A program made the position numbers and the translations under genes. From contig NZ_CH902584.1 in assembly GCF_000152845.1 (NCBI RefSeq), positions 2,369,680 to 2,433,679 on the forward strand: DNA of 64,000 nt, read 5' to 3'. The stretch comes from Roseovarius sp. 217. GTDB lineage: Bacteria; Pseudomonadota; Alphaproteobacteria; Rhodobacterales; Rhodobacteraceae. Within the stretch, counting starts at the first letter, position 1. The number at the start of each line of letters is the position of its first letter. The notes beneath the pieces were generated by a model that worked only from the letters and a program-made list of their open reading frames with translations, had not been told where the DNA came from and did no database searches. Positions 1 to 64,000 of this stretch are shown piece after piece.

Positions 1-9
1 GTTATGGGA

Positions 10-648
10 TCAGCCGATGTCGCCGGGCGCAGGGCTGCGTTTGTCCCCTGTGATCATGGCGCGCGCGAGGTTTTCGTGATGCCGGATCGAGGCAAGGACA
101 ACGCCGCCGATGTGCAGCGCCACCAAGAGCAGCATCAGATTGGCCAGAACCTCGTGCGTTTCTTCGAGCATGTCCTCGCCGCCGTTGCCGTATTCGTTGT
201 CCCCATCGGCAAAGGCGGGGGCCACGATCTGCGGCACCTCTGGCAGCATCGCCATGCGATCCGGCTCTTCGAGAAGCCAACCGCTGAACGCTGTGCCCGA
301 CAGCGTGACGAGCAGCGCCACGATCATCGCCGCGCCCGCGGGATTGTGACCCAGATAGCGCCGCTCTTTGCCGCGCACCATGTCACCCAGATAGGCCAGT
401 GTCGTGCCGGGGCGCTTTATGAAACCGGCAAAGCGAGCGTAGCGGCTGCCGATGAGCCCCCAGACAAGGCGAAACGCGACAAGCGCCGCGATCCCATAGC
501 CTGCGATCTCATGGACCGTCGAAAGCTCCTCGGCGCTGAGCCATGCGATGGCAAAGGCCACAACAAGGGTCCAATGAAAGACCCGCACCAGCGGGTCCCA
601 GACCCGGACTGTCGGACCCTTGGTCGTATGGGATGCGAGATCAGTCAT
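10..648 (-). CDS. cytochrome b561-like membrane electron carrier
   Basis: This 212-residue protein is a cytochrome b561 / Ni-Fe-hydrogenase b-type cytochrome, an inner-membrane diheme electron carrier. It has four hydrophobic segments. Histidines sit where this family binds heme: HW near the N-terminus, VHE in the second segment, and ETHE and ALHIGG near the C-terminus. I start it at the ATG at 648 (residues MTDLASH) rather than further upstream, because this places the start 8 bp inside the end of the PepSY gene and implies translational coupling. Such cytochromes often pair with PepSY proteins and a two-component system, as here. The electron donor and acceptor cannot be told from sequence. 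Confidence 0.88.
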   Translation of the reverse strand: MTDLASHTTKGPTVRVWDPLVRVFHWTLVVAFAIAWLSAEELSTVHEIAGYGIAALVAFRLVWGLIGSRYARFAGFIKRPGTTLAYLGDMVRGKERRYLGHNPAGAAMIVALLVTLSGTAFSGWLLEEPDRMAMLPEVPQIVAPAFADGDNEYGNGGEDMLEETHEVLANLMLLLVALHIGGVVLASIRHHENLARAMITGDKRSPAPGDIG

Positions 649-958
649 TTTTGCGATCCTTGCCGCTGCGGTGCAAGCGACCGTCGTCGTCATCCTCATA
701 TTCGAACTCGATCACCGCAAGCGTGGCGGGATGAACCGTCACTTCGATCTGGCGACCATCGGGGTCGCGCCCGTCAATTTCGTAACAGCCGTCGTCGATC
801 TTGATCCGGCGCACGGCCCAGCCGTTTTCGGCGGCGAGGCGGGCCACGGCATCGCGCGGTTGCCAGTCGGCCATGGGCACAAAGCAATCGTCGCTGGCCA
901 GCGCCGTCCCGGCGGGAATAAGCGCGAGAAAGCTGAGAATTGTCAATGTCATCTTCAT
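641..958 (-). CDS. PepSY domain periplasmic protein
   Basis: A 105-residue exported protein. Residues 1-22 form a typical signal peptide (MKMTLT, hydrophobic core, ALAS cleavage region). The rest is one PepSY-type domain with the GWAVRRIKIDDGCYEI and DGRQIEVTVHP patterns, ending in an acidic stretch (EYEDDDDG). It is the first gene of a two-gene unit with the cytochrome b, which it overlaps by 8 bp. It is divergent from the response regulator at 1105, across a 146-bp gap that should hold both promoters. PepSY domains often accompany membrane redox proteins and sensor kinases; the exact role is unknown. Confidence 0.85.
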   Translation of the reverse strand: MKMTLTILSFLALIPAGTALASDDCFVPMADWQPRDAVARLAAENGWAVRRIKIDDGCYEIDGRDPDGRQIEVTVHPATLAVIEFEYEDDDDGRLHRSGKDRKND

Positions 959-1104
959 GGGCCAAACTCCTCGTTGCGGCCATCTTGAAACAGGTCATGC
1001 GCGACGAAACTGACGTGAACCTGAAGCAGCAGACCCTTGGGCGTCAGTATCATGTAAGCCAGACGGGCGAGTGAGGGGCACAGGCACGGATATTAGGGGC
1101 GAAG

Positions 1105-1764
1105 ATGCGCATTCTGCTGATTGAGGATGATACGGTTCTGGGGGCCGCCGTGCGCGACCAGATCGCCAGCGACGGGCAGACAGTGGATTGGGTCACCCGG
1201 CTGGATGCGGCGGGCGCGGCGGTGCGCGGCGCGGCGTTTGACTTGATCCTGTTGGATCTGATGTTGCCGGATGGTCGCGGCATCGGATTTTTGAAAGCGC
1301 TGCGCGCGCGTGGTGAGGTGACGCCGGTCATTATCCTGACCGCCCTCGATCAGGTGTCGGACCGGATCGAGGGGCTGAACGCGGGGGCTGACGACTATCT
1401 GGTCAAGCCGTTTGATCTTGCCGAGTTGTCGGCGCGGATTGGCTCTGTTGCGCGGCGGTACAGCGGCAATCCCAATCCGATCGTGACGCATGGCCCGCTG
1501 GATATTGATCTGGCCGCCCGTAGCGTTCATCGCGGCGGAAAACCTGTCCAACTGACGGCACGCGAATGGGCGCTGTTCGAAGCATTTCTGGCCCGCCCCG
1601 GTCAGCTTTTGTCCAAGGCGCAATTGGAGGACAAGCTCTATGCCTATGACGCAGAGGTGGAGAGCAATACCATCGAGGTCCATGTCAGCCGCCTGCGCAA
1701 GAAGCTGGGCGCGGGTATCGTCGAGACCGAACGCGGCCTAGGCTACCGACTGGGCAAGGCATGA
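1105..1764 (+). CDS. OmpR-family response regulator
   Basis: A 219-residue two-component response regulator. The receiver domain (1-115) has the acidic pair ED at 8-9, the phospho-acceptor D51 in LLDLMLP, and the conserved lysine in VKPFD. The winged-helix DNA-binding domain follows (about 125-217), with LTAREWALFEAFL and VHVSRLRKKLG and ending GLGYRLG. The last four bases (ATGA, 1761-1764) contain the start of the histidine kinase gene, so the pair is co-translated. By similarity it belongs to the QseB/PmrA/TctD-type group. The likely target is the divergent PepSY-cytochrome b unit, inferred from position only. Confidence 0.92.
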   Translation: MRILLIEDDTVLGAAVRDQIASDGQTVDWVTRLDAAGAAVRGAAFDLILLDLMLPDGRGIGFLKALRARGEVTPVIILTALDQVSDRIEGLNAGADDYLVKPFDLAELSARIGSVARRYSGNPNPIVTHGPLDIDLAARSVHRGGKPVQLTAREWALFEAFLARPGQLLSKAQLEDKLYAYDAEVESNTIEVHVSRLRKKLGAGIVETERGLGYRLGKA

Positions 1765-3089
1765 GGCGGCTGCGCAGCCTCGAGACTCGGCTGGCGCTGT
1801 CGCTGGGCCTATTGCTGACGCTGCTCTGGAGCGCGGCGGCCTCGGTCACAGCGGTGATCCTGCGCAGCGAAATGGACGCAATGTTTGACGCGGCCCTGCA
1901 AGAGACCGCGCAGCGCCTCTTGCCGTTGGCGGTGGTTGATATTGTCGGGCGCGAAGATGACGGGGTCACCCAGCGCCTTGGGGCGATCCGCGTCCATGAT
2001 GAATTCTTTACCTATATCGTGCGCGATGCCGAGGGGCGCATCCTGTTGCAATCTCATGCTGCGGACGCCGCCGTGTTTCCGGTCTGGGACGGATCCGGGT
2101 TTCGCGAGACCGCGACCCATAGACTCTATAGCGAAGACGCGGTTCAGGGCACTGTGCGGATCACCGTCGCGGAACCTCTGAAGTATCGTGCCTCTGTGGC
2201 GCGTGACATCCAGATGGGCCTTGGGTTGCCATTGCTGATCGTGGTTCCGGTTGCATTGCTGGCCATCATTGTTGCGGTCCGGGCGAGCCTCACGTCGTTG
2301 CGCCTGTTCCGGGAACGTCTCGAAGCTCGGAGTGCCAGAGACATGTCGCCTGTTCCGGCGCAGGATATGCCATTAGAAATCCGCCCTATAGCAGCCACCC
2401 TTAATGTGTTGCTCGAACGTCTGAATGCCGCCTTTGAGGCCGAGCGCAGCTTTGCAGCAAATGCCGCGCATGAGTTGAGAACGCCGCTTGCCGGGGCGAT
2501 CGCGCAGGCGCAGCGACTGCGGTCGGAAATCTCGGACCCGCAGGCAAAGCGTCGCGCCGCAGAGATCGAGGTGACGCTCAAACGCCTGACGCGCCTGTCT
2601 GAACGGCTCTTGCAATTGGCGCGCGCCGAAGGTGGGCGGCTGCGGTTGGAGCGGTCCGCAGACCTGCGTCCTGTAGCGCGCATCGTGGTTGAGGATCTGG
2701 CGCGACCTCTCGCTCCGGGCCGTCTCGTGCTGAGCCTGCCGGATGCGCCACTCCTGTCGGACCTTGATCCGGACGCCTTTGCGATCCTGTGCCGAAATCT
2801 CGTGGAGAATGCGCTGCGTCACGGCTCCGGGGATGCGCCGGTTGCCGTGAGCTTGACACAAGAGGGGCGGTTGATCGTTGCCAATGACGGCCCTGTGGTG
2901 CCTGCGGAAACGCTGGGTCGCCTGACCGCGCGGTTCGAGCGCGCGGGGGCCGGGCAGGATGGCAGCGGCCTTGGGCTTGCGATTGTCGCGGCGATTGCGG
3001 ATCGTATCGGGGGGGGGCTTGTCCTCAAATCACCCCGTTCGGAGGGCGCATCGGGGTTTGAGGCCTCTGTGAGCCTGCCGATGAATTGA
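1761..3089 (+). CDS. sensor histidine kinase
   Basis: A 442-residue membrane histidine kinase, partner of the preceding regulator. Transmembrane segments lie at about 11-34 and 154-175 and enclose a periplasmic sensor region of about 120 residues. The dimerisation domain carries the phosphorylated His237 in AHELRTPLAG. The ATPase domain shows the N box (NLVENALRHG) and a G box (GSGLGLAIV). It overlaps the regulator by 4 bp. Its stop codon lies inside the first copy of a 23-bp tandem repeat, and the island begins about 160 bp downstream. The ligand is unknown; membership of the QseC/TctE-like group is the best guess. Confidence 0.92.
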   Translation: MRRLRSLETRLALSLGLLLTLLWSAAASVTAVILRSEMDAMFDAALQETAQRLLPLAVVDIVGREDDGVTQRLGAIRVHDEFFTYIVRDAEGRILLQSHAADAAVFPVWDGSGFRETATHRLYSEDAVQGTVRITVAEPLKYRASVARDIQMGLGLPLLIVVPVALLAIIVAVRASLTSLRLFRERLEARSARDMSPVPAQDMPLEIRPIAATLNVLLERLNAAFEAERSFAANAAHELRTPLAGAIAQAQRLRSEISDPQAKRRAAEIEVTLKRLTRLSERLLQLARAEGGRLRLERSADLRPVARIVVEDLARPLAPGRLVLSLPDAPLLSDLDPDAFAILCRNLVENALRHGSGDAPVAVSLTQEGRLIVANDGPVVPAETLGRLTARFERAGAGQDGSGLGLAIVAAIADRIGGGLVLKSPRSEGASGFEASVSLPMN

Positions 3090-3126
3090 ACCCCGTCGGG
3101 TTTATGAATTGAACCCTGTCGGGTTT
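3081..3126 (+). repeat. 23-bp tandem repeat across the kinase stop codon
   Basis: Two adjacent 23-bp copies, 3081-3103 and 3104-3126, differ at one base (C/T). Each contains AACCC...GGGTT, which can form a small stem. The first copy includes the last codons and the TGA of the histidine kinase, so the duplication arose from the gene end. The tandem small stems could act as a weak terminator. Confidence 0.75.
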
Positions 3127-3249
3127 GCGTCACAGGGCCATGACACGGTCCCTCCAAAGCGACGCGATACGGTGGTCATCAGCAAAGCGGAGGGCCTCAT
3201 CGCCCCGCGCGAAGCGCTGCAATGACCTGCGTCAAGAGATTGATTTTAT

Positions 3250-3263
3250 TGGCGGAAGCTCAG
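3250..3263 (+). repeat. left attachment site (attL-like, tRNA-Ser 3' copy)
   Basis: TGGCGGAAGCTCAG is identical to 28405-28418, the complement of the tRNA-Ser 3' end. A chance 14-bp match to one given sequence in this roughly 330-bp gap has a probability of about one in a million by simple counting. Identity stops on both sides of the 14 bp. Confidence 0.88.
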
Positions 3264-3394
3264 TCCGCTAAATGTGAATTGCAGGCGCATGTAGGGTGCT
3301 GCGTAAGTATATGTAAAGATGTATATTTAATGAGGTTTGCGAGAACTTAGTGTTGCAGGCAGATGTATTCTTATGCATCTGATAGAGCTGTTAT

Positions 3395-3414
3395 TGGTGG
3401 CAAGGATGGTGGCA
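3395..3414 (+). promoter_or_regulatory. left integrase arm-type site pair
   Basis: Octamer TGGTGGCA occurs at 3395-3402 and again at 3407-3414, immediately before the integrase ATG at 3419. The same pair with the same spacing is at 28331-28350. I interpret both as arm-type binding sites of the integrase N-terminal domain. Position just upstream of the start also suggests that the integrase represses its own gene. Confidence 0.7.
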
Positions 3415-3418
3415 ACAA

Positions 3419-4705
3419 ATGCCCAAGCCCGCGAAAGAGTTGAAGGCACTTCAAGTCAAAAATCTCTCCGCTCCCGGCCGGCATGCCGTTGGTGGCGTCA
3501 ATGGCCTTTGCCTGAATATCACAGAGACCGGCGCGAGATCATGGATACTGCGTGTCACCGTAGGACTTAAGCGGCGTCATATCGGCCTCGGTGGCTATCC
3601 CGAGGTGTCTCTTGCAGAGGCTCGTGAACTCGCCCTAGAGATGCGGCGGAAGATTAGCGCCGGGGTCGATCCTGTTGTCGAACGTCGCGAACAACGCCAG
3701 GCCCTCGTTGTTACAACCAAGCAGCGGACTACCTTTGAGCAGGCTTTCACGCGCTTCTTCGAAGAAAAAGTCGAAGGAGAGTTACGGAACGCCAAGCACC
3801 GCAATCAGTGGCAGTCGACCCTCAAGACATATGCCTATCCGGTGCTGGGCGAGAAGGCCGTTGCCGATATTTCTGTGGAGGATGTGCTCGAAGTTCTTCG
3901 ACCGATCTGGATGATCAAGAATGAAACGGCGTCCCGTGTGCGTCAGCGCATTGAGGCGGTGCTCGACTGGTCAAAGGCGATGGGACTTCGGAATGGCGAG
4001 AACCCAGCCCGTTGGAAAGGCAATCTACAGCAACTGCTGTCGTCGCCTAACAAGGTGCAAAAGGATAATCGGCATCCAGCAATTGCACTTGACGAACTCG
4101 CGCTTTGGTTCCGGTTGTTGCGCGCCCGAGAGGGCATTGCGGCGCGGGCGCTTGAGTTTCTGACACTGACCGCTGCACGTTCGGGTGAGATCCGAGGGGC
4201 GCAATGGGACGAGATTGATCTACAGATAGGGGTCTGGACGGTTCCGGCCGAGCGCATGAAGGCAGGCCGTGAGCACCGTGTGCCTCTTTCGACGGCAACC
4301 GTGGACCTTCTGGAAGCGATGCCTCGTATGCTGAACTGCGACGTCGTTTTTCCATCACCAAAAAATGGGGTGATGTCGGACATGACATTATCAGCGGTCA
4401 TGCGTCGCATCCAGGAGAGCGAGGAGAAGGCGGGGCGCCCTGGTTTTCTGGATATCCGATCTCGGCGGCCTGCTGTGCCGCATGGGTTGCGCTCCAGCTT
4501 TCGCGATTGGGCCGCAGAGCGCACCGCTTATCCTCGCGACATGGCGGAGATCGCACTGGCGCACACGGTCGGTAGCGAGGTTGAGCGCGCCTACAGACGC
4601 AGTGACATGTTGGAGCGGCGGCGCGAGATGATGGATGCTTGGGCAAAATTCATCCTTGGTTCAAATCCTAAAATCTGTCCCACGGGTGTTGACGTCAGAC
4701 AGTAG
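3419..4705 (+). CDS. tyrosine-type site-specific integrase (P4-like)
   Basis: A 428-residue recombinase that would integrate and excise the island at tRNA-Ser. The N-terminal arm-binding domain (DUF4102-type, about 1-95) has the family pattern GLCLNITETGARSW...GLGGYPEVSLAEAR. A SAM-like core-binding domain follows (about 105-205), then the catalytic domain (about 220-405). The catalytic set is complete: R254 (AARSGE), K281, H355 with R358 (HGLRSSFRDW), H382 (LAHTVGSEVERAY) and nucleophile Y392. It therefore looks active. The start is the ATG directly after the arm-site pair; there is no strong ribosome binding site, so expression may be low. It lies 155 bp inside the left attachment repeat. 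Confidence 0.95.
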   Translation: MPKPAKELKALQVKNLSAPGRHAVGGVNGLCLNITETGARSWILRVTVGLKRRHIGLGGYPEVSLAEARELALEMRRKISAGVDPVVERREQRQALVVTTKQRTTFEQAFTRFFEEKVEGELRNAKHRNQWQSTLKTYAYPVLGEKAVADISVEDVLEVLRPIWMIKNETASRVRQRIEAVLDWSKAMGLRNGENPARWKGNLQQLLSSPNKVQKDNRHPAIALDELALWFRLLRAREGIAARALEFLTLTAARSGEIRGAQWDEIDLQIGVWTVPAERMKAGREHRVPLSTATVDLLEAMPRMLNCDVVFPSPKNGVMSDMTLSAVMRRIQESEEKAGRPGFLDIRSRRPAVPHGLRSSFRDWAAERTAYPRDMAEIALAHTVGSEVERAYRRSDMLERRREMMDAWAKFILGSNPKICPTGVDVRQ

Positions 4706-4750
4706 TTCCAATTGCGACAACGGTGAGCGAGCCCAGATCCATGCATAATA

Positions 4751-5101
4751 TCAAACCATCGCAAGGGTCGCGTCAGTCAAACCGAACAGTGCCAAGATTA
4801 AACCGATCGCAATGCCGACTGGAAGGCTTAGAAGCCGCGCAAATCGTGCAAAACCTTGCGCTTTAGACTTACGCGCAGGCTGAACCTCGCTTGGAAATTC
4901 CCAATCAATCAATCTGTTGAAAACCTTCTCGAACAGGACTAGCCCCGCGACTAGGAGAGGCATAACCACTGCAAGTGGCCACAATTCAGTTGTGCCCAGC
5001 CGCGCCGCGCCGTCGGCTACCAATACAACCAATACCCCAATCACCACGTTGATAATTGTTTTGATCCGGTCATCAATCTGCGTTCTGCGGGGCTCGCGCA
5101 T
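4751..5101 (-). CDS. small membrane protein, unknown function
   Basis: A predicted 116-residue protein with about three hydrophobic segments (VVIGVLVVLVADGA, LWPLAVVMPLLVAGLVL, LPVGIAIGLILALFGL), separated by charged loops with a basic stretch (RKSKAQ). I chose the ATG at 5101; a TTG 12 bp upstream is an alternative. It is convergent with the integrase, with only 45 bp between them, and stands alone on its strand. I do not recognise the family. The regular hydrophobic pattern makes it more likely a gene than a chance reading frame, but the call is moderate. Confidence 0.55.
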   Translation of the reverse strand: MREPRRTQIDDRIKTIINVVIGVLVVLVADGAARLGTTELWPLAVVMPLLVAGLVLFEKVFNRLIDWEFPSEVQPARKSKAQGFARFARLLSLPVGIAIGLILALFGLTDATLAMV

Positions 5102-5435
5102 AGGACTCTTCAAAACAGGGTCTGCATAAGGTCACACAATACCTTTGCCCCGGTCATAGCAAGTCCTCCTCCTTTCCCTGACCTAAATCCGTCCCGATCG
5201 AAAGCCCACCGGAAATGCCGCAGCATACCTCGATCAAGTCCGCGCCCGACGCGTCAGAATTTTTTGGTCGCGCAACCAACACCTAACATCTGGTCTCATC
5301 AACCTGCTGCGCTGAAGCAAAAATGGATGCCGCCTTATTTGCGCCATGATTTTGCCGTAATACTCGAAGCTGAGCGTAGAAATACGAATAAAACCGCGCA
5401 GAAGACGCGGACAATTGAGGCGAAAGAGAAAAGTC
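5102..5435. other. 334-bp gap, no gene recognised
   Basis: This stretch lies between the divergent membrane-protein and Hint-protein genes and presumably holds their promoters. It is less GC-rich than the core chromosome. I see no repeat, RNA gene or convincing short coding sequence in it. Confidence 0.5.
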
Positions 5436-6545
5436 ATGGCCGATACAAGGCTATTGTTGAACGGATTCAGCATCATTGGCGATCCGCAAACAAACTCGAA
5501 CGCCAGGGGTGGTGGCGAGTTGATGATCCATAATGGCACAGCTGTCTTTGAGGGCGATGACATCGTCGTTTACAATGTCACGGGCGTAGATGAGGGTGGC
5601 GTGCTAAATGACGGTTCGATGATTGTGGGCATAACGGTTTATGACAATGCCTCGGATTATTTCTACGATATCGCAAAATACGAATACACTGCCCCGGCTG
5701 GCGGCGGAGCGGATATCGATTTCGGGCGCAATACGATGGGCGACCGCTATCTGGAATTCGACGCATCATCACTAACCTCGATCGACCCATCTGCGCCCAT
5801 CCTTGGAGAGATGGCTGTTGTGGCCGGCGTCGATATCCTAGGCACTCTGGCCTCGACAAATGGCCCTCTCAAGGTGCCCACCAACGAGGATATCGACCTG
5901 AATGGGGATGGCGTCATAGCCGGAGGCGAACTATCCGACGGAAGTTTTTCCAGTGAACTCAATATTCTGGCCGAGAACAGCATCGTATGCTTTGTTTCCG
6001 GCACCCTGATCGAGACGCCCACAGGTCCGCAATCTATTGAAACGCTGCAAGTGGGAGATCTGGTCAACACAATGGATGAGGGCGCAAAGCCAATTCGTTG
6101 GATTGGCGGCGCCTCCGTTGCGGGGGGCTGCGCGAACGCCCCCGTGCGCATAAAGCGCGGGGCAATTGGCAATGTGCGAGATCTCTGGGTTTCACAAAAT
6201 CACCGTCTATTAGTTTCGGGGGCACATGCTGAATTGCTCTTTGGCGAACCTCAGGTGCTGGTTGCCGCCAAACACTTGGTCGATGGCGACACAATCTGCA
6301 TCGTCCCGTGCAAAACTATAGAATATTGGCATTTGTTGTTCGATGGGCACCAGATCATTTTTGCCGAAGCAAGCCCTGTTGAGAGCCTTTACCCCGGTCA
6401 GCAATCGCTCTCCGCAGTCACCCCGACTGAGCGCGACGAGATTGTAGCGCTGTTCCCGGAACTGGAGCGTGATGATAACGGCTACCATCTGTCGCGCTAC
6501 ACGCTCAGAAAGTTCGAGGCGCAAGCTCTACGGCTCAGCGCCTAA
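5436..6545 (+). CDS. Hint (hedgehog/intein-type) domain protein
   Basis: A 369-residue protein. The N-terminal half (about 1-185) is acidic and Gly/Asp/Asn-rich, with DLNGDGVIAGGEL resembling a calcium-binding loop. The C-terminal part is a Hint domain of the type common in Rhodobacterales: it begins with the conserved cysteine (CFVSGTLIETPTGPQSIE), has the GDLVNTMDEG turn, and ends with a SQNHRLLVSG block and a long tail. Such proteins are usually exported by type I secretion and may self-cleave; this is family knowledge and is not shown here. I start it at the ATG at 5436 (MADTRLL). It stands alone in the island. Confidence 0.85.
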   Translation: MADTRLLLNGFSIIGDPQTNSNARGGGELMIHNGTAVFEGDDIVVYNVTGVDEGGVLNDGSMIVGITVYDNASDYFYDIAKYEYTAPAGGGADIDFGRNTMGDRYLEFDASSLTSIDPSAPILGEMAVVAGVDILGTLASTNGPLKVPTNEDIDLNGDGVIAGGELSDGSFSSELNILAENSIVCFVSGTLIETPTGPQSIETLQVGDLVNTMDEGAKPIRWIGGASVAGGCANAPVRIKRGAIGNVRDLWVSQNHRLLVSGAHAELLFGEPQVLVAAKHLVDGDTICIVPCKTIEYWHLLFDGHQIIFAEASPVESLYPGQQSLSAVTPTERDEIVALFPELERDDNGYHLSRYTLRKFEAQALRLSA

Positions 6546-6849
6546 CAACTCGACATTCGTCTGTTCGATCTGCACCGCCTTGCCAATCTCGAATTTACTG
6601 CTCGGCGTCCTCAGCACAAAGTCCGCTGTCATGATCCGGACGTCGCTCTGCGAATTCAACTGCCTGCGTTTAACTGCGTTTGTTAACGCAACTTGCTCGT
6701 AATTCGGTAATCTCCCCTCAGATCAAGCCACGATCTATGTGTCAGGCAATCGGAGTAGACGTCACAAGACAAATGTGCGGCTTGCCTTACCCATAAGCCA
6801 TGCCAAGCTGTATGAGCCGCTCTGCCCGCAAATCTGGCGAGATCACGTT
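6546..6849. other. 304-bp gap, no gene recognised
   Basis: This stretch follows the Hint gene and precedes the first island direct repeat. No coding sequence, RNA or mobile-element end is recognisable. It may be decayed sequence. Confidence 0.5.
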
Positions 6850-7234
6850 GTTCCATAGGGATATGGGAGCTTTGGCCACTGGGCACCTTCGGCACCGGAA
6901 TGCATCCCCATCGTCATAGACGGAATTTTCTAGGACTTCGCGATCGATCCCATGCATTCTGGCAGGGGTCTATACTAGGATGTCGAGCCATTCCTCGGCG
7001 AAGATCCCCAAATTGAACTTCGTTACTGACGATCATGGCCTTGCTCGTGCGGATTCTTGAAACGGGCTCGCTCTCTGAGGATCTGATAATTTTGCGAATT
7101 ATTGATCATGGCTTGGACCGATAAGACCACTTGGACCGCATTGAAACAAACGTGTTTTTAAGGCCCATCCAGTCCCAGTGGTCCAACTGGTCTAGCGGTT
7201 CTTGCAGGTGAGAGAGGCGAATTACCTCGCTCGT
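6850..7234 (+). repeat. island repeat R1 (direct repeat plus palindromes)
   Basis: Positions 6901-7000 align with 12901-13000 at 76 of 100 identical positions by hand, including the 20-base stretch at 6929-6948. It continues into a decayed palindrome, with arms at 7126-7139 and 7171-7184, that matches the palindromes at 13113-13176 and 25782-25833. A further hairpin (GAGAGAGG at 7212-7219 with CCTCGCTC at 7227-7234) matches the one at 25850-25872. No gene is recognised from here to the IS21 end at 7434. Confidence 0.7.
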
Positions 7235-7546
7235 GCCAGCGCATTGGGAAGCAAACGAGCACATTTGAGTTTGCAGCCCAACGTGTCCACCAGCCGAGAC
7301 CGGTGCGCACGATCTGTGCGAAGTTTCATCGATTGCAACCTGTGCTGCACCGAGTTGGCGTTCAACGACCTCAAGATCGCTCTCCACTCTCGCTGTCCAA
7401 ATTGAAGCTGACGGAAGGGATCTATGCACCCCTTGTTGATTGTCACTGAGAACTGACCCGGCAACAGCAGAAATTGTCATTGAGAATTGACCCATGTGCA
7501 ACCTTGCCCCGGCTTGAATCAGCTGGGGGCGCATGGAGTGATAGAC

Positions 7547-9075
7547 ATGGGATTTTTGAAAGTTATTCGGCGATGGGCGCTGCGAGAGAAGATGCCCATT
7601 CGCGAGATCGCGCGGCGGACTGGCGTGTCTCGCAACACGATCAAGAAGTATTTGCGGGAGGGGATTGTTGAACCTGCGTTTCAGGTGCCAGATCGCCCCA
7701 GCAAGTTGGACCCTTTTGCCAAGCATCTGACAGCATGGCTGACGACTGATCAGCGCAAATCACGCAAGGAACGCCGAACGGCGAAGCTGATGCACGCCGA
7801 TCTTGTGAAGCTTGGATATGACGGTTCTTACGAGCGTGTTGCGGCCTTCGTGCGGGACTGGAAGGGTGAACGGCAGCGTGCGCATCACACGACGGATCGC
7901 GGGACTTTCGTGCCACTGGTGTTCGCGCCGGGTGAGGCTTTCCAGTTCGATTGGAGCGAGGACTGGGCCTATATCGGCGGTGAGCGCATCAAGCTGCAGG
8001 TTGCCCACATCAAGCTGTCACATAGCCGCGCGTTTCTGGTGCGGGCCTATCTGCTGCAAACACATGAGATGCTGTTTGATGCCCACTGGCATGCATTCCG
8101 CGTCTTCGAAGGCGTCCCTGGGCGCGGCATCTATGATAACATGAAGACAGCCGTCGACCGGGTTGGCGTCGGCAAACAGCGCGATGTGAATGCGCGGTTC
8201 CTGGCCATGACCAGCCACTACGTCTTCGATCCCGAGTTCTGCAATCCGGCGGCTGGTTGGGAGAAGGGTCAGGTTGAGAAGAGCGTGCGTGATGCCCGAC
8301 ATCGCCTCTGGCAGGTCGCTCCTGTCTTCCCAGACCTTGCTGCACTGAATGAATGGCTGGAAGACCGTTGCAAGCTGCTGTGGGCGGAGACGGCACATGG
8401 CGCACTGCCTGGCAGCATTGCTGATGTTTGGGGGGTCGAGAAGTCTGCCCTGATGCCCCTGCCCACGATGTTTGATGGCTTTGTCGAAGAGAGAAAGCGC
8501 GTATCGCCCACCTGCCTGATCACTTTCGATCGCAACCGCTATTCCGTGCCCGCCAGCTTTGCGAACCGGCCGGTGAGCCTGCGCATCTACCCCGAACGTC
8601 TGGTCGTTGTCGCCGAGGGGCATGTGATCTGCACGCATGAGCGGATCATTGAACGATCCCATCGTCAGCCAAGGCGCGTCATCTATGACTGGCGCCATTA
8701 TCTGGCGGTCGTTCAGCGCAAACCCGGGGCGCTGCGCAATGGCGCGCCCTTCGTCGAAATGCCCGAACCCTTCCGCTTGCTGCAGGCGAAGATGCTACGA
8801 CAGCCCGGCGGAGATCGAGAGATGGTCGATATCTTGTCACTGGTCTTGCATCACGATGAACAGGCGGTGCTCTGCGCAGTGGAATTGGCGTTAGAGGCCG
8901 GCGTGCCGACCAAAACCCATGTGCTGATCTGCTCCACAGGCTGCTGGATGGCAAGCTGACTGACCAGCCAGACGTGAACCCTCCAGCCGCCTTGTCGCTG
9001 AGCCAGGAGCCCGAGGCCAACGTCGCGCGCTATGATGGGTTGCGCGCCCAGAAAGGAGTGCGCGATGCGTCATGA
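7547..9075 (+). pseudogene. istA: istA transposase of IS21, frameshifted
   Basis: The DDE transposase of IS21. It has an N-terminal helix-turn-helix (IREIARRTGVSRNTIKKYL) and an integrase-core domain with FQFDWSED, GIYDNMKTAVDRV and the EKGQVEKSVRDARHRLW region. The reading frame stops at 8959. Near 8925-8930 one base appears to be missing: the next frame continues directly with LLHRLLDGKLTDQPDVNPP and runs to a TGA at 9073-9075, overlapping istB as in intact IS21. I therefore call a single-base deletion removing the last ~38 residues. The start at 7547 (MGFLKVIRRW) has a GGAGTG ribosome site. A sequencing error is possible. Confidence 0.85.
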
Positions 9076-9856
9076 TCCCGCAGGTGCTGCCATCGTCATC
9101 ATGTTGCGCAGCCTGAAGATGCCAGGCATGGCGCAGGCTGTGCAGGATTTGCATGAGCAAGGATCGCCCGCATTTGAAGCCGCCATGCCGATCCTGTCGC
9201 AACTGCTCAAAGCGGAAATGGCCGAACGCGAGGTGCGCTCTATCGCCTATCACATGAAGGCGGCGCGCTTTCCGGCCTATAAAGACCTCTCTGGCTTCGA
9301 CTTTGCCGCCAGCGAGATCCGTGAAGCCTTGGTCCGTCAACTTCATCGTTGTGAGTTTATGGACGCGGCTGAGAATGTGGTGCTGATCGGAGGTCCGGGG
9401 ACAGGGAAATCACACGTTGCAACGGCTCTCGGCATTCAGGCCATCGAGCATCATCGTAAACGCGTGCGCTTCTTCTCAACCGTCGAACTGGTCAACGCGC
9501 TGGAGCAGGAAAAGGCTCACGGCAAGGCCGGGAAGATCGCCGAGGCGCTGGTCAAGACCGACTTGGTGATCCTGGACGAGCTGGGATATCTGCCGTTCAG
9601 CGCCTCTGGTGGCGCGCTGCTCTTCCATCTTCTGAGCAAACTCTATGAACGCACCAGCGTCATCATCACCACCAACCTGAGCTTCAGTGAATGGGCCAGC
9701 GTCTTTGGCGATGCCAAAATGACCACAGCGCTACTCGATCGTCTCACTCATCGCTGCCACATCCTCGAGACCGGCAATGACAGCTACCGCTTCAAGGCCA
9801 GCTCCGAAACGGCAAAGAAAAAGCGAAAGGAGGCAACAGCATTGACGCCATCATAA
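9065..9856 (+). CDS. istB: IstB, IS21 ATP-binding helper of transposition
   Basis: A 263-residue AAA+ ATPase that assists IstA in target selection and strand transfer. It has the N-terminal IstB helical region, Walker [10 protein letters not shown], Walker [11 protein letters not shown], and the sensor region [12 protein letters not shown] followed by [11 protein letters not shown]. The start at 9065 is preceded by AAAGGAG at 9051-9057 and lies inside the conceptual end of istA, so the two would be translationally coupled if istA were intact. The gene itself looks undamaged and of normal length. Confidence 0.93.
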
Positions 9857-9929
9857 TCAGCAGATCATAACGACTGGGTGGGTCAGATCTCGATGAAAAT
9901 GCCGGGTCAGTTCTCAGTGACAATCAACA

Positions 9930-10163
9930 GCCTGCCGCAATCTGGAGGCCCGCAGTCCAAATATGAGCTATCAGGCGATCGGGGTTGAATGTCGGGTCGG
10001 CGCGATGCTCCCCTGGAACATCGTCCTGCGCGCCGTCGAAGAAGGTGTCGAGGTCAGCACGATGGATAAAGTAGCCTACACGCAAGCCATAGACAACGTC
10101 GAGCTGATCGCAGTTGCAGATGATGTGCGCGACATGCTTGCCAAGGCTATCGCGGCAATCTGA
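9930..10163 (+). pseudogene. DUF302 protein, 5' part removed by IS21
   Basis: The reading frame from the IS21 right end onward encodes the C-terminal part of a DUF302 protein: SPNMSYQAI, then MLPWNIVLRAVEEGVEV and KVAYTQAIDNVELIAVADDVRDMLAKAI, which is the characteristic second half of the domain. The expected N-terminal ~70 residues are not present on either side of the IS. An internal ATG at 9963 could give a 66-residue fragment, which is unlikely to fold. The stop at 10161-10163 lies one base before the TVP38-like gene, so the two once formed a unit. Confidence 0.75.
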
Positions 10164-10164
10164 C

Positions 10165-10842
10165 ATGACCCCACGCGCTGCCACAGTCGTAGGACTTGCG
10201 ATCCTCGTGGTCGGTCTTGTCGGTCTCTGGCTGGTCGTCCCTTCGATACTCACCGAAGCTGGCCGGTTAGTGGACAGTGACCGTATCGACAGACTGGTGG
10301 CGCAAGCGGGTCTCTGGGGGCCATTTATAATCGTAACATTGATGACAGTCGCAGTCGTGGCCAGCCCGATACCAAGCGCGCCGATCGCATTGGCGGCGGG
10401 CGCGGCCTACGGTCATATCTGGGGCACAGTCTTGATCGTGACTGGAGCTGAACTGGGGGCGCTGATCGCATTCGGATTGGCGCGGGTTCTGGGGCACGAC
10501 GTCTTGCGACGGGTATTCGGCGACAAGCTCGATGCCGGCCTTCTGGGTTCGCAGACCGCCTTGACGACCACGGTCTTTGCAAGTCGCCTGATGCCCTTCG
10601 TGTCCTTTGACATGATCAGCTATGCCGCAGGCCTCAGCCGGCTCCACGCCTGGCGATTTGCATGCGCCACATTGGCTGGCATCATTCCGGCCAGCTTCTT
10701 GCTTGCGCATTTCGGTGGTGAGGCGGTCAGTGGGGACATGGGCGAGGCAACCTGGGCCGTGGCTGGCCTTGGGTTGGTGACGGGAGCACCGCTTCTGTGG
10801 GTGGCGCTACGGAGAAAGCCTCAAGAAGAAGGCACTCGATGA
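10165..10842 (+). CDS. TVP38/TMEM64 (VTT domain) membrane protein
   Basis: A 225-residue inner-membrane protein of the DedA/VTT superfamily. It has about six hydrophobic segments, the conserved AGAAYGHIWGTVLIVTGAELGALIAF core, and the R-x-MPF-x-x-FDMISYAAGL motif. Family members are linked to lipid scrambling or small-ion handling, and the substrate here is unknown. The ATG at 10165 follows the DUF302 stop by one base. The last residues (RRKPQEEGTR) run into the truncated end of a fic gene on the opposite strand at about 10841, so the natural C-terminus may have been changed by a recombination joint. Confidence 0.85.
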   Translation: MTPRAATVVGLAILVVGLVGLWLVVPSILTEAGRLVDSDRIDRLVAQAGLWGPFIIVTLMTVAVVASPIPSAPIALAAGAAYGHIWGTVLIVTGAELGALIAFGLARVLGHDVLRRVFGDKLDAGLLGSQTALTTTVFASRLMPFVSFDMISYAAGLSRLHAWRFACATLAGIIPASFLLAHFGGEAVSGDMGEATWAVAGLGLVTGAPLLWVALRRKPQEEGTR

Positions 10843-11403
10843 GCGCCATCTTGATGAGAGGGTCGAGATCGCGAAGCGCGTCATCGTTCACGAACCGCTC
10901 CAGCGCCGACATCTGGATTTCAATTTCACGGAGGTCCTGTTGCGGCACATAGATCATGTCCTGCATCATCTCGTTCAGAAGCGCTGTGCCGGGGGTGGAT
11001 CGCAATCCTTCTGAGCGCCCCTTCAATAGTCGGAACATCTCGATCAGCGTGCGGTTGGTGATGAGGCTATCACTCTCGACGAGGTGTCGAAACCCGAGCT
11101 TTACGGCGTCGCGGTAGAGCGACACCTCCTTGGCGGCACCGGATTGCGGTCCCTCCGGAAACAGGCCAGCCTGAAAAAGCTCGTCCTGCGTCGTGACGAT
11201 ATTCTCGATCTCAGACGACGAATTGGCCTCTTGCAGCGCAAGAGTGTCGATGAGGATGCCTTGATTTGGTATAGTTGCCGCACCGCACGACCCTTTAGCT
11301 CAGCTGAAGCACGGTTCGCGCGCACCAGCGCCTTCTAAAGGGCAACCGTTTCCAACTCCACGGGCGGCGGAACCACGGGTATTGTGTAGGTCGCCGTTAA
11401 CAT
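10838..11403 (-). pseudogene. Fic-family AMPylase, broken and truncated
   Basis: A remnant of a SoFic-type Fic protein with three lesions. From an ATG at 11403 the frame reads PPPVELETVAL, then a TAG where the family has Trp, then KALVRANRASAELKGR. At about 11275 the frame shifts and continues IPNQGILIDTLALQEA, SEIENIVTTQDELFQAGLFPEG and AAKEVSLYRDAVKLGF, through FRLLKGR, YVPQQDLREIE and ALERFVNDD to DPLIKMAL. Homology then stops at about 10841, before the catalytic HxFx(D/E)GNGR motif, exactly where the TVP38-like gene ends. It cannot be functional. An imperfect palindrome with GTTAAC ends lies at its start (about 11396-11421). Confidence 0.82.
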
Positions 11404-11638
11404 GATGGGCACCATGCGTTAACGAACTGCAACTTCGATAACATGTCTCGGAGCTTATGTGAAAAGAGCCGGTTTTATTAATGTCAACAAGCGCGAATTC
11501 CTCAGAGATCAGGTTCCAGATTTATACCATCCAGACGCGGTTTGATGGCGGCATTCAGGGGCCAGTCTGAAACTTTCAACGTCCGTCCTGCGTGTTTCGT
11601 TGTGACCCTGCCCGAAATCCCGGGCCCGAGGAGCAACG

Positions 11639-12724
11639 ATGCAGAACACAATAACCCTTAGACGGCCCATAACAACAGACATCTGTCTGGCCATCCGCCA
11701 CCTGCCGATTGCGAGATGGGGTTTGATCTGTGCCTGGATTGCAGTGCTAATCTATGCGGCTTCGAATTCTATCGTGGCACTGCTGGTCGATATCGGCGAG
11801 GCCAATCCCGTTGACCAAGGGCGCAATGCCATAACCTACATGAATCTGCTGTTGCTCGGTTCGCTTCTCTCGGTCGTTCCGATGGTTTTTCTGTTCCGGC
11901 GCGACTGGACCCGTGCCAATATTGCGCGACTGACCCGCCGCGACTGGCGTATGCTGACGCTCTCGGCCTTTCTGTCGTCGGCGCTAACGCCGGGGCTGTT
12001 CTTCTACGCGCTGGCCCATACCAGCGTGACCAACGTGGTTCTGGTCTCTCGTATCGAGCCACCGCTGTTTCTGCTGGCCGCCTGGCTGATGCTGAATGAG
12101 CGGGTCTGCCGTCGCACCATGACGGCCGGGTTTATCGCTATGACCGGTGCCGTTGTGATGATCGGATCGCGCGACGGTGGCGGGTTTGGCGCGCTTGGCA
12201 CCGGCGAATGGGCCACCGTCGCGGCAACACTGTCCTACGTCGCTTCGACGCTGGTGACCCGCGTAAGCCTGCGGGATATCCCGCTCGGGATCTTCTCGAT
12301 CTATCGCACCGTCGTTGGCGCGGCGATCTATTTCGTGCTCGTCTCGGCGCTCTACGGCCCCCAGGTGTTTCGTGATATTCTTTCACCGCTGCTGTGGCAG
12401 TGGATCTGGTTGTATGCGGGTGTGGTCATCGTGCTGAGCCAGTTGGCCTGGAACATGGCACTGAAACACGCTCGCGCCTCTGAGCTTTCGCTCGCTACAG
12501 CCTTCTCGCCGCTCGCTGCGATCCTGATTGCGATGGTGCTCTTGGGCGAGACTGCGGGGCCGGGCCTGATACCGGGGGCTGCGCTGATCGTGCTGGCGAT
12601 TGCGATCGGCAATGGGCTGTTTTCGCGACAGCAAATTGCATCAATGAACCAGGGCGTCCGAATCAACGATCGGGAGCCGCAAAAGCCGTTCGCCTGGTCG
12701 CCCCGACCCCACGTGCAGCCATAA
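11639..12724 (+). CDS. EamA/DMT-family transporter
   Basis: A 361-residue inner-membrane protein with about ten transmembrane helices arranged as two EamA repeats (about 28-165 and 185-325). LAHTSVTNVVLVSRIEPPLFLLAAWLML and ALKHARASELSLATAFSPLAAILIAMVLLGE are the paired conserved blocks. The family exports or imports metabolites; the substrate is unknown. The start has GAGGAG nine bases upstream. The hydrophilic C-terminal tail after FSRQQIASMNQ looks unlike the family and may come from joined foreign sequence. It stands alone between the fic remnant and repeat R2. Confidence 0.85.
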   Translation: MQNTITLRRPITTDICLAIRHLPIARWGLICAWIAVLIYAASNSIVALLVDIGEANPVDQGRNAITYMNLLLLGSLLSVVPMVFLFRRDWTRANIARLTRRDWRMLTLSAFLSSALTPGLFFYALAHTSVTNVVLVSRIEPPLFLLAAWLMLNERVCRRTMTAGFIAMTGAVVMIGSRDGGGFGALGTGEWATVAATLSYVASTLVTRVSLRDIPLGIFSIYRTVVGAAIYFVLVSALYGPQVFRDILSPLLWQWIWLYAGVVIVLSQLAWNMALKHARASELSLATAFSPLAAILIAMVLLGETAGPGLIPGAALIVLAIAIGNGLFSRQQIASMNQGVRINDREPQKPFAWSPRPHVQP

Positions 12725-12849
12725 TGCGTTCGGTCGCCTCCTCGGTCAGACCATACAACTGCCTGCCAGCTGGCGGAGTCGGGACACGGCGCGCCAACAA
12801 GAGCATACCCGCCATGGACCCTCTCCACGGCTCCTCCTAGATTGCCCTG
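12725..12849. other. gap before repeat R2
   Basis: Nothing recognisable apart from weak coding-like sequence on the minus strand. The whole interval 12725-13297 has no gene; its right part is repeat R2. Confidence 0.4.
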
Positions 12850-13200
12850 GTCGCGTCCTGCAATGGGAGGATAGGCCACGGGGCGGTGCTGGAGCCAGAA
12901 TGCATCCCCATCGCGTTCAATAGGAGTTTCTAGGACTTCGCGATCGCTCCCGTGCAATTGGGCAGAGGTCTATACCGTTCGAGCGGGCCATTCCTCGGCG
13001 GCGCGAGCTTGGACCTATCTTGACAATTCAAAAGGTGCCCTCGTCTTGGCACATGCCAGAGACCGCACGCATCATGGGCAATTTATCTTTAGGCATCGAT
13101 ATGTGATTTCGGTTGGACCGGTTGGACCGTTGGACCACATTGAATTCAATAGATTTTTCTGGTTTATCCGGTCCAAGTGGTAAAGTTGGTCCCGCATTTA
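12850..13200 (+). repeat. island repeat R2 (direct repeat plus palindrome)
   Basis: The second copy of the R1 sequence, same orientation, with best alignment exactly 6,000 bp to the right (12901-13000 against 6901-7000; 76 of 100 positions). It ends in the shared palindrome, here TTGGACCGG at 13113-13121 and CCGGTCCAA at 13168-13176. The R1-R2 pair brackets the IS21, DUF302, TVP38, fic and EamA block. Confidence 0.7.
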
Positions 13201-13297
13201 AGTGTGGTTCGCGGCTTTTCTCATTCCCTTCTGGGCGTCGGCATGTTTTTGGTCACGCCGAAGAACTTGAACCTCCGAGGGTGCATATAGGCTCGTT

Positions 13298-13609
13298 CTA
13301 AAAGGCTTGATAAGAGACGAGCAGGATCTGGCGACCACGCGTGTTTTCGTGCTTTGTGACCAATCGTTGTTTTGCAACCTCCAGTTTTCGGCGCGCAACC
13401 TGCATCTGAAGCAAGGCCTGTTCGCGCCGTTCATACAAACGCCTTATGGGCGAGCCTGGGTTTCCGATTACCGATGGACCCGGTCGATTGGTCAACGGGA
13501 ACCAGCCCTTCAACTCCTCCAGCGCCATGCTCCACGCCCGGTCCGCTTCCAAGTAACGTCGATAGGTCAACATCAGAACACGGCGTCTTGTCAAAAGATC
13601 AGCATGCAT
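13298..13609 (-). CDS. small charged helical protein, unknown
   Basis: A 103-residue protein rich in Arg, Glu, Leu and Gln, predicted largely helical with a possible coiled coil in the second half (RLYERREQALLQMQVARRKLEVAKQRLV). The ATG at 13609 has an excellent ribosome site (AAAGGAG, about 7 bases upstream). It lies 49 bp downstream of the cbpM-like gene on the same strand and may be the third gene of that operon. I do not recognise a family. Confidence 0.65.
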   Translation of the reverse strand: MHADLLTRRRVLMLTYRRYLEADRAWSMALEELKGWFPLTNRPGPSVIGNPGSPIRRLYERREQALLQMQVARRKLEVAKQRLVTKHENTRGRQILLVSYQAF

Positions 13610-13658
13610 ATGTCACTCCTTTTCGATCCTGATTTAGGGCTTGAGACCTGTTTGATCC

Positions 13659-14015
13659 TTAGCGGTCGTCTTCCGCTGTGTATTTGGTTCCATGAATATC
13701 CTGAAACCTGCAAACCACCGAATGCCGCACGTCTTCGGGCTGCTCGTCCAACGCCTTGGCCAGGGCGCGAAACTCACGACGGGTCTGGTGCAGGCGGTCA
13801 ACAAGATCGAGAACGACCGGCAGAGCGTCGTTGGGGATGAACATCTCCTTTCTGAGATCGCACAACAATCGGATTCGGGCGATGTCCAGCTCGTCAAATA
13901 CTGGTCCTGCATCACTCTGGGCTGGACGAAGCCAGCCTTGCCGCACCCAAAAGCGCAGTTCCTTGAGGTTCAGGCGCGCAACCTGTGCAACAACCGTGTG
14001 TTCATCTAAGCTCAT
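13659..14015 (-). CDS. CbpM-like chaperone modulator (MerR-type)
   Basis: A 118-residue protein resembling CbpM, which binds the J domain of CbpA and inhibits it. The N-terminal part has a MerR-like fold pattern ([19 protein letters not shown], then [15 protein letters not shown]); a helical tail follows ([23 protein letters not shown]). The start overlaps the cbpA stop by 4 bp (ATGA, 14012-14015), so the two are translated together. The arrangement cbpA-cbpM is common across proteobacteria and supports the assignment more than the divergent sequence alone. Confidence 0.8.
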
Positions 14016-14947
14016 GTGTTCCTCCGCAGGTCTTTACGCGGATCAAAACCGGCCTGATCTCGCCAGCGCCGGGCAATATCCTCCATCTCAACATCAATCT
14101 TGTCGGGCAGAACGATAGCGAGGCGGACATACTGATTTCCGACTTGCCCTTCCCCTGTTTTGATCCCCTTACCCTTGAGCCGGAGGCGATGGCCAGACGA
14201 AACCCCTTTCGGAATGGTCATGGACACAGGCCCAGAGATTGTCGGCACGTCGACCTTGCCACCCAGCACTGCCTCATCAAAGGTAATCGGCAAAACAACC
14301 TCGATGTCATCGCCCTCCCGCAAAAAAACAGGATGAGGGCGCACACCAAACGTCACCAGCGCATCACCGGCTGGCCCCTGTCCGATACCCAGCCCCCCCT
14401 TGCCGCGCAAACGGAGTGTTTGACCATCTCTCAAACCTGGTGGGATCGTGATCTCAATAGTCTTTCCATCCGGCATCGTCACACTGCGCCGGGCTCCGCG
14501 TGCGGCGTCCAAGAAATCGACCTCTAGATGGTAACGGGCATCGAGACCGCGTGCATGGAACTCGTGCTGAGATTGTCCACCAGCACTTGGCCGGCGACGC
14601 CCGAACAGTTCAGAGAACAAATCCGACGCGTCCCGAAATTCGGTTCCGGCAACACCGGGGTCGTAGCGGCGACCAGCATCCTGATCGGCATATTGGTGGT
14701 AATACTGTCGTTCCTGCCGCTCGTGCCCGCTGGAGTCAATCTCACCCGCATCGAAGCGTTTGCGCTTGTCTGGATCTTTCAACAGATCATTGGCCGCTGA
14801 GACGGCTTGAAACTCAGCTTTCTTGCGAGCATCGTCAGGATTTAGATCCGGGTGGAGCTTCATTGCAAGCTTGCGATACGCCTTCTTGATCTCATCCTGC
14901 GTTGCTGTCGGCTTGATGCCCAGCACCTCGTATGGGTCGTCACCCAT
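14012..14947 (-). CDS. cbpA: CbpA/DnaJ-type co-chaperone
   Basis: A 311-residue class B J-domain protein that stimulates DnaK. The J domain (about 5-70) carries the HPD triplet at 32-34. A glycine/charged linker follows with FSELFGRRR, then two beta-barrel client-binding domains (from about 125) with [25 protein letters not shown] and [19 protein letters not shown]. There is no zinc-finger region, which fits CbpA rather than DnaJ. I prefer the ATG at 14947; a GTG lies two codons upstream, and AAAGGAGGAG fits the ATG spacing better. The upstream gap holds an FNR-like site. Its presence in a mobile island is unusual. Confidence 0.9.
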
Positions 14948-15062
14948 AAACACGCTCCTCCTTTGACACCCCTAAGGCCATCCTGAATACGGCTTAGAGC
15001 CGTCAGGCGCTGACTCCGAGTATGACACTGCAAATGCATAGCATACTAACGCCGATACCGCA

Positions 15063-15076
15063 TTGCTCTGGATCAA
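15063..15076 (-). promoter_or_regulatory. possible FNR/FnrL box upstream of cbpA
   Basis: TTGATCCAGAGCAA on the minus strand differs from the FNR consensus TTGATNNNNATCAA at one position. Its centre is about 122 bp upstream of the cbpA ATG. The remaining sequence of the 291-bp gap 14948-15238 holds nothing else that I recognise. Confidence 0.4.
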
Positions 15077-15238
15077 TCTCGTTCGGGCCGCACTGCAATT
15101 CGAGCATCTTGTCAGCGACTATCAACTGATGCCGCTTAACCAGCGCCAAGAAGGACGCGTGCAATGTCTACCGTCGGTCTAAATGGATTTACAGTTCTAT
15201 CAGATTCACAAGTAGACACGGGCGGAATGCCTTGCGCT

Positions 15239-15586
15239 TCACAAGAACGTAAAATCATCCACTGTGAGTTGCGCGGCAGTGATACCCTCAACGAGGATCG
15301 TGTTGCCATTCACCGTCATTTGCGCGCCTGCATCGGTATCGACGATATTCATCGCCGCGACGAACCCTGCCAGACCATTACCACCGTTGCTGATATTCTC
15401 AACGCCGGTATCGGGATCGAAGCGGCGGATGAAGAAGCGGTCGATCCCATACTCGAAATCGGTGATCACATCACTCTCGCCATCGAAAAAGGCAGAGAAC
15501 ACGAACTGATCCGCACCTGCACCCCCGGTCATCAAGTTATTGCCAGCACCGCCAGAGTTTGAATCGTCACAGTTCATCTCCCGCAT
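15239..15586 (-). pseudogene. C-terminal fragment of an RTX/serralysin-like protein
   Basis: The frame encodes the last part of a hemolysin-type calcium-binding protein: a single nonapeptide-like repeat (NLMTGGAGADQFVF), then SDVITDFEYGIDRFFI and the end ILVEGITAAQLTVDDFTFL, the usual type I secretion tail. The many preceding GGxGxDxLx repeats and any catalytic domain are missing upstream. I read it as a 5'-truncated remnant. An ATG at 15586 could still give a 115-residue product, so a small secreted protein cannot be fully excluded. Confidence 0.65.
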
Positions 15587-15756
15587 TGAGCTGGGCCCAA
15601 GGTTCAGGTCTCGAATGGAGTGGCAATGTGCAATCCGGCTGCGACCTTTCGGCCGGGGAGCGGGCGTTCGCTGCCTGGCGTCATGAATTTTGGGTTGGGT
15701 TAAAGGCAGACCTGTTTCCAGTTTAACGGGCAGCCGTCATAAGGCTTTGCAACACC

Positions 15757-17076
15757 CTACAATTTGGAGCCCCAGCGGGGATGGTTCTCATCTACGATGA
15801 ACGTATGCGTATGACTCCGTCCCTCCTGAAGATGCGGGTGGTTGGGAGGAAGGTTATCATGCGTATGCTCAAGTGTTTCCGGATCTTCGCTTGGCCAAAA
15901 GCGCGCGGCGGCAAAGATACCTGCACCTGCCAGCGTCGTCATCACGCCGATCGCCGGAACCAGACCGAACTGCGTCATCAGCCATCCTGACAGCGGATAG
16001 GTCAGCAACCAGCAGGCATGGCTTAGCGCGAATTGTGCCGCGAACAGCGCGGGGCGATCTTCTGGATGGGCAGAGCGGCGCAACAGCCGCCCCGATGGCG
16101 TCAAGACGGCAGAATACCCGAGGCCCACAATCAGCCACGCCCCGAGCAGCACCGGCCAGATCAGTCCTCCCATTGCGACTTCACCGGCCAGTGTGGCCAG
16201 CGTCAGCACCATAAGGGCTGCACCGCCGATCATCACCGCCCGGTCCGTAATCCTGTCGAGCAGGCGAGGCAAGAATAGTGCCGCTGCCATCGACCCCGCT
16301 CCGAAAGCGAACAACGTCCACGCAAGGGCGGACGCGTCCAAACCCAACGTCCCACGCACCAGCACGATAGAATTGACCAGCACCATCGCGCCCGCCGCCG
16401 CTGCCGCCATGTTCAGCGCCAGCAGACCACGCAAACGTGGCGTGGCAAGGTAAATGCGGATGCCGCGCGTCGTGCGATCATAGATGCCGCGCGGTGCGGA
16501 TGGTTGCGGGCTTGGTAAAATAACCGAGACAATCAACACGGCCGAGGCGGTAAAGCCTGCCACCGTGCCCAGGAACAGCGCGTTATTGCTGACCATTACC
16601 AGCAACAGCCCCGCCAGCATCGGGCTTGCGATATTTTCAAGATCATAGGCCAGCCGCGACAGCGACAGCGCGCGGGTATATTGCGCCTCGTCCGGCAGGA
16701 TGTCGGGGATCGTCGCCTGAAAAGTTGGCGTGAAGGCGGCTGAGGCGGATTGCAGCACGAATATCAGCAGATAAACTTGCCAGATCTCCGTCACGAAGGG
16801 CAGGCATAGCGCCACACCCGCCCGCACCAGATCAAGCACCACCAGAAACACGCGCCGGTTCACCTTGTCGGCAAAAGCAGCGGCGACAGGTGCAACGCCC
16901 ACATAGGCCACCATCTTGATCGCAAAGACCGTGCCCAACACCATCGCGGCATTGTCGCCCGCCAGATCATAGGCCAGCAGGCCAAGTGCGACGGTTGCCA
17001 AACCCGTGCCCAGCAATGCGACGACCTGTGCCGCGAAGAGGTGACGGTAGGTCCGGTCGGCAAGGACTTGCAGCAT
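15757..17076 (-). CDS. MFS exporter with His-rich tail, likely metal efflux
   Basis: A 439-residue major facilitator transporter with about twelve transmembrane segments. It is of the NreB/TetV-like type, with FADKVNRRVFLVVLDLVRA as the loop 2-3 motif. The cytoplasmic tail after about residue 405 is histidine-rich (HTHDNLPPNHPH and SHTHTF), as in nickel exporters of the NreB kind. It is cotranscribed with the CsoR/RcnR-type repressor just upstream (10-bp gap). Divergent genes encode a His-rich protein and HupE, so nickel or cobalt is the most likely substrate. That metal identity is inference. Confidence 0.85.
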   Translation of the reverse strand: MLQVLADRTYRHLFAAQVVALLGTGLATVALGLLAYDLAGDNAAMVLGTVFAIKMVAYVGVAPVAAAFADKVNRRVFLVVLDLVRAGVALCLPFVTEIWQVYLLIFVLQSASAAFTPTFQATIPDILPDEAQYTRALSLSRLAYDLENIASPMLAGLLLVMVSNNALFLGTVAGFTASAVLIVSVILPSPQPSAPRGIYDRTTRGIRIYLATPRLRGLLALNMAAAAAGAMVLVNSIVLVRGTLGLDASALAWTLFAFGAGSMAAALFLPRLLDRITDRAVMIGGAALMVLTLATLAGEVAMGGLIWPVLLGAWLIVGLGYSAVLTPSGRLLRRSAHPEDRPALFAAQFALSHACWLLTYPLSGWLMTQFGLVPAIGVMTTLAGAGIFAAARFWPSEDPETLEHTHDNLPPNHPHLQEGRSHTHTFIVDENHPRWGSKL

Positions 17077-17086
17077 GGGGGCGGTC

Positions 17087-17347
17087 CTAAAGGTAGCGCG
17101 AGATCGCTTTCAGTTCTTCACGATCCGCAGGGGATTGGTCTGCATCGAGGCAATGGTCGATATGGTCATGGATCAGGGCGCGCTTTGCATTGGCTACTGC
17201 ATTTTCGACCGCCTGCATCTGTTGCGCGATCTCGACGCAGGGTTTGCCTGCCTCGATCATCTCGATCACTGCACGCAGGTGCCCATCGGCGCGTTTGAGC
17301 CGAGCGATCAAAGCAGGGTGGGTTGCATGGGGATGGGGCTTTATCAT
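17087..17347 (-). CDS. metal-sensing repressor, CsoR/RcnR family (DUF156)
   Basis: An 86-residue all-helical tetrameric repressor. The residues at the metal-binding positions are C37 (GKPCVEI), H62 and C66 (HDHIDHC), the Cys-His-Cys set of CsoR and InrS. Extra histidines are at 5, 7, 10, 60 and 65; in RcnR and InrS, N-terminal histidines help to bind Ni or Co. The start is 10 bp from a dyad with C and G tracts (17358-17376) that fits this family's operators. It should repress both its own MFS operon and the divergent hupE operon until metal binds. Confidence 0.9.
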   Translation of the reverse strand: MIKPHPHATHPALIARLKRADGHLRAVIEMIEAGKPCVEIAQQMQAVENAVANAKRALIHDHIDHCLDADQSPADREELKAISRYL

Positions 17348-17357
17348 AGAACAGAAT

Positions 17358-17376
17358 TATCCCCCCCGAGGGGATA
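17358..17376 (+). promoter_or_regulatory. operator for the CsoR/RcnR-type repressor
   Basis: A perfect 7-bp inverted repeat, TATCCCC (17358-17364) and GGGGATA (17370-17376), with a 5-bp spacer CCCGA. C/G tracts flanked by AT bases are the hallmark of RcnR and CsoR operators. It sits between the divergent repressor and His-rich genes, well placed to control both. Confidence 0.65.
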
Positions 17377-17432
17377 GAACAAGATGGCATGAACAACATG
17401 CTGCGGACAGGATCGAGCAGTCAGGAAATCCC

Positions 17433-17786
17433 GTGCAACGGCTGAAAACTCTTGGACGAACCGCGTGGTCGGCACTTTTGTGTCTGGCGCTCGTCGTGTG
17501 GTCCATCGCACCTGCGACGGACCATGCGCCAACGGTGTTCGATGTCATTGCAGATCATCGCGCGGTGATCGCGGAACATGGGCATACCCACGGCTTCCAC
17601 GAAGACTTGGCATGGGCTTTACATGGTCATAGTCACGATGTGGCTGATCATGACCATAGTCCGGCTGTGCTAGCGCTTGCCGCGACAACGAACGAAGTAT
17701 GGCAAAGCCGTGATGTCTGGCATCTCCATGCTTCCTCGGCAGGACCACATCGCAGTTACATGATCGACCGACCTCCACGTGCATGA
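17433..17786 (+). CDS. His-rich exported metal-locus protein
   Basis: A 117-residue protein starting at a GTG. A hydrophobic N-terminal segment (WSALLCLALVVWSIAPA) could be a signal peptide or anchor. The rest carries many histidines in short clusters (HGHTHGFHED, HGHSHDVADHDH), suited to binding divalent metal in the periplasm. It is followed by hupE 55 bp downstream on the same strand. The family name is unknown to me, but similar small His-rich proteins accompany hupE in related bacteria. The start codon is uncertain. Confidence 0.65.
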   Translation: MQRLKTLGRTAWSALLCLALVVWSIAPATDHAPTVFDVIADHRAVIAEHGHTHGFHEDLAWALHGHSHDVADHDHSPAVLALAATTNEVWQSRDVWHLHASSAGPHRSYMIDRPPRA

Positions 17787-17841
17787 TGCGGGCCGCATTG
17801 CGGCACAAGCTACCCATCAATTGCATGCTGGAGAAAAATCC

Positions 17842-18570
17842 ATGACCTCGACTTCGCGGGTCTTGCGCGCCGTGGCACCAAGCCGGCCGCTTGCGCTGAC
17901 CTTTATGCTGCTTGCAGCGTTCATGCTGACGGCTGCCCAAGCGCTTGCCCATAACGTCACTGCAGGTGACGCGGGCTACATTCAGGAAATCTGGGGGGTA
18001 AAGATCATCCCCTTCATCTACCTTGGGGCCAAACACATGGTCACAGGTTATGACCACATCCTGTTCCTGTTGGGTGTCGTCTTCTTCCTTTACCGGATGA
18101 AGGATGTCGGCATCTATGTCAGCCTTTTTGCCATCGGCCATTCTGTCACCATGCTGCTCGGCGTCTGGTATGGCTGGGGCATCAATGCCTATATCATCGA
18201 TGCGATCATCGGGCTGTCGGTGGTTTACAAGGCGCTCGACAACCTTGGCTATTATCAGAAATGGTTTGGCTTTCAGCCCAACACCAAGGCGGCCACACTG
18301 ATCTTCGGGCTGATTCACGGCACGGGTCTGGCTACAAAAATCCTTGAATATCAGATCCCGCAGGACGGTCTGCTGCCCAACCTTCTAGCCTTCAACGTCG
18401 GAGTCGAGGTGGGCCAATTGCTCGCCCTTGCCGTTATTCTGATCGTCATGGGCTACTGGCGGCGCAGCCCCAACTTCATGCGCCAAGCCACCATCGCCAA
18501 CGTGCTGATGATGGGCCTTGGCATCTGGCTGACGGCCAATCAGGTCGCCGGTTACATCGCTTCAACCTAA
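17842..18570 (+). CDS. hupE: HupE/UreJ-type metal (nickel/cobalt) permease
   Basis: A 242-residue protein. It has an N-terminal signal-like segment ending ALA, then HN followed by about six transmembrane helices. Conserved motifs are GYDHILFLLGVVFF, FAIGHSVTMLLG and FGLIHGTGLATK, whose histidines and aspartate form the metal path in HupE. Family members carry nickel or cobalt across the inner membrane. The ATG at 17842 has GGAGAAAA upstream. No hydrogenase or urease genes are present in this window, so its role here is probably metal homeostasis together with the divergent exporter. Confidence 0.85.
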   Translation: MTSTSRVLRAVAPSRPLALTFMLLAAFMLTAAQALAHNVTAGDAGYIQEIWGVKIIPFIYLGAKHMVTGYDHILFLLGVVFFLYRMKDVGIYVSLFAIGHSVTMLLGVWYGWGINAYIIDAIIGLSVVYKALDNLGYYQKWFGFQPNTKAATLIFGLIHGTGLATKILEYQIPQDGLLPNLLAFNVGVEVGQLLALAVILIVMGYWRRSPNFMRQATIANVLMMGLGIWLTANQVAGYIAST

Positions 18571-18591
18571 AAAAAAAGAAAGGATAGTCAC

Positions 18592-19215
18592 ATGCATAAT
18601 GCACCCAAACCAAAACTTGATGAACTGCCGACCAAGGCGCAGTTGTTCCGCTCCTCCATCATGGCGGGCATCGGCGCAGTTGCAATCATGGTCACGGTAT
18701 ATCTGCCTGCGGAATATGCGATCGACCCCACAGGCGTTGGCCGCGTTCTGGGCCTGACCGAAATGGGCGAGATCAAGGTTCAGCTGGCCGCAGAGGCCGA
18801 AGCGGACCGTCTGCTGGATGAACAGCGCGCCCTTGATCAATCCTCAAGCGTTCTGGACAGCGTGTTCAACCTGTTCGTCGGCGCTGCCCATGCGCAGGAA
18901 GTCTGGCAAGACGAAGTGACCTTCGTTCTGGAACCTGGTGATACGGCCGAAATCAAGATGACGATGGAGGCTGGCAGCACGGTCACCTATGCATGGACCG
19001 CAGCAGGGGGACGGGTCAATTTTGACCTGCACGCCCACAGCGGCGGCGAGTCTGTCGACTATGAGCGTGGTGCTGGTCAGACCGAAGGCGAGGGCACCAT
19101 CGAAGCGCCATTCGCCGGTGATCACGGCTGGTTCTGGCGCAACCGCGATAGCACGCCCATCACCATGACGATACAGCTGCGCGGTGAATACAGCGATATC
19201 GTCGAAACCTATTGA
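18592..19215 (+). CDS. transmembrane-anchor protein of the metal locus
   Basis: A 207-residue protein with one transmembrane segment (about 23-45, IMAGIGAVAIMVTVYLPAEYAI) and a C-terminal periplasmic domain. VTFVLEPGDTAEIKMTMEAG, then VTYAWTAAGGRVNFDLHAHSGG and WFWRNRDSTPITMTIQLRGEY, resemble the domain seen in proteins annotated as transmembrane anchor proteins beside hupE in Rhodobacterales. The gene starts 21 bp after hupE, behind GAAAGGA, and is clearly cotranscribed. The molecular function is not known; it may hold or deliver metal at the membrane. Confidence 0.75.
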   Translation: MHNAPKPKLDELPTKAQLFRSSIMAGIGAVAIMVTVYLPAEYAIDPTGVGRVLGLTEMGEIKVQLAAEAEADRLLDEQRALDQSSSVLDSVFNLFVGAAHAQEVWQDEVTFVLEPGDTAEIKMTMEAGSTVTYAWTAAGGRVNFDLHAHSGGESVDYERGAGQTEGEGTIEAPFAGDHGWFWRNRDSTPITMTIQLRGEYSDIVETY

Positions 19216-20032
19216 TGTGAACGCCGCCATTCGCTGTTGCAGCGGATGGCGGATTTTCCACTGGTCGCGGCAATGCGATCATTCCCGAAAAACAGCGATC
19301 ACTGCCAAAGTTCTGCCTACGGTAAAGTTGCGAGTGTCGCGAGAGTGTCAACTTCGGAGAAGACGCACGATAAGCTCACGGTTTTCTTGACCGTCTGCTA
19401 TGCGCCACTCGCGCCTTTTGCATCAGGAGTTCCGTCACGGTCAGCTGACTGCAGCACATGGTGCGCTCTGGCGTTGCCACGCTCCCATAGATGATCCTCG
19501 CTCCGACCAATATCGCCGCCAAGCTCCTCTCCCCCATGCCTCATCCATGCTGACAAAGCGCCTCACCACGTCTTCCTATTACGGCCCCTCTGCACGTTCG
19601 ACGCATCATCAGTGTGAAGGACGACTGCCCGGCGCTCTGGGGTGGTCCATGACTGCGTTCCGCATCTCAACACGAAGTGACGATGCGCCTGACATTGCGT
19701 TACGGTGCGACCGTTTCTCCCGGCCTGCTCTCGTGGTTCCGTTTTGACGTTTCTCTTTATTTTGTAGGCATTTCAGATCGACAATGTTTTCATCAACTTC
19801 CAGAAAAACGTCATTTCCGATTAATTTTGTCAACTTAAGGTAAACTTAACGACAACCTTTCATGCCCATTCTGGGCAATTTCAGGTGCATTTTGCCCTCA
19901 ATTCGCGACCCAAAGGTTTCCCACTATTTCCATCAGGTAAACCTTCGGCAACCTCGTGGACGCCATCAAACGGGATCCGGCGAGGAGCGGCAGTCCAGCC
20001 ATTCCTCGCAGCGGATTCACACCCACTCCTGC
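19216..20032. other. 817-bp gap, no gene recognised
   Basis: Between the metal operon and the XRE unit. It is more AT-rich near 19750-19860. Short frames exist on both strands, but none has a recognisable motif or a good ribosome site. It probably marks a joint between island modules. Confidence 0.5.
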
Positions 20033-20173
20033 CTACCCTCTCCTAGCCTCACAGACCCGCCGCAGAAGCTGCAAGCGCCGCAAGGTCGGTGCCGGGTCGC
20101 AGTCCAGACTGATCATCCGCAGGAATTCGAGCCAACTGCGTTCATTCTCAGTGAGATCTTCCATCTGCAGCAT
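20033..20173 (-). CDS. 46-residue protein coupled to the XRE regulator
   Basis: A short frame beginning at an ATG 5 bp after the stop of the XRE gene, with the XRE gene end (GGAAAGTGAG) serving as ribosome site. The product starts MLQMEDLTENERSWLEFLRM and ends RRVCEARRG. It is amphipathic and Leu/Arg/Glu-rich, and looks like a small helical protein. The placement suggests a partner or modulator of the regulator, perhaps a toxin-antitoxin-like or excision-control pair, but nothing in the sequence proves that. Confidence 0.5.
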   Translation of the reverse strand: MLQMEDLTENERSWLEFLRMISLDCDPAPTLRRLQLLRRVCEARRG

Positions 20174-20178
20174 CTCGC

Positions 20179-20580
20179 TCACTTTCCGAAAACCGCATTG
20201 ATCGCCGCCTGCGACCGGCTGGTCAGGCGCGGATCGCTGTTGTCAGAGGCTGTGCGGATCGCCTTGACCCAAGATGTCTCGTTTTCGGTGATCGGTTCGC
20301 CAAAAATCTCGATGACCGCAGCAGCGGCGGTCCGGCCGATCGCTTGCTCCAGGGCAAGCCGCATGAGGTAGGCCGGGTCCACCTCAAGGGCGCGTGCCAA
20401 CGCCGGGATACGATCGAGCGCCGCCTTGGACTTTCCCTGCTTTATCATCGTGATCATATTGGCGTTGTTGAAGCCCGCCTGCGCGGCGATCTCGCCCTGT
20501 GTTTTCTTCGGCTTCAGTTCTAAAATGCGGCGCTCGACAAACTGCGCCAGCTGGGTGGCTTGATGCGGTTTCTTGGTCAT
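20179..20580 (-). CDS. XRE-type DNA-binding regulator
   Basis: A 133-residue protein. Residues about 10-70 form a Cro/CI-like helix-turn-helix: TQGEIAAQAGFNNANMITMIKQGKSKAALDRIPALARALEVDPAYLMRLALE in family terms, with the recognition helix in NNANMITMI. The C-terminal part (PITENETSWVKAIRTASDN) resembles the tail of small phage-type regulators. I use the ATG at 20580. It is a likely regulator of island genes, followed at once by a 46-codon gene. Targets are unknown. Confidence 0.8.
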   Translation of the reverse strand: MTKKPHQATQLAQFVERRILELKPKKTQGEIAAQAGFNNANMITMIKQGKSKAALDRIPALARALEVDPAYLMRLALEQAIGRTAAAAVIEIFGEPITENETSWVKAIRTASDNSDPRLTSRSQAAINAVFGK

Positions 20581-20811
20581 CTCTGGGTCTCTCTCAATCT
20601 GATGCACAGCACATGCTGCTGAATTCATTATAGAAATTCTGCTATGGGGCTGTTCGGCAGGATGAGGATTTTGTTGTGCTCCGCAGATTTATTCTTGAAC
20701 GTGTGGGCTAGAATAGTGCGCAAACCTTATTTGCGGCCCTCGCCTTCCAAGACTCAAAGAACACCAACCACCTTGCCCTCGGTGCGATAGCAAGGACGCC
20801 AGAAAACCACC

Positions 20812-21702
20812 TCAAAATCTGTCTTTAGCGGTCTCGACAAAGTTCAATGTATTGCGTGCCCGGTTGGTGCGTTTCCAGACCAGTAGGGTGCGAATTCGGA
20901 AGTTCTTATGCACGATGGGGCGAACATCGACATTTTGACCCAGAAATCCGATCAGGCTCTCGGGGTAGATCGTGACGCCAAGGCCGGCTGCGACCAGACC
21001 AATCAGAGCCAGCGTATTCGCAGCCTCTAGGCTGGGTGTCAGGGTAATTCCCAAGGGGTTGAACAGGTCGTCGAGGCGATAGCGATACTCTCCCCATTGC
21101 GCCATGTCCCCAATAATCAGATCCTGTTCAAGGATGTCATCGGGTGCAATTTCCGCCTTTTTCAGCAAAGGATGTCCTTTGGGCATCACGAGATAGAGCA
21201 AGTCCGACGCGAGAAGCACGCTGTGATATTCGCTGTTGTCGAACGGGCCGATCAGAAACCCCACGTCAATCTCGTCATTCGCAAGCGCCACTTTCTGGCC
21301 CTGGGTTCGGATGTATTTCAACTCCAGTGCTACGTCGGGATGCCGTTTGCGAAACCGCGCGACAGTCTGCGGAAGCAACTCGGTTGCGGCAAAGGCCATG
21401 TAGCCGACGCGCACCTGTCCGGTCTGACCTTCGGCGATGCGCCGCGCCTCTAGGATTGAATTCGAGCAATCGTAGAGCAAGTTGGACACGCTGCGAAAAA
21501 AACTCTGCCCGGCGGGCGTCAGCGTCACCTCTCGCGTGCTGCGCTCAAACAGCGGGTAGCCCAATTGCGCCTCCAGCTTCTGAATACGACGACTGAGCGC
21601 CGATTGATCGAGCGCTAGACGTTCCGCGCTGCGCCGGAAATTCAGCTCTTCGGCAACAACGGCAAATGATTGCAGCAAAGAGATATCGGGCAGGTTCTGC
21701 AT
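20812..21702 (-). CDS. LysR-type regulator of the amidase-TRAP operon
   Basis: A 296-residue LysR-family activator. The winged helix-turn-helix is at about 8-65 (LQSFAVVAEELNFRRSAERLALDQSALSRRIQKLE) and the inducer-binding domain at about 90-290. The ATG at 21702 is preceded by GGAGG. It is divergent from the isochorismatase-like gene, and a perfect dyad at 21727-21747 lies in the 174-bp gap. The usual LysR logic applies: it represses itself and activates the neighbour when the transported compound or its product binds. Confidence 0.9.
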   Translation of the reverse strand: MQNLPDISLLQSFAVVAEELNFRRSAERLALDQSALSRRIQKLEAQLGYPLFERSTREVTLTPAGQSFFRSVSNLLYDCSNSILEARRIAEGQTGQVRVGYMAFAATELLPQTVARFRKRHPDVALELKYIRTQGQKVALANDEIDVGFLIGPFDNSEYHSVLLASDLLYLVMPKGHPLLKKAEIAPDDILEQDLIIGDMAQWGEYRYRLDDLFNPLGITLTPSLEAANTLALIGLVAAGLGVTIYPESLIGFLGQNVDVRPIVHKNFRIRTLLVWKRTNRARNTLNFVETAKDRF

Positions 21703-21726
21703 CCGCGCCTCCGAAATAGGGTTCGA

Positions 21727-21747
21727 TTGATGCATCAGGTGCATCAA
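21727..21747 (+). promoter_or_regulatory. LysR-type operator dyad
   Basis: Perfect 8-bp inverted repeat TTGATGCA (21727-21734) and TGCATCAA (21740-21747), spacer 5 bp. It lies 25 bp upstream of the LysR start and 130 bp upstream of the amidase start, where a LysR recognition site is expected. Confidence 0.7.
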
Positions 21748-21876
21748 CATTTGCCCAACTGTCAATTCTCTTTGATGGCCTCCTTCGGCACCTTCTGTCT
21801 TGCCAGCCGGATCGGAGACCGCATCAGGCTCGGAACCAACAACCAAGACCCGGCCCTCGGGGCCAAGGAGAACCGA

Positions 21877-22599
21877 ATGAGCGATATTGACAACCGAGAA
21901 CTCGACAAGATGTTGCAGGCGGCGTTCGACGCCTCGACCAAGCTCTATCAAGAGCGCGGCTTTCAGCGGCGTGTGGGCTTTGGCAAACGCCCGGCGCTGG
22001 TCAGTGTCGATCTGGCCAATGCCTGGACCCGTCCTGGCAATCCCTTTACCTGTGATCAGGAAAAGATGGACAATGAAATCATCCCCGGCATGCAGCGCCT
22101 GCTCAAGGCATTTCGCGCGCAAAACCTGCCTGTTGTGCATGTGACGACCGCATATGAGATCACTGATCGCAACGCGTCCTTCACCGATATGGGCCTCTGG
22201 CACAACAAGATTCCGGTGGATGTGGTGGATCTGGCCGACAAGGAACTTTGGGCCATCGACAGCCGTATCGCGCCTGTTGAGGGGGAATACACGCTGCTCA
22301 AGAAGCGCGCCTCATCCTTTCATGGAACGGAATTGGCGGGTATCCTGCGCGCCAATGATGTCGACACCATCCTCGTGACGGGTGTCACCGCCTGTGCTTG
22401 CGTGCGTCAGACCGTTTGTGACGGGATTGCAGATGGCTTCCGTCCTATCGCGGTGCGCGAGTGCATTGGCGACCGAGTGCCGGGGGCCGTGGCGTGGAAC
22501 CTATTTGACATAGACGCCAAGTTTGGCGACGTGAAATCGGTGGATGAATGCGTCGATTACATCAATGGTCTGGCTGGGGTAAAAGCCGCCGCTGAATAA
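21877..22599 (+). CDS. isochorismatase-family (cysteine) amidohydrolase
   Basis: A 240-residue cysteine hydrolase of the isochorismatase fold, closest in appearance to N-carbamoylsarcosine amidase. The catalytic triad is visible as D45 (VSVDLANAW), a lysine at 142 or 143 (YTLLKKRASSF) and Cys175 (TGVTACACVRQTV) with the usual cis-peptide neighbourhood. The ATG at 21877 has AAGGAG upstream. It heads an operon with a complete TRAP transporter, so it probably hydrolyses an amide or carbamoyl compound that the transporter imports. The exact substrate is unknown. Confidence 0.85.
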   Translation: MSDIDNRELDKMLQAAFDASTKLYQERGFQRRVGFGKRPALVSVDLANAWTRPGNPFTCDQEKMDNEIIPGMQRLLKAFRAQNLPVVHVTTAYEITDRNASFTDMGLWHNKIPVDVVDLADKELWAIDSRIAPVEGEYTLLKKRASSFHGTELAGILRANDVDTILVTGVTACACVRQTVCDGIADGFRPIAVRECIGDRVPGAVAWNLFDIDAKFGDVKSVDECVDYINGLAGVKAAAE

Positions 22600-22605
22600 A
22601 ACCAC

Positions 22606-22629
22606 GGGCGCCTCGTGCCTGAGGCGCCC
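22606..22629 (+). promoter_or_regulatory. intercistronic hairpin before the TRAP binding protein
   Basis: GGGCGCCTC (22606-22614) and GAGGCGCCC (22621-22629) form a perfect 9-bp stem with a 6-base loop. No T run follows, so it is more likely an RNA stability or processing element than a terminator. Confidence 0.6.
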
Positions 22630-22656
22630 AACACCTCACACAACAGGGACATAAAA

Positions 22657-23715
22657 ATGAAAATGAAAACAATCATGCTAACCACAGTGGTGGCCTTGGC
22701 CGGTGGCAGCGCTTTCGCGGAAGAGATCACGCCGCATCAATTCAAGGTGGTCGGAACCTGGGGCAACCTGTCTTCGTGGCAGAATGTCGAGCAGCCATTC
22801 TGGAGCGATCAGATTCCGGCCGCTACCGGTGGGGCCATCACTGGCGATGCCATCCCGATCACCGAGGCGGGGCTGAAGGGAACAGAGGTCATGCGCCTCT
22901 TGAAACTCGGCGTGTTCGAGGTGGCGCATGGGCTGGGCAGTTATGTTGCCTCAGAGAACCCAGCCATCGAAGGCGCGGACCTGTCCAGCATCGCTTCGGA
23001 CTTCGACACGATGCGTGCCGTGGTTGAAGCCTATCGGCCCACGATGGACAAGATTTTCCGTGATACCTATGGCGCAACGATCGTGTCGCTTCATCCATGG
23101 CCTGCCTCCATGATTTATTGCCGCGATGCGATTGCCGGGATTGCGGACCTCAAGGGTCGCAAAGTGCGGGTGCATTCTGCGACGCTCGGCGATTTTGTCG
23201 AAGGGGCCGGGGCCGTGACCGTGACGCTGCCCTTTGCAGAAGTGGTGCCAGCACTGGAAAAGGGCGTGGCAGACTGTGCCATCACTGATCCGGTTTCGGC
23301 TTACAAGGCGAGCTGGCATGAGGTCATCAACCATGTTTTCGCCCTGCCTGTCGGTTATTCCATCACCTTCACCGCGGTAAACGCAAAGCTTTGGGAGGGG
23401 TTGGACGAAACCACCCGCACAGCATTGACTGAGAATTTCGCCGCTATGGAAGAGTCCGGCTGGAAAATCGCAGCCTCGGAACAAGACATGGGCGTGGCTT
23501 GCCTGACCGGCACGGGTCCGGATTGTGCCTTTGGGGAAGCGGGAAGCGCCACCTTGACTGTGCCCGGCGAGGCAGACAAAGACGCACGACAGAAAATCTT
23601 GGACGAGTTCGTGCTCAAGCGTTGGGCGGCACGCTGTGGCGGTGACTGCATCGACGCCTGGAACGAGAGCGCAGGCAAAGCTGCTGGACTCGCGGCACCG
23701 CAACCTGAAAGTTGA
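22657..23715 (+). CDS. TRAP transporter substrate-binding protein (DctP type)
   Basis: A 352-residue periplasmic binding protein. The signal peptide ends AFA-EE at about residue 21. The DctP fold is shown by the conserved region GRKVRVHSATLGDFVEGAGAVTVTLPFAEVVPALEKGVADCAIT, which includes the family arginine that binds the substrate carboxylate. Cysteines in the C-terminal quarter (VACLTGTGPDC and AARCGGDCID) suggest disulphides. It is the second gene of the operon and is flanked on both sides by hairpins, a common way to raise the amount of binding protein. A carboxylated substrate is likely. Confidence 0.9.
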   Translation: MKMKTIMLTTVVALAGGSAFAEEITPHQFKVVGTWGNLSSWQNVEQPFWSDQIPAATGGAITGDAIPITEAGLKGTEVMRLLKLGVFEVAHGLGSYVASENPAIEGADLSSIASDFDTMRAVVEAYRPTMDKIFRDTYGATIVSLHPWPASMIYCRDAIAGIADLKGRKVRVHSATLGDFVEGAGAVTVTLPFAEVVPALEKGVADCAITDPVSAYKASWHEVINHVFALPVGYSITFTAVNAKLWEGLDETTRTALTENFAAMEESGWKIAASEQDMGVACLTGTGPDCAFGEAGSATLTVPGEADKDARQKILDEFVLKRWAARCGGDCIDAWNESAGKAAGLAAPQPES

Positions 23716-23726
23716 ACGCACTTACA

Positions 23727-23752
23727 CCGCAGGGCGCATGCGCACCCTGCGG
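23727..23752 (+). promoter_or_regulatory. hairpin after the TRAP binding protein gene
   Basis: CCGCAGGG (23727-23734) pairs with CCCTGCGG (23745-23752). It lies between dctP- and dctQ-type genes and would protect the upstream mRNA or reduce read-through into the membrane subunits. Confidence 0.6.
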
Positions 23753-23779
23753 TATCTGCCTTCACAGATTGGGACCACC

Positions 23780-24403
23780 ATGTATTCCACACTCGTCTCT
23801 TATCTCTTTCGACTGTCGCAATTCGCCGTGTGGATCGGAGGCAGCATGATGCTGATCTCGGCCGTCATGGTCACTGTGGATGTCATCGCGCGTAAATTCT
23901 TCGGTGCCAGCATCGGTGGCGCGGATGAACTGTCCGGATATCTTTTCGCAATTGCGACCGCTTTTGCCTTGCCCTACGCCGCGCTGCACCGCGCCAATGT
24001 CCGTATTGATGTGCTCTACATGCGGCTCCCGCGCATTGCACAGGCTTGGCTCGACATTCTCGGAATGGCCCTGATGGCCCTCTTTGCCGGAATCGTCACA
24101 TGGCGCGCACTGGCGACGGTGGCCCTCACATGGTCGACTGACGCGCATTCGATCACGCCTCTGCACACGCCATTGATCTTGCCGCAAGGACTGTGGGTGA
24201 CTGGCTGGGTGCTCTTTTGCCTCACGCTTCTGTGTCTGCTGGGCGGTATGATCACTGCGCTGATGCGAGGACAGTTCGACCGGTTGCAAGCTCTTGGAGG
24301 GGCGCCCTCGATGGATGAGGAAATCGAAGAAGAGTTACAAGGCGTGCGGCCAAACCCTCATGGTGCAAACTCAACGGCCCAAGCCGTGCCCGCAGGAGAA
24401 TGA
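23780..24403 (+). CDS. TRAP transporter small membrane subunit (DctQ type)
   Basis: A 207-residue protein with four transmembrane helices (about 12-34, 50-72, 88-112 and 130-155). The conserved helix-2 region VDVIARKFFGASIGGADELSGYLFAIATAFALPYA is present in pieces typical of the DctQ family. The C-terminus is a longer, acidic, soluble tail (DEEIEEELQG). It forms the inner-membrane complex with the following large subunit. It starts at the ATG at 23780, and the next gene begins 3 bp after its stop. Confidence 0.88.
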   Translation: MYSTLVSYLFRLSQFAVWIGGSMMLISAVMVTVDVIARKFFGASIGGADELSGYLFAIATAFALPYAALHRANVRIDVLYMRLPRIAQAWLDILGMALMALFAGIVTWRALATVALTWSTDAHSITPLHTPLILPQGLWVTGWVLFCLTLLCLLGGMITALMRGQFDRLQALGGAPSMDEEIEEELQGVRPNPHGANSTAQAVPAGE

Positions 24404-24406
24404 GAG

Positions 24407-25690
24407 ATGTTGGGATCTGCAACAAGTTTGCTGTTTGGCTTGATTTCCCTAAGCGTGCCCATCGCCGCTGTAGTGGGCATCCTCGCACTGGCGCTTGCCT
24501 CGCTGTATTCGCCCATGCCACTTTACCTAGCGATTGGTGACATCTTCTGGACCAACAGCATTGATTTCATCCTAATTGCGGTGCCGCTCTTTATCCTGAT
24601 GGGCGAGATCCTGCTACGCGCTGGTATCGCGGAGCGGATGTATGGCGCCCTCTCGCATTGGATTTCTTGGCTGCCGGGTGGCTTGATGCATTCTAACATC
24701 GGAGCCTCAACGCTGTTTGCGGCAACCTCTGGCTCTTCCATTGCCACGGCCGCTACAGTTGGCACGGTGGCCATGCCGCAGATCGCCAAGAAAGGCTACA
24801 ACCCAAGCCTCTTCATGGGCACGCTGGCGGCGGGTGGCACCCTTGGCATTCTCATCCCGCCTTCGATCAACATGATCGTCTACGCGCTCTTGACGGATAC
24901 TTCTGTTCCAAAACTCTATCTCGCTGGCTTTCTGCCCGGAGCCATTCTAGCGGGGCTCTTCATGCTCACTGTGCTGATTGCTTGTCTGATCCGCCCCTCT
25001 TGGGGAGGAAAACCTGAGCATAGCACCTGGGCCACGCGTCTACATTCTTTGCCGGACCTTGTGCCGCCAATCGGGATTTTTGTTGTGGTTGTCGGCTCGA
25101 TCTATGCCGGGCTTGCGACCCCGACTGAAGCCGCCTCCCTTGGCGTGATCGCCTCACTGGCACTAGCTGCTTGGAATGGCAGCTTGCGGATCGAGATGCT
25201 GCGCCTTGCGATCGAAAGCACGATGCGCACGACAGCGATGGTGATGCTCATTGTATTTGCGGCCGTATTCCTGAACTTCGTGCTTGCGGTGGTCGGCCTG
25301 ACGGACCTCTTGGCCGGGTTCATCAATGGTTTAGGCCTTAGCCCGATGCAAACCATGATCGTGATTGTTATCGCTTTCATGATCCTTGGCTGCTTCATGG
25401 AAGCCTTCTCGCTTCTCTTGATCGCCACTCCGCTCTTGGCCCCGATCGTCGCAGGCCTTGGATTTGATCTGGTCTGGTTTGGTATTCTGATGATGCTGAT
25501 GCTGGAAACGGCCCTAATCACACCACCGATCGGGGTCAATCTCTACGTCATCCAGGGTGTGCGTGGCAAAGGCTCGATCAACGATGTCATCATCGGCTCT
25601 TTGCCGTTTCTCGCCGCCCTTATGATAATGATTGCCCTGTTGCTCGCCTTCCCCCAGATCGCGCTCTGGCTGCCAGAAACCTTTGGGTAG
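24407..25690 (+). CDS. TRAP transporter large membrane subunit (DctM type)
   Basis: A 427-residue permease with about twelve hydrophobic segments. It has the hallmark repeats of DctM: FAATSGSSIATAATVGTVAMPQ, then GTLAAGGTLGILIPPSINMIVYALL, and a similar C-terminal half ending ITPPIGVNLYVIQG. It uses the sodium gradient for secondary active uptake with the DctP and DctQ partners. GGAGAATGAGAG provides the ribosome site, coupled to the end of dctQ. It is the last gene of the LysR-controlled operon. Confidence 0.93.
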   Translation: MLGSATSLLFGLISLSVPIAAVVGILALALASLYSPMPLYLAIGDIFWTNSIDFILIAVPLFILMGEILLRAGIAERMYGALSHWISWLPGGLMHSNIGASTLFAATSGSSIATAATVGTVAMPQIAKKGYNPSLFMGTLAAGGTLGILIPPSINMIVYALLTDTSVPKLYLAGFLPGAILAGLFMLTVLIACLIRPSWGGKPEHSTWATRLHSLPDLVPPIGIFVVVVGSIYAGLATPTEAASLGVIASLALAAWNGSLRIEMLRLAIESTMRTTAMVMLIVFAAVFLNFVLAVVGLTDLLAGFINGLGLSPMQTMIVIVIAFMILGCFMEAFSLLLIATPLLAPIVAGLGFDLVWFGILMMLMLETALITPPIGVNLYVIQGVRGKGSINDVIIGSLPFLAALMIMIALLLAFPQIALWLPETFG

Positions 25691-25781
25691 AACAATGGCA
25701 CTGCTCCGGTGTTGTGGAAATGATCAGTCATGCGTTTTGCTACACGATACCAAATGTTGTTGTTTCCGCATTGGGCCGATG

Positions 25782-25872
25782 GGACCACTTGGACCGCGTT
25801 GAATTTAAACAGCTTTCCCGGTCCAAGTGGTCCACGTGGTCCAATGGTGGAGAGAGGCAAACCACCTCTCTC
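25782..25872 (+). repeat. island palindromic repeat R3 and hairpin
   Basis: A perfect 15-bp inverted repeat, GGACCACTTGGACCG (25782-25796) and CGGTCCAAGTGGTCC (25819-25833), then a perfect 8-bp hairpin, GAGAGAGG (25850-25857) and CCTCTCTC (25865-25872). It is the best preserved of three island copies (R1 at 7126-7234, R2 at 13113-13176). It lies tail-to-tail between dctM and the DUF927 gene, so it may serve as a two-way terminator. Confidence 0.75.
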
Positions 25873-25901
25873 GCATTCACAGGACCCGGCCAGATCGTCA
25901 C

Positions 25902-27689
25902 TCAGGCCTCGGTCGTGCCCAAGAGCTTTGCCGCGTGAACCGCGTATGCTCTGGGGCGGCTCGGGATGTTGCGGCCCATCCGCACCTGATAGCCGACGCC
26001 CTTCTGGGTCTTCAGCAGTCCCCCGTTTGCGTGCAGCTGCGTCATCTCTTTCAGGTCATGACCTGCGTGGATCGCCTGCCAGCGCTCGGGCAGAATGTAA
26101 AACCAGTGTTGATCCCGCCAGCCATCAACCGGATCATGGTCGGTGGTGCCGATGGTCTGGAAACGATCGAGGTGCTTCGAGATATAATCCTTCGTGCGCT
26201 GCACCGCTTTAGCGATCTCCTCGTTCGTGGTGCCGTCCCGGTGCTCGAACCAAGTCAGAAACATCTCCTCTGCCGCCGTCCGAGCCGCGTTTACAGACCA
26301 GCCGGTCAGTCCCACCTGCGTGGCCAGTTCTCCAGCAAGTGCCGCCAGCGCGAAACGCTTCAGGACACGCTGGACTTGACCGTCTCTGGGCGACACATCC
26401 GCCGCCTTTCCGACGACGCGGCAGAAGTTATCAATCAACCCACGCCAGTTCTCCACCTTATCGATCTTCCTCATCACTTCTTCGACGAAGATAGGACCGG
26501 CGTGCCCGTAATTCTCAAGGCATGCGCGGTCGACACGTTCGGCAAAGGCCTTGCTGTTCTCCGATCCGTGCAGCACATCGAATGCACCTTCCGCACGAGA
26601 GTCCGCTTCGAGATTGATCAGACGCACGTCCTGTCCTGCGAACATCTTGCAACCGGCGCTGGCCATATGCTCTTCGAGCGAGACCTCGCCGCTCGACAGG
26701 ATAGGAATGCGCCACCGCTGCGGTGCCTGAAGCTTCCCATTCGATCTTGCCCTGAGTCTGCCCCGACCATCGGCCAGCGTGTAAATCGTGTCTCCGACAG
26801 TCCTGGGATCGGCTTTGTGCAGCTCCTCAATGTTCAAGAACGTGTCGTTGAACACTGCGGCAGTTGCCTGAAAACCGCTCGGCGTGCCGTCCCAGCTCTG
26901 CAGCAGTGACCGCTCCCCCCAGACGGATGAGGCGGCATACTGGATCGTCGACTTGCCTTTCGATGAAAGACCGCGCAAATGAAAGCCACCGCCGGTCAGC
27001 CCAAGGACCGACAGCAGCGGTCCGGTTAAGGCATGAGCGACGGCCAGCATCATCAGCGGATTACCGACGCAGGGGGCTGCGACCTCCTCCTTCCATGCCG
27101 CCAACGTGCCCCTGCTGTGGAGCCCTGCCATCAGATCCTCGGAGACGCTGTCTGTCGCCACAAGGGCATTGCCAATGACATGGCCACCGCCGAGCACGAA
27201 GGCGTCATGCTTGGTGTCGGTCCAGCCGAGCCGGTCGAAGCGCAGATACACCGGGCCGGGCCGCCATGAGGACAGCAGGCGCATCACGCTTTCCGCCGCT
27301 TTGGCGACCGGTTCCAGTTCGAAGCCAAGGTCGAAGAGAGGAGGGAGGGCCACGTTGGGCGACCCGGAAACCTGCTGGTTGGAGAGCACCACCTGATGCC
27401 AACCGCCATCGGGGTCCTGCACCTCAAGGACACGTCCCCATCCTTTAGCCCCAGCAGTCTTGCACCGCCCCTTTATAACCACTGGAGAGCAGATGCGCAC
27501 AGAAATCGCATCACCCTCCTTGGTCTCACGCAGTTCATAGATGCCGTTCTCATCGGCAGCGTAGCCCGCCGGCATGCCGACAGAGGGAAGGGTGTCATCA
27601 CGGAACTGGGCTTTCGAGGACGCGGCAGTTGCACCGGCCGGAAACGTCAGAACGTTCGGGGACGAAGAGGAGGTAGGGATGTTGCTCAT
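25902..27689 (-). CDS. DUF927 ATPase/helicase-like protein of an integrated element
   Basis: A 595-residue protein. The central DUF927 ATPase has the Walker A motif at 240-248 (GLSSKGKST), followed by SVWG and a SWDGTPSGF region, and a Walker B-like FNDTFLNIEELHK. Such proteins occur in integrative plasmids, satellites and SaPI-like elements and are thought to act in replication as primase-helicase-like factors. The N-terminus is a soluble region of about 130 residues. With the AlpA regulator 120 bp upstream on the same strand it forms a compact replication-regulation pair near the right end of the island. Confidence 0.8.
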   Translation of the reverse strand: MSNIPTSSSSPNVLTFPAGATAASSKAQFRDDTLPSVGMPAGYAADENGIYELRETKEGDAISVRICSPVVIKGRCKTAGAKGWGRVLEVQDPDGGWHQVVLSNQQVSGSPNVALPPLFDLGFELEPVAKAAESVMRLLSSWRPGPVYLRFDRLGWTDTKHDAFVLGGGHVIGNALVATDSVSEDLMAGLHSRGTLAAWKEEVAAPCVGNPLMMLAVAHALTGPLLSVLGLTGGGFHLRGLSSKGKSTIQYAASSVWGERSLLQSWDGTPSGFQATAAVFNDTFLNIEELHKADPRTVGDTIYTLADGRGRLRARSNGKLQAPQRWRIPILSSGEVSLEEHMASAGCKMFAGQDVRLINLEADSRAEGAFDVLHGSENSKAFAERVDRACLENYGHAGPIFVEEVMRKIDKVENWRGLIDNFCRVVGKAADVSPRDGQVQRVLKRFALAALAGELATQVGLTGWSVNAARTAAEEMFLTWFEHRDGTTNEEIAKAVQRTKDYISKHLDRFQTIGTTDHDPVDGWRDQHWFYILPERWQAIHAGHDLKEMTQLHANGGLLKTQKGVGYQVRMGRNIPSRPRAYAVHAAKLLGTTEA

Positions 27690-27809
27690 TGGGGAAATTC
27701 CGATTTGGACAGGACTGGAGAGACCGGCGCGACACAGGACGCGCAGGGGGTGGAGCTGAGTCTACGCCGTGACGCAGACCTTACGGATGTCGGGATACCT
27801 GGAGAGGCG

Positions 27810-28046
27810 TCAGTGCAGGGTCACGCTGGCGGGCTCGATGTCGAAGTAGGTGATCAAGCCGCAGATGAGCTGGCTCTCATACTCTTCGATATCGGAAAGA
27901 CGCCAGCGGGTGGTTGTTCCACCCAGCTTTACCGGCGCCGGGAATTCGCCGTTCCGTTTCCAGCGCCAAATCGTGTCCTTCGAGACGCTGAAGCGCTTTG
28001 CGACTTGCTCGACGGACAAATAGTAGGTAGTAGAGATTAATGACAC
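27810..28046 (-). CDS. alpA: AlpA-type excision regulator (MerR-like HTH)
   Basis: A 78-residue protein with a single winged helix-turn-helix of the AlpA/excisionase kind (YYLSVEQVAKRFSVSKDTIWRWKRNGEFPAPVKLGG, then TRWRLSDIEEYE). The start is a GTG at 28046 with AAGGAGA 7 bases upstream. AlpA activates the integrase in some P4-like elements. Here the only integrase is at the other end of the island, so the two may work together across 24 kb or belong to different original elements. Confidence 0.82.
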   Translation of the reverse strand: MSLISTTYYLSVEQVAKRFSVSKDTIWRWKRNGEFPAPVKLGGTTTRWRLSDIEEYESQLICGLITYFDIEPASVTLH

Positions 28047-28404
28047 TCGACGTCTCCTTGAGTTGAGCACACGACTTTTTACCCCGTCGGCTGTTTTGTA
28101 GCCTCCGACGGGGATAGGACGTGTGCAGGTTGATGTAAGTAGGCGTTTAGCATAGTTTTTCGCGGATTGCCGTAGGATTCTGCGTCGAGCGCGAATTTTC
28201 CTATGTCGGTGTGTCCGCATGAGCATGAATCACGTCGACTCTCGCTTGAAAATCGTCATGCATTAATTGATCGAAGCACCAGCAGCAGATGCAGGCGGTT
28301 GCACCGAATGGCATGCAATGGCGTTAATGTTGGTGGCATTTATGGTGGCACAATTTGCGACCCACACTTAAATCGCCATAAAAACATAATCTTAAAGGAA
28401 AATA
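28047..28404. other. right-end gap with hairpin and arm-site pair
   Basis: No gene. It contains a 9-bp stem, CCCCGTCGG (28082-28090) with CCGACGGGG (28105-28113), upstream of alpA, and the integrase arm-site pair at 28331-28350. The rest is comparatively AT-rich, as expected for an attachment region. Confidence 0.65.
28331..28350 (+). promoter_or_regulatory. right integrase arm-type site pair
   Basis: TGGTGGCA at 28331-28338 and 28343-28350, in the same orientation and spacing as the pair beside the integrase (3395-3414). It lies 55 bp inside the right attachment repeat. Confidence 0.7.
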
Positions 28405-28492
28405 TGGCGGAAGCTCAGGGATTCGAACCCTGGGTACCTCTCGGTACGCTGGTTTTCAAGACCAGTGCAATCGACCACTCTGCCAAGCTTCC
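28405..28492 (-). tRNA. tRNA-Ser (anticodon UGA)
   Basis: An 88-nt gene on the minus strand, with the 3' CCA encoded. The 7-bp acceptor stem GGAAGCT/AGCTTCC is perfect and the discriminator base is G. The anticodon loop CTTGAAA gives UGA. A long variable arm (GTACC-GAGA-GGTAC) is typical of serine tRNAs, and the T arm is CAGGG-TTCGAAT-CCCTG. Its last 14 bases are repeated at 3250-3263, which marks it as the island's integration site; the gene stays intact. Confidence 0.97.
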
Positions 28493-28515
28493 GTAACTCT
28501 CCCTACACCAAATTC

Positions 28516-28543
28516 CAAAACCGGTGCAATCGACCGCTCTGGC
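28516..28543 (-). repeat. partial tRNA-Ser duplicate
   Basis: 28 bp match the D-arm to anticodon part of the neighbouring tRNA-Ser at 24 of 28 positions, including a run of 12 identical bases (GTGCAATCGACC on the plus strand). It lies just upstream of the tRNA in the core flank. It is a decayed tRNA fragment, possibly left by an older recombination event. Confidence 0.65.
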
Positions 28544-28762
28544 ATATGTGTGGTTCGCCGGTGCCTACAGAGGTCTTGGCGATTCTAAAAGAGGTGTTTC
28601 GTGGGGAAAATCGCGCATATGCCGCCTGCGCACTTTTCACGCGATGGGCAAGCGGTTAGAGTACGCGCGCAGGATCATGCCGGGGCGAGAACAGGCCCGA
28701 CCGGAAAACCGGCGGCTCAGGCCGGATGGATGCACGAGAAGGCAAGGGGCAAGGGGCAAGAG

Positions 28763-29686
28763 ATGACATTTCTGAAACAGGGCACGCAGGCAGGGCTGTC
28801 TCGGCTGGTCCTTGTCGGTGCGGCGATTGCGGTGCTGGCAGGATGCGATGAGAGCGGCAAGTTTTCTTTGAAGCCCGACAGCGCCGGGCAGGCCTCTGCG
28901 CAGGGTGCCACGGCGTCGCGCGCGTCGGTCAAGCTGGTGGAGCGCGATGTCGAGGCCCCTGACGTGTTTCAAGTCACCGATATGGGGCTCTGGGATGGGC
29001 GGCCATCGCTGGGCGGGGTCTGGGTGGCGCATCCGGATGTCAAGGAACCTGAGCGGGTCATCATCCGCAGCACATCGGATTCGAAATTCGTGATCGGGGC
29101 GCTTTTCCGGCGTGAGCGGGATGTCCCCGGACCAGCGTTGCAGGTGTCCTCGGATGCCGCTGCTGCGCTTGGCATGCTGGCCGGCGCACCGGTTCAGCTC
29201 AACGTGACCGCTCTGCGCCGGGAAGAGGCGCAAGAAGCGGCCCCCGAAGCCGACGCGGTCCCGGATGAGGCCATGACCCTTGCCGCCCCGGCGGACATCG
29301 AGGCTACGGCGCTTGATCCGGTGGCGGGGGCCGCCGCTGCGATTGACGCGGCTGACGTGGAACAGGCTGCGGCTGGCGAGGTGTCCCCTGTGGCCTCTCC
29401 CGCGCCGGTGGCGCGCCCTGCGGCTGCGCCCGTTCCGGCACGCACCTCCAGTCTTGACAAACCCTACATCCAGATCGGGATTTTCAGTGTGGAAGAGAAC
29501 GCCCGCAATACCGCGACCGCGATGCGGCAGGCTGGGATGGTTCCAACGGTTCTGGAACAGAACACCCAAGGCAAGGCCTTTTGGCGGGTGATCGTCGGCC
29601 CCGCGACCAGTGCGTCGGAGCGGACCACACTGCTCAACAAGATCAAGGGGATTGGCTTTGACGATGCCTATGCCGTCACCAACTGA
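28763..29686 (+). CDS. SPOR-domain lipoprotein
   Basis: A 307-residue envelope protein. The N-terminus has a lipobox (VLAGC, Cys28), so it should be a lipoprotein. A middle region carries repeated Ala/Glu/Pro-rich low-complexity sequence. The C-terminal SPOR domain is at about 232-305 (YIQIGIFSVEENARNTATAMRQAGM and WRVIVGPATSASERTTLLNKIKGIGFDDAY). SPOR domains bind denuded peptidoglycan at the septum. It precedes the dacC-like gene by 15 bp, which fits a cell-wall operon. The ATG at 28763 follows AGGGGCAAGAG. Confidence 0.88.
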   Translation: MTFLKQGTQAGLSRLVLVGAAIAVLAGCDESGKFSLKPDSAGQASAQGATASRASVKLVERDVEAPDVFQVTDMGLWDGRPSLGGVWVAHPDVKEPERVIIRSTSDSKFVIGALFRRERDVPGPALQVSSDAAAALGMLAGAPVQLNVTALRREEAQEAAPEADAVPDEAMTLAAPADIEATALDPVAGAAAAIDAADVEQAAAGEVSPVASPAPVARPAAAPVPARTSSLDKPYIQIGIFSVEENARNTATAMRQAGMVPTVLEQNTQGKAFWRVIVGPATSASERTTLLNKIKGIGFDDAYAVTN

Positions 29687-29701
29687 GAGGAATAGGAGCA
29701 A

Positions 29702-30865
29702 ATGATCCTTAGTCGCCATATCGCCGCAGCGCTGCTGTGCCTCGGGGTGGCACTGCCTGTGCAGGCCTTTGAAACCAGCGCCAAGGCGGCGTTTGTCATG
29801 GACGTGACCACCGGCACCGTGTTGTTGGACAAGAACGCTGATACTGCCCTGCCGCCCGCGTCCATGTCCAAATTGATGACGCTCTATGTGGCCTTCGAGG
29901 CGGTGCGCAGCGGGCGACTGACGCTCGATGAACGCCTGCCCGTGTCGGAGCACGCCATGAGCTATGGTGGCTCGACCATGTTTCTCGATACCACCGACCG
30001 GGTGAGGGTCGAGGATCTGTTGCGCGGGATCATCGTTCTGTCCGGCAATGACGCCTGCGCGGTGATTGCCGAGGCGCTGAGTCCGGACGGCACCGAGGCG
30101 GGGTTTGCCCGCTTTATGACGCAGCGCGCGCAACAGATGGGGATGACCAATTCCATGTTCCGCAATGCCAGCGGATGGCCGGCTGAGGGACATGTGATGA
30201 GCGTGCGCGATCTGGCGCTTTTGGCGCGGCACATCATCGAAGATTTCCCCGATTTCTACAAAATGTTTGCCGAAACCGAGTTTCGCTTTGACGGGCGCGC
30301 CCCCAGCAATATCAACAACCGCAATCCCTTGCTGGGATTGGGCATCGGGGCGGATGGTCTCAAGACCGGACACACAGAACAAGCTGGCTTTGGCCTGACC
30401 GGATCGGCCATTCAGGGCGACCGTCGGGTGATTTTCGTGATCTCGGGACTGGCGACAACACAGGACCGCGCGCGGGAATCCGAGGCGATCGTGAATTGGG
30501 CGTTTCGCCAGTTTGCGCAGAAATCCGTGCTCACGGCTGGCGATGAAGTGGCGCGTGCCGATGTCTGGATGGGAGAGACGACGAGCGTGGGCCTGACCGT
30601 GGCCGAGGATGTCTCGACCCTTCTGCCGGTGCTTGATGGCGGCGAGTTGAAGGGCGAGGTGGTTTATACCGGGCCGGTGCGTGCGCCGGTGGCCAAGGGC
30701 GATGTGTTGGCCGAACTGGTCTTTGCGCCAGAAGGGCTGCCCAAGACACGGGTGCCGCTCGTGGCCGCCGAAGATGTGCCGCAGGGCGGGTTCATGACCC
30801 GGATTCGCACCGTCTCGGGCGTGCTTCTGACTCGGTTGCAACAGGGCCCCGAGGGGGCGCTTTGA
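29702..30865 (+). CDS. dacC: D-alanyl-D-alanine carboxypeptidase (DacC/PBP5-like)
   Basis: A 387-residue penicillin-binding protein that trims the terminal D-Ala from peptidoglycan stem peptides. The signal peptide ends VQA at about 22. The serine-protease-like triad motifs are all present: S54-x-x-K57 (SMSK), S114-G-N and K221-T-G. The C-terminal beta domain follows from about 270. It overlaps the next gene, tmk, by 4 bp. An amphipathic membrane anchor is expected at the C-terminus (VLLTRLQQG). Confidence 0.93.
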   Translation: MILSRHIAAALLCLGVALPVQAFETSAKAAFVMDVTTGTVLLDKNADTALPPASMSKLMTLYVAFEAVRSGRLTLDERLPVSEHAMSYGGSTMFLDTTDRVRVEDLLRGIIVLSGNDACAVIAEALSPDGTEAGFARFMTQRAQQMGMTNSMFRNASGWPAEGHVMSVRDLALLARHIIEDFPDFYKMFAETEFRFDGRAPSNINNRNPLLGLGIGADGLKTGHTEQAGFGLTGSAIQGDRRVIFVISGLATTQDRARESEAIVNWAFRQFAQKSVLTAGDEVARADVWMGETTSVGLTVAEDVSTLLPVLDGGELKGEVVYTGPVRAPVAKGDVLAELVFAPEGLPKTRVPLVAAEDVPQGGFMTRIRTVSGVLLTRLQQGPEGAL

Positions 30866-31488
30866 GCGGGCAGGGGCTGTTCCTCAGCTTTGAAGGGATC
30901 GACGGGTCGGGCAAATCCACACAAGCGCGACGTCTGGCAGAGGCGCTGCGCGGGGTGGGCCGCGATGTGGTGCTGACGCGTGAACCGGGGGGCAGTCCGG
31001 GGGCCGAGGAAATCCGGCGTCTGGTGCTCGAAGGCGACAAGGACCGCTGGTCTGCCGAGACCGAAATCCTGCTCTTTACCGCCGCGCGCCGCGACCATCT
31101 GGAGCGGGTGATTGCCCCCGCGCTGGACCGTGGCGCGGTGGTGATCTGCGACCGCTTTGCCGATAGCACGCGGATGTATCAGGGCCTTGGCCGGAGCGAT
31201 TTGCGCGGGCTTGTGGATCAGTTGCACGGGCTGATGATCGGACGCGAGCCGGATTTGACGGTATTGATTGATATCGACCCCGGCGTGGGTCTGGGCCGGG
31301 CACTGTCGCGTGGCGGGGCCGAGGCGCGGTTCGAGTCGTTTGGCGAGGGGATGCAGGCGCGGATGCGTGCCGGGTTTCTGGCCTTGGCGCAGGAATTCGC
31401 CCCCCGTTTCGCGGTGATCGACGGCGCGGGCGACTTGGACGCGGTGGCAGAGGATGTGGCCCGCGTGGTGCAGGCGCACCTGCCATGA
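30862..31488 (+). CDS. tmk: thymidylate kinase
   Basis: A 208-residue enzyme that phosphorylates dTMP to dTDP. The P-loop FEGIDGSGKST is at 10-20, the DR motif REPGG follows at about 40, and CDRFADSTRMYQG lies at about 95. The start is a TTG that overlaps the dacC stop (TTGA), so translation is coupled; no other suitable start is near. It overlaps holB by 4 bp. The tmk-holB-tatD order is widely conserved. Confidence 0.94.
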   Translation: MSGQGLFLSFEGIDGSGKSTQARRLAEALRGVGRDVVLTREPGGSPGAEEIRRLVLEGDKDRWSAETEILLFTAARRDHLERVIAPALDRGAVVICDRFADSTRMYQGLGRSDLRGLVDQLHGLMIGREPDLTVLIDIDPGVGLGRALSRGGAEARFESFGEGMQARMRAGFLALAQEFAPRFAVIDGAGDLDAVAEDVARVVQAHLP

Positions 31489-32609
31489 GCGATGATGGGC
31501 TGCTGCCGGAACCGGACTGTGTCGAAGGCGCGCCACACCCGCGCGAAACCGCGCGGCTTTTCGGACAGGACGCGGCGGAGGCGGAATTTCTCGATGCGTT
31601 CAACACCGGACGGCTGCATCACGGCTGGCTGATCACCGGGCCGCGCGGCGTGGGCAAGGCGACGCTGGCATGGCGCATCGCGCGGTTTTTGCTGGCCACA
31701 CCGTTGGTGCAGGAAGAGGGGCTCTTTGGTGCGCCGCCGTCGCCCGCAACGCTTGATATAGGCCCGGATCATCCGGTGTCGCGGCGCTTGCTGGCGCTGT
31801 CTGATCCGGGATTGTTCCTGCTCCGACGCGGCCCCACCGATAAGGGCGACCGGCTGGCCGCCGAAATCCGCGTCTCCGAAGTGCGGCGTCTGGGTAATTT
31901 CTTTGCCCTTTCGGCCGCCGATGGCGGGCGGCGGGTGGTGATCGTCGATGCGGCGGATGAACTCAATACCCAAGCGGCCAATGCCATCCTCAAGATGCTG
32001 GAAGAGCCGCCCGCGCGCACGGTGCTGTTGCTCATATCGCATCAGCCCTCTGGTCTTTTGCCCACGATCCGCTCGCGCTGTCGCACGCTGCGGCTTGCGC
32101 CTCTGGGACCGCAAGACATTGCGCAGGCGCTGGACCAGGCGGGAATTGCGCCCGAAGGCGATCCGGCGGCACTGGCGGAACTGTCGGGTGGGTCGGTCGG
32201 GGCTGCGGTGCGGCTGCTCAATCTCGGAGGGCTCAAGCTCTATTCGGACCTCGTCGGCCTGATGGAAAGCCTGCCGCGCCTGGACCGCCCCCGCGCCCTG
32301 CGACTGGCCGAGGCGGCGGCGACGCGGGGCGCGGAAGAGCGGCTTGACCTGCTCTTTTCCCTGACTGACCTCATGCTGGCGCGGTTGGCGCGGGCCGGGG
32401 CCACCGGCCATGCGCCACGCGCCGAGGCAGCACCGGGCGAGGCGGCTTTGCTGGCGCGGCTGGCGCCCGATGCCCGCAAGGGGCGCGACTGGGCCGACTG
32501 TGCCGAGGCAATTGGAGCGCGCGCACGCCATGGGCGGGCGGTCAACCTTGACCCTGCCAGCCTGGTCCTAGATACGGTGTTCAGGATTCAGCAAACCGCC
32601 GGGGCCTGA
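31485..32609 (+). CDS. holB: DNA polymerase III delta' subunit
   Basis: A 374-residue clamp-loader subunit. The AAA+ domain starts with a degenerate P-loop GPRGVGKAT (52-60), as is usual for delta', and has IVDAADELNTQAANAILKMLEEPPARTVLLLIS with SRCRTLRLAPL after it. Its ATG overlaps the tmk stop. It is part of the clamp loader that places the beta clamp on primed DNA. Confidence 0.93.
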   Translation: MSDDGLLPEPDCVEGAPHPRETARLFGQDAAEAEFLDAFNTGRLHHGWLITGPRGVGKATLAWRIARFLLATPLVQEEGLFGAPPSPATLDIGPDHPVSRRLLALSDPGLFLLRRGPTDKGDRLAAEIRVSEVRRLGNFFALSAADGGRRVVIVDAADELNTQAANAILKMLEEPPARTVLLLISHQPSGLLPTIRSRCRTLRLAPLGPQDIAQALDQAGIAPEGDPAALAELSGGSVGAAVRLLNLGGLKLYSDLVGLMESLPRLDRPRALRLAEAAATRGAEERLDLLFSLTDLMLARLARAGATGHAPRAEAAPGEAALLARLAPDARKGRDWADCAEAIGARARHGRAVNLDPASLVLDTVFRIQQTAGA

Positions 32610-32628
32610 GCCCCCACCAAGGACAGGC

Positions 32629-33420
32629 ATGAGCACCGACATTCGTATCACCGACAGCCATTGCCACCTCGACTTTCCCGATTTCGACGACGAGCGGGAT
32701 GAGGTGATCACCCGCGCCGTTGCGGCGGGCGTGCACCGCATGGTGACAATCTGCACCCGTCTGGATCAGGAGCCGCGCGTGCGGGCGATTGCCGAGGCCC
32801 ATGCGGCGGTTTTCTATGCGGCGGGCATCCACCCGATGCGCGCGGCAGAGAGCCCGCTGGTGACGGTCGATGGTCTGGTGAAATTGGCGGAGCATCCCAA
32901 GTTCGTCGGCATCGGTGAAACCGGCCTTGATTATCACTACACCGCCGAGACCGCCGAGGTGCAGAAAACCAGCCTGCGCGTGCATATCGAGGCGGCGCGA
33001 TGCACCGGATTGCCGCTCATCATCCATGCGCGCAGCGCCGATGACGATATGGCGCGCATTCTGGCCGAGGAATATCGCAACGGCGCTTATACCTGTGTCA
33101 TGCATTGCTTTTCCTCCAGTGCCGCACTGGCCCGCGCCGCGCTCGATCTCGGGTTTTACCTGTCGATGTCGGGCATTGCGGCCTTTCCCAAGAGCCAAGG
33201 GCTGCGCGATATCTTTGCCACCGCGCCGGTGGACCGTATTCTCTTGGAAACCGACGCGCCCTATCTGGCACCGCCCCCCTACCGGGGTCGTCGCAACGAG
33301 CCTGCCTACACGCTGCACACGGGCCAAAAGGCGGCCGAAGTCTTTGGCATGGACTGGCCAGAGTTTGCGGCACAAACCGAGGCGAATTTCGAGCGGCTGT
33401 TTACCAAGGCGGTGCTGTGA
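32629..33420 (+). CDS. tatD: TatD-family metal-dependent hydrolase/deoxyribonuclease
   Basis: A 263-residue TIM-barrel enzyme. Metal ligands appear as H11 and H13 (DSHCHLDF), the glutamate in GIGETGLDYHY, histidines in IIHARSADDD and VMHCFSS, and the aspartate in LETDAPYLAP. The family has 3'-5' exonuclease activity in DNA repair or degradation. Its TGA overlaps the ATG of the next gene by one base (TGATG). Confidence 0.93.
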   Translation: MSTDIRITDSHCHLDFPDFDDERDEVITRAVAAGVHRMVTICTRLDQEPRVRAIAEAHAAVFYAAGIHPMRAAESPLVTVDGLVKLAEHPKFVGIGETGLDYHYTAETAEVQKTSLRVHIEAARCTGLPLIIHARSADDDMARILAEEYRNGAYTCVMHCFSSSAALARAALDLGFYLSMSGIAAFPKSQGLRDIFATAPVDRILLETDAPYLAPPPYRGRRNEPAYTLHTGQKAAEVFGMDWPEFAAQTEANFERLFTKAVL

Positions 33421-34217
33421 TGGCCGAGTTGCGCTTTACCATTCTGGGCTGTGGATCGTCCGGCGGTGTGCCGCGCTTGGGCGGGCATTGGGGCGAGTGT
33501 GATCCCGCCAATCCGCGCAACACGCGCCGCCGCTGCTCTATGCTGATCGAGCGTGAGACCGAGGATGGCATCACCCGCGTGCTGATCGACAGCTCGCCCG
33601 ACCTGCGCGCGCAACTGCTGGATGCGGGTATCGGCGCGCTTGATGCGGTGGTCTATACCCATTCCCATGCCGATCATGTGCATGGCATCGACGACTTGCG
33701 GATGATCGTCTTTAACATGCGCCGGCGTTTGCCGGTCTGGGCCGATGGCGACACGCAAAACGCGCTCTATGCGCGGTTTGGCTATGCCTTTGTTCAGCCC
33801 GAGGACAGCCCCTATCCCCCCATTCTCGACATGCACACGATTGACGGCCCGTTCGAGATCGAGGGCGCGGGCGGTGCGATCCGCCTGAACCCGTTTCAGG
33901 TCAATCATGGCTCGATCGACGCGCTCGGGTTTCGGGTGGCTGATCTGGCCTATCTGCCAGATGTGGCAGCTATTCCCGAGGATGTCTGGCCGGTTCTGAG
34001 TGGTCTGGATTGCTGGATTCTGGATGCGCTGCGCCGCACGCCGCATCCGACCCATGCGCATCTGGCCCGCTCGCTGGACTGGATTATGCGCGCAGCCCCG
34101 CGTCGTGCCGTGCTGACCAATATGCATATCGACCTCGATTATCAGACCGTGGACGAGGAAACGCCTGCGCATGTGACCCCCGCCTATGACGGGATGATCC
34201 TGCGTTACACGGTCTGA
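33420..34217 (+). CDS. MBL-fold (PhnP-like) hydrolase
   Basis: A 265-residue metallo-beta-lactamase-fold hydrolase. The metal-binding motif is H81-S-H83-A-D85-H86. Further histidines (VNHGSIDALGFR and NMHIDLDY) complete two metal sites. CGSSGGVPRLGGHWGECDP at the N-terminus is typical of the PhnP/phosphodiesterase branch that follows tatD in many alphaproteobacteria. It starts inside the tatD stop. The substrate is uncertain, probably a cyclic phosphodiester. Confidence 0.88.
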   Translation: MAELRFTILGCGSSGGVPRLGGHWGECDPANPRNTRRRCSMLIERETEDGITRVLIDSSPDLRAQLLDAGIGALDAVVYTHSHADHVHGIDDLRMIVFNMRRRLPVWADGDTQNALYARFGYAFVQPEDSPYPPILDMHTIDGPFEIEGAGGAIRLNPFQVNHGSIDALGFRVADLAYLPDVAAIPEDVWPVLSGLDCWILDALRRTPHPTHAHLARSLDWIMRAAPRRAVLTNMHIDLDYQTVDEETPAHVTPAYDGMILRYTV

Positions 34218-34222
34218 GCGCG

Positions 34223-35152
34223 ATGCAGGCGCTGTTTGAAATCATCCTGCCGGTCTTTTTGGTGATCGGCTTTGGCTATCTCGCGGTCTGGCGGCGCTGG
34301 TTCAGTCAGGCGGGTGTGGATGGTTTGATGAGTTTCACCCAGAAATTCGCCATTCCCTGTCTGCTCTTCACCGCCATATCGCGGCTCGATCTGGCGCAAA
34401 GTTTCGATTGGCGGCTGTTGCTCAGTTTCTACGTGGGGGCGAGTTCCGGCTTTGCGCTGGGCCTCTTTGGCGCGCGGCTGATCTTTGGTCGAACCTGGGA
34501 GGATTCGGTTGCCATCGGCTTTTGCTGCCTCTTTTCCAACTCGCTCTTGTTGGGCCTGCCGATCATGGAGCGCGCCTATGGGGCGGATGCTCTGGCCGCG
34601 AATTTCGCCATCATCGCGGTGCATTCGCCCTTTTGCTACGGCCTCGGCATCACCGTCATGGAAATCGTCAAAGCGCGTGGCACGGCGGGGCCGCAGGTGG
34701 CGGTCAAGGTGCTCAAGGCGATGTTTTCCAACACGCTGATCATGGGCGTGGCAGCCGGGTTTGTGGTCAACCTGTCGGGGCTGGTGCTGCCTTCGCCGGT
34801 GCAGCAGGGGCTAGACCTCATCGCACGCGCGGCACTTCCGGCCGCTCTATTCGGCTTGGGCGGTGTGTTGGTGCAATATCGACCCGAGGGCGATCTGCGC
34901 GTCATCCTCTACGTGTGCCTGATTTCGCTGGTGGCGCATCCGGCGATCACCTTTGGTCTTGGCCTGGGGCTCGGTTTGCCGGTTGAGGGCGTGCGTTCGG
35001 CGGTGGTGACGGCGGCGATGGCACCGGGGGTCAACGCCTATATCTTTGCCAATATCTATGGCCATGCCAAGCGGGTGGCGGCGTCGAGCGTGCTCTTGTC
35101 CACCGGACTGACGATTGTCACGGCCTGGGTTTGGTTGCAGGTTTTGCCCTGA
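34223..35152 (+). CDS. AEC-family (auxin-efflux-carrier-like) transporter
   Basis: A 309-residue inner-membrane protein with about ten hydrophobic segments, the AEC fold. Conserved patterns include FTQKFAIPCLLF near the N-terminus and SNSLLLGLPIMERAYG, and MAPGVNAYIFANIYG in the second half. Family members move organic acids such as malate; the substrate here is unknown. It begins 5 bp after the MBL gene, so it may be the last gene of the tmk operon. Its 3' end is followed by intergenic repeat A. Confidence 0.88.
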   Translation: MQALFEIILPVFLVIGFGYLAVWRRWFSQAGVDGLMSFTQKFAIPCLLFTAISRLDLAQSFDWRLLLSFYVGASSGFALGLFGARLIFGRTWEDSVAIGFCCLFSNSLLLGLPIMERAYGADALAANFAIIAVHSPFCYGLGITVMEIVKARGTAGPQVAVKVLKAMFSNTLIMGVAAGFVVNLSGLVLPSPVQQGLDLIARAALPAALFGLGGVLVQYRPEGDLRVILYVCLISLVAHPAITFGLGLGLGLPVEGVRSAVVTAAMAPGVNAYIFANIYGHAKRVAASSVLLSTGLTIVTAWVWLQVLP

Positions 35153-35168
35153 GGTAATGGCCTGCTGC

Positions 35169-35376
35169 TGACCTTGGCCCCAAGCGATGAGCCGCGCGGT
35201 CGCTGGGCCGGGGACTGGCGATGCAACGGCGGCAACTGCCACTTAATGCAAGCAAAGTCCGTATGACGTCAAAGAGATGCACTCCGTCTCAAAATCGCTA
35301 GGCCGCGGGACGGCCCAGCGATCGCGCGGCGCCCTTCGGGCTTGATTCCGCGCGTAAGCGCTTGGGGCCAACGTCA
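35169..35376 (+). repeat. dispersed structured intergenic element, copy A
   Basis: A 208-bp element in the tail-to-tail gap between the AEC and enolase-family genes. Ends: TGAC-n-TTGGCCCCAAGCG (35169-35186) and CGCTTGGGGCCAA-n-GTCA (35359-35376). Inner stem: 35192-35209 pairs with 35312-35329 with one wobble. Small hairpin: GCCC-TTC-GGGC at 35331-35341. The sequence outside the right end, up to about 35395, is also shared with copies B and C. The rest of the gap 35153-35397 shows nothing else. Confidence 0.8.
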
Positions 35377-35397
35377 TCTCTAGACCAAAACCTGCCC

Positions 35398-36630
35398 TCA
35401 CTCATCCTCAGGCGGCGCACCCCCGACAAAGCTGTTACCATTGACGTAATCACAAGGCGCTTCCTGCATCTCCAAATGCAATCCGGTGCCACGATAGGGA
35501 TTTGCCCGCGCCAGATCCTCATCCACCTCGATACCCAAACCGGGGTTTTCCGGCGGGGTGATGAACCCGCCCTCGACCCGGATGCTCCCCTTGATCAGCG
35601 CGTCATGAAACGGTGTCTCGATGCATTCGCACATCAAGAGATTGGGGATGGAAGCGGCAAAACTCACATTGGCGGCCCATTCCACCGGCCCGGCATAGAG
35701 ATGCGGTGCCATTTGCGCATTGTAGACCTCGGCCATCGCGGCGACCTTTTTCATCTCCCAGATGCCGCCCGCGCGGCCCAGCGCCGGTTGCAGGATCGCG
35801 GCCGCCCCATCGCGCAGGATGGGGGCAAACTCTGCCTTGGTGGTCAGCCGCTCGCCAGTGGCCACGGGGATACGCACAGCGCGCGCCACCTGTGCCATCG
35901 CAGCGACATTGTCTGGCGGCACCGGCTCTTCGTACCAGAGCGGTGAATAGGGCTCGAGCGCCTGACCCAAACGGATTGCGCCCGCGGTGGTGAACTGCCC
36001 ATGCGTGCCAAAGAGCAGGTCCGCCTTGTTGCCGACGGCGGCGCGGATCGCCCGGCAAAATTCCACCGAGAGCGAAATATCCGTCATTGCGGGCATATGG
36101 CCACCGCGCAGGGTGTAGGGGCCAGCGGGATCAAACTTGATCGCCGTGTACCCACGCGCGACGCAGTCTTTGGCGCTTTCGGCGGCCATGTCGGGCGAGG
36201 TCCAAAATTCTGCAACGGGGTGAAGGGGCAGGGGGTAGAGATAGGTGTAGGCGCGGATGCGGGGGTTCATCTTGCCCCCCAAGAGCGCCCAGACGGGGCG
36301 TCCGCGCGCCTTGCCCAGGATGTCCCAACAGGCGATTTCCAGCCCCGAGAACGCACCGATGGTGGTGGGGTCCGGACGCTGCGTAAAGCCGGAAGAATAG
36401 ACGCGGCGGAACATGAGTTCGATATTCTCAGGGTTTTCCCCGGCCATGTGGCGGGCGAACACATCCTCGACTACCGCGCGCATGGCCTCGGGCCCGACGC
36501 TGGCAGCATAGCATTCCCCCCATCCCGTGAGGCCGGTATCGGTGGTTACTTTGACCAGTATCCAGTAGCGCCCGCCCCAGCCGGGTGCTGGGGGCGCGGT
36601 CACGATGATGTCAAGGTCTCTGAGCTTCAT
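35398..36630 (-). CDS. mandelate racemase/muconate-lactonizing (enolase) family enzyme
   Basis: A 410-residue enolase-superfamily enzyme. The N-terminal capping domain is at about 1-125. In the TIM barrel, acid-base and metal residues appear in AIKFDPAG, LLFGTHGQF, WYEEPVPPDN and VATGERLTTKAEF, with HLYAGPVEWAAN at the end of the barrel. Such enzymes dehydrate or cycloisomerise sugar acids. I cannot assign the substrate. The start is the ATG at 36630 after AGGATG. It precedes no other gene closely, but the next minus-strand genes up to 40114 also look catabolic. Confidence 0.88.
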   Translation of the reverse strand: MKLRDLDIIVTAPPAPGWGGRYWILVKVTTDTGLTGWGECYAASVGPEAMRAVVEDVFARHMAGENPENIELMFRRVYSSGFTQRPDPTTIGAFSGLEIACWDILGKARGRPVWALLGGKMNPRIRAYTYLYPLPLHPVAEFWTSPDMAAESAKDCVARGYTAIKFDPAGPYTLRGGHMPAMTDISLSVEFCRAIRAAVGNKADLLFGTHGQFTTAGAIRLGQALEPYSPLWYEEPVPPDNVAAMAQVARAVRIPVATGERLTTKAEFAPILRDGAAAILQPALGRAGGIWEMKKVAAMAEVYNAQMAPHLYAGPVEWAANVSFAASIPNLLMCECIETPFHDALIKGSIRVEGGFITPPENPGLGIEVDEDLARANPYRGTGLHLEMQEAPCDYVNGNSFVGGAPPEDE

Positions 36631-36813
36631 GGGTGCATCCTGTAAGGTGTCAAGAGCGTGGGTTTGCAAGGTCGGACCGGGGGCCAGCCCCTCGGTCCCC
36701 GCGGTATTTGAGGCCAGATGACTGGCAGACTGTCGCATTCGATGAGAGGGCGGCGGGCGTTGATCCTTGGTGCAGGTGACCCGGATTCGCGCGCCACCGC
36801 AAGCGGGTTTCAG

Positions 36814-37614
36814 TCAGGCGGGGTCGATATGCCCGGTGGCCTGCAGGAACGTGGTCAGCAGACGCGCATAGTCGCCCGGTTGGTCCACCGGCGGCACATG
36901 CCCGGTGCGGCGCATCAGCTCGAACCGTGAGCCGGGGATCAGGTCCACGGTTTCACGCACGAGGTCGGGCGGGGTCGAGCCATCCTCGGCCCCGGCAATG
37001 CCCAGCGTGGGCAGGCGCAGGCCAGAGGTGGGCGTGTAGAAATCTGTGCCCGATATAGCGGCGGCGCAGCCGGCATAGCCTTCGGGGTCATGCTGGCATA
37101 GGCGCTCGAACCAAGGCAGATGCTTATTCTCCTTGAGATAGGCGCGCGTGAACCAGCGCTCGCATGATCCGCGTGCGAGGTCCGCCATACCGCCCGGATT
37201 ACGCGCCGTGGCGATGCGCTCGGCCCAGAGCTTGGGCGTGCCGATCTTGGCCCCGGTATTGGACAGCACCATCGCGCGGATCAGGTCGGGGCGTTTCACC
37301 GCCAGCCCCTGCGCCACCATCCCGCCGATGGAAAGGCCCACGAACATGGCGTCATTGATGCCCAGATGATCCATCAGCCGCTCGGCATCGCGGATCAGTG
37401 CGCCCATCGTATAGGGGGCAGGCGGGCAGGAGGATTGCCCATGCCCGCGCGCATCATAGCGGATGATCCGCAGGCCGGGCGGCAAGAGCGGCACCACCGC
37501 ATCCCAGAGAAACGTGCCGGTGCCCAGCGCATGGGCAAAGACGATGGGCGCGCCCTCGGGGTCGCCCTCGTCGAGGTAATGCAGGGTCACATCATCCAGA
37601 TCGAGAAAGGCCAT
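36814..37614 (-). CDS. alpha/beta hydrolase, PcaD-like
   Basis: A 266-residue alpha/beta-hydrolase resembling 3-oxoadipate enol-lactonase. The nucleophile is S95 in VGLSIGG. The acid lies in the GAEDGSTPP loop, and the catalytic histidine is in RTGHVPP. YDARGHGQSS is the oxyanion-region motif. It is the last gene of a four-gene minus-strand unit (HAD, hydrolase, dehydratase, hydrolase) with gaps of 9 bp or overlaps. Without other protocatechuate genes nearby, pcaD function is not proved. Confidence 0.82.
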   Translation of the reverse strand: MAFLDLDDVTLHYLDEGDPEGAPIVFAHALGTGTFLWDAVVPLLPPGLRIIRYDARGHGQSSCPPAPYTMGALIRDAERLMDHLGINDAMFVGLSIGGMVAQGLAVKRPDLIRAMVLSNTGAKIGTPKLWAERIATARNPGGMADLARGSCERWFTRAYLKENKHLPWFERLCQHDPEGYAGCAAAISGTDFYTPTSGLRLPTLGIAGAEDGSTPPDLVRETVDLIPGSRFELMRRTGHVPPVDQPGDYARLLTTFLQATGHIDPA

Positions 37615-37623
37615 GATCCCCTC

Positions 37624-38598
37624 TCAGGCAAAGCGCGCAAGCGCGTCTTGGAACACATCCGCATCGACATTGCCGCCCGAAATGGTGAGAAACACCGCGT
37701 CGCCCGCGATCTGATCGGCACGAAAGAGGGCGGCGGCCAGCGCCACGGCACCCCCCGGTTCCGCCACCAGCTTGAGCCGGGAAAAGGCCAGCGCCATGGC
37801 GTGCAGCGCCTCATCTTCGGTCACGACCAGCCCCGGACCGCAGAGCCGCCGCATGATCGGAAAGGTGAGGTTCCCCGGCTGCGGTGTGACGATGGCATCG
37901 CAGAGACTGCCCGAGGTCCGGGCGTTGCGTTCGATCTGCCCCGATGCCAGCGATCGGGCGGCGTCGTCGAACCCCTCCGGCTCACAGGGCCGTGCGCGCA
38001 GGCCCGGCGCGTCCGCCTCAAGCGCCAGAGCGATGCCCGAGGTCAGACCGCCCCCGCCGCAACAGACCAGCACATCGGCGCGGGTGATGCCCATGGCCGC
38101 TGCATCCTCGGCAATCTCAAGCCCGATGGTGCCTTGGCCTGCGATCACCTGTGGCTCGTCATAGGGCTTGATCAGCGTCAGACCGCGCTCAGCACTCAGC
38201 GCCGCCCCGATGGCATCGCGATCCTCGGTTGCGCGCTCATAGAGCACCACTTCGGCCCCCAGCGCACGGGTGTTGTCGATCTTCATGCGCGGCGCGTCCG
38301 ACGGCATGATGATCACGCTTGGCACACCAAATTGCCGCGCCGCGAGCGCCACGCCCTGCGCATGGTTACCAGAGGAAAAGGCGATCACGCCCCGTGCGCG
38401 GGTCGCTGCATCCAGCGCCGAAACAGCCGAGCGCGCCCCGCGATACTTGAAGCTGCCGGTATGTTGCAGGCACTCGGGTTTGACAAAGACGCGCCGTCCG
38501 GCGATCTCGTCGAGAAAGGGCGAAGACAAGAGCGGCGTGCGCCTTGCATGGCCAGCAAGGCGGCTGGCGGCGGCGCGGATCATCGTAATGTCGGTCAT
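37624..38598 (-). CDS. threonine/serine dehydratase-like PLP enzyme
   Basis: A 324-residue fold-type II PLP enzyme. The Schiff-base lysine is K51 in TGSFKYRGA; the phosphate-binding loop is CCGGGGLTSG; SSGNHAQGVALAA matches the substrate loop. It lacks the C-terminal regulatory domain of IlvA, so it resembles catabolic threonine or 3-hydroxyaspartate dehydratases. It starts 4 bp inside the preceding hydrolase gene (ATGA) and is followed after 9 bp by the PcaD-like gene. It probably releases ammonia from a hydroxy amino acid. Confidence 0.88.
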   Translation of the reverse strand: MTDITMIRAAASRLAGHARRTPLLSSPFLDEIAGRRVFVKPECLQHTGSFKYRGARSAVSALDAATRARGVIAFSSGNHAQGVALAARQFGVPSVIIMPSDAPRMKIDNTRALGAEVVLYERATEDRDAIGAALSAERGLTLIKPYDEPQVIAGQGTIGLEIAEDAAAMGITRADVLVCCGGGGLTSGIALALEADAPGLRARPCEPEGFDDAARSLASGQIERNARTSGSLCDAIVTPQPGNLTFPIMRRLCGPGLVVTEDEALHAMALAFSRLKLVAEPGGAVALAAALFRADQIAGDAVFLTISGGNVDADVFQDALARFA

Positions 38599-39428
38599 TT
38601 CATCTGGTCCAAGAGGGCGCGAATGGCGCCGAGGGATTGCGGTTCATCGAGAAAGGGCACATGGCCTCGGTCGGGCACGGTGGCGGTGATGAGGTCCGGG
38701 TGACGCTCTTGCATTTTCGCAAAGGTCTCAAGGCTTAAAAGATCGGAATTCGCCCCCCGGATCGCGGCGGTGGGAATATCCCGCAGCGCATCGAACAATT
38801 GCCAGAGGTCCACCGCCTCGCCAGCCCCCGCTTGGCCCACCAGCGCATCACGGAGCCGTGCGTCATAGCGCAGGCCAAGACCGCCCCCCGGTTTTTCATA
38901 GAACATGAAGCCCGCCTGTTGACGCCAGCGTTCCAGTGGCACGCCGGGAAAACCTTTGGCATGGACATGGGCGAGAGCGGCGGCGCAACTGTCCAGATCG
39001 GGTTGCGCCGGCTCGCGCCCCACGTAATCCATGATCCGCTCGATCCCGATGGGCGCCACCTCTGGCCCGATGTCATTGAGCACGACACCGCGCAGGCGTG
39101 CGGGATGCCCATAGGCCAGCGCCATGGCAATCAGCCCGCCGCGCGAGGTGCCGATCAGCGTGACACGCTCCAGCCCCAGATGATCCATCAATTCAATAGC
39201 GTCCTGCCCTTCGCGCAGGATGTTGTAGGACATGAAATCGGGCGCATACTCGGATTGCCCGCGCCCGCGATAATCCATGCAGATCAAACGATTGCCTGCG
39301 AGATGCGGCGCGACAAAGCTGAAATCGGCGCTGTTGCGCGTGAGCCCCGCAAGGCAGAGGATCGGCGCGCCGGTCCCCTCATCGGTATAATAAAGCGAGA
39401 CGCCGTCAGAGGTGGTAAACCGCCCCAT
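38595..39428 (-). CDS. alpha/beta hydrolase
   Basis: A 277-residue alpha/beta-hydrolase. The nucleophile is S95 in IGTSRGG; MDYRGRGQSEY carries the structural motif; the catalytic histidine is in DRGHVPFLDEP. The start at 39428 overlaps the stop of the HAD gene by one base (TGATG), and its end overlaps the dehydratase by 4 bp, so the four genes form one transcript. Substrate unknown; ester, lactone or C-C bond cleavage are all possible. Confidence 0.85.
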   Translation of the reverse strand: MGRFTTSDGVSLYYTDEGTGAPILCLAGLTRNSADFSFVAPHLAGNRLICMDYRGRGQSEYAPDFMSYNILREGQDAIELMDHLGLERVTLIGTSRGGLIAMALAYGHPARLRGVVLNDIGPEVAPIGIERIMDYVGREPAQPDLDSCAAALAHVHAKGFPGVPLERWRQQAGFMFYEKPGGGLGLRYDARLRDALVGQAGAGEAVDLWQLFDALRDIPTAAIRGANSDLLSLETFAKMQERHPDLITATVPDRGHVPFLDEPQSLGAIRALLDQMK

Positions 39429-40114
39429 CAGCCGCGCGCCAGATCGGGAATGCCGGTCAGGTCGCGCAACTGGTGGCGCGGCGTGGCGGGCAGGCGGTCC
39501 ACCGGATCGCCCGCGCGGTTGACCCATGCGGTCGCGAACCCATAGCCCGCGGCGGCACAGGCATCCCAGCCATTCGAAGACACGAAGAGCACCTCGTCGG
39601 GCGCGCAGCCAAACCGCTGCCCCACCAGATCATAGACCACGCGCGCGGGTTTGAAGATGCCCACGCTCTCGACCGAGAGCACATCGTCGAGCACATCGCC
39701 AATCCCGGCGGATTTTACCGCCCCCTGCAACATATCCGGCGCGCCGTTCGAGAGGATGGCGGTGTTCATCCCCGCCGCTTTCAGCGCGCCCAGCATGGCG
39801 GGCACTTCTGCATAGGCTTCCAACTCCCAATAGAGCTGCAAGAGCCGGTCGCGCAGCGCGGTATCGCCGTGCAATCCCTCCGATTCCAGCGCCCAATCGA
39901 GCCCGTCCTGAGTGACCTGCCAGAACCCTGTGTGTTGCCCCATGACCGCACGCAGCCAAGTGTACTGCAACTGCTTCAGCCGCCATTTTTCGGCAATTGC
40001 GGGCCAGTGTTTGGCAAATCGCTCGCGCCCCGGCTCGGTTGCGGCATTGCGCGCGGCGGCTGCCACATCAAACAGCGTGCCATAGGCATCAAAAATGCAG
40101 GTGGTGATCGGCAT
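39428..40114 (-). CDS. haloacid dehalogenase type II (HAD superfamily)
   Basis: A 228-residue HAD hydrolase of the L-2-haloacid dehalogenase kind. The nucleophile is D9 (CIFDAYGTLFD). ILSNGAPDML supplies the Ser/Asn of motif II, IFKPARVVYDL the motif III lysine, and FVSSNGWDACAA the motif IV aspartate. YTWLRAVMG matches the family's substrate-pocket helix. It is the first gene of the four-gene catabolic operon. Dehalogenation of 2-haloacids is the family reaction; the natural substrate may differ. Confidence 0.87.
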   Translation of the reverse strand: MPITTCIFDAYGTLFDVAAAARNAATEPGRERFAKHWPAIAEKWRLKQLQYTWLRAVMGQHTGFWQVTQDGLDWALESEGLHGDTALRDRLLQLYWELEAYAEVPAMLGALKAAGMNTAILSNGAPDMLQGAVKSAGIGDVLDDVLSVESVGIFKPARVVYDLVGQRFGCAPDEVLFVSSNGWDACAAAGYGFATAWVNRAGDPVDRLPATPRHQLRDLTGIPDLARG

Positions 40115-40339
40115 GGTCTCGTATCCCCCTTGGTGATCGCGCGCAGACTGTCATGGAACGGCAGGGGCGAAAAGACCCCACGCGCGCACGAGGCTGTGAG
40201 GGACCGGGCCGCAATTTCAGGAGTCGGTTTGCAAATCGGGACCGGCGTCGCTAAATTAGAGGGCAGTCGCACCAAGCACCCGCGCAGATCTTGCGTGGCC
40301 TTGCAAACTCATCCCCCTTCCAAACAGATTGGAGATCCA

Positions 40340-40768
40340 ATGACGCAGGTCAAACCGGGCGATACTGTCCGCATTCACTACACCGGCACGCTGGCCGATG
40401 GCGCAACGTTTGATTCGAGCGCCGGACGTGATCCGCTCGAATTCACCGTAGGCTCTGGCCAGATCATTCCCGGCCTTGATGCCGCGATTACCGGCATGAC
40501 TGTGGGCGACAAGAAAACCGTCGAAGTGCCCGCCGACATGGCCTATGGCCAGCCCGATCCAAGCGCCCAACAGGCGGTGCCGCGCGCCGAGATTCCAGCG
40601 GATATCCCGCTCGATTTGGGCACTCAGTTGCAGATGCAGACACCGCAGGGTCAGGTGTTGCCGGTGACTGTGGTCGACGTGACAGATCAAGAGGTCGTGC
40701 TTGATGCCAACCACCCCCTGGCAGGCAAGGATTTGACCTTTGCCATCGAACTGGTCGAAATCGCCTGA
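40340..40768 (+). CDS. FKBP-type peptidyl-prolyl isomerase (SlyD-like)
   Basis: A 142-residue cis-trans prolyl isomerase and chaperone. It has the FKBP core (VRIHYTGTLADGATFDSSAGRDPLEFTVGSGQIIPGLDAAITGM in family terms) and the inserted-flap region (PADMAYGQPDPSAQQAVP...LGTQLQ), ending NHPLAGKDLTFAIELVEI. These are signatures of the SlyD/FkpB group. The His-rich metal-binding tail of E. coli SlyD is absent. The ATG at 40340 follows GGAGATCCA. It is monocistronic and ends next to repeat B. Confidence 0.92.
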   Translation: MTQVKPGDTVRIHYTGTLADGATFDSSAGRDPLEFTVGSGQIIPGLDAAITGMTVGDKKTVEVPADMAYGQPDPSAQQAVPRAEIPADIPLDLGTQLQMQTPQGQVLPVTVVDVTDQEVVLDANHPLAGKDLTFAIELVEIA

Positions 40769-40831
40769 GTGCGAATGCGCTGTGCCCAGCGCGTGCGGTT
40801 CAGAAAGAGTGCGGGGGTGTTGGTCTGTTGC

Positions 40832-41084
40832 TGACATTGGTCCCAATTGATGAGCCGCGCGGTCGCTGGGCCGGGGACTAGCGATGCAACGGCGGCAACT
40901 GCCACTTAATGCAAGCAAAGTCCGTATGACTTTAAAGAGATGCACTCCATCTCAAAATCGCTAGGCCGTCACGCCGAAGGCGTGCCGAGAAAAAGCGGCG
41001 CATCTTCGGTGCGACGGACGGCCCAGCGATCGCGCGGCGCCCTTCGGGCTTGGTTCCGCGCGTAAGCGCTTGGGACCAAAGTCC
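40832..41084 (+). repeat. dispersed structured intergenic element, copy B
   Basis: A 253-bp element in the tail-to-tail gap between the FKBP and quinone-reductase genes. Ends: TGAC-n-TTGGTCCCAA (40832-40846) and TTGGGACCAA-n-GTCC (41070-41084). The T/A pair replaces the C/G pair of copy A. Inner stem: 40855-40872 with 41020-41037. Hairpin: GCCC-TTC-GGGC at 41039-41049. Compared with A it carries an extra ~45 bp that itself contains a hairpin-like sequence (near 40968-41015). The rest of the gap 40769-41109 is featureless. Confidence 0.8.
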
Positions 41085-41109
41085 GCTTCAGGCCAAACCC
41101 GGCCCCGTC

Positions 41110-42099
41110 TCACCCGATATCGAGCAAAACGGCACCCGCGCGCCCGGGCGTCATCACCGCCTCATGGGCTGCGGCGCAGTCTGACAGCGGGTAATGCGCC
41201 GCGATCTCGGGGCGCAACGTGCCGGCCTCCAGTGCTGCATGAAGGCGTGCGATGGCGGCCTCGCGCGCGGCGTCGGGTAGAATGTAGATCAATGTGATGT
41301 CGATCTTGAGCGCCTTGAAGAGAAACGGCCCAAAGGGCAGGGTCGGGGTCATCTCCTTGCCCGAGCCATAGGCGGCGATGGTCCCATTGGGGGCCATGAC
41401 CTCGGCCAAAAGGCTGGCGTTCTGGCCAAACTCGACCTCTATGGCGCGGGTCACACCGCGCCCGTCTGTGGCTGCGAGAATCTGGGCCGCCAGATCAAGG
41501 CTGGCATAGTCGAACACATGCGCGGCCCCGGCGGCGCGCACCCGCTCCATCGCGGGGGCGGAACAGGTGGCGATCACCTGTGCTCCGGCGGCCCGCGCCA
41601 ATTGAACGGCGGTATGTCCCACCGCGCCAGCACCACCTGAAATCAGGATCGTTTGCCCCGCAACATCGCCGTCGCCAAACACGGTCTGCGCAGCGGTCAG
41701 CCCGGGAATCCCCAAGGTCGCGCCAACCTCAAACGAGACACCGTCGGGCAGCGGCACAGCTTGGGCGGCGGGCAGGGCGATGAATTCGGCGGCGGTGCCA
41801 TGGCTGCGCTGCCACTGGCCATTCCAGATCCACACCCGTTGACCGATGCGACCGGGGTTCACGCCTTGGCCCACAGCCTCAATCACGCCAGCCCCGTCGG
41901 AATGGGGTATGATTCGCGGAAAGGCGGGTTTGATCACGCCCGGACGCGTGCCGGCCCGCGCCTTGGCATCCGATGGATTGACCCCGGACAGGCGCAGCCG
42001 CACCAGAACCTCGCCCGCGCTTGGCACAGGCGTCGGCACATCGCCAAGGCTCAGAACGTCGTGCGGCGCACCAAAGGCCGCGTAGCTGACAGCACGCAT
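41110..42099 (-). CDS. NADPH:quinone reductase-like zinc-free MDR oxidoreductase
   Basis: A 329-residue medium-chain dehydrogenase/reductase. The N-terminal GroES-like domain has GVNPSDAKARAG and IPHSDGAGVIEAVG. The Rossmann domain has SGGAGAVGHTAVQLARAAGAQVIAT. Zinc-ligand cysteines are absent, as in quinone oxidoreductases. I start it at ATG 42099 (MRAVSYAAFG). A GTG at 42114 that overlaps the irr stop (GTGA) is an alternative that would couple the two genes. It probably reduces quinones or reactive aldehydes; cotranscription with irr hints at an iron or redox stress link. Confidence 0.87.
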   Translation of the reverse strand: MRAVSYAAFGAPHDVLSLGDVPTPVPSAGEVLVRLRLSGVNPSDAKARAGTRPGVIKPAFPRIIPHSDGAGVIEAVGQGVNPGRIGQRVWIWNGQWQRSHGTAAEFIALPAAQAVPLPDGVSFEVGATLGIPGLTAAQTVFGDGDVAGQTILISGGAGAVGHTAVQLARAAGAQVIATCSAPAMERVRAAGAAHVFDYASLDLAAQILAATDGRGVTRAIEVEFGQNASLLAEVMAPNGTIAAYGSGKEMTPTLPFGPFLFKALKIDITLIYILPDAAREAAIARLHAALEAGTLRPEIAAHYPLSDCAAAHEAVMTPGRAGAVLLDIG

Positions 42100-42110
42100 G
42101 CTGCGCGGGA

Positions 42111-42560
42111 TCACTTGGTCCGGCGCAGACGGATCACAACATCGACGGCGGTGATCTCTGCCCCGTCCGGGGCTTTGGGCAGGCGGGTGATTTCCAACTC
42201 GCTTGCCGGGGCATCGCTCAGACGGTTCTCGTCTTCCCAGTAAAAATGCGGGTGATCGACAGTATTGGTGTCAAAATAGCTCTTGGAGCCGTCTACCGTC
42301 ACCTCTTGCAGCAATCCGGCGTCGCAAAAGGCGCGCAGAGTGTTGTAGACGGTCGCCAAGGACACTGCGTCCTCGCCGTTTTGGGCATCGGCATAGAGGC
42401 TCTCGGCGGTGACATGACGATGCTGGCCGTCACCGATCAGCAGCGTGGCCAAGGTCACGCGTTGCCGGGTGGGGCGCAGCCCTGCATCTGAGAGCCATTT
42501 GGCGGCAACCGATCCTGCCGGTGTGGTCATCGTCGCATATGCTGTCATTGTCTCGTTCAT
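42111..42560 (-). CDS. irr: Irr, heme-responsive Fur-family regulator
   Basis: A 149-residue Fur-superfamily regulator. The winged helix (LRPTRQRVTLATLLIGDGQHRHVTAESLY in family terms, and SLATVYNTLRAF) is followed by the dimerisation domain with TVDHPHFYWEDENRLSD. The HxH-type site replaces the zinc-finger cysteines of Fur, a feature of Irr. Irr controls heme and iron genes in alphaproteobacteria. It is divergent from fabA, the conserved arrangement in Rhodobacterales, and shares a 160-bp promoter region with it. Confidence 0.92.
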   Translation of the reverse strand: MNETMTAYATMTTPAGSVAAKWLSDAGLRPTRQRVTLATLLIGDGQHRHVTAESLYADAQNGEDAVSLATVYNTLRAFCDAGLLQEVTVDGSKSYFDTNTVDHPHFYWEDENRLSDAPASELEITRLPKAPDGAEITAVDVVIRLRRTK

Positions 42561-42618
42561 CCCATGTTTCTAGCAATATAGGGCCTCGGGGGGGGCAGTT
42601 TCAAATAAAATCCATTTA

Positions 42619-42670
42619 CCAGCAAAAGGGGGTGCGGTGATGTCGCAGGCTTGCATGCGCCTTTTGCTGG
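42619..42670 (+). promoter_or_regulatory. 11-bp inverted repeat between irr and fabA
   Basis: CCAGCAAAAGG (42619-42629) and CCTTTTGCTGG (42660-42670) are perfect complements, 30 bp apart. The second arm lies 50 bp before the fabA start. It could form an RNA hairpin in the fabA leader or bind a dimeric regulator. Confidence 0.5.
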
Positions 42671-42720
42671 ATGCTAGAGGGGGGCGACGACCGGTATTTG
42701 CAATGAAAGGGGCCGCCTGA

Positions 42721-43230
42721 ATGGCCGATTATCCAAGCAGCTTCGATCGTGACGATCTGCTTAAATGCGCCCGTGGCGAATTGTTCGGCCCGGGTAACGC
42801 CCAATTGCCCGAACCGCCGATGCTGATGATGGATCGGATCACCGAGATTTCCGGAGATGGCGGCGCGCATGGCAAGGGACATGTGGTGGCGGAGTTCGAC
42901 ATCACACCGGACCTGTGGTTTTTCAAATGTCATTTTCCGGGCAACCCGATCATGCCCGGCTGTCTCGGGCTGGATGGTCTGTGGCAACTGACCGGCTTCA
43001 ACCTCGGCTGGCGCGGCTGGCAGGGGCGCGGCTATGCGCTGGGCGTGGGCGAGGTCAAGCTGACAGGCATGGTGCGACCCGACCGCAAGATGCTGACCTA
43101 TTATGTGGATTTCACCAAGGCGGTGCAGACCCGCCGCCTGACCATGGGCGTGGCCAATGGACGGGTCGAGGCGGATGGCGAGGTGATCTATCAGGTGACG
43201 GATATGAAAGTCGCGCTCTCGGAAACCTGA
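42721..43230 (+). CDS. fabA: 3-hydroxydecanoyl-ACP dehydratase/isomerase
   Basis: A 169-residue hot-dog-fold enzyme that dehydrates 3-hydroxydecanoyl-ACP and isomerises the product to start unsaturated fatty acid synthesis. The catalytic residues are H71 ([12 protein letters not shown]) and D85 (GLDGLWQL), one residue shifted from E. coli H70 and D84. The length is normal. In related bacteria fabB and fabI normally follow; here the next gene is an unrelated secreted protein, so the operon has been split. Confidence 0.95.
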
Positions 43231-43254
43231 GCGCGCAAAGTGGGAGGGCGGTAG

Positions 43255-43686
43255 ATGCGCGGATGGATCACGGCACTCCTGAGCGTCATCGCCCTGCCCG
43301 CCACGGCCTGTCCTGAGGACCAGACGCTGTTTCTCAGCTGCGCTATGGAGCGGGGCGGCAAGGTGCTGCACGTCTGCAGCAGCGAAAAGGACGTGAGCTA
43401 CAGTTTTGGCCCCAAGGGTGGCGCGCCGGACCTGGCGCTGACACGCCCTATCGGTGATGGCGCGGAAATCGTGCCTTGGCCCGGCATCGGCCGCACCATC
43501 TGGGAGGCGGTGCGCCTGCGCAATAACGCGGTGATCTACGAGGTTTATGTAGGTTTCGATAAATTCGATGCGGTGGACGATACCAAACCCGACAGCCGCT
43601 TTGGTGGCGTTGTCGTGTTGCAGGACGGCAAGGGCGAGATTGCCCATCTCAAATGCCGTGCGGGCACCGTCGAGTATAGCTTTTGA
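43255..43686 (+). CDS. secreted hypothetical protein with paired cysteines
   Basis: A 143-residue protein with a signal peptide (MRGWITALLSVIALPATA-C). The mature part starts CPEDQ and has further cysteines (LSCAMERGG, HVCSS and LKCRAG), which may form disulphides in the periplasm. It is predicted to be mostly beta strand (VIYEVYVGFDKF, GGVVVLQDGKGEIAHL). It sits between fabA and nrdR, 24 bp after fabA. I do not recognise the family. Confidence 0.75.
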   Translation: MRGWITALLSVIALPATACPEDQTLFLSCAMERGGKVLHVCSSEKDVSYSFGPKGGAPDLALTRPIGDGAEIVPWPGIGRTIWEAVRLRNNAVIYEVYVGFDKFDAVDDTKPDSRFGGVVVLQDGKGEIAHLKCRAGTVEYSF

Positions 43687-43820
43687 TCCGATTTGCCCCC
43701 ATGATCTGGGACGCTAAAATCCCCCCTACCCAAAACCTTGCGGCTGTCCTATAGTGGCTGTGGATAACTGGGCATCAGACCCATGACCCAAGAGGCAAGG
43801 ACAGAAAAGGGGGACGGCCA

Positions 43821-44303
43821 ATGCGCTGCCCGTTTTGCGGAAATATAGATACACAGGTCAAAGATTCGCGCCCCGCAGAAGAGCATGTCTCGATCCGCAG
43901 GCGCAGGTTCTGCCCCGGTTGCGGCGGGCGATTCACCACCTATGAACGCGTGCAACTGCGCGATCTGGTGGTGGTGAAATCCAATGGCCGCCGCGAGGAT
44001 TTCGACCGTGATAAACTGGAACGCTCGATCCGGATCGCGCTTCAGAAACGTCCCATTGACCCTGAACGCATTGAACAGATGATTTCCGGTATCGTGCGGC
44101 GACTGGAGAGCATGGGCGAGACCGATATTCCCTCGAAAACCGTGGGTGAGATCGTGATGGAGAGCTTGGCACGGATCGACACAGTCGCCTATGTGCGCTT
44201 TGCCAGCGTCTACAAGAATTTCCAGGAAGCGGATGATTTCGACCGCTTTGTCAGCGAATTGCGGCCCGAGGACGCGGCCCTCAATCCCAAACCGGACGCG
44301 TGA
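43821..44303 (+). CDS. nrdR: NrdR, repressor of ribonucleotide reductase genes
   Basis: A 160-residue regulator that senses dNTP/ATP state. The zinc ribbon has C3, C6, C31 and C34 (CPFCG...CPGCGGRF). The ATP-cone domain follows (about 49-139, [20 protein letters not shown] and related). It ends within the start of ribD (GTGA overlap, 44300-44303), so the two are cotranslated, an arrangement common in proteobacteria. Confidence 0.96.
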
Positions 44304-45394
44304 GCGGCGCCGACGCCCGCTTTATGGCGCTGGCCCTGTCGCTGGGGCGGCGGGGCATGGGGCAATGTGCGCCTAACCCGGCCGTGGGCTGTGTCATCGT
44401 GCAGGGTAGGCATATCGTCGGGCGCGGCTGGACCGCGCCCGGAGGGCGTCCCCATGCCGAAACGCAGGCTTTGGCGCAGGCGGGAGATCTGGCGCGCGGG
44501 GCCACGGCCTATGTCTCGTTGGAGCCCTGCGCCCATCACGGCAAGACCCCGCCCTGCGCCGACGCCCTGATTGCGGCGGGTATCACGCGGGTGGTGGCCC
44601 CGTTTGACGACAATGATCCGCGCGTTGCGGGGCGCGGCTTTGCGCGGCTGCGCGCGGCGGGGATCGAGGTCCGGACCGGCGTTCTTGCCGATGTGGCGGG
44701 GCGCGATCTGGCCGGGTTCCTCATGCGTAACGAGATCGGACGACCTTTGGTCACGCTCAAGCTGGCATCGAGCTTCGACGGGCGTATTGCCACCGCCACC
44801 GGCCACAGCCAGTGGATCACCGGGCCAGAGGCGCGGCGCGTGGTGCATACCTTGCGCGCGCGCCATGACGCGGTGATGGTGGGGGCAGGGACCGCGCGGG
44901 CCGATGATCCCATGCTCACAGTGCGCGACATGGGCGCGCGGCGTCAGCCGGTGCGTGTTGTGGTCTCGCGCAGACTCGACTTGCCGCTCCTGTCCAATCT
45001 CGCGCGCACAGCCAAGGATGTGCCGCTCTGGCTCTGCCATGGGCCGAATGTGGACCCGGCACTGGTTGCCGCGTGGCGCGGCATCGGCGCGCGGCTCGTG
45101 TCCTGCGAGGTCAGGCTGGGGCAGGTTGATCCGGCGTCTGTTCTCAAGGCGCTCGGGGCCGAGGGGCTGACACGGGTGTTCTGCGAAGGCGGTGGGGCGC
45201 TGGCAGCCTCGCTATTGTCGGCGGGGCTGGTGGATGAGCTGATCGGTTTCACCGCAGGCTTTGCCATTGGGGCAGAAGGGCTGCCGGGGATCGGCGCGCT
45301 GGGTCTGGCACGCCTGGAAGAGGCGGCGCGCTTTCGTTTGGTCGAGACACGCAGTTTGGGCGGTGATGTGATGCACCGCTGGACGCGCGCCTGA
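44300..45394 (+). CDS. ribD: bifunctional riboflavin deaminase-reductase RibD
   Basis: A 364-residue enzyme for the second and third steps of riboflavin synthesis. The N-terminal deaminase (1-145) has the zinc motif H52-A-E with C77 and C86 ([12 protein letters not shown]). The C-terminal reductase (about 150-360) has [29 protein letters not shown] and [12 protein letters not shown]. The start is a GTG overlapping the nrdR stop. Downstream lies a strong terminator hairpin shared with valS. Confidence 0.95.
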
Positions 45395-45417
45395 TCGCAG
45401 GCGGATTTTTGAGTATT

Positions 45418-45458
45418 TGACCCAAGAAAAAGCAGAGGTCCTGCTTCGTCTTGGGTCA
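45418..45458. terminator. two-way terminator between ribD and valS
   Basis: TGACCCAAGA (45418-45427) pairs perfectly with TCTTGGGTCA (45449-45458). The inner part has another short stem, GCAG with CTGC. The hairpin follows ATTTTTGAG and lies midway between two convergent stops, so it can end transcription from both sides. Confidence 0.75.
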
Positions 45459-45482
45459 TACAGGCCCGCACAGGGCCATGGT

Positions 45483-48400
45483 TCAACCCAGTTCTGCCAG
45501 CCGCGCCAAGGCCGCGCGCAATTTGCTGTCCTCGTCCTCGCGCAGGGCGAGGTTCTCGCGCGCCTCAACCACCACTTCCTCGGGGGCCGAGGCCACGAAA
45601 TTGGGGTTGTTCAAGCGACCGCGCAATCCGCCCAATTCCTTTTCCAGCTTGGTCAGCGTCTTTTCCAACCGCGCCTTTTCCTCGGCCACGTCGATGATAT
45701 CGGCCAGTGGCAGGCCAAAGCTGCCGCCCTCGACCGCCACTGTGACGCAGCCTTTGGGGAAACGGTCCACATCCGTCAGGCTCTCGATGCGGGCCAGCCG
45801 CTTGATCATCACCTCGTTGCGCGCCCAGGCTGCACGCCCGGCCTCGTTCAACTCTGTGACCAGAAGCGGCACATAGAGACCGGCCGGCACATGCATCTGC
45901 GCGCGGGCCGAGCGGATTTGCTCGATGAGGGCGATCACCCAGTTCATTTCGCGGTCCGCAGCGGGGTCGATCAGTTCGCTGCCGTAGGTCGGCCAATCAC
46001 CATGCACGAGCATCTTGGCGCGCGCACCCAGCGTGCCCCAGAGTTCCTCGGTGATGAAGGGCGTGATCGGATGCAAGAGGATCAGGCCCTGGTCGATGAC
46101 CCAGGCCATGGTGGCCTGCGTTTCCGCCTTGGTGGCTGCATCCCCATCCAGCAGCAGCGGCTTGGAAAACTCCACATACCAGTCGCAGACCGTGCCCCAG
46201 ACAAAGGCATAGAGCGCGCCCGCCGCATCGTTGAAGCGGAAGTTTTCTAGCGCTTCATCGACGGTTGCGCGGGTCTTGGCGGTCTCGCCGATGATCCATT
46301 TGTTGACCGTGGCGGTGGGCGTGGGAACCATGCCGGTCGAGCCGACCGCGCCGTTCATCTCGGCAAAGCGGGCGGCATTCCACAGTTTGGTGGTGAAATT
46401 GCGATAGCCCGCGATGCGCTCTTTCGAGAGCTTCAGGTCGCGCCCCATGGCGGCCATAGAGGTCAATGTGAACCGCACCGCATCGGTGCCATAATCCGCA
46501 ATCAGATCCAGCGGGTCGAGCACATTGCCTAGGCTCTTGGACATCTTCTTGCCCTTCTCGTCGCGCACGAGAGCGTGGACATAGACATGGCTGAACGGCT
46601 TTTGCCCGACCACGGCATATTGCATCATCATCATCCGTGCGACCCAGAAAAAGATGATGTCAAAGCCGGTGATGAGAACAGAGGTCGGGAAATAGCGCTT
46701 GAGTTCCGCCGTGTCCTCGGGCCAGCCCAGCGTGCCGATGGGCCAGAGACCCGACGAGAACCATGTGTCGAGCACGTCGGGGTCGCGCCAGACCGGATAG
46801 ACCAGATGGGTGGGGTCTTGCGTGGCGGTATACTCTGCCAGTGCACTGGCCAGTTGATGCAGCGCCTCATCCCGGCTCGCGACTTCAACCACCCGCATCG
46901 CGGCCAGAGGCACCGGCAGGCTGGCGAGCCTGTCGTGATAGGCGTCCGAGACGGTGCCAAAATCCGCACCGCATTCCATCAAGGGGCTGAGATGCCCTTC
47001 GTTCAAGAGGCGCAGCATTTCCACCAGATCGAGCGTGCCATCGCCCTCGTCATCGTGGAAATCCGGCGCGCTGAGGTCAAAGCCGTACCACACCGGAATC
47101 TGATGCCCCCACCAGAGTTGCCGAGAGATGCACCATGGCTCGATATTCTCCAGCCAGTGGAAATAGACCTTGCGGTCGCTTTCCGGCAGGATCGTCACCT
47201 CGCCCGAGCGCACGGCGTCGAGGGCGGGGCCAACGATCTTGGCGGTGTCGACGAACCATTGATCGGTCAGCATCGGCTCGATGACGACTTTGGAGCGGTC
47301 GCCGAAGGGCTGCATGATCGGTTTGGCCTCGACGAAGGGCACGTCCTCTCCGTCCTCCGTCGTCACCATCACCGCCAGCCCTTCCTCTGTGATCTCGGCC
47401 ACGACCTGTTCCCGCGACTCGAACCGATCCAGACCGCGCAGGTGGTCGGGCACGAGGTTCAACGTGTCCACCTCTTCGATGGTGAACGCCGCCCCTTCGG
47501 CGATCTCCTGCGCGCGGGTGGCACATTCGGCGTAGGGCGCGCCATCGGCCCGCATCTGCGCGCGGGTATCCATCAGGCGGTACATCGGGATGCCATTTCG
47601 GCTCGCCACGCCATAATCGTTGAAATCATGCGCGCCGGTGATCTTGACCGCGCCCGAACCGAAATCGGGATCGGGGTAGTCATCGGTGATGATCGGGATC
47701 AGGCGGCGATGCTCCTTTGGTCCCACCGGGATTTCGCAGAGTTTTCCGATAATTGGCGCGTAACGTTCATCTGATGGATGAACAGCGACGGCGCCATCAC
47801 CCAACATGGTTTCCGGCCGGGTGGTGGCGATGGAAATGTAATCTCGCGTTTCCCGCAGGGTCACGTTGCCGTCTGCGTCTTTCTCGACATAGTCATAGGT
47901 CTCGCCCCCGGCCAGCGGGTATTTGAAATGCCACATATGGCCCGCGACCTCGATATTCTCGACCTCAAGATCGGAAATCGCCGTCTCGAAATGCGGATCC
48001 CAATTGACCAATCGCTTGCCGCGATAGATCAGACCCTTGGCGTGCATATCGACAAAGACCTTGATGACGGCATCATGGAAATTGCCCTCTTCGCCCGCCG
48101 GTGCCCCCGGTGCGCCTGACATGGTAAAGGCGTTGCGCGACCAGTCGCAGGAGGCGCCCAAGCGTTTCAACTGATTGATGATCGTATCGCCGGATTGCGT
48201 CTTCCACTCCCAGACCTTTTCGAGAAACGCCTCACGCCCCATCTCGCGGCGTGAAGGCGCGCCCTCGGCGGCCAGCTTGCGCTCGACCACCATCTGCGTG
48301 GCGATGCCCGCGTGATCCTGCCCCGGCTGCCAGAGCGTGTCATGCCCGCGCATCCGGTGCCAGCGGATCAGAATATCCTGAAGCGTATTATTGAAGGCAT

Positions 48401-48566
48401 GCCCCATATGCAGGCTGCCGGTCACATTGGGCGGCGGGATCATGATGCTGAAGGTCTCGGCCCCCGGCGCGGCATTTGCCCCGGCCCGGAACGCGCCTGC
48501 GTCCTCCCACGCCTGATAGAGCCGCGTCTCGGCCTCGGCCGCGTCGAATGTCTTTTCCATCGCCAT
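45483..48566 (-). CDS. valS: valyl-tRNA synthetase
   Basis: A 1,027-residue class I aminoacyl-tRNA synthetase. The HIGH signature appears as HMGH in [13 protein letters not shown]. The connective editing domain occupies about 200-420, KMSKS appears as [13 protein letters not shown], the anticodon-binding domain follows, and the C-terminus is the coiled-coil arm ([19 protein letters not shown]). I start at ATG 48566 (MAMEKTFDA); a nearby ATG at 48560 is also possible. The sequence is complete and typical of the alphaproteobacterial form. The minus-strand gene is monocistronic. Confidence 0.97.
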
Positions 48567-48724
48567 GACGTCTTGATCCTGCAAAAACCGGGTTTCGCCC
48601 TGCTCTATCTAATGTGGGCTCAGAGGAAAAGCCAAAGCGCGCATTTTCTTGGCCCGCCTGCGTGACAAGCGGGGGCAATGTGGCGCAGAGTGTCCGGCAA
48701 AACACGATGAGGGAGAACAGGCAG

Positions 48725-49699
48725 ATGGACGGGGTCCGGCAATGGCGGTTGAGCCGGGATGGCAAGGGCACGCCGGTCGATGCGACAGGCGAGACGCTGG
48801 CGGACTGGCAGGACAGGCAATCGCTGACATGGGTGCATGTCAATTGCGCCCATCCCGGTGCGCGTGAGTGGCTGGAGGCCTCGGGGCTGGACCCGCTGGT
48901 GCTGCGCGCGCTGCTCGCGCCTGAAACCCGGCCGCGCGCAACCGTGCATGGGTCTGGCGTGCTCACCAACCTGCGCGGTGTCAATCTCAACCCCGGTGAC
49001 GAGGTCGAGGATATGGTGTCCCTGCGGATGTGGGTCACCGAGGGGCTGGTGGTCAGCGTGCAACTGCGTCGTCTGATGGCGGTGAGCGATGTCATGGAAG
49101 GCATCACGCGCGATCAGGGGCCGGATGGTGCGGCGGAACTGGTGGCGCGCCTGGCGCTGCGTCTGGCAGACCGGGCAGAGCCGGTGGTCGCCGGGTTGAA
49201 CGAAAAGCTGGATCTGCTTGAAGATCATGTGATCGACACTCTGGCGGTGCTCGACCGGCGCGATCTGGCGGATGTGCGGCGGGTGGCGATCATGCTGCGA
49301 CGGCACATGGCACCGCAACGCGATGCGCTCAGCACCTTTGAGATTGAGGATATGCCGTGGATTCGCAGCCACGACCGCAGCCGGTTGCGCGAAGCCACAG
49401 AGCGGGTGACGCGGCTGGCCGAGGAGTTGGACGCGATCCGCGACCGCGCACAGGTGGTGCATGATCAGATCATGGATGCCCGCGCGGAATCGATGAACCG
49501 CCAGATGCTGCTCTTGTCCGTGGTGGCGGCGATCTTTCTGCCGCTGGGGTTGATCACCGGGCTCTTGGGGATCAATGTGGGCGGCATGCCCGGCGCGGAT
49601 GACGTGCGCGCATTCTGGCTGGTCTGCGCCGGGCTGGTGGTGCTGGGGGTGGCGTTGATGGCGATTTTCTGGCGCATGGGGCTCTTGGGGCGGCGCTAA
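48725..49699 (+). CDS. zntB: ZntB-like CorA-family metal transporter
   Basis: A 324-residue pentameric channel-type transporter. A large cytoplasmic domain (about 1-260) with the long stalk helix is followed by two C-terminal transmembrane helices. The loop motif reads GLLGINVGGMPG, the GxN form of ZntB proteins, instead of GMN as in most CorA. ZntB moves zinc with protons. The ATG at 48725 follows GGGAGAACAGGCAG. Its end overlaps the convergent HD gene by 4 bp. Confidence 0.9.
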   Translation: MDGVRQWRLSRDGKGTPVDATGETLADWQDRQSLTWVHVNCAHPGAREWLEASGLDPLVLRALLAPETRPRATVHGSGVLTNLRGVNLNPGDEVEDMVSLRMWVTEGLVVSVQLRRLMAVSDVMEGITRDQGPDGAAELVARLALRLADRAEPVVAGLNEKLDLLEDHVIDTLAVLDRRDLADVRRVAIMLRRHMAPQRDALSTFEIEDMPWIRSHDRSRLREATERVTRLAEELDAIRDRAQVVHDQIMDARAESMNRQMLLLSVVAAIFLPLGLITGLLGINVGGMPGADDVRAFWLVCAGLVVLGVALMAIFWRMGLLGRR

Positions 49700-50325
49700 C
49701 CTCGGTTCTGGCGCGCCGACGCGAGGGATACATCAGTCAGCGGTACGCGCAGGCCCGCGCGGATCACCGCCGGGTCGTAGGGTTTGCGCGCAAACACCTC
49801 TTCGACCAGCGGGGCAAAAAATTCCAGCGGCAGGTTGTCGTACTCGGGATCAAAGCTGGCCTGATCCCAGCGTTCGCAAAACTCGGCGCAATCGTCAAAA
49901 TAGGCATTGCCCCGGTGACGGTCGCGCTTGTGCTGATCAAACCCGTCAAGGTGCTGGCCATAATAAAGCATCTGGAAATCGCCATGGGTCGCCACGCACC
50001 AGGTGCATTGTTCGCGCAAAAACGGCTTGAGGATCGTCGCGGCGTATTCGTCGTGATTGTAGGGCGCATAGATATCGCCAATGTCGTGCAAGAGTGCGGC
50101 GACCACCCAATCGGTATCCGCGCCCCCGCGCCACGCCCGTGTGGCCGACTGGACAGAGTGCCCAAGCCGGGTGATCTGATAGCCTGACAGGCTCTGATCC
50201 AGATCGACCAGCGCGCTCAACAGGCGCTTGGCCGTGTGTCGGGTATGGTCGATCTCATGGGCGGTGAGGAATTCGTAGTCCTCTTTGGTGCCGTCCTTCA
50301 TTTGTCTGAAACTGACCGTGTCCAT
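49696..50325 (-). CDS. HD-domain phosphohydrolase
   Basis: A 209-residue HD-superfamily protein. Metal ligands are seen in AHEIDHTRHTAKRLL, the doublet LLHDIGDIYAPYNHDEYA and the later VATHGDFQMLYYGQH. This pattern resembles the phosphonate-type HD hydrolases that degrade 2-amino-1-hydroxyethyl or similar phosphonates, or inositol-oxygenase-like oxygenases. The ATG at 50325 (MDTVSFRQMK) is used. It lies alone, between ZntB and the Lrp-type regulator. Substrate unknown. Confidence 0.8.
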   Translation of the reverse strand: MDTVSFRQMKDGTKEDYEFLTAHEIDHTRHTAKRLLSALVDLDQSLSGYQITRLGHSVQSATRAWRGGADTDWVVAALLHDIGDIYAPYNHDEYAATILKPFLREQCTWCVATHGDFQMLYYGQHLDGFDQHKRDRHRGNAYFDDCAEFCERWDQASFDPEYDNLPLEFFAPLVEEVFARKPYDPAVIRAGLRVPLTDVSLASARQNRG

Positions 50326-50367
50326 GCCTGCGCCTCCGCTTGTGTTGGTGCGGCCAGACTGCTGCAC

Positions 50368-50802
50368 TCAGTGACCCCGGTCAAGTTTGGTCGAGAGGTG
50401 AATCAGGCTCTCGGAACTGCGCACGCCCTTGGCCTCGCCGATGCGGTCCAGGGTCTCATCCAGCGCTTCGGTGGTCTCCGCCTCAATCATCACGATCAGG
50501 TCGAACCGCCCCGAAGTGGTATGCACCCGGCGCACCTGTGGCAGCGATTTCAGCCGTGCCAGCACCGTTGGGCCAGAGCGCGGCTCGATGCTGACCAGCG
50601 CCGTTGCGCGCAGGGCAGGGCGTGTCTCGGCGCTCAGCCTCAGGCTATAGCCCGTGATGACCCCAGAGGTTTCCAGCCGGTCAAGCCGCGCCTGCACGGT
50701 GGTGCGCGCCAACCCCAATTTGCGCGCCAGTGTCGCCACCGGCAGGCGGGCGTTTTCCTGCAAGAGTGCGATCAAGGCATGATCAGTTTCGTCTATTTGC
50801 AT
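50368..50802 (-). CDS. Lrp/AsnC-family regulator
   Basis: A 144-residue regulator with an N-terminal helix-turn-helix (IDETDHALIALLQENARLPVATLARKLGLARTTVQARLDRLE in family terms) and a C-terminal ligand-binding RAM domain (ALVSIEPRSGPTVLARLK and VHTTSGRFDLIVMIEAET). The start is ATG 50802. It is divergent from the PLP decarboxylase, with a dyad at 50811-50823 just upstream of its own start. It probably senses an amino acid such as ornithine or lysine and controls the decarboxylase. Confidence 0.9.
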   Translation of the reverse strand: MQIDETDHALIALLQENARLPVATLARKLGLARTTVQARLDRLETSGVITGYSLRLSAETRPALRATALVSIEPRSGPTVLARLKSLPQVRRVHTTSGRFDLIVMIEAETTEALDETLDRIGEAKGVRSSESLIHLSTKLDRGH

Positions 50803-50810
50803 GATCACCT

Positions 50811-50823
50811 CGTCAATATGACG
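50811..50823 (+). promoter_or_regulatory. Lrp-type operator candidate
   Basis: CGTCAATATGACG is an imperfect 13-bp palindrome (outer arms CGTCA and TGACG). It lies 9 bp upstream of the Lrp-type start and 95 bp from the decarboxylase start. AT-rich sequence follows to about 50850 and could be the second half of a wrapped site. Confidence 0.5.
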
Positions 50824-50917
50824 ACTATATCTGCCAATATATACGAAATGACACCATGAATCGACGAGAATTCGCGGCACACTCAAAGAAAAGACGCAGC
50901 AGATTGAGGTATGTCCG

Positions 50918-52048
50918 ATGAAAAACGCCGCCCCCTGGTCCGATCCGCGCGCCCATCTGATGCGCCAGACCCCCGATGCGGCGCTGCTCTATTTTTCACC
51001 CGACCAATTGCAAGCCACCGCCCGAGCCTTTCAGTCCGGGTTTCCGGGGCTTGTGACCTATGCGGTCAAGGCCAATCCGGGGGCCGAGGTGCTGGCCAAT
51101 CTGGTGGCGGCGGGGATCACTGCCTTTGACGTGGCCAGCCCCGAGGAAATGCGCGCCGTGCGCGACGTCTGCCCCGATGCCGTGCTGCATTACAACAACC
51201 CCGTGCGGTCCATCCCCGAGATCGAGGTTGCGTCGCAAATGGGCGTGCGGTCCTATTCCATCGACTGCCTGCGCGAATTGGACAAGCTGACGGGGCGGAT
51301 TGCACCCGATGCCGAAATCACCGTGCGCCTTGCCCTGCCGGTGCGCGGTGCTGCCTATGATTTCGGGGCCAAGTTCGGCGTCGGGCCAGAGCGCGCTGCG
51401 GACTTGCTGCGCGTCGTCGCAGAGCGTGGCTTTACCCCCTCGATGACCTTTCATCCCGGCACCCAATGCGCCGACCCGGCGGCATGGGGTGCCTATATCA
51501 GTGTCGTCGCCGAGGTGGCGCATGCGGCGGGCGTGCGTCTGGCACGGCTCAACGTGGGCGGCGGCTTTGCGTCGCATCGGACCGGGACCACGCCGGATCT
51601 GACCGCGGTTTTTGATCACATCGGGGCCGAGGTGGCGCGGGTCTTTGGGCCCAATGCTCCGGCGCTCGTGTGCGAGCCGGGCCGCGCCATGGTGGCCGAG
51701 GCCTTTAGTATGGCCGTGCGCGTCAAGGCGCTGCGCGACAGTGGCGCCATCTTTGTCAATGACGGGGTCTACGGCGGTCTCACCGAAATCCGCGATATCG
51801 GCGCGCCGGACCGCCTCACCGTGCTGGCCCCGGACGGCACGCCCCGCACCGGCGCGCCGCTGCCGCGCGTGGTCTTTGGTCCGACCTGCGACAGCATCGA
51901 CCGGCTGCCTGATCCTCTGCCTCTGCCGTCGGATCTGGCCGAGGGCGATTACTTGCTGATTGCGGGCATGGGGGCCTATACCCGCTGCCTCAGCACCGAT
52001 TTCAACGGCTATGGCCTGCGCGAGATTGTGACCGTTGCGCAACTGTAA
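50918..52048 (+). CDS. ornithine/lysine/diaminopimelate decarboxylase-like PLP enzyme
   Basis: A 376-residue fold-type III PLP decarboxylase. The N-terminal alanine-racemase-like barrel has the PLP lysine K51 (TYAVKANPG), then a phosphate-binding glycine loop (NVGGGF) and EPGRAMVAEA. The C-terminal beta domain has the specificity region FGPTCDSIDRL and GAYTRCLS, as in ornithine decarboxylases. The product would be a polyamine such as putrescine. It is controlled most likely by the divergent Lrp-type protein. Confidence 0.9.
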   Translation: MKNAAPWSDPRAHLMRQTPDAALLYFSPDQLQATARAFQSGFPGLVTYAVKANPGAEVLANLVAAGITAFDVASPEEMRAVRDVCPDAVLHYNNPVRSIPEIEVASQMGVRSYSIDCLRELDKLTGRIAPDAEITVRLALPVRGAAYDFGAKFGVGPERAADLLRVVAERGFTPSMTFHPGTQCADPAAWGAYISVVAEVAHAAGVRLARLNVGGGFASHRTGTTPDLTAVFDHIGAEVARVFGPNAPALVCEPGRAMVAEAFSMAVRVKALRDSGAIFVNDGVYGGLTEIRDIGAPDRLTVLAPDGTPRTGAPLPRVVFGPTCDSIDRLPDPLPLPSDLAEGDYLLIAGMGAYTRCLSTDFNGYGLREIVTVAQL

Positions 52049-52166
52049 CGCGGCGCTCACAGTGATTTTCATGGAATCGCAACGGATTTCTGCGCAAGCT
52101 GAGGACAAGTCCCGGTCGCGCCCTTGACCCCTTGGGCGCGCTCTCGGGCGGCAAAGGCGGTGCGTC

Positions 52167-53255
52167 ATGTCATGGCGGAGTTGGACCAAGAGCGTTCTGG
52201 ACTGGCTGCGGCCGGGGCCGAGTGAGGCGCACCCGGCCTTTGGCCACCGGCGCGGGCCGGTCAACCATGTGCTCATCCTCGACGGTACGATGTCGAGCCT
52301 GTCACCGGGGTTTGAAACCAACGCCGGCCTCACCTACAAATTGCTGCGTGAGGTGTCGGGGGCCAATCTCTCGCTCTATTACGAGGCGGGGATTCAATGG
52401 CGCGACTGGCGCGCCACCGGCGACATCGTGATGGGGCGTGGCATCAACCGCCAGATTCGCCGCGCCTATGGCTATCTGGCCAATCGCTACCGCCCCGGTG
52501 ACCGGATTTTCCTCTTGGGCTACTCACGTGGCGCTTATGCGGTGCGCTCGCTGGCAGGCGTGATCGACCGCATCGGCCTCTTGCGCGCCGAAGAGGCGAC
52601 AGAGCGCAATGTGCATCAGGCCTTTCGCCATTACCGCTGCACGCCCTCGGGCCGCGCCGCTCAGGCCTTTGCCCGCGCCCATTGCCATGAGAATACCCAT
52701 GTCGAGATGATCGGTGTCTGGGATACGGTCAAGGCGCTGGGCCTGCGCGTCCCGATTCTCTGGCGCTTTCGCGCCGATGCGCATGGTTTTCACAATCACC
52801 AACTGGGGCGCACCACGCGGCACGGCTATCATGCGCTGGCCCTCGATGAGACCCGCAATGCCTATACGCCTGTGCTCTGGGATTGCCCGCCCGAATTCGA
52901 CGGCCATGTCGAACAGGTCTGGTTCCGGGGCTGTCACTCGGATGTGGGCGGGCAACTCTGCGGCATCCATGCCGCGCGTCCCCTCGCCAATATCCCACTG
53001 GTCTGGATGCTTGAGCGGCTTGAGGGCTGCGCGTTGCCGCTGCCCGCCGATTGGCGCGCGCGCTTTCCGCAGGATATCCATGCGCCCTCGGTGGGCACAT
53101 GGGCGGGCTGGGGCAAGATCCTCGTGCTGCGCCGCCCCCGCGTGGTGGGGCGCGACCGCTCTGAGCGCCTGCATGAGAGCGTGGGGGGTCTTGCCCGCCG
53201 TCGCTGGGGCGGCCCGCGTCTGACCGGCGTGTTCAAGCAGCAGGGCGGCACCTGA
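52167..53255 (+). CDS. DUF2235 alpha/beta-hydrolase-like protein
   Basis: A 362-residue protein with the DUF2235 hydrolase fold, the catalytic fold of Tle1-type phospholipases. The nucleophile elbow is G-Y-S120-R-G; the DGTMSS motif lies near residue 39; VWDTVKALG and a histidine-aspartate pair (GCHSDVGG) supply the rest of a Ser-Asp-His triad. No type VI secretion genes are present in the window, so it probably acts as a house-keeping lipase or esterase. It ends 12 bp from the convergent Kef gene. Confidence 0.85.
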   Translation: MSWRSWTKSVLDWLRPGPSEAHPAFGHRRGPVNHVLILDGTMSSLSPGFETNAGLTYKLLREVSGANLSLYYEAGIQWRDWRATGDIVMGRGINRQIRRAYGYLANRYRPGDRIFLLGYSRGAYAVRSLAGVIDRIGLLRAEEATERNVHQAFRHYRCTPSGRAAQAFARAHCHENTHVEMIGVWDTVKALGLRVPILWRFRADAHGFHNHQLGRTTRHGYHALALDETRNAYTPVLWDCPPEFDGHVEQVWFRGCHSDVGGQLCGIHAARPLANIPLVWMLERLEGCALPLPADWRARFPQDIHAPSVGTWAGWGKILVLRRPRVVGRDRSERLHESVGGLARRRWGGPRLTGVFKQQGGT

Positions 53256-53267
53256 GCGCGCTCCGCC

Positions 53268-55169
53268 TCACTCCTTCGGTGCGGCGGTTTCTTCCAGTTG
53301 CGACAAGAGCATGGTCTGCAATTCCGCCTCAAGCTCACGGGCGCGGCTGATATAGGCGTCGTTCTCGACCGTCGGGCGCGCCGGGTCCCAGAGCGTTGCC
53401 AATTCGCGCACGGATTGGCGGTCATGGTGGTAAAAGGTCTTTTCCAACTCCGCCGCCTCGAATTCCGTCAGCCCCATGTTTTCCAACACATACCGCCCCG
53501 CGCGCAAGGAGCTGTCGAACATCTCGCGCACGATGTCATCGGCCCCCGCCTGATAGAGCCGGAACACATGCGTGCGGTCATAGGCGCGGGCGATGATATG
53601 CAGGTCCGGGCATTCGCGCCGGGCAAAGCTCACCAGCCGCACCGTGGCCTCCGGATCATCCAACGCGGCGACCAGCACCCGCGCCCGTGCCAGCCCCGCC
53701 GCATGCAAAAGGTCTGGCCGGGTCGGGTCGCCAAAAAAGCCTTTGACGCCAAACCGGCGCATCCGCTGGATCGCAAGCAGGTCATGGTCCAGAACGACGG
53801 TTTCAAACCCGCTCGACCGCACCAACCGGTTGACCACCTGTCCGAACCGCCCGATGCCCGCGATGATCACCGGCCCTGTGGTGTCAATGGTATCGGCCTC
53901 CGGGGTCTCGGTGCTGTCCTGCATGCGCCGTGACAAGACATCGTAGAGAATGAACAAGAGCGGTGTGATCAGCATGGTCAGGGCGATCACAAGCAAGATC
54001 ACCTCGCTCAGCCCAGTGGGCAGCACATGCTGCTGCACCGAAAATGCCACGAGGACAAAGCCAAACTCGCCCGCCTGCGCCAGAGACAGGGTAAAGAGCC
54101 ACAAATCGCGCCCGCGCAGCGCAAAGACGCGCCCGAGGATGTAGAGGATCGCCCCCTTGGTCAGGATCAAAGCAAGGGCAAGGCCGGGGATCACCAGCGG
54201 CGCGCCAAAGAGCACGGTAAAATTGATCCCCGCCCCCACGGTGATGAAAAACAACCCGAGCAAAAGTCCCTTGAACGGGGCCAAATCGCTTTCCAACTCA
54301 TGCCGGAATTCGCTATTGGCCAGAACGACCCCTGCGAGGAACGCCCCCAACGCGGGCGATAGGCCGACCAGCATCATCAGGAATGAAATGCCCACCACAA
54401 TCAGCAGGGCGATGGCAGTATACATCTCGCGCAGGCGCGCGGCATGGATAAAGCGAAACACAGGCCGAGTGAGATAAATGCCCGTCAGGATGATCGCTGC
54501 CACTGCCGCAATAGTGACCAAAGTCGCCCCCCAACCCGGCAGCGAGGCGATAAAGCTCTGGGCGGCCTGATGCGGTGCGCTCGTGTCACCATGACCAGCC
54601 TCCGCGGTGCTGCGCGACAGCAGTTCGCCCATCACCACATTCGGCGATTTGGGCAAGGCCAGAAGCGGCAAGAAGGCCAGCATCGGGATGACGGCGATAT
54701 CCTGCGTCAGCAGCACCGAAAAGGCCGAGCGCCCACCGCCCGTCTGCATCAATCCCTTTTCCGACAGGGTTTGCAGTACGATGGCCGTTGACGACAGCGC
54801 AAAGACAAGGCCAATCGCCAGCGCAATACTCCACCCCAGACCCAAGAGATGCATGCAGGCCAGCATCACCGCCAGTGTCGTCAGGGTGATTTGCAGCCCG
54901 CCCAGACCCAAGAGCCGGTGGCGCATGTCCCAGAGCGCGCGTGGCTCCAACTCCAGCCCGATGAGAAAGAGCATCATCACCACGCCGAATTCGGCGACAT
55001 GCTGCAATTCGGCGGTCTCATGGCCCCCGACCAGACCAAGAACCGGCCCAATCAGGATTCCCGCCGCCAGATAGCCCAGCACCGAGCCGAACCCCAGACG
55101 TGCGGCCAGCGGGACGGCAATCACGGTCGCCCCGAGATAGATCGTCGCTTGGAAGAGGAACCCTTCCAT
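53268..55169 (-). CDS. monovalent cation:proton antiporter-2 (KefB/KefC-like)
   Basis: A 633-residue CPA2 antiporter. About twelve transmembrane segments fill residues 1-390, with conserved parts GLELEPRALWDMRHRLLGLG, FALSSTAIVLQTL and SPALGAFLAGVVLANS. A RCK/TrkA-N domain (about 408-530) begins VIIAGIGRFGQVVNRLVRS and binds a nucleotide; a cytoplasmic tail follows. It would export potassium in exchange for protons under electrophile or pH stress. Partner KefF/KefG is not nearby. The adjacent gene on the same strand is the GspL/PilP-like protein, 33 bp upstream. Confidence 0.9.
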   Translation of the reverse strand: MEGFLFQATIYLGATVIAVPLAARLGFGSVLGYLAAGILIGPVLGLVGGHETAELQHVAEFGVVMMLFLIGLELEPRALWDMRHRLLGLGGLQITLTTLAVMLACMHLLGLGWSIALAIGLVFALSSTAIVLQTLSEKGLMQTGGGRSAFSVLLTQDIAVIPMLAFLPLLALPKSPNVVMGELLSRSTAEAGHGDTSAPHQAAQSFIASLPGWGATLVTIAAVAAIILTGIYLTRPVFRFIHAARLREMYTAIALLIVVGISFLMMLVGLSPALGAFLAGVVLANSEFRHELESDLAPFKGLLLGLFFITVGAGINFTVLFGAPLVIPGLALALILTKGAILYILGRVFALRGRDLWLFTLSLAQAGEFGFVLVAFSVQQHVLPTGLSEVILLVIALTMLITPLLFILYDVLSRRMQDSTETPEADTIDTTGPVIIAGIGRFGQVVNRLVRSSGFETVVLDHDLLAIQRMRRFGVKGFFGDPTRPDLLHAAGLARARVLVAALDDPEATVRLVSFARRECPDLHIIARAYDRTHVFRLYQAGADDIVREMFDSSLRAGRYVLENMGLTEFEAAELEKTFYHHDRQSVRELATLWDPARPTVENDAYISRARELEAELQTMLLSQLEETAAPKE

Positions 55170-55202
55170 CAGCGGTGAGTCGCGTGGCGCGGGAACATGG
55201 CG

Positions 55203-57698
55203 TTACCCCTTGGGCATGCGTAGCACAACATCGCGCCCGCGTTTGTTGTAGCGCAATTCGGTATCCCCGATCGCTGACACCTGCCCGCCATCGAGCCGGT
55301 CGCCGACCTGAACCTTTTGGTAGCGCCCGTTCGAGAGTCGCACCAGCGCGCGGCGGCTCTGCGGGCTCCCGTAGACGCCGATCAGGTTGACGTTACGCAG
55401 GTTGATGGCGTTGGTCTCGGTGGCAGAGCGTGCCACAGAGGCGGATGTGGGAATATTGGGTGCCACCCGCGCGGCGGCGGCGGTCTGCACCTCGGGTTCC
55501 TCATCCTCGCCCGGCGTCGCCTGACCCTGCGCAGGCGCGCGAGCGGCCCGTTCCAGATCCTGCGGCCGCAGTTTGGGTTTGATCGAAACGCCAACGGCCT
55601 GCGGCAGGCTCTCGGTCCCGGCCACAGCCCCGCGATTGGCCTCGATCAGCGCAGCCGCGAGCGAGGCAGAACTGACGGTGGCGGGTTGCACCTCGGGGGC
55701 GGGCGGTGGTGCGGCGGCTGCGGCTGCGGCCTCGATCACCGATTGCGGACGATTGCGCGGGCGCAGCGCCGCCAATTCAGAGCGCGTGAGGCCCGACAGC
55801 GCGCCGCGCTCTTGCTGTTCGATCAGGTTTTCGGGCCGGGTGCGGGGACGGATGCCGCCCAGTCGCGCCGCTTCGGCGGCCGACTCGGCGCTTTGTTCCA
55901 GCCCGGGGACCGGCAGGGCGCGAGTAGGGGTTTCGGGAGGGCGCACGGGCGGCGGACCGGCGCGCACCGTCACCCCGTCCGGGGTCAGCGCGCCCTCGGG
56001 CGTGGCCTGCACAAACCCCCGCGCATCCAGCGTGAATTCGGTACCCGGCGGGGCCGGAGAGGCGGGTGTTTCGGGGCGCTGATCCGCCTCTACATCCGGG
56101 GCGGAGGGCAGGGCGACCGCATCCTGAAAATTCACCGCCTCGTCAATCGAGGTAAGGTAGAATTCACCAACATCGGTGGTCTCTGCCTGCGCAGGCGCAT
56201 CGGGGGCCAATTGCCAGATGCCGGTCGCGGCATAGCGTGTCAACGCCTGCTCGGGGGTCAACTCTTGCGGCGTCTCTGGCGCTGCGGCCACTACCTCTGG
56301 CGCGGCCACGGTGGGATCTGCGCCAGTGTCCTGCACCGGCGCGTCCTGCGCCGGTGGCGGCGTCAGGACCACGTCGGAGTCGGTTGGCGAGGAGGGATCT
56401 GGATCGCTCTCCGTTTCGACATCCGGTTCCAGATCATAGGCCGGCGTCACGGCGATTTCAGGCTCAGAGCGCCCGAACAGGCCGGACACGCCGTCTTGGC
56501 TAAAGATCGTGGACCACGCGGCAACGCCTACGAGAAAGAGCAGCAAGACGGCTGTCAGGATCAGTCCCAGAAACCGAGGCTTGCCGCGTGTCACAGGCTG
56601 GCTGCGCGCGCCAAAGATGGTCATGCGTTGCGCTTCGTCATCCGGCGTGGGACCGGAGGATGAACCGGGGGCGGGCTCTATCGATGCTTTGTCGCGGCGT
56701 GCCAGCAGGCCCGACAGACCGGCCTCTTTGGCGGCTTTGGGCGCAAGGCTGGCCGCCGCCATATCGGTCAGCGTCGGGTCGGCCCCCCCGGTCAAGAGCG
56801 GAGCTGCCCCCGGTCGCGGCAACTCCGGCGTCGGCGCGCGATCGGACAACGGTGTAAGCCGCGCCGCCCCGTCGAGCTTGGGCGCTCCCTCAACAGGGGC
56901 GGCCCGCTCGGCGCGGATGCTGGAAAAGGACAGCGCAGGCGAGTCCGCAGACTTGACGGCGGGTGCCGCTGGGGCCGAAGCAGCTTTGGCCGCGGCCTCT
57001 TCTGGTGCCTTGGGCGGGGCAGGCGGCAGGGCAGTCTTTGGCGTCTCACCAGGGGCTTTGGCCTCATCCGGCAGGCGTGCCGCCTCGATCTTGGATGCTT
57101 GCGCTGCCGCAGGCGAGGGCACCACCACAGGGGCGGTCTCTGCGGGCGGTGTCACGTCGGGCAGGCGCGCGCTGCCGATGATGCGCACCGGGGCCTCGTC
57201 GCGGTCTACGCCCCGCGCCTGCGCCGCCGCCCCAAAGAACGGCTCACCGGCAAAGCGATCCGACTGCGGGCGCGCAACAAAGCTGACCGGGTTGAAGCGA
57301 TGCTCAACCGCAAAGGCCTCGGCTTCGTCAAGGGTCTCGCTGGCAATGGCGGCAATATAGAGGCGGCCATTTTCGACGCTCCAGTCATAGACCAGATCGT
57401 CGATGTGATAGGGCGTGGCCCCTTCCAGCGCTTCGGCGGCAGCCAGATCGTAATTCCCATCAGGCGCGCTTGCGGCGGGCAGGTCGAGATACTTGATCTG
57501 CTCATCCGGGATGATCAGCTTGCTCGCTAGCCCCGAAGGATCAAGCAGCGTCGCCTTGGCGCGCAAGGATGCCAGTTCCCCCGGCAGATCCTCTGCATCA
57601 AGTGCCACCTCACCCACAAGGTGCCAGCCCGCGCTGCCTGCGCGGTGCAAAAGGCCGATGCCTTCGAAGGAGAGGGAAAGGGCGAAATTCGGTTTCAT
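55203..57698 (-). CDS. large bitopic protein with GspL/PilM-like and PilP/GspC-like ends
   Basis: An 831-residue single-pass protein. The N-terminal ~150 residues (LSFEGIGLLHR, GWHLVGEVALD, KLIIPDEQIKYLDLP, YHIDDLVYDWSV) resemble the actin-like cytoplasmic domain of GspL/PilM. A long Ala/Pro-rich disordered region (~165-370) precedes one transmembrane helix (376-398). A second Pro/Glu/Ala-rich region follows. The last ~75 residues (NLRNVNLIGVYG, GRYQKVQVGDRLDGGQVSAIGDTELRYNKRGRDVVLRMP) resemble the periplasmic domain of PilP/GspC. It would span the inner membrane as a one-chain version of two secretion-pilus proteins. No pilus or secretion genes lie in the window. Function unproven. Confidence 0.75.
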   Translation of the reverse strand: MKPNFALSLSFEGIGLLHRAGSAGWHLVGEVALDAEDLPGELASLRAKATLLDPSGLASKLIIPDEQIKYLDLPAASAPDGNYDLAAAEALEGATPYHIDDLVYDWSVENGRLYIAAIASETLDEAEAFAVEHRFNPVSFVARPQSDRFAGEPFFGAAAQARGVDRDEAPVRIIGSARLPDVTPPAETAPVVVPSPAAAQASKIEAARLPDEAKAPGETPKTALPPAPPKAPEEAAAKAASAPAAPAVKSADSPALSFSSIRAERAAPVEGAPKLDGAARLTPLSDRAPTPELPRPGAAPLLTGGADPTLTDMAAASLAPKAAKEAGLSGLLARRDKASIEPAPGSSSGPTPDDEAQRMTIFGARSQPVTRGKPRFLGLILTAVLLLFLVGVAAWSTIFSQDGVSGLFGRSEPEIAVTPAYDLEPDVETESDPDPSSPTDSDVVLTPPPAQDAPVQDTGADPTVAAPEVVAAAPETPQELTPEQALTRYAATGIWQLAPDAPAQAETTDVGEFYLTSIDEAVNFQDAVALPSAPDVEADQRPETPASPAPPGTEFTLDARGFVQATPEGALTPDGVTVRAGPPPVRPPETPTRALPVPGLEQSAESAAEAARLGGIRPRTRPENLIEQQERGALSGLTRSELAALRPRNRPQSVIEAAAAAAAPPPAPEVQPATVSSASLAAALIEANRGAVAGTESLPQAVGVSIKPKLRPQDLERAARAPAQGQATPGEDEEPEVQTAAAARVAPNIPTSASVARSATETNAINLRNVNLIGVYGSPQSRRALVRLSNGRYQKVQVGDRLDGGQVSAIGDTELRYNKRGRDVVLRMPKG

Positions 57699-57814
57699 AT
57701 GTAACGCTCTAGCACTCGTCCTGCGTCAGCGGGAGTCCTTGGTGTCATCCGCGCCATTTTACAGCAGCTTCGCGCCGAGGCCAACAGTCCGACCGGCCCC
57801 GGCACTTTTCCACA

Positions 57815-59095
57815 TCAGCCAGAGGCCTTGGCCAGCGCCTGATCCAGATCGGCGATGATGTCCTTGGCATCCTCGATCCCGATCGAAATCCGCACCACAT
57901 TGGGCGCGGCCCCGGCGGCAGTCTGTTGCTCAGGCGTCAACTGCCGGTGCGTGGTCGAGGCGGAATGAATGATCAGCGAGCGGGTATCGCCCAGATTGGC
58001 CACATGGCTGAAAAGATTGAGATTATCCACCAGCTTCATACAGGCGTCATAGCCCCCTTTGAGCGCCACGGTAAAGAGACCGCCCGCCCCTTTGGGACAG
58101 ATCTGCGCGACCCGATCATGCCAGGGCGAGGATTTAAGACCGGCATAGGTCACGGCCTCAACCGCCGGATGGCCTTCGAGCCAGCTTGCCACCTTTTCCG
58201 CGTTCTCGACATGCCGCGCCATGCGCAGGGACAGCGTTTCAATGCCCATCAGCGTGTAATGCGCCGCCTGCGGATTGAGCGTCATGCCCAGATCGCGCAG
58301 ACCGATGGCAATGCCGTGAAAGGTGAACGCTAGGGGGCCAAAGGTCTCGTGGAATTTGAGCCCGTGATAGGCCGGTTCCGGTGCCGAGAGCGAGGGGAAC
58401 TTGTCGCTCGCCGACCAGTCGAAATTTCCCGAATCGACCACAACACCGCCCGTGACCGTGCCATTGCCGGTGAGAAACTTGGTCATCGAATGCACGACCA
58501 GCGTTGCGCCATGCTCGATCGGGCGGCAGAGATAGGGCGTGGCCGAGGTGTTGTCGACAATGAGCGGCAGACCCGCCTTGTCGGCCACCGCCGCAAGCGC
58601 ATCGAGATCGGCGATATGGCCCCCCGGATTGGCGATGGATTCGCAAAAGATCGCGCGTGTATTTTCGTCAATTGCGGCATTGATCGCATCGGTGTCGTCG
58701 ATATCAACGAACTTGGCCGACCAGCCAAAGCGCTTGATGGTCTGGCTGAACTGCGTGATCGAGCCGCCATATAGCCGGGTCGAGACCACCACATTTAGCC
58801 CCGGACCCATCAGCGGAAACAGCGCCATGATCTGCGCCGCGTGCCCAGAGGAGCAACACACCGCCCCTGCGCCACCCTCAAGCGTGGCGACCCGCTCCTG
58901 AAGCGCCGCAACAGTCGGGTTGGTCAGGCGCGAATAGATATATCCCACCTCTTGCAGGTTAAAGAGCGCGGCGGCGTGATCGGCATCACGAAACACATAG
59001 GCCGTGGTCTGGTAAATCGGCACCTGCCGCGCTCCGGTCGCCGGATCGGGGCGCGCGCCTGCGTGAACTTGCAACGTATCAAAGCCATAGGTCAT
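57815..59095 (-). CDS. metY: O-acetylhomoserine sulfhydrylase
   Basis: A 426-residue PLP enzyme of the Cys/Met-metabolism family, which makes homocysteine from O-acetyl-L-homoserine and sulfide. The PLP lysine is K206 in VHSMTKFLTGNGT. GFDTLQVHAGARPDPATGARQVPIYQTTAYVF at the start and YSRLTNPTVAALQERVA are family hallmarks. It is divergent from the VOC gene, with a ~83-bp gap. The metF, metR and cysE genes lie within 5 kb, so this is a methionine/cysteine neighbourhood. The upstream region does not show a SAM riboswitch that I can recognise. Confidence 0.94.
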   Translation of the reverse strand: MTYGFDTLQVHAGARPDPATGARQVPIYQTTAYVFRDADHAAALFNLQEVGYIYSRLTNPTVAALQERVATLEGGAGAVCCSSGHAAQIMALFPLMGPGLNVVVSTRLYGGSITQFSQTIKRFGWSAKFVDIDDTDAINAAIDENTRAIFCESIANPGGHIADLDALAAVADKAGLPLIVDNTSATPYLCRPIEHGATLVVHSMTKFLTGNGTVTGGVVVDSGNFDWSASDKFPSLSAPEPAYHGLKFHETFGPLAFTFHGIAIGLRDLGMTLNPQAAHYTLMGIETLSLRMARHVENAEKVASWLEGHPAVEAVTYAGLKSSPWHDRVAQICPKGAGGLFTVALKGGYDACMKLVDNLNLFSHVANLGDTRSLIIHSASTTHRQLTPEQQTAAGAAPNVVRISIGIEDAKDIIADLDQALAKASG

Positions 59096-59178
59096 TTATC
59101 TGTCCTCCCGCGTCATAAATCTTGCAAACCCGGTTACGGCATCGCTAGGTGCCATGCAACGGGCATGAGGAGTAAGAT

Positions 59179-59592
59179 ATGGCACATCCCTTTCATCTGG
59201 CAATCAATGTCACGGATCTCGATGTAGCACGGGGTTTTTACGGGGCGCTCTTGGGTGGGATCGAGGGGCGCTCGACCCAGACTTGGGTGGATTTCGACTT
59301 CTTCGGTCATCAACTCAGCCTGCACCTTGGTACGCCCTTCGCCACACAGGCGACCGGCAAGGTCGGTGACCACATGGTGCCAATGCCGCATTTCGGCGTG
59401 GTGCTGCCGCTAGAGACGTGGCGTGGCGTGGCCGAACGGCTGACGGCGGCGGGCGTTGAATTCGTCATCCCGCCTTCGGTGCGCTTTGAAGGAGAGCCGG
59501 GAGAGCAATGGACCATGTTCTTTCGCGACCCCTCGGGCAATCCGGTCGAGTTCAAGGGATTTGCCGATATGGAGGCTGTGTTCGCGACCTGA
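59179..59592 (+). CDS. VOC-superfamily dioxygenase/glyoxalase-like protein
   Basis: A 137-residue vicinal-oxygen-chelate protein made of two beta-alpha-beta-beta-beta modules. H5 or H7 (HPFHLAINV) and the glutamate in GNPVEFKGF are candidate metal ligands, with a histidine (FFGHQLSLHLG) in between. The family includes glyoxalases, dioxygenases and antibiotic-binding proteins; the substrate is unknown. GAGGAGTAAGAT supplies the ribosome site. It is divergent from metY and ends next to repeat C. Confidence 0.88.
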   Translation: MAHPFHLAINVTDLDVARGFYGALLGGIEGRSTQTWVDFDFFGHQLSLHLGTPFATQATGKVGDHMVPMPHFGVVLPLETWRGVAERLTAAGVEFVIPPSVRFEGEPGEQWTMFFRDPSGNPVEFKGFADMEAVFAT

Positions 59593-59632
59593 AATCGGGT
59601 GACGAAGCGGGGGGCGGGAATTGGCCTGAAGG

Positions 59633-59842
59633 GGACGTTGGCCCCAAGAGCTTACGCGCGGAATCAAGGCGCGAAGCGCCGCCGCGCAGCGCCCGTCCGC
59701 CCCACCGGGCGGGCGCTTCTGCAACGTTGCAGTCTCTTGAAATCGCGGGAGTGTTTGGCAGATATAAAGTGCCAGCCGACCAAGTCGCAGCGCCCACCCG
59801 GCAGACGGGCACCGCGCGTCTCATCAGTTGGGACCAATGTCA
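59633..59842 (-). repeat. dispersed structured intergenic element, copy C
   Basis: A 210-bp element, reversed relative to A and B, in the tail-to-tail gap between the VOC and thioesterase genes. Plus-strand ends: GGAC-n-TTGGCCCCAA (59633-59647) and TTGGGACCAA-n-GTCA (59828-59842), giving one wobble in the terminal helix. Inner stem: 59683-59697 with 59804-59818, with two wobbles; its sequence differs from A and B but pairing is kept. Hairpin: GGCGC-GAA-GCGCC at 59668-59680. The central ~100 bp is unrelated to A and B. Confidence 0.78.
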
Positions 59843-59874
59843 GCAACACGCCACGCGCGCACTCTCCCCAATCC

Positions 59875-60369
59875 TCACGACCCCGCCTCTGGCCGCATGA
59901 CGAGGCAAGTGGTCGAGCCGGTGGCATAGAGCCGACCATCCGCCACACCGCGCAACTCGCCCCGCGCGACGGCGGTCGAGCGCCCCTTGTGCTCGAGCGT
60001 GCCGATGGCGTGAACCGGCGTATCCAAGGTCAGGGCGCGGATGATATTCACCTTGTATTCCAGCGTGGTATAGATCTCTCCGCGCTCCAGCGCCGTCATC
60101 ACGGCACAGCCCATGCAACTGTCGAGGATCGCGCCATACCAGCCACCATGCACGCCGCGCATCGGGTTGGTGGCGTCAAACCGGGGTCGCCCCTCAAACA
60201 CCACGTGACCGCGCACCGCCTCAACGGGCCAAAACCCGAGCGTCACGCCAATCGGCGGCGCGGGCAGGCGGCCTGCAATCAGGTCTTCAATGAACGCCAA
60301 GCCGGACCGTGCAAGGATCGCCTGCACATCCGGTAAATCGTCCAGCGATGTGGCGTGGCTATTCGGCAT
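59875..60369 (-). CDS. PaaI-family thioesterase
   Basis: A 164-residue hot-dog-fold thioesterase. The pattern RGVHGGWYGAILDSCMGCAVMTALERGEIYTTLEYKVNIIRAL in family terms includes the active-site histidine-glycine-glycine (VHGGW) and the catalytic acidic residue position. Members hydrolyse acyl-CoA esters. It lies 61 bp after metF on the same strand and could be cotranscribed with it. The substrate is unknown. Confidence 0.88.
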   Translation of the reverse strand: MPNSHATSLDDLPDVQAILARSGLAFIEDLIAGRLPAPPIGVTLGFWPVEAVRGHVVFEGRPRFDATNPMRGVHGGWYGAILDSCMGCAVMTALERGEIYTTLEYKVNIIRALTLDTPVHAIGTLEHKGRSTAVARGELRGVADGRLYATGSTTCLVMRPEAGS

Positions 60370-60430
60370 GTCGGCCCCTCCTGTCCCTGCTCCTCACAGG
60401 GTAGGCGGGGCCGACGCGAGCGGCAAGCTC

Positions 60431-61297
60431 TCAGGCGACGTCGCGCAGCGTCACTTTGGGGGTCACACCCAGAGCGTGACAGACATCGCGCGTCAGTTCC
60501 GGGCGATTGAGAGTGTAGAAATGCAGATCCTCAACCCCGCCCTCGAGCAGATCGCTGCACAGCTCCGTTGCCAGCGCCGTTGCCAAGAGATCGTGGCGAT
60601 TGTCACGGATCGCCTTGTCAAACGCCTCATCCAGCCATGCGGGCACCTGCGTGCCACAGGAGCGCGCGAATTTGCGCGCGCCAACCCAGTTTTCAATCGG
60701 CAGAATGCCCGGAATGATTGGCGCATTGATCCCCGCAGCCGCACAGGCATCGCGGAAGCGAAAGAACGTCTCGGCCTCAAAGAAGAACTGCGTGATCGCC
60801 TCGGATGCGCCTGCATCAATCTTGCGCTTGAGCCAGTCGATATCGGCTTTCTGATCCACAGCTTCGGGGTGCTTTTCAGGGTATGCGCCGACGCGGATGG
60901 TAAATTTGCCAGTATCGGCCAGCGCCGAAATCAGCTCGCAGCTGTCGGCAAACCCCTCGGGGTGGGCAACAAACCCGTTCGAGCCCTTGGGCGGGTCGCC
61001 GCGCAGGGCGACAATCTCGGACACGCCCGCAGCGGCGAATTGCTCGGCAATCTCCAGCGTCTCGGCACGGCTGGCATCGACGCAGGTCAGATGCGCCGCC
61101 ACATTGAGGCCCGTGGCCTTGTGCAGCGTACCCACCGCCTCGCGCGTCAATTCGCGGGTGGTGCCGCCCGCGCCATAGGTCACCGACACAAAGCGCGGAT
61201 CAAGCGGGGACAGAGTGTGGATCGTGTCCCAAAGGCGAAAAGAAGCCTCCAGCGTCTTGGGCGGGAAAAATTCGAACGAGATACGCGGCGTTGTCAT
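60431..61297 (-). CDS. metF: methylenetetrahydrofolate reductase
   Basis: A 288-residue FAD enzyme that reduces 5,10-methylene-THF to 5-methyl-THF for methionine synthesis. The eight-stranded barrel shows ISFEFFPPKT at the N-terminus, FVSVTYGAGGTTRELT, ALRGDPPKGSNGFVAHPEGF and ITQFFFEAETFFRF, all family hallmarks. It is divergent from the MetR-like regulator with a 107-bp shared promoter region. Length is standard. Confidence 0.95.
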   Translation of the reverse strand: MTTPRISFEFFPPKTLEASFRLWDTIHTLSPLDPRFVSVTYGAGGTTRELTREAVGTLHKATGLNVAAHLTCVDASRAETLEIAEQFAAAGVSEIVALRGDPPKGSNGFVAHPEGFADSCELISALADTGKFTIRVGAYPEKHPEAVDQKADIDWLKRKIDAGASEAITQFFFEAETFFRFRDACAAAGINAPIIPGILPIENWVGARKFARSCGTQVPAWLDEAFDKAIRDNRHDLLATALATELCSDLLEGGVEDLHFYTLNRPELTRDVCHALGVTPKVTLRDVA

Positions 61298-61384
61298 CGG
61301 GGTGCATCCTGTGCAGGAGTGAAATCTGTTGTCCCACTTGTTGCAGGTGCAGCAATGTGAGACAACTTCATTAAATTCATGGTT

Positions 61385-61397
61385 TGAATGAGGTTCG
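61385..61397 (+). promoter_or_regulatory. candidate MetR site between metF and metR
   Basis: TGAATGAGGTTCG differs from the MetR consensus TGAANNNNNTTCA in one base. It lies 8 bp before the metR start and 88 bp from the metF start, as expected for a site that controls both. Confidence 0.45.
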
Positions 61398-61404
61398 CTA
61401 ATAT

Positions 61405-62325
61405 ATGCACATCGAGTTCCGGCACCTGAAAACGATCCGCGCCATTCATCAGGCGGGCGGTCTGGCCCGTGCGGCGGACCTGTTGCACATCACCCAATCG
61501 GCGCTGAGCCACCAGATAAAGGGGTTAGAGGATCAGACGGGTGTCGAGCTTTTTGTCAGACGATCCAAGCCTTTACGCCTCTCGGCGGCGGGTCATCGCC
61601 TGCTGCGTCTGGCCGAGAAAATCCTGCCCGAGATTGAGGCGCTCGAGGCCGAATTCGAAGGGCTGCGCGAGGGCAGCGCCGGACGCCTCCACATCGCCAT
61701 TGAATGCCACGCCTGTTTTGAATGGCTCTTTCCGGTGCTTGAGCGGTTTCGCAAGACCTGGGGCGAGGTCGATGTTGATATCCGGCCCGGCCTAGCCTTT
61801 GACGCTCTGCCTGCCCTGCAAAAGGAAGAGGTGGATCTTGTGGTCTCGTCCGATCCCGAGGATTTGCCGGGAATCAGCTTCAAGCCACTCTTTGATTACG
61901 AGCCGGTCTTTGTCGCCTCAAGCCAGCATCCGCTGGCGCAGAAACCCTATGTCGAGGCCGCGGATTTCCGCGATGAGGTGCTCATCACCTATCCGGTGGA
62001 CCGCTCGCGACTTGATGTCTTTACCGAATTGCTGACCCCGGCCAAGGTCGAACCCAAAAGCATCAGGCAGGTGGAGCTGACGGCGGTGATCCTCTTGCTG
62101 GTCGCGTCCAATCGCGGCGTTGCGGTGCTGCCCGATTGGGTCGTGCGCGAGGTCAAGACCAGCACCGATTACGTCACCCGCCGCCTCACCGCCGCAGGCA
62201 AGACCAAGCGCCTCTATGCCGCGATCCGCGACGATGACGCGGACAAGCCCTATATGGCGCATTTGCTGAAACTGGCGCGGGAAATTCCGGTGCGCCTGCA
62301 ACGCGGCGAGAGCCCTGCCGCCTAG
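61405..62325 (+). CDS. metR: MetR-like LysR regulator
   Basis: A 306-residue LysR-type activator. The winged helix (LKTIRAIHQAGGLARAADLLHITQSALSHQIKGLE in family terms) is followed by an effector domain with IAIECHACFEWLFPVLE and VASNRGVAVLPDWVVRE, two blocks typical of MetR, which uses homocysteine as coactivator. It is divergent from metF. Its stop overlaps the end of the convergent bciA gene by 4 bp. Confidence 0.9.
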   Translation: MHIEFRHLKTIRAIHQAGGLARAADLLHITQSALSHQIKGLEDQTGVELFVRRSKPLRLSAAGHRLLRLAEKILPEIEALEAEFEGLREGSAGRLHIAIECHACFEWLFPVLERFRKTWGEVDVDIRPGLAFDALPALQKEEVDLVVSSDPEDLPGISFKPLFDYEPVFVASSQHPLAQKPYVEAADFRDEVLITYPVDRSRLDVFTELLTPAKVEPKSIRQVELTAVILLLVASNRGVAVLPDWVVREVKTSTDYVTRRLTAAGKTKRLYAAIRDDDADKPYMAHLLKLAREIPVRLQRGESPAA

Positions 62326-63299
62326 AATACCGCGTGCTCGCCCAGATCGACACGGGCGCGCCCGGATATCACCTCTTCATAATAGTCAAACAGGCGGTCC
62401 CGCCCGGTTTCAGGCGTGGCCTCGGCATCATAAACCTCCGTCGCCGGGTTCCACACCAGCATCGATTCGGTCGCGTAATAGCGCCCGATCCGCGCCAGTT
62501 CCGCCTTGGCCCGCAAACGCGGCGCGATACGCCCCGCCAGCGAAAGCCCTGCGATGATGGCATCCATCATACCCACCGGCACCTGCCGCACCTTCGCCGG
62601 ACGCCCGAGTCTCTCAAAGAGCCACGCCGCCTGATCGCGCGGGGTGATTGCCGGGCCGGGACCGCCAATCGGCAGGACTTTGTTCCAGCGCCGAGGCTCT
62701 TCCAGACAGCCCGCCAGATAGTCCCCCAGGTCTCGGTCACTGATCGGCTTGCACGCCGTCAACCGCCCGTCCCCGAACACCAAAAAAGGCCGCCCCGCCT
62801 GAATCCGCGCAATCTGTCCCGACAAGGATTTGAAATAGGCCGTGGGCCGCACGATCGAATAGCGCATACCCGAGGCGATCAACCGCGCCTCAAAGGCCAG
62901 CTTGGCCGCCTGAAACGCCAGCATCGGCTTTTGCACGCATATCGCCGACAAAAGCACCATATGCCCAACCCCCGCCGCCTGCGCCGCCTCCAGCGCCAGG
63001 ATATGCGCGTCGTGATCCACCGCCCAGGCATCGCCCGGCAAACCGCTGCGCGAGGCCATGCACGAGACCAGCGCATCAAACCGCTCGCCCCGGACCCCCT
63101 CTCGCCCAAGCTCGGTTATAGCCCCTCGCCGCAGCGTGACCCCTTCCGGCAATCCCGCCGCCTCAGCGCCGGGTCGCAGGAAACAGACCACCGCATGCCC
63201 TCGCGCCAAGAGCGCCGCCACGGTTGCCCGGCCTATCGTTCCGGTGGCGCCCAGAACCAGAACACGTGCGCCCTCGACCACGGGTAGCCTCTCATTCAT
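62322..63299 (-). CDS. bciA: divinyl (proto)chlorophyllide 8-vinyl reductase, BciA type
   Basis: A 325-residue NAD(P)-binding reductase of the atypical SDR/NmrA type. The dinucleotide motif is GATGTIG (17-23). The stretch VSCMASRSG, MVLLSAICVQKPMLAFQ, YSIVRPTAYFKSLSGQIARI and FGDGRLTACKPISDRDL matches BciA, which reduces the 8-vinyl group of divinyl chlorophyllide a in (bacterio)chlorophyll synthesis. The ATG at 63299 is used. Other pigment genes are absent from the window; they would be expected in a photosynthesis cluster elsewhere. Confidence 0.85.
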   Translation of the reverse strand: MNERLPVVEGARVLVLGATGTIGRATVAALLARGHAVVCFLRPGAEAAGLPEGVTLRRGAITELGREGVRGERFDALVSCMASRSGLPGDAWAVDHDAHILALEAAQAAGVGHMVLLSAICVQKPMLAFQAAKLAFEARLIASGMRYSIVRPTAYFKSLSGQIARIQAGRPFLVFGDGRLTACKPISDRDLGDYLAGCLEEPRRWNKVLPIGGPGPAITPRDQAAWLFERLGRPAKVRQVPVGMMDAIIAGLSLAGRIAPRLRAKAELARIGRYYATESMLVWNPATEVYDAEATPETGRDRLFDYYEEVISGRARVDLGEHAVF

Positions 63300-63384
63300 T
63301 TTGGTGATCCCCCGCCTCACCCCTTTGCATTTTACCCGGCCTGCCTATCTGATATACTCATGTTGATCTACAGGAGCATACCCC

Positions 63385-64000
63385 ATGGCGCATACAAGAC
63401 GAAAGCTGGCCGAACTTGATCCGGTCTGGGGACAGATCGCCCAAGAGGCCAAGGCTGCAATCGCCGATGAGCCGCTTTTGGGCGGGCTGATCCATTCAAG
63501 TGTCCTGCACCATGGGACCTTCGAATCAGCGCTGGCCTATCGGATTTCGCTCAAGCTGACCTCGAACGAGATGCCAGAGCAGATCCTTCGCGAGATTTGC
63601 GACAAGGCGCTTGCCTCCGACCCGGAAATCGGCCTCGCCGCGCGCGCCGACATCGTCGCCGTCAATGACCGTGATCCGGCCTGCGACAGGTTTCTCCTGC
63701 CGCTTCTCTTCTTCAAGGGGTTTCAGGCGATCCAAGCCTATCGCATCGCGCATTGGCTCTGGACCACGGGCCGCCGCGATCTCGCGCGCTTTTTCCAGAT
63801 GCGCGCCTCAGAGGTGTTCGGCGTCGATATCCACCCGGCCGCACGGATCGGCAAGGGCATCATGATCGACCACGCCCATTCCATAGTGATCGGTGAAACG
63901 GCGGTGGTGGGCGACAATGTCTCGATGCTGCATTCCGTCACGCTTGGCGGCACCGGCAAGGAAGAAGAGGACCGCCACCCCAAGATCGGCAATGGCGTTC
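63385..64000 (+). CDS. cysE: serine O-acetyltransferase (3' end beyond window)
   Basis: The first 205 residues of a CysE hexapeptide-repeat acetyltransferase, which makes O-acetylserine for cysteine synthesis. The helical N-terminal domain (1-140) has DPVWGQIAQEA and SSVLHHGTFESALAYRI. The left-handed beta helix begins with FGVDIHPAARIGKGIMIDHAHSIVIGETAVVGDNVSMLHSVTLGGTG in family terms, including the catalytic histidine-aspartate region. CAGGAG lies 9 bp before the ATG. The gene is cut by the window edge. Confidence 0.94.
   Translation, partial: MAHTRRKLAELDPVWGQIAQEAKAAIADEPLLGGLIHSSVLHHGTFESALAYRISLKLTSNEMPEQILREICDKALASDPEIGLAARADIVAVNDRDPACDRFLLPLLFFKGFQAIQAYRIAHWLWTTGRRDLARFFQMRASEVFGVDIHPAARIGKGIMIDHAHSIVIGETAVVGDNVSMLHSVTLGGTGKEEEDRHPKIGNGV

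What the first reader, a model, noticed from the sequence alone, without database searches (positions are those of the whole stretch)
35169..41084. Family of structured intergenic elements with paired sequence changes, copies A and B (third copy C at 59633-59842)
Three elements of 208, 253 and 210 bp share terminal inverted repeats TGACnTTGGYCCCAA / TTGGGRCCAAnGTCM and an inner nested stem. Across copies the arms change together: C/G in A (TTGGCCCC/GGGGCCAA) becomes T/A in B (TTGGTCCC/GGGACCAA). The GCCC-TTC-GGGC hairpin of A and B becomes GGCGC/GCGCC in C. The inner stem sequence of C (59683-59697 with 59804-59818) differs from that of A and B but still pairs. Such changes are the mark of a selected structure, RNA or cruciform DNA. 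The centre is shared by A and B but not C, so a variable cargo lies inside a fixed frame. I do not recognise it as a known RNA or MITE family.
Basis: partly seen in the sequence, partly recalled or inferred. Interest (0 to 1): 0.78.

Follow-up and report, generated by a model that had tools for sequence, protein, structure and literature searches.

The report
Foldback repeats between marine-bacterium genes
The three elements belong to a large, apparently undescribed family of about 168-base repeats, dozens of copies in this genome and present in many related bacteria, that fold back on themselves and keep that fold even where their letters have changed, so the fold itself is being preserved.

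Summary
A, B and C are copies of one family: a sharply bounded core of about 168 nt with a 32-pair interrupted stem (P1, P2), a part-conserved apical segment (GC.CTTTAT..C.GCCA) and a 3' hairpin that competes for the foot of the stem. The window's genome holds about 64 copies; 129 of 196 genomes sampled from the order (65 of 87 genera) have it; in a class sample it was seen only in the same family. Covariation is strong (score 0.324; shuffled 0.111; slid at most 0.054). Wobble pairs are strand-asymmetric (G-T 110, A-C 21), so one strand is the folded, selected form. Copies sit mostly between convergent genes (45 of 62), without preferred orientation. Seven copies downstream of pheS in three genera keep the core 72-88% identical beside flanks mostly near random. 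No Rfam family matches the cores; eight literature searches found no description. Best reading: a dispersed structured-repeat family, REPIN/MITE-like in behaviour, without RAYT association, GT[AG]G foot or U-tract; function untested.

The parts
35189..35354 (+). copy A, core: P1 (foot and lower stem), P2, apical domain, 3' hairpin
   Evidence: R1 full-length match, 149.6 bits, E 1.1e-28; fold -84.5 kcal/mol, z -3.94
35159..35183 (+). copy A, left outer repeat GGCCTGCTGCTGACCTTGGCCCCAA
   Evidence: sequence
35362..35386 (-). copy A, right outer repeat (inverted)
   Evidence: sequence
40852..41062 (+). copy B, core, with an insert in the internal loop between P1 and P2
   Evidence: R1 full-length match, 108.1 bits, E 2.1e-20
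40969..41017 (+). copy B, extra pair of hairpins; a similar insert is in eight other G000 copies of A type
   Evidence: alignment of 57 full-length cores
40822..40846 (+). copy B, left outer repeat
   Evidence: sequence
41070..41094 (-). copy B, right outer repeat (inverted)
   Evidence: sequence
59655..59822 (-). copy C, core, inverted relative to A and B, with other stem sequences (C subtype)
   Evidence: R1 full-length match on the minus strand, 122.2 bits, E 3.3e-23; fold z -3.08 for 59651-59822
59623..59647 (+). copy C, outer repeat at its low-coordinate end
   Evidence: sequence
59828..59852 (-). copy C, outer repeat at its high-coordinate end (inverted)
   Evidence: sequence

Best explanation
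A, B and C are copies of a family of dispersed, non-coding, structured repeats of Rhodobacterales. The unit is a core of about 168 nt whose one strand folds into a long interrupted hairpin with a partly conserved apical segment and a competing 3' hairpin. It spread by an unidentified transposition-like process that recognises the folded single strand (ssDNA or RNA) of the A-orientation strand, in the way REP/REPIN or IS200/IS605 end hairpins are recognised; copies survived mainly at gene 3' ends, above all between convergent genes, and at least some are now held in place by selection. Shown: the family, its fold, the strand asymmetry, the location bias, the orientation neutrality, presence and absence of copies at the same site in different species, conservation of some resident copies. 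Inferred: the mode of spread, the recognising protein, ssDNA versus RNA, and any benefit to the host.
For: About 64 copies in the genome, all found on contig C4; hits in 129 of 196 order genomes and 65 of 87 genera. Covariation: 18 of 32 pairs with double changes, score 0.324 against 0.111 shuffled. Strand asymmetry on an alignment made without structure: G-T 110, A-C 21; 19 pairs against 5, sign test 0.0066. Site A: in five relatives whose flanking genes are 13-86 bp apart the element is absent; site B: absent in the five relatives read, two of which have another gene there (no R1 match in these stretches at E up to 0.1). Tandem same-orientation clusters in nine loci. No orientation preference in co-directional gaps: 20 same, 18 opposite; 6 and 9 in G000. 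At most 0.28 bits at any of 40 upstream positions over 115 copies, so no shared upstream promoter seen.
Against: No mobilising protein found: Y1_Tnp (PF01797) hits in 6 of 22 same-genus genomes including the window's own, none in ten copy-carrying ones (copies). No target-site duplication was recognised (by eye only) and no clean empty site could be read, because intergenic DNA is too diverged. Seven copies downstream of pheS in three genera keep the core 72-88% identical although flanks are mostly near random; a purely selfish, immobile copy should have decayed. Against strict retention, too: two of seven genomes of the main genus there lack it. Recent activity is not shown: the copy nearest to A is 93% identical.
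Confidence: 0.45

Rival explanations
1. A host-useful structured RNA class: copies yield an A-strand RNA in which the 3' hairpin and the foot of the long stem are mutually exclusive; copies spread but are kept for a regulatory or RNA-processing role.
For: Selected fold with G-T wobble on one strand; column 151 of A2 covaries with both column 14 and column 189, as competing pairings would; conserved resident copies downstream of pheS, six of the seven in genomes with one to three R1 hits.
Against: No shared upstream promoter seen and no promoter-like site at A, B or C; of 10 pheS-linked copies 9 are antisense to pheS and one is sense; no orientation bias relative to neighbours; no expression data.
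Confidence: 0.3
2. A two-way gene-end element: a transcription terminator, 3'-end protector or supercoil-relief (gyrase-type) site between convergent genes, as E. coli REP/BIME sequences are held to be (recalled).
For: 45 of 62 placed copies in G000 between convergent genes against 4 of 77 other gaps sampled; 47 of 92 against 32 of 237 in other genomes, and 7 of 92 divergent against 69 of 237.
Against: Two-way use predicts no strand asymmetry of wobble pairs, which is strong; no terminator-like hairpin with a U-tract at A, B or C; a plain terminator needs no conserved apical sequence. The bias could simply be where insertions do least harm, and the G000 background is biased low for convergent gaps.
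Confidence: 0.2
3. Chance palindromes or an alignment artefact.
For: GC-rich DNA makes strong chance stems; shuffles of these cores already fold at -67 to -77 kcal/mol on average.
Against: About 64 homologous copies in one genome, and covariation absent from every slid control.
Confidence: 0.02

Closest known systems
REP / REPIN sequences with RAYT (TnpA-REP)
   Same: Dispersed intergenic palindromes in inverted pairs, many copies per genome; a folded single strand is thought to be recognised (passages of PMC6006769). Long vertical persistence of REPINs is recalled.
   Different: Core of about 168 nt with a part-conserved apical segment and a third hairpin; foot reads (A/G)AGCC, not GT[AG]G; Y1-type genes were not found in many copy-carrying genomes.
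Bacterial MITEs / small mobile sequences (PMC2229807, listing and start of abstract only)
   Same: Small, non-coding, multi-copy, intergenic; some copies carry a 25-nt inverted terminal repeat.
   Different: Repeat at both ends in 24 of 64 copies; no target duplication recognised; no transposase with these ends found in a limited search; inner structure conserved across an order.
HRC-8-4 motif of Rhodobacterales (PMC8632094, section 22 read)
   Same: Structured intergenic motif reported only from Rhodobacterales.

Membership tests
REPIN/RAYT | RAYT (Y1 transposase, PF01797) present in genomes that carry the repeat | tested here: not met
   Hits in 6 of 22 same-genus genomes incl. own; none in G003, G006, G007, G008, G012, G014, G015, G016, G018, G019, all with element hits. 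In G000 the strong hit is on C1, where no copy was found; the weak one (C4:3017747) has no listed copy within 25 kb.
REPIN/RAYT | GTAG or GTGG tetranucleotide 5' of the hairpin foot | tested here: not met
   5' foot reads (A/G)AGCC over 115 copies; classes with other feet are mentioned in PMC6006769, so this alone is not decisive
REPIN/RAYT | two palindromes in inverted orientation around a spacer | tested here: met
   5' and 3' sides are each palindromic and pair with each other
MITE | terminal inverted repeats | tested here: inconclusive
   both arms in 24 of 64 own copies, allowing 9 mismatches of 25; in other genomes only some loci, by eye
MITE | target-site duplication | tested here: inconclusive
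   none recognised by eye in some own and other copies; no clean empty site
MITE | autonomous relative with the same ends | tested here: inconclusive
   end-repeat pattern in G000, G023, G024: 24 of 29 G000 hits lie at known copies, the other 5 and the 6 in G023 were not followed up
Rfam family | match at or near the gathering score | tested here: not met
   whole window at gathering; A and B, five other loci and C with E up to 5: over C only matches far below gathering (best h2cR, 24.5 bits against 70)
intrinsic terminator | GC hairpin followed by a U-tract | tested here: not met
   no terminator-like site overlaps A or B or C

The most novel reading that the evidence does not exclude
A new order-wide class of structured single-stranded element, with two mutually exclusive pairings of one arm, that is maintained by selection at resident sites and is recognised in folded form by an unknown host factor, unrelated to RAYT/REPIN or any listed RNA family.
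Probability: 0.35. Interest if true: 0.8.

Novelty: new variant of a known kind. Interest (0 to 1): 0.62.

Why it matters
Rhodobacterales are abundant and much studied marine bacteria, yet a repeat family found in about two thirds of the sampled genomes of the order matches no Rfam family and was not found in the papers searched. Its strand-asymmetric, covarying fold makes the old question of what REP-like repeats do (mobility, transcript ends, DNA topology, RNA) testable in organisms with many and with few copies, with resident orthologous copies as natural controls. It also gives a working search model for many unexplained intergenic stretches.

Tried and rejected
Outer arms as the selected stem: rejected as the main signal. 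RAYT/REPIN membership: two features not met. Rfam: nothing near gathering over a core. Plasmids and phages: with A as BLAST query 3 of 72,556 plasmid and 0 of 50,697 phage records; A finds only near subtypes, so these are lower bounds. Viral contigs: of 11 with the 3'-hairpin pattern only L254 has a strong R1 match; seven others give short matches of 20-23 bits and three none. Upstream promoter: none shared. Empty sites: the A and B sites read in relatives lack the element but intergenic DNA is too diverged to show a junction; longer gaps at these sites in G004, G012 and G030 were not read; the C site is not contiguous in the relatives searched. Orientation relative to the fork over the whole contig: 27 with, 37 against, by my tally of the positions and assuming a terminus opposite dnaA.

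Rows dropped: 7 fragments or deleted forms of 64 before the 57-core alignment; 16 of 57 with inserts or close relatives before A1; 35 of 137 before the other-genome set, among them chance hits in Acetobacteraceae, Ktedonobacterales and Dokdonella (R1 24, 25 bits and none), most viral hits, deleted forms and some true copies with inserts; A2 holds 63 chosen for diversity and length (54 of the 81 diversity-filtered others, plus 9 own). One search placed 92 of 100 matches; one search placed 62 of 64. Loci were found with a pattern that fixes most of the 3' hairpin stem, so that stem is not an independent test there (column 189 of A2 lies outside the pattern). L111 is the edge of the L007 copy, so 64 loci are 63 copies plus a fragment near 2861407.

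Papers: PMC12306157, PMC6006769 and PMC5107571 passages; PMC8632094 section 22 and passages; the rest search listings or starts of abstracts. That the family is not in print is claimed only for those eight searches of an open-licence library.
Full report
What is there. The three elements are copies of one family. A model (R1, 168 positions, 32 pairs) built from 63 diverse copies (A and C are among them) matches all three end to end: A core 35189-35354 (+), B core 40852-41062 (+), C core 59655-59822 (-). B has two extra hairpins in the internal loop. All three lie between convergent genes, named by Pfam: A between a membrane transport protein and an enolase-superfamily enzyme, B between an FKBP and a zinc-binding dehydrogenase, C between a glyoxalase-superfamily protein and a thioesterase-superfamily protein.

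Copies in the genome. The window lies in G000, contig C4. Searches with A and C gave 52 and 46 matched pieces, which I resolved to 64 loci (one, L111, is the edge of another copy, leaving 63 copies and a fragment). All were on C4, 4.11 of 4.77 Mb. Fifty-seven full-length cores fall into stem subtypes that replace both arms together: A type (CGCTGGGCCG with CGGCCCAGCG), a rarer type in L028, L100 and L104 (CCAGACCG with CGGTCTGG), and C type (GCCCGTCCGCC with GGCGGACGGGC). Forms without the centre also occur (L024, L029, L105, L112, L118).

Distribution. By DNA similarity 31 of 60 genomes (own included) had hits: 31 of 36 in the same genus, 0 of 24 outside it. Hits in Acetobacteraceae, Ktedonobacterales and Dokdonella (L158, L196, L201) have only weak or no R1 match and were dropped.

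The fold is selected. On A2, aligned without knowledge of structure, 93.4% of cells pair, 18 of 32 pairs have changes on both sides, and the covariation score is 0.324, against 0.111 (sd 0.006) for shuffles and at most 0.054 for slid partners. On 119 copies, in an alignment fitted to the model, the figures are 92.5%, 21 of 32 and 0.288. On that same fitted alignment mutual information puts two P1 pairs first; among the strongest couplings are P1 and P2 pairs (formed in 83-99% of copies), the local pairings of each palindromic side (56-97%; three of the strongest only 62-72%) and columns linked through these. The outermost P2 pair is poorly supported (38 CG, 18 of 63 not paired). One arm position (A2 column 151) covaries with both its P1 partner and its 3'-hairpin partner, as competing pairings would. 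A resident example shows double changes in place: L295 against its neighbours downstream of pheS.

One strand is the selected form. In A2, P1 has 62 G-T and 7 A-C cells and P2 48 and 14; by pair, 19 against 5 (sign test 0.0066; cells are not independent, nor are related sequences). In the 119-copy set the counts are 178 and 51, by pair 19 and 7 (this alignment favours wobble pairs). A cruciform used on both strands, or two-way terminator use, would not predict this.

Where it sits. In G000 45 of 62 placed copies lie between convergent genes, 15 in co-directional and 2 in divergent gaps, against 4 convergent of 77 other gaps in the same sampled DNA; that background is biased low because neighbours of convergent gaps are not convergent, and the simple gene caller misplaces at least copy B. 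In other genomes 47 of 92 against 32 of 237. In co-directional gaps orientation is even, 20 and 18, 6 and 9 in G000.

Resident copies. In 30 genomes chosen from those with hits, R1 finds a strong full-length copy near pheS in 10, all downstream of it, 9 antisense and 1 in sense; a weak match lies upstream in one more. A pheT-type gene was confirmed by Pfam as the next synthetase gene in two loci only. Seven of the 10 come from three genera that share flanking genes: five of seven genomes of genus g46, one of two of g92, and the one of g79; the others lack it there. For these seven the core is 72-88% identical in all 21 pairs, while 3' flanks are 23-37% and 5' flanks 7-66% identical. Six of the seven genomes show only one to three R1 hits. 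This is the strongest sign of purifying selection at fixed sites, though conversion between copies is not excluded.

Ends. Over 115 copies from other genomes information is at most 0.28 bits at any of 40 positions before the core, with a short G-rich preference after its 3' end (up to 0.65 bits). The outer repeats (consensus near GGCCTGAAGGGGACATTGGCCCCAA, with a TGTTGCTGAC variant) are at both ends of 24 of 64 own copies, counting up to 9 mismatches of 25, and covary weakly.

Mobility. At site A five relatives whose flanking genes are 13-86 bp apart lack the element; at site B the five relatives read lack it, two of them carrying another gene there (no R1 match in these stretches). This shows gain or loss between species, not the mechanism. 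PF01797 transposases were not found in ten same-genus genomes that carry copies.

What it most likely is. A dispersed structured-repeat family that behaves like REPINs or MITEs but fails two REPIN features tested and shows MITE ends only in part. I prefer recognition of a folded single strand, because that explains strand asymmetry, indifference to neighbouring gene direction and the lack of a shared promoter together; the resident conserved copies suggest that some are useful to the host. The choice between ssDNA and RNA is not settled by sequence. No Rfam family comes near its gathering score over the cores tested, and eight literature searches gave no description of it; one Rhodobacterales motif in print, HRC-8-4, differs in site and architecture as described.

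Noticed in passing
window 7487-9856: IS21-type insertion sequence (transposase with Mu-type C-terminal domain, and IstB); seven DnaA-domain hits of identical score in G000, one of them this IstB, suggest about seven copies.
   Followed up: partly
G000:C4 around dnaA (1.375 Mb): From 0 to 2.12 Mb, on both sides of dnaA, 20 of 23 copies point against the assumed replication fork; elsewhere there is no such bias. Post hoc (positions).
   Followed up: partly
L138, L217, L187, L177, L199, L181, L200, L178, L160: Two or three copies in tandem, same orientation, in one intergenic region; L183 has a pair in opposite orientations.
   Followed up: no
L024, L029, L105, L112, L118, L154, L157: Short forms that have lost the centre, as deletion between the direct repeats formed by the 5' P1 arm and the 3' P2 arm would give (by eye).
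   Followed up: no
L170, L177, L194, L195, L217, L246: Different extra hairpins inserted on the 3' side of the stem in different genomes, reminiscent of the insert of copy B (by eye).
   Followed up: no
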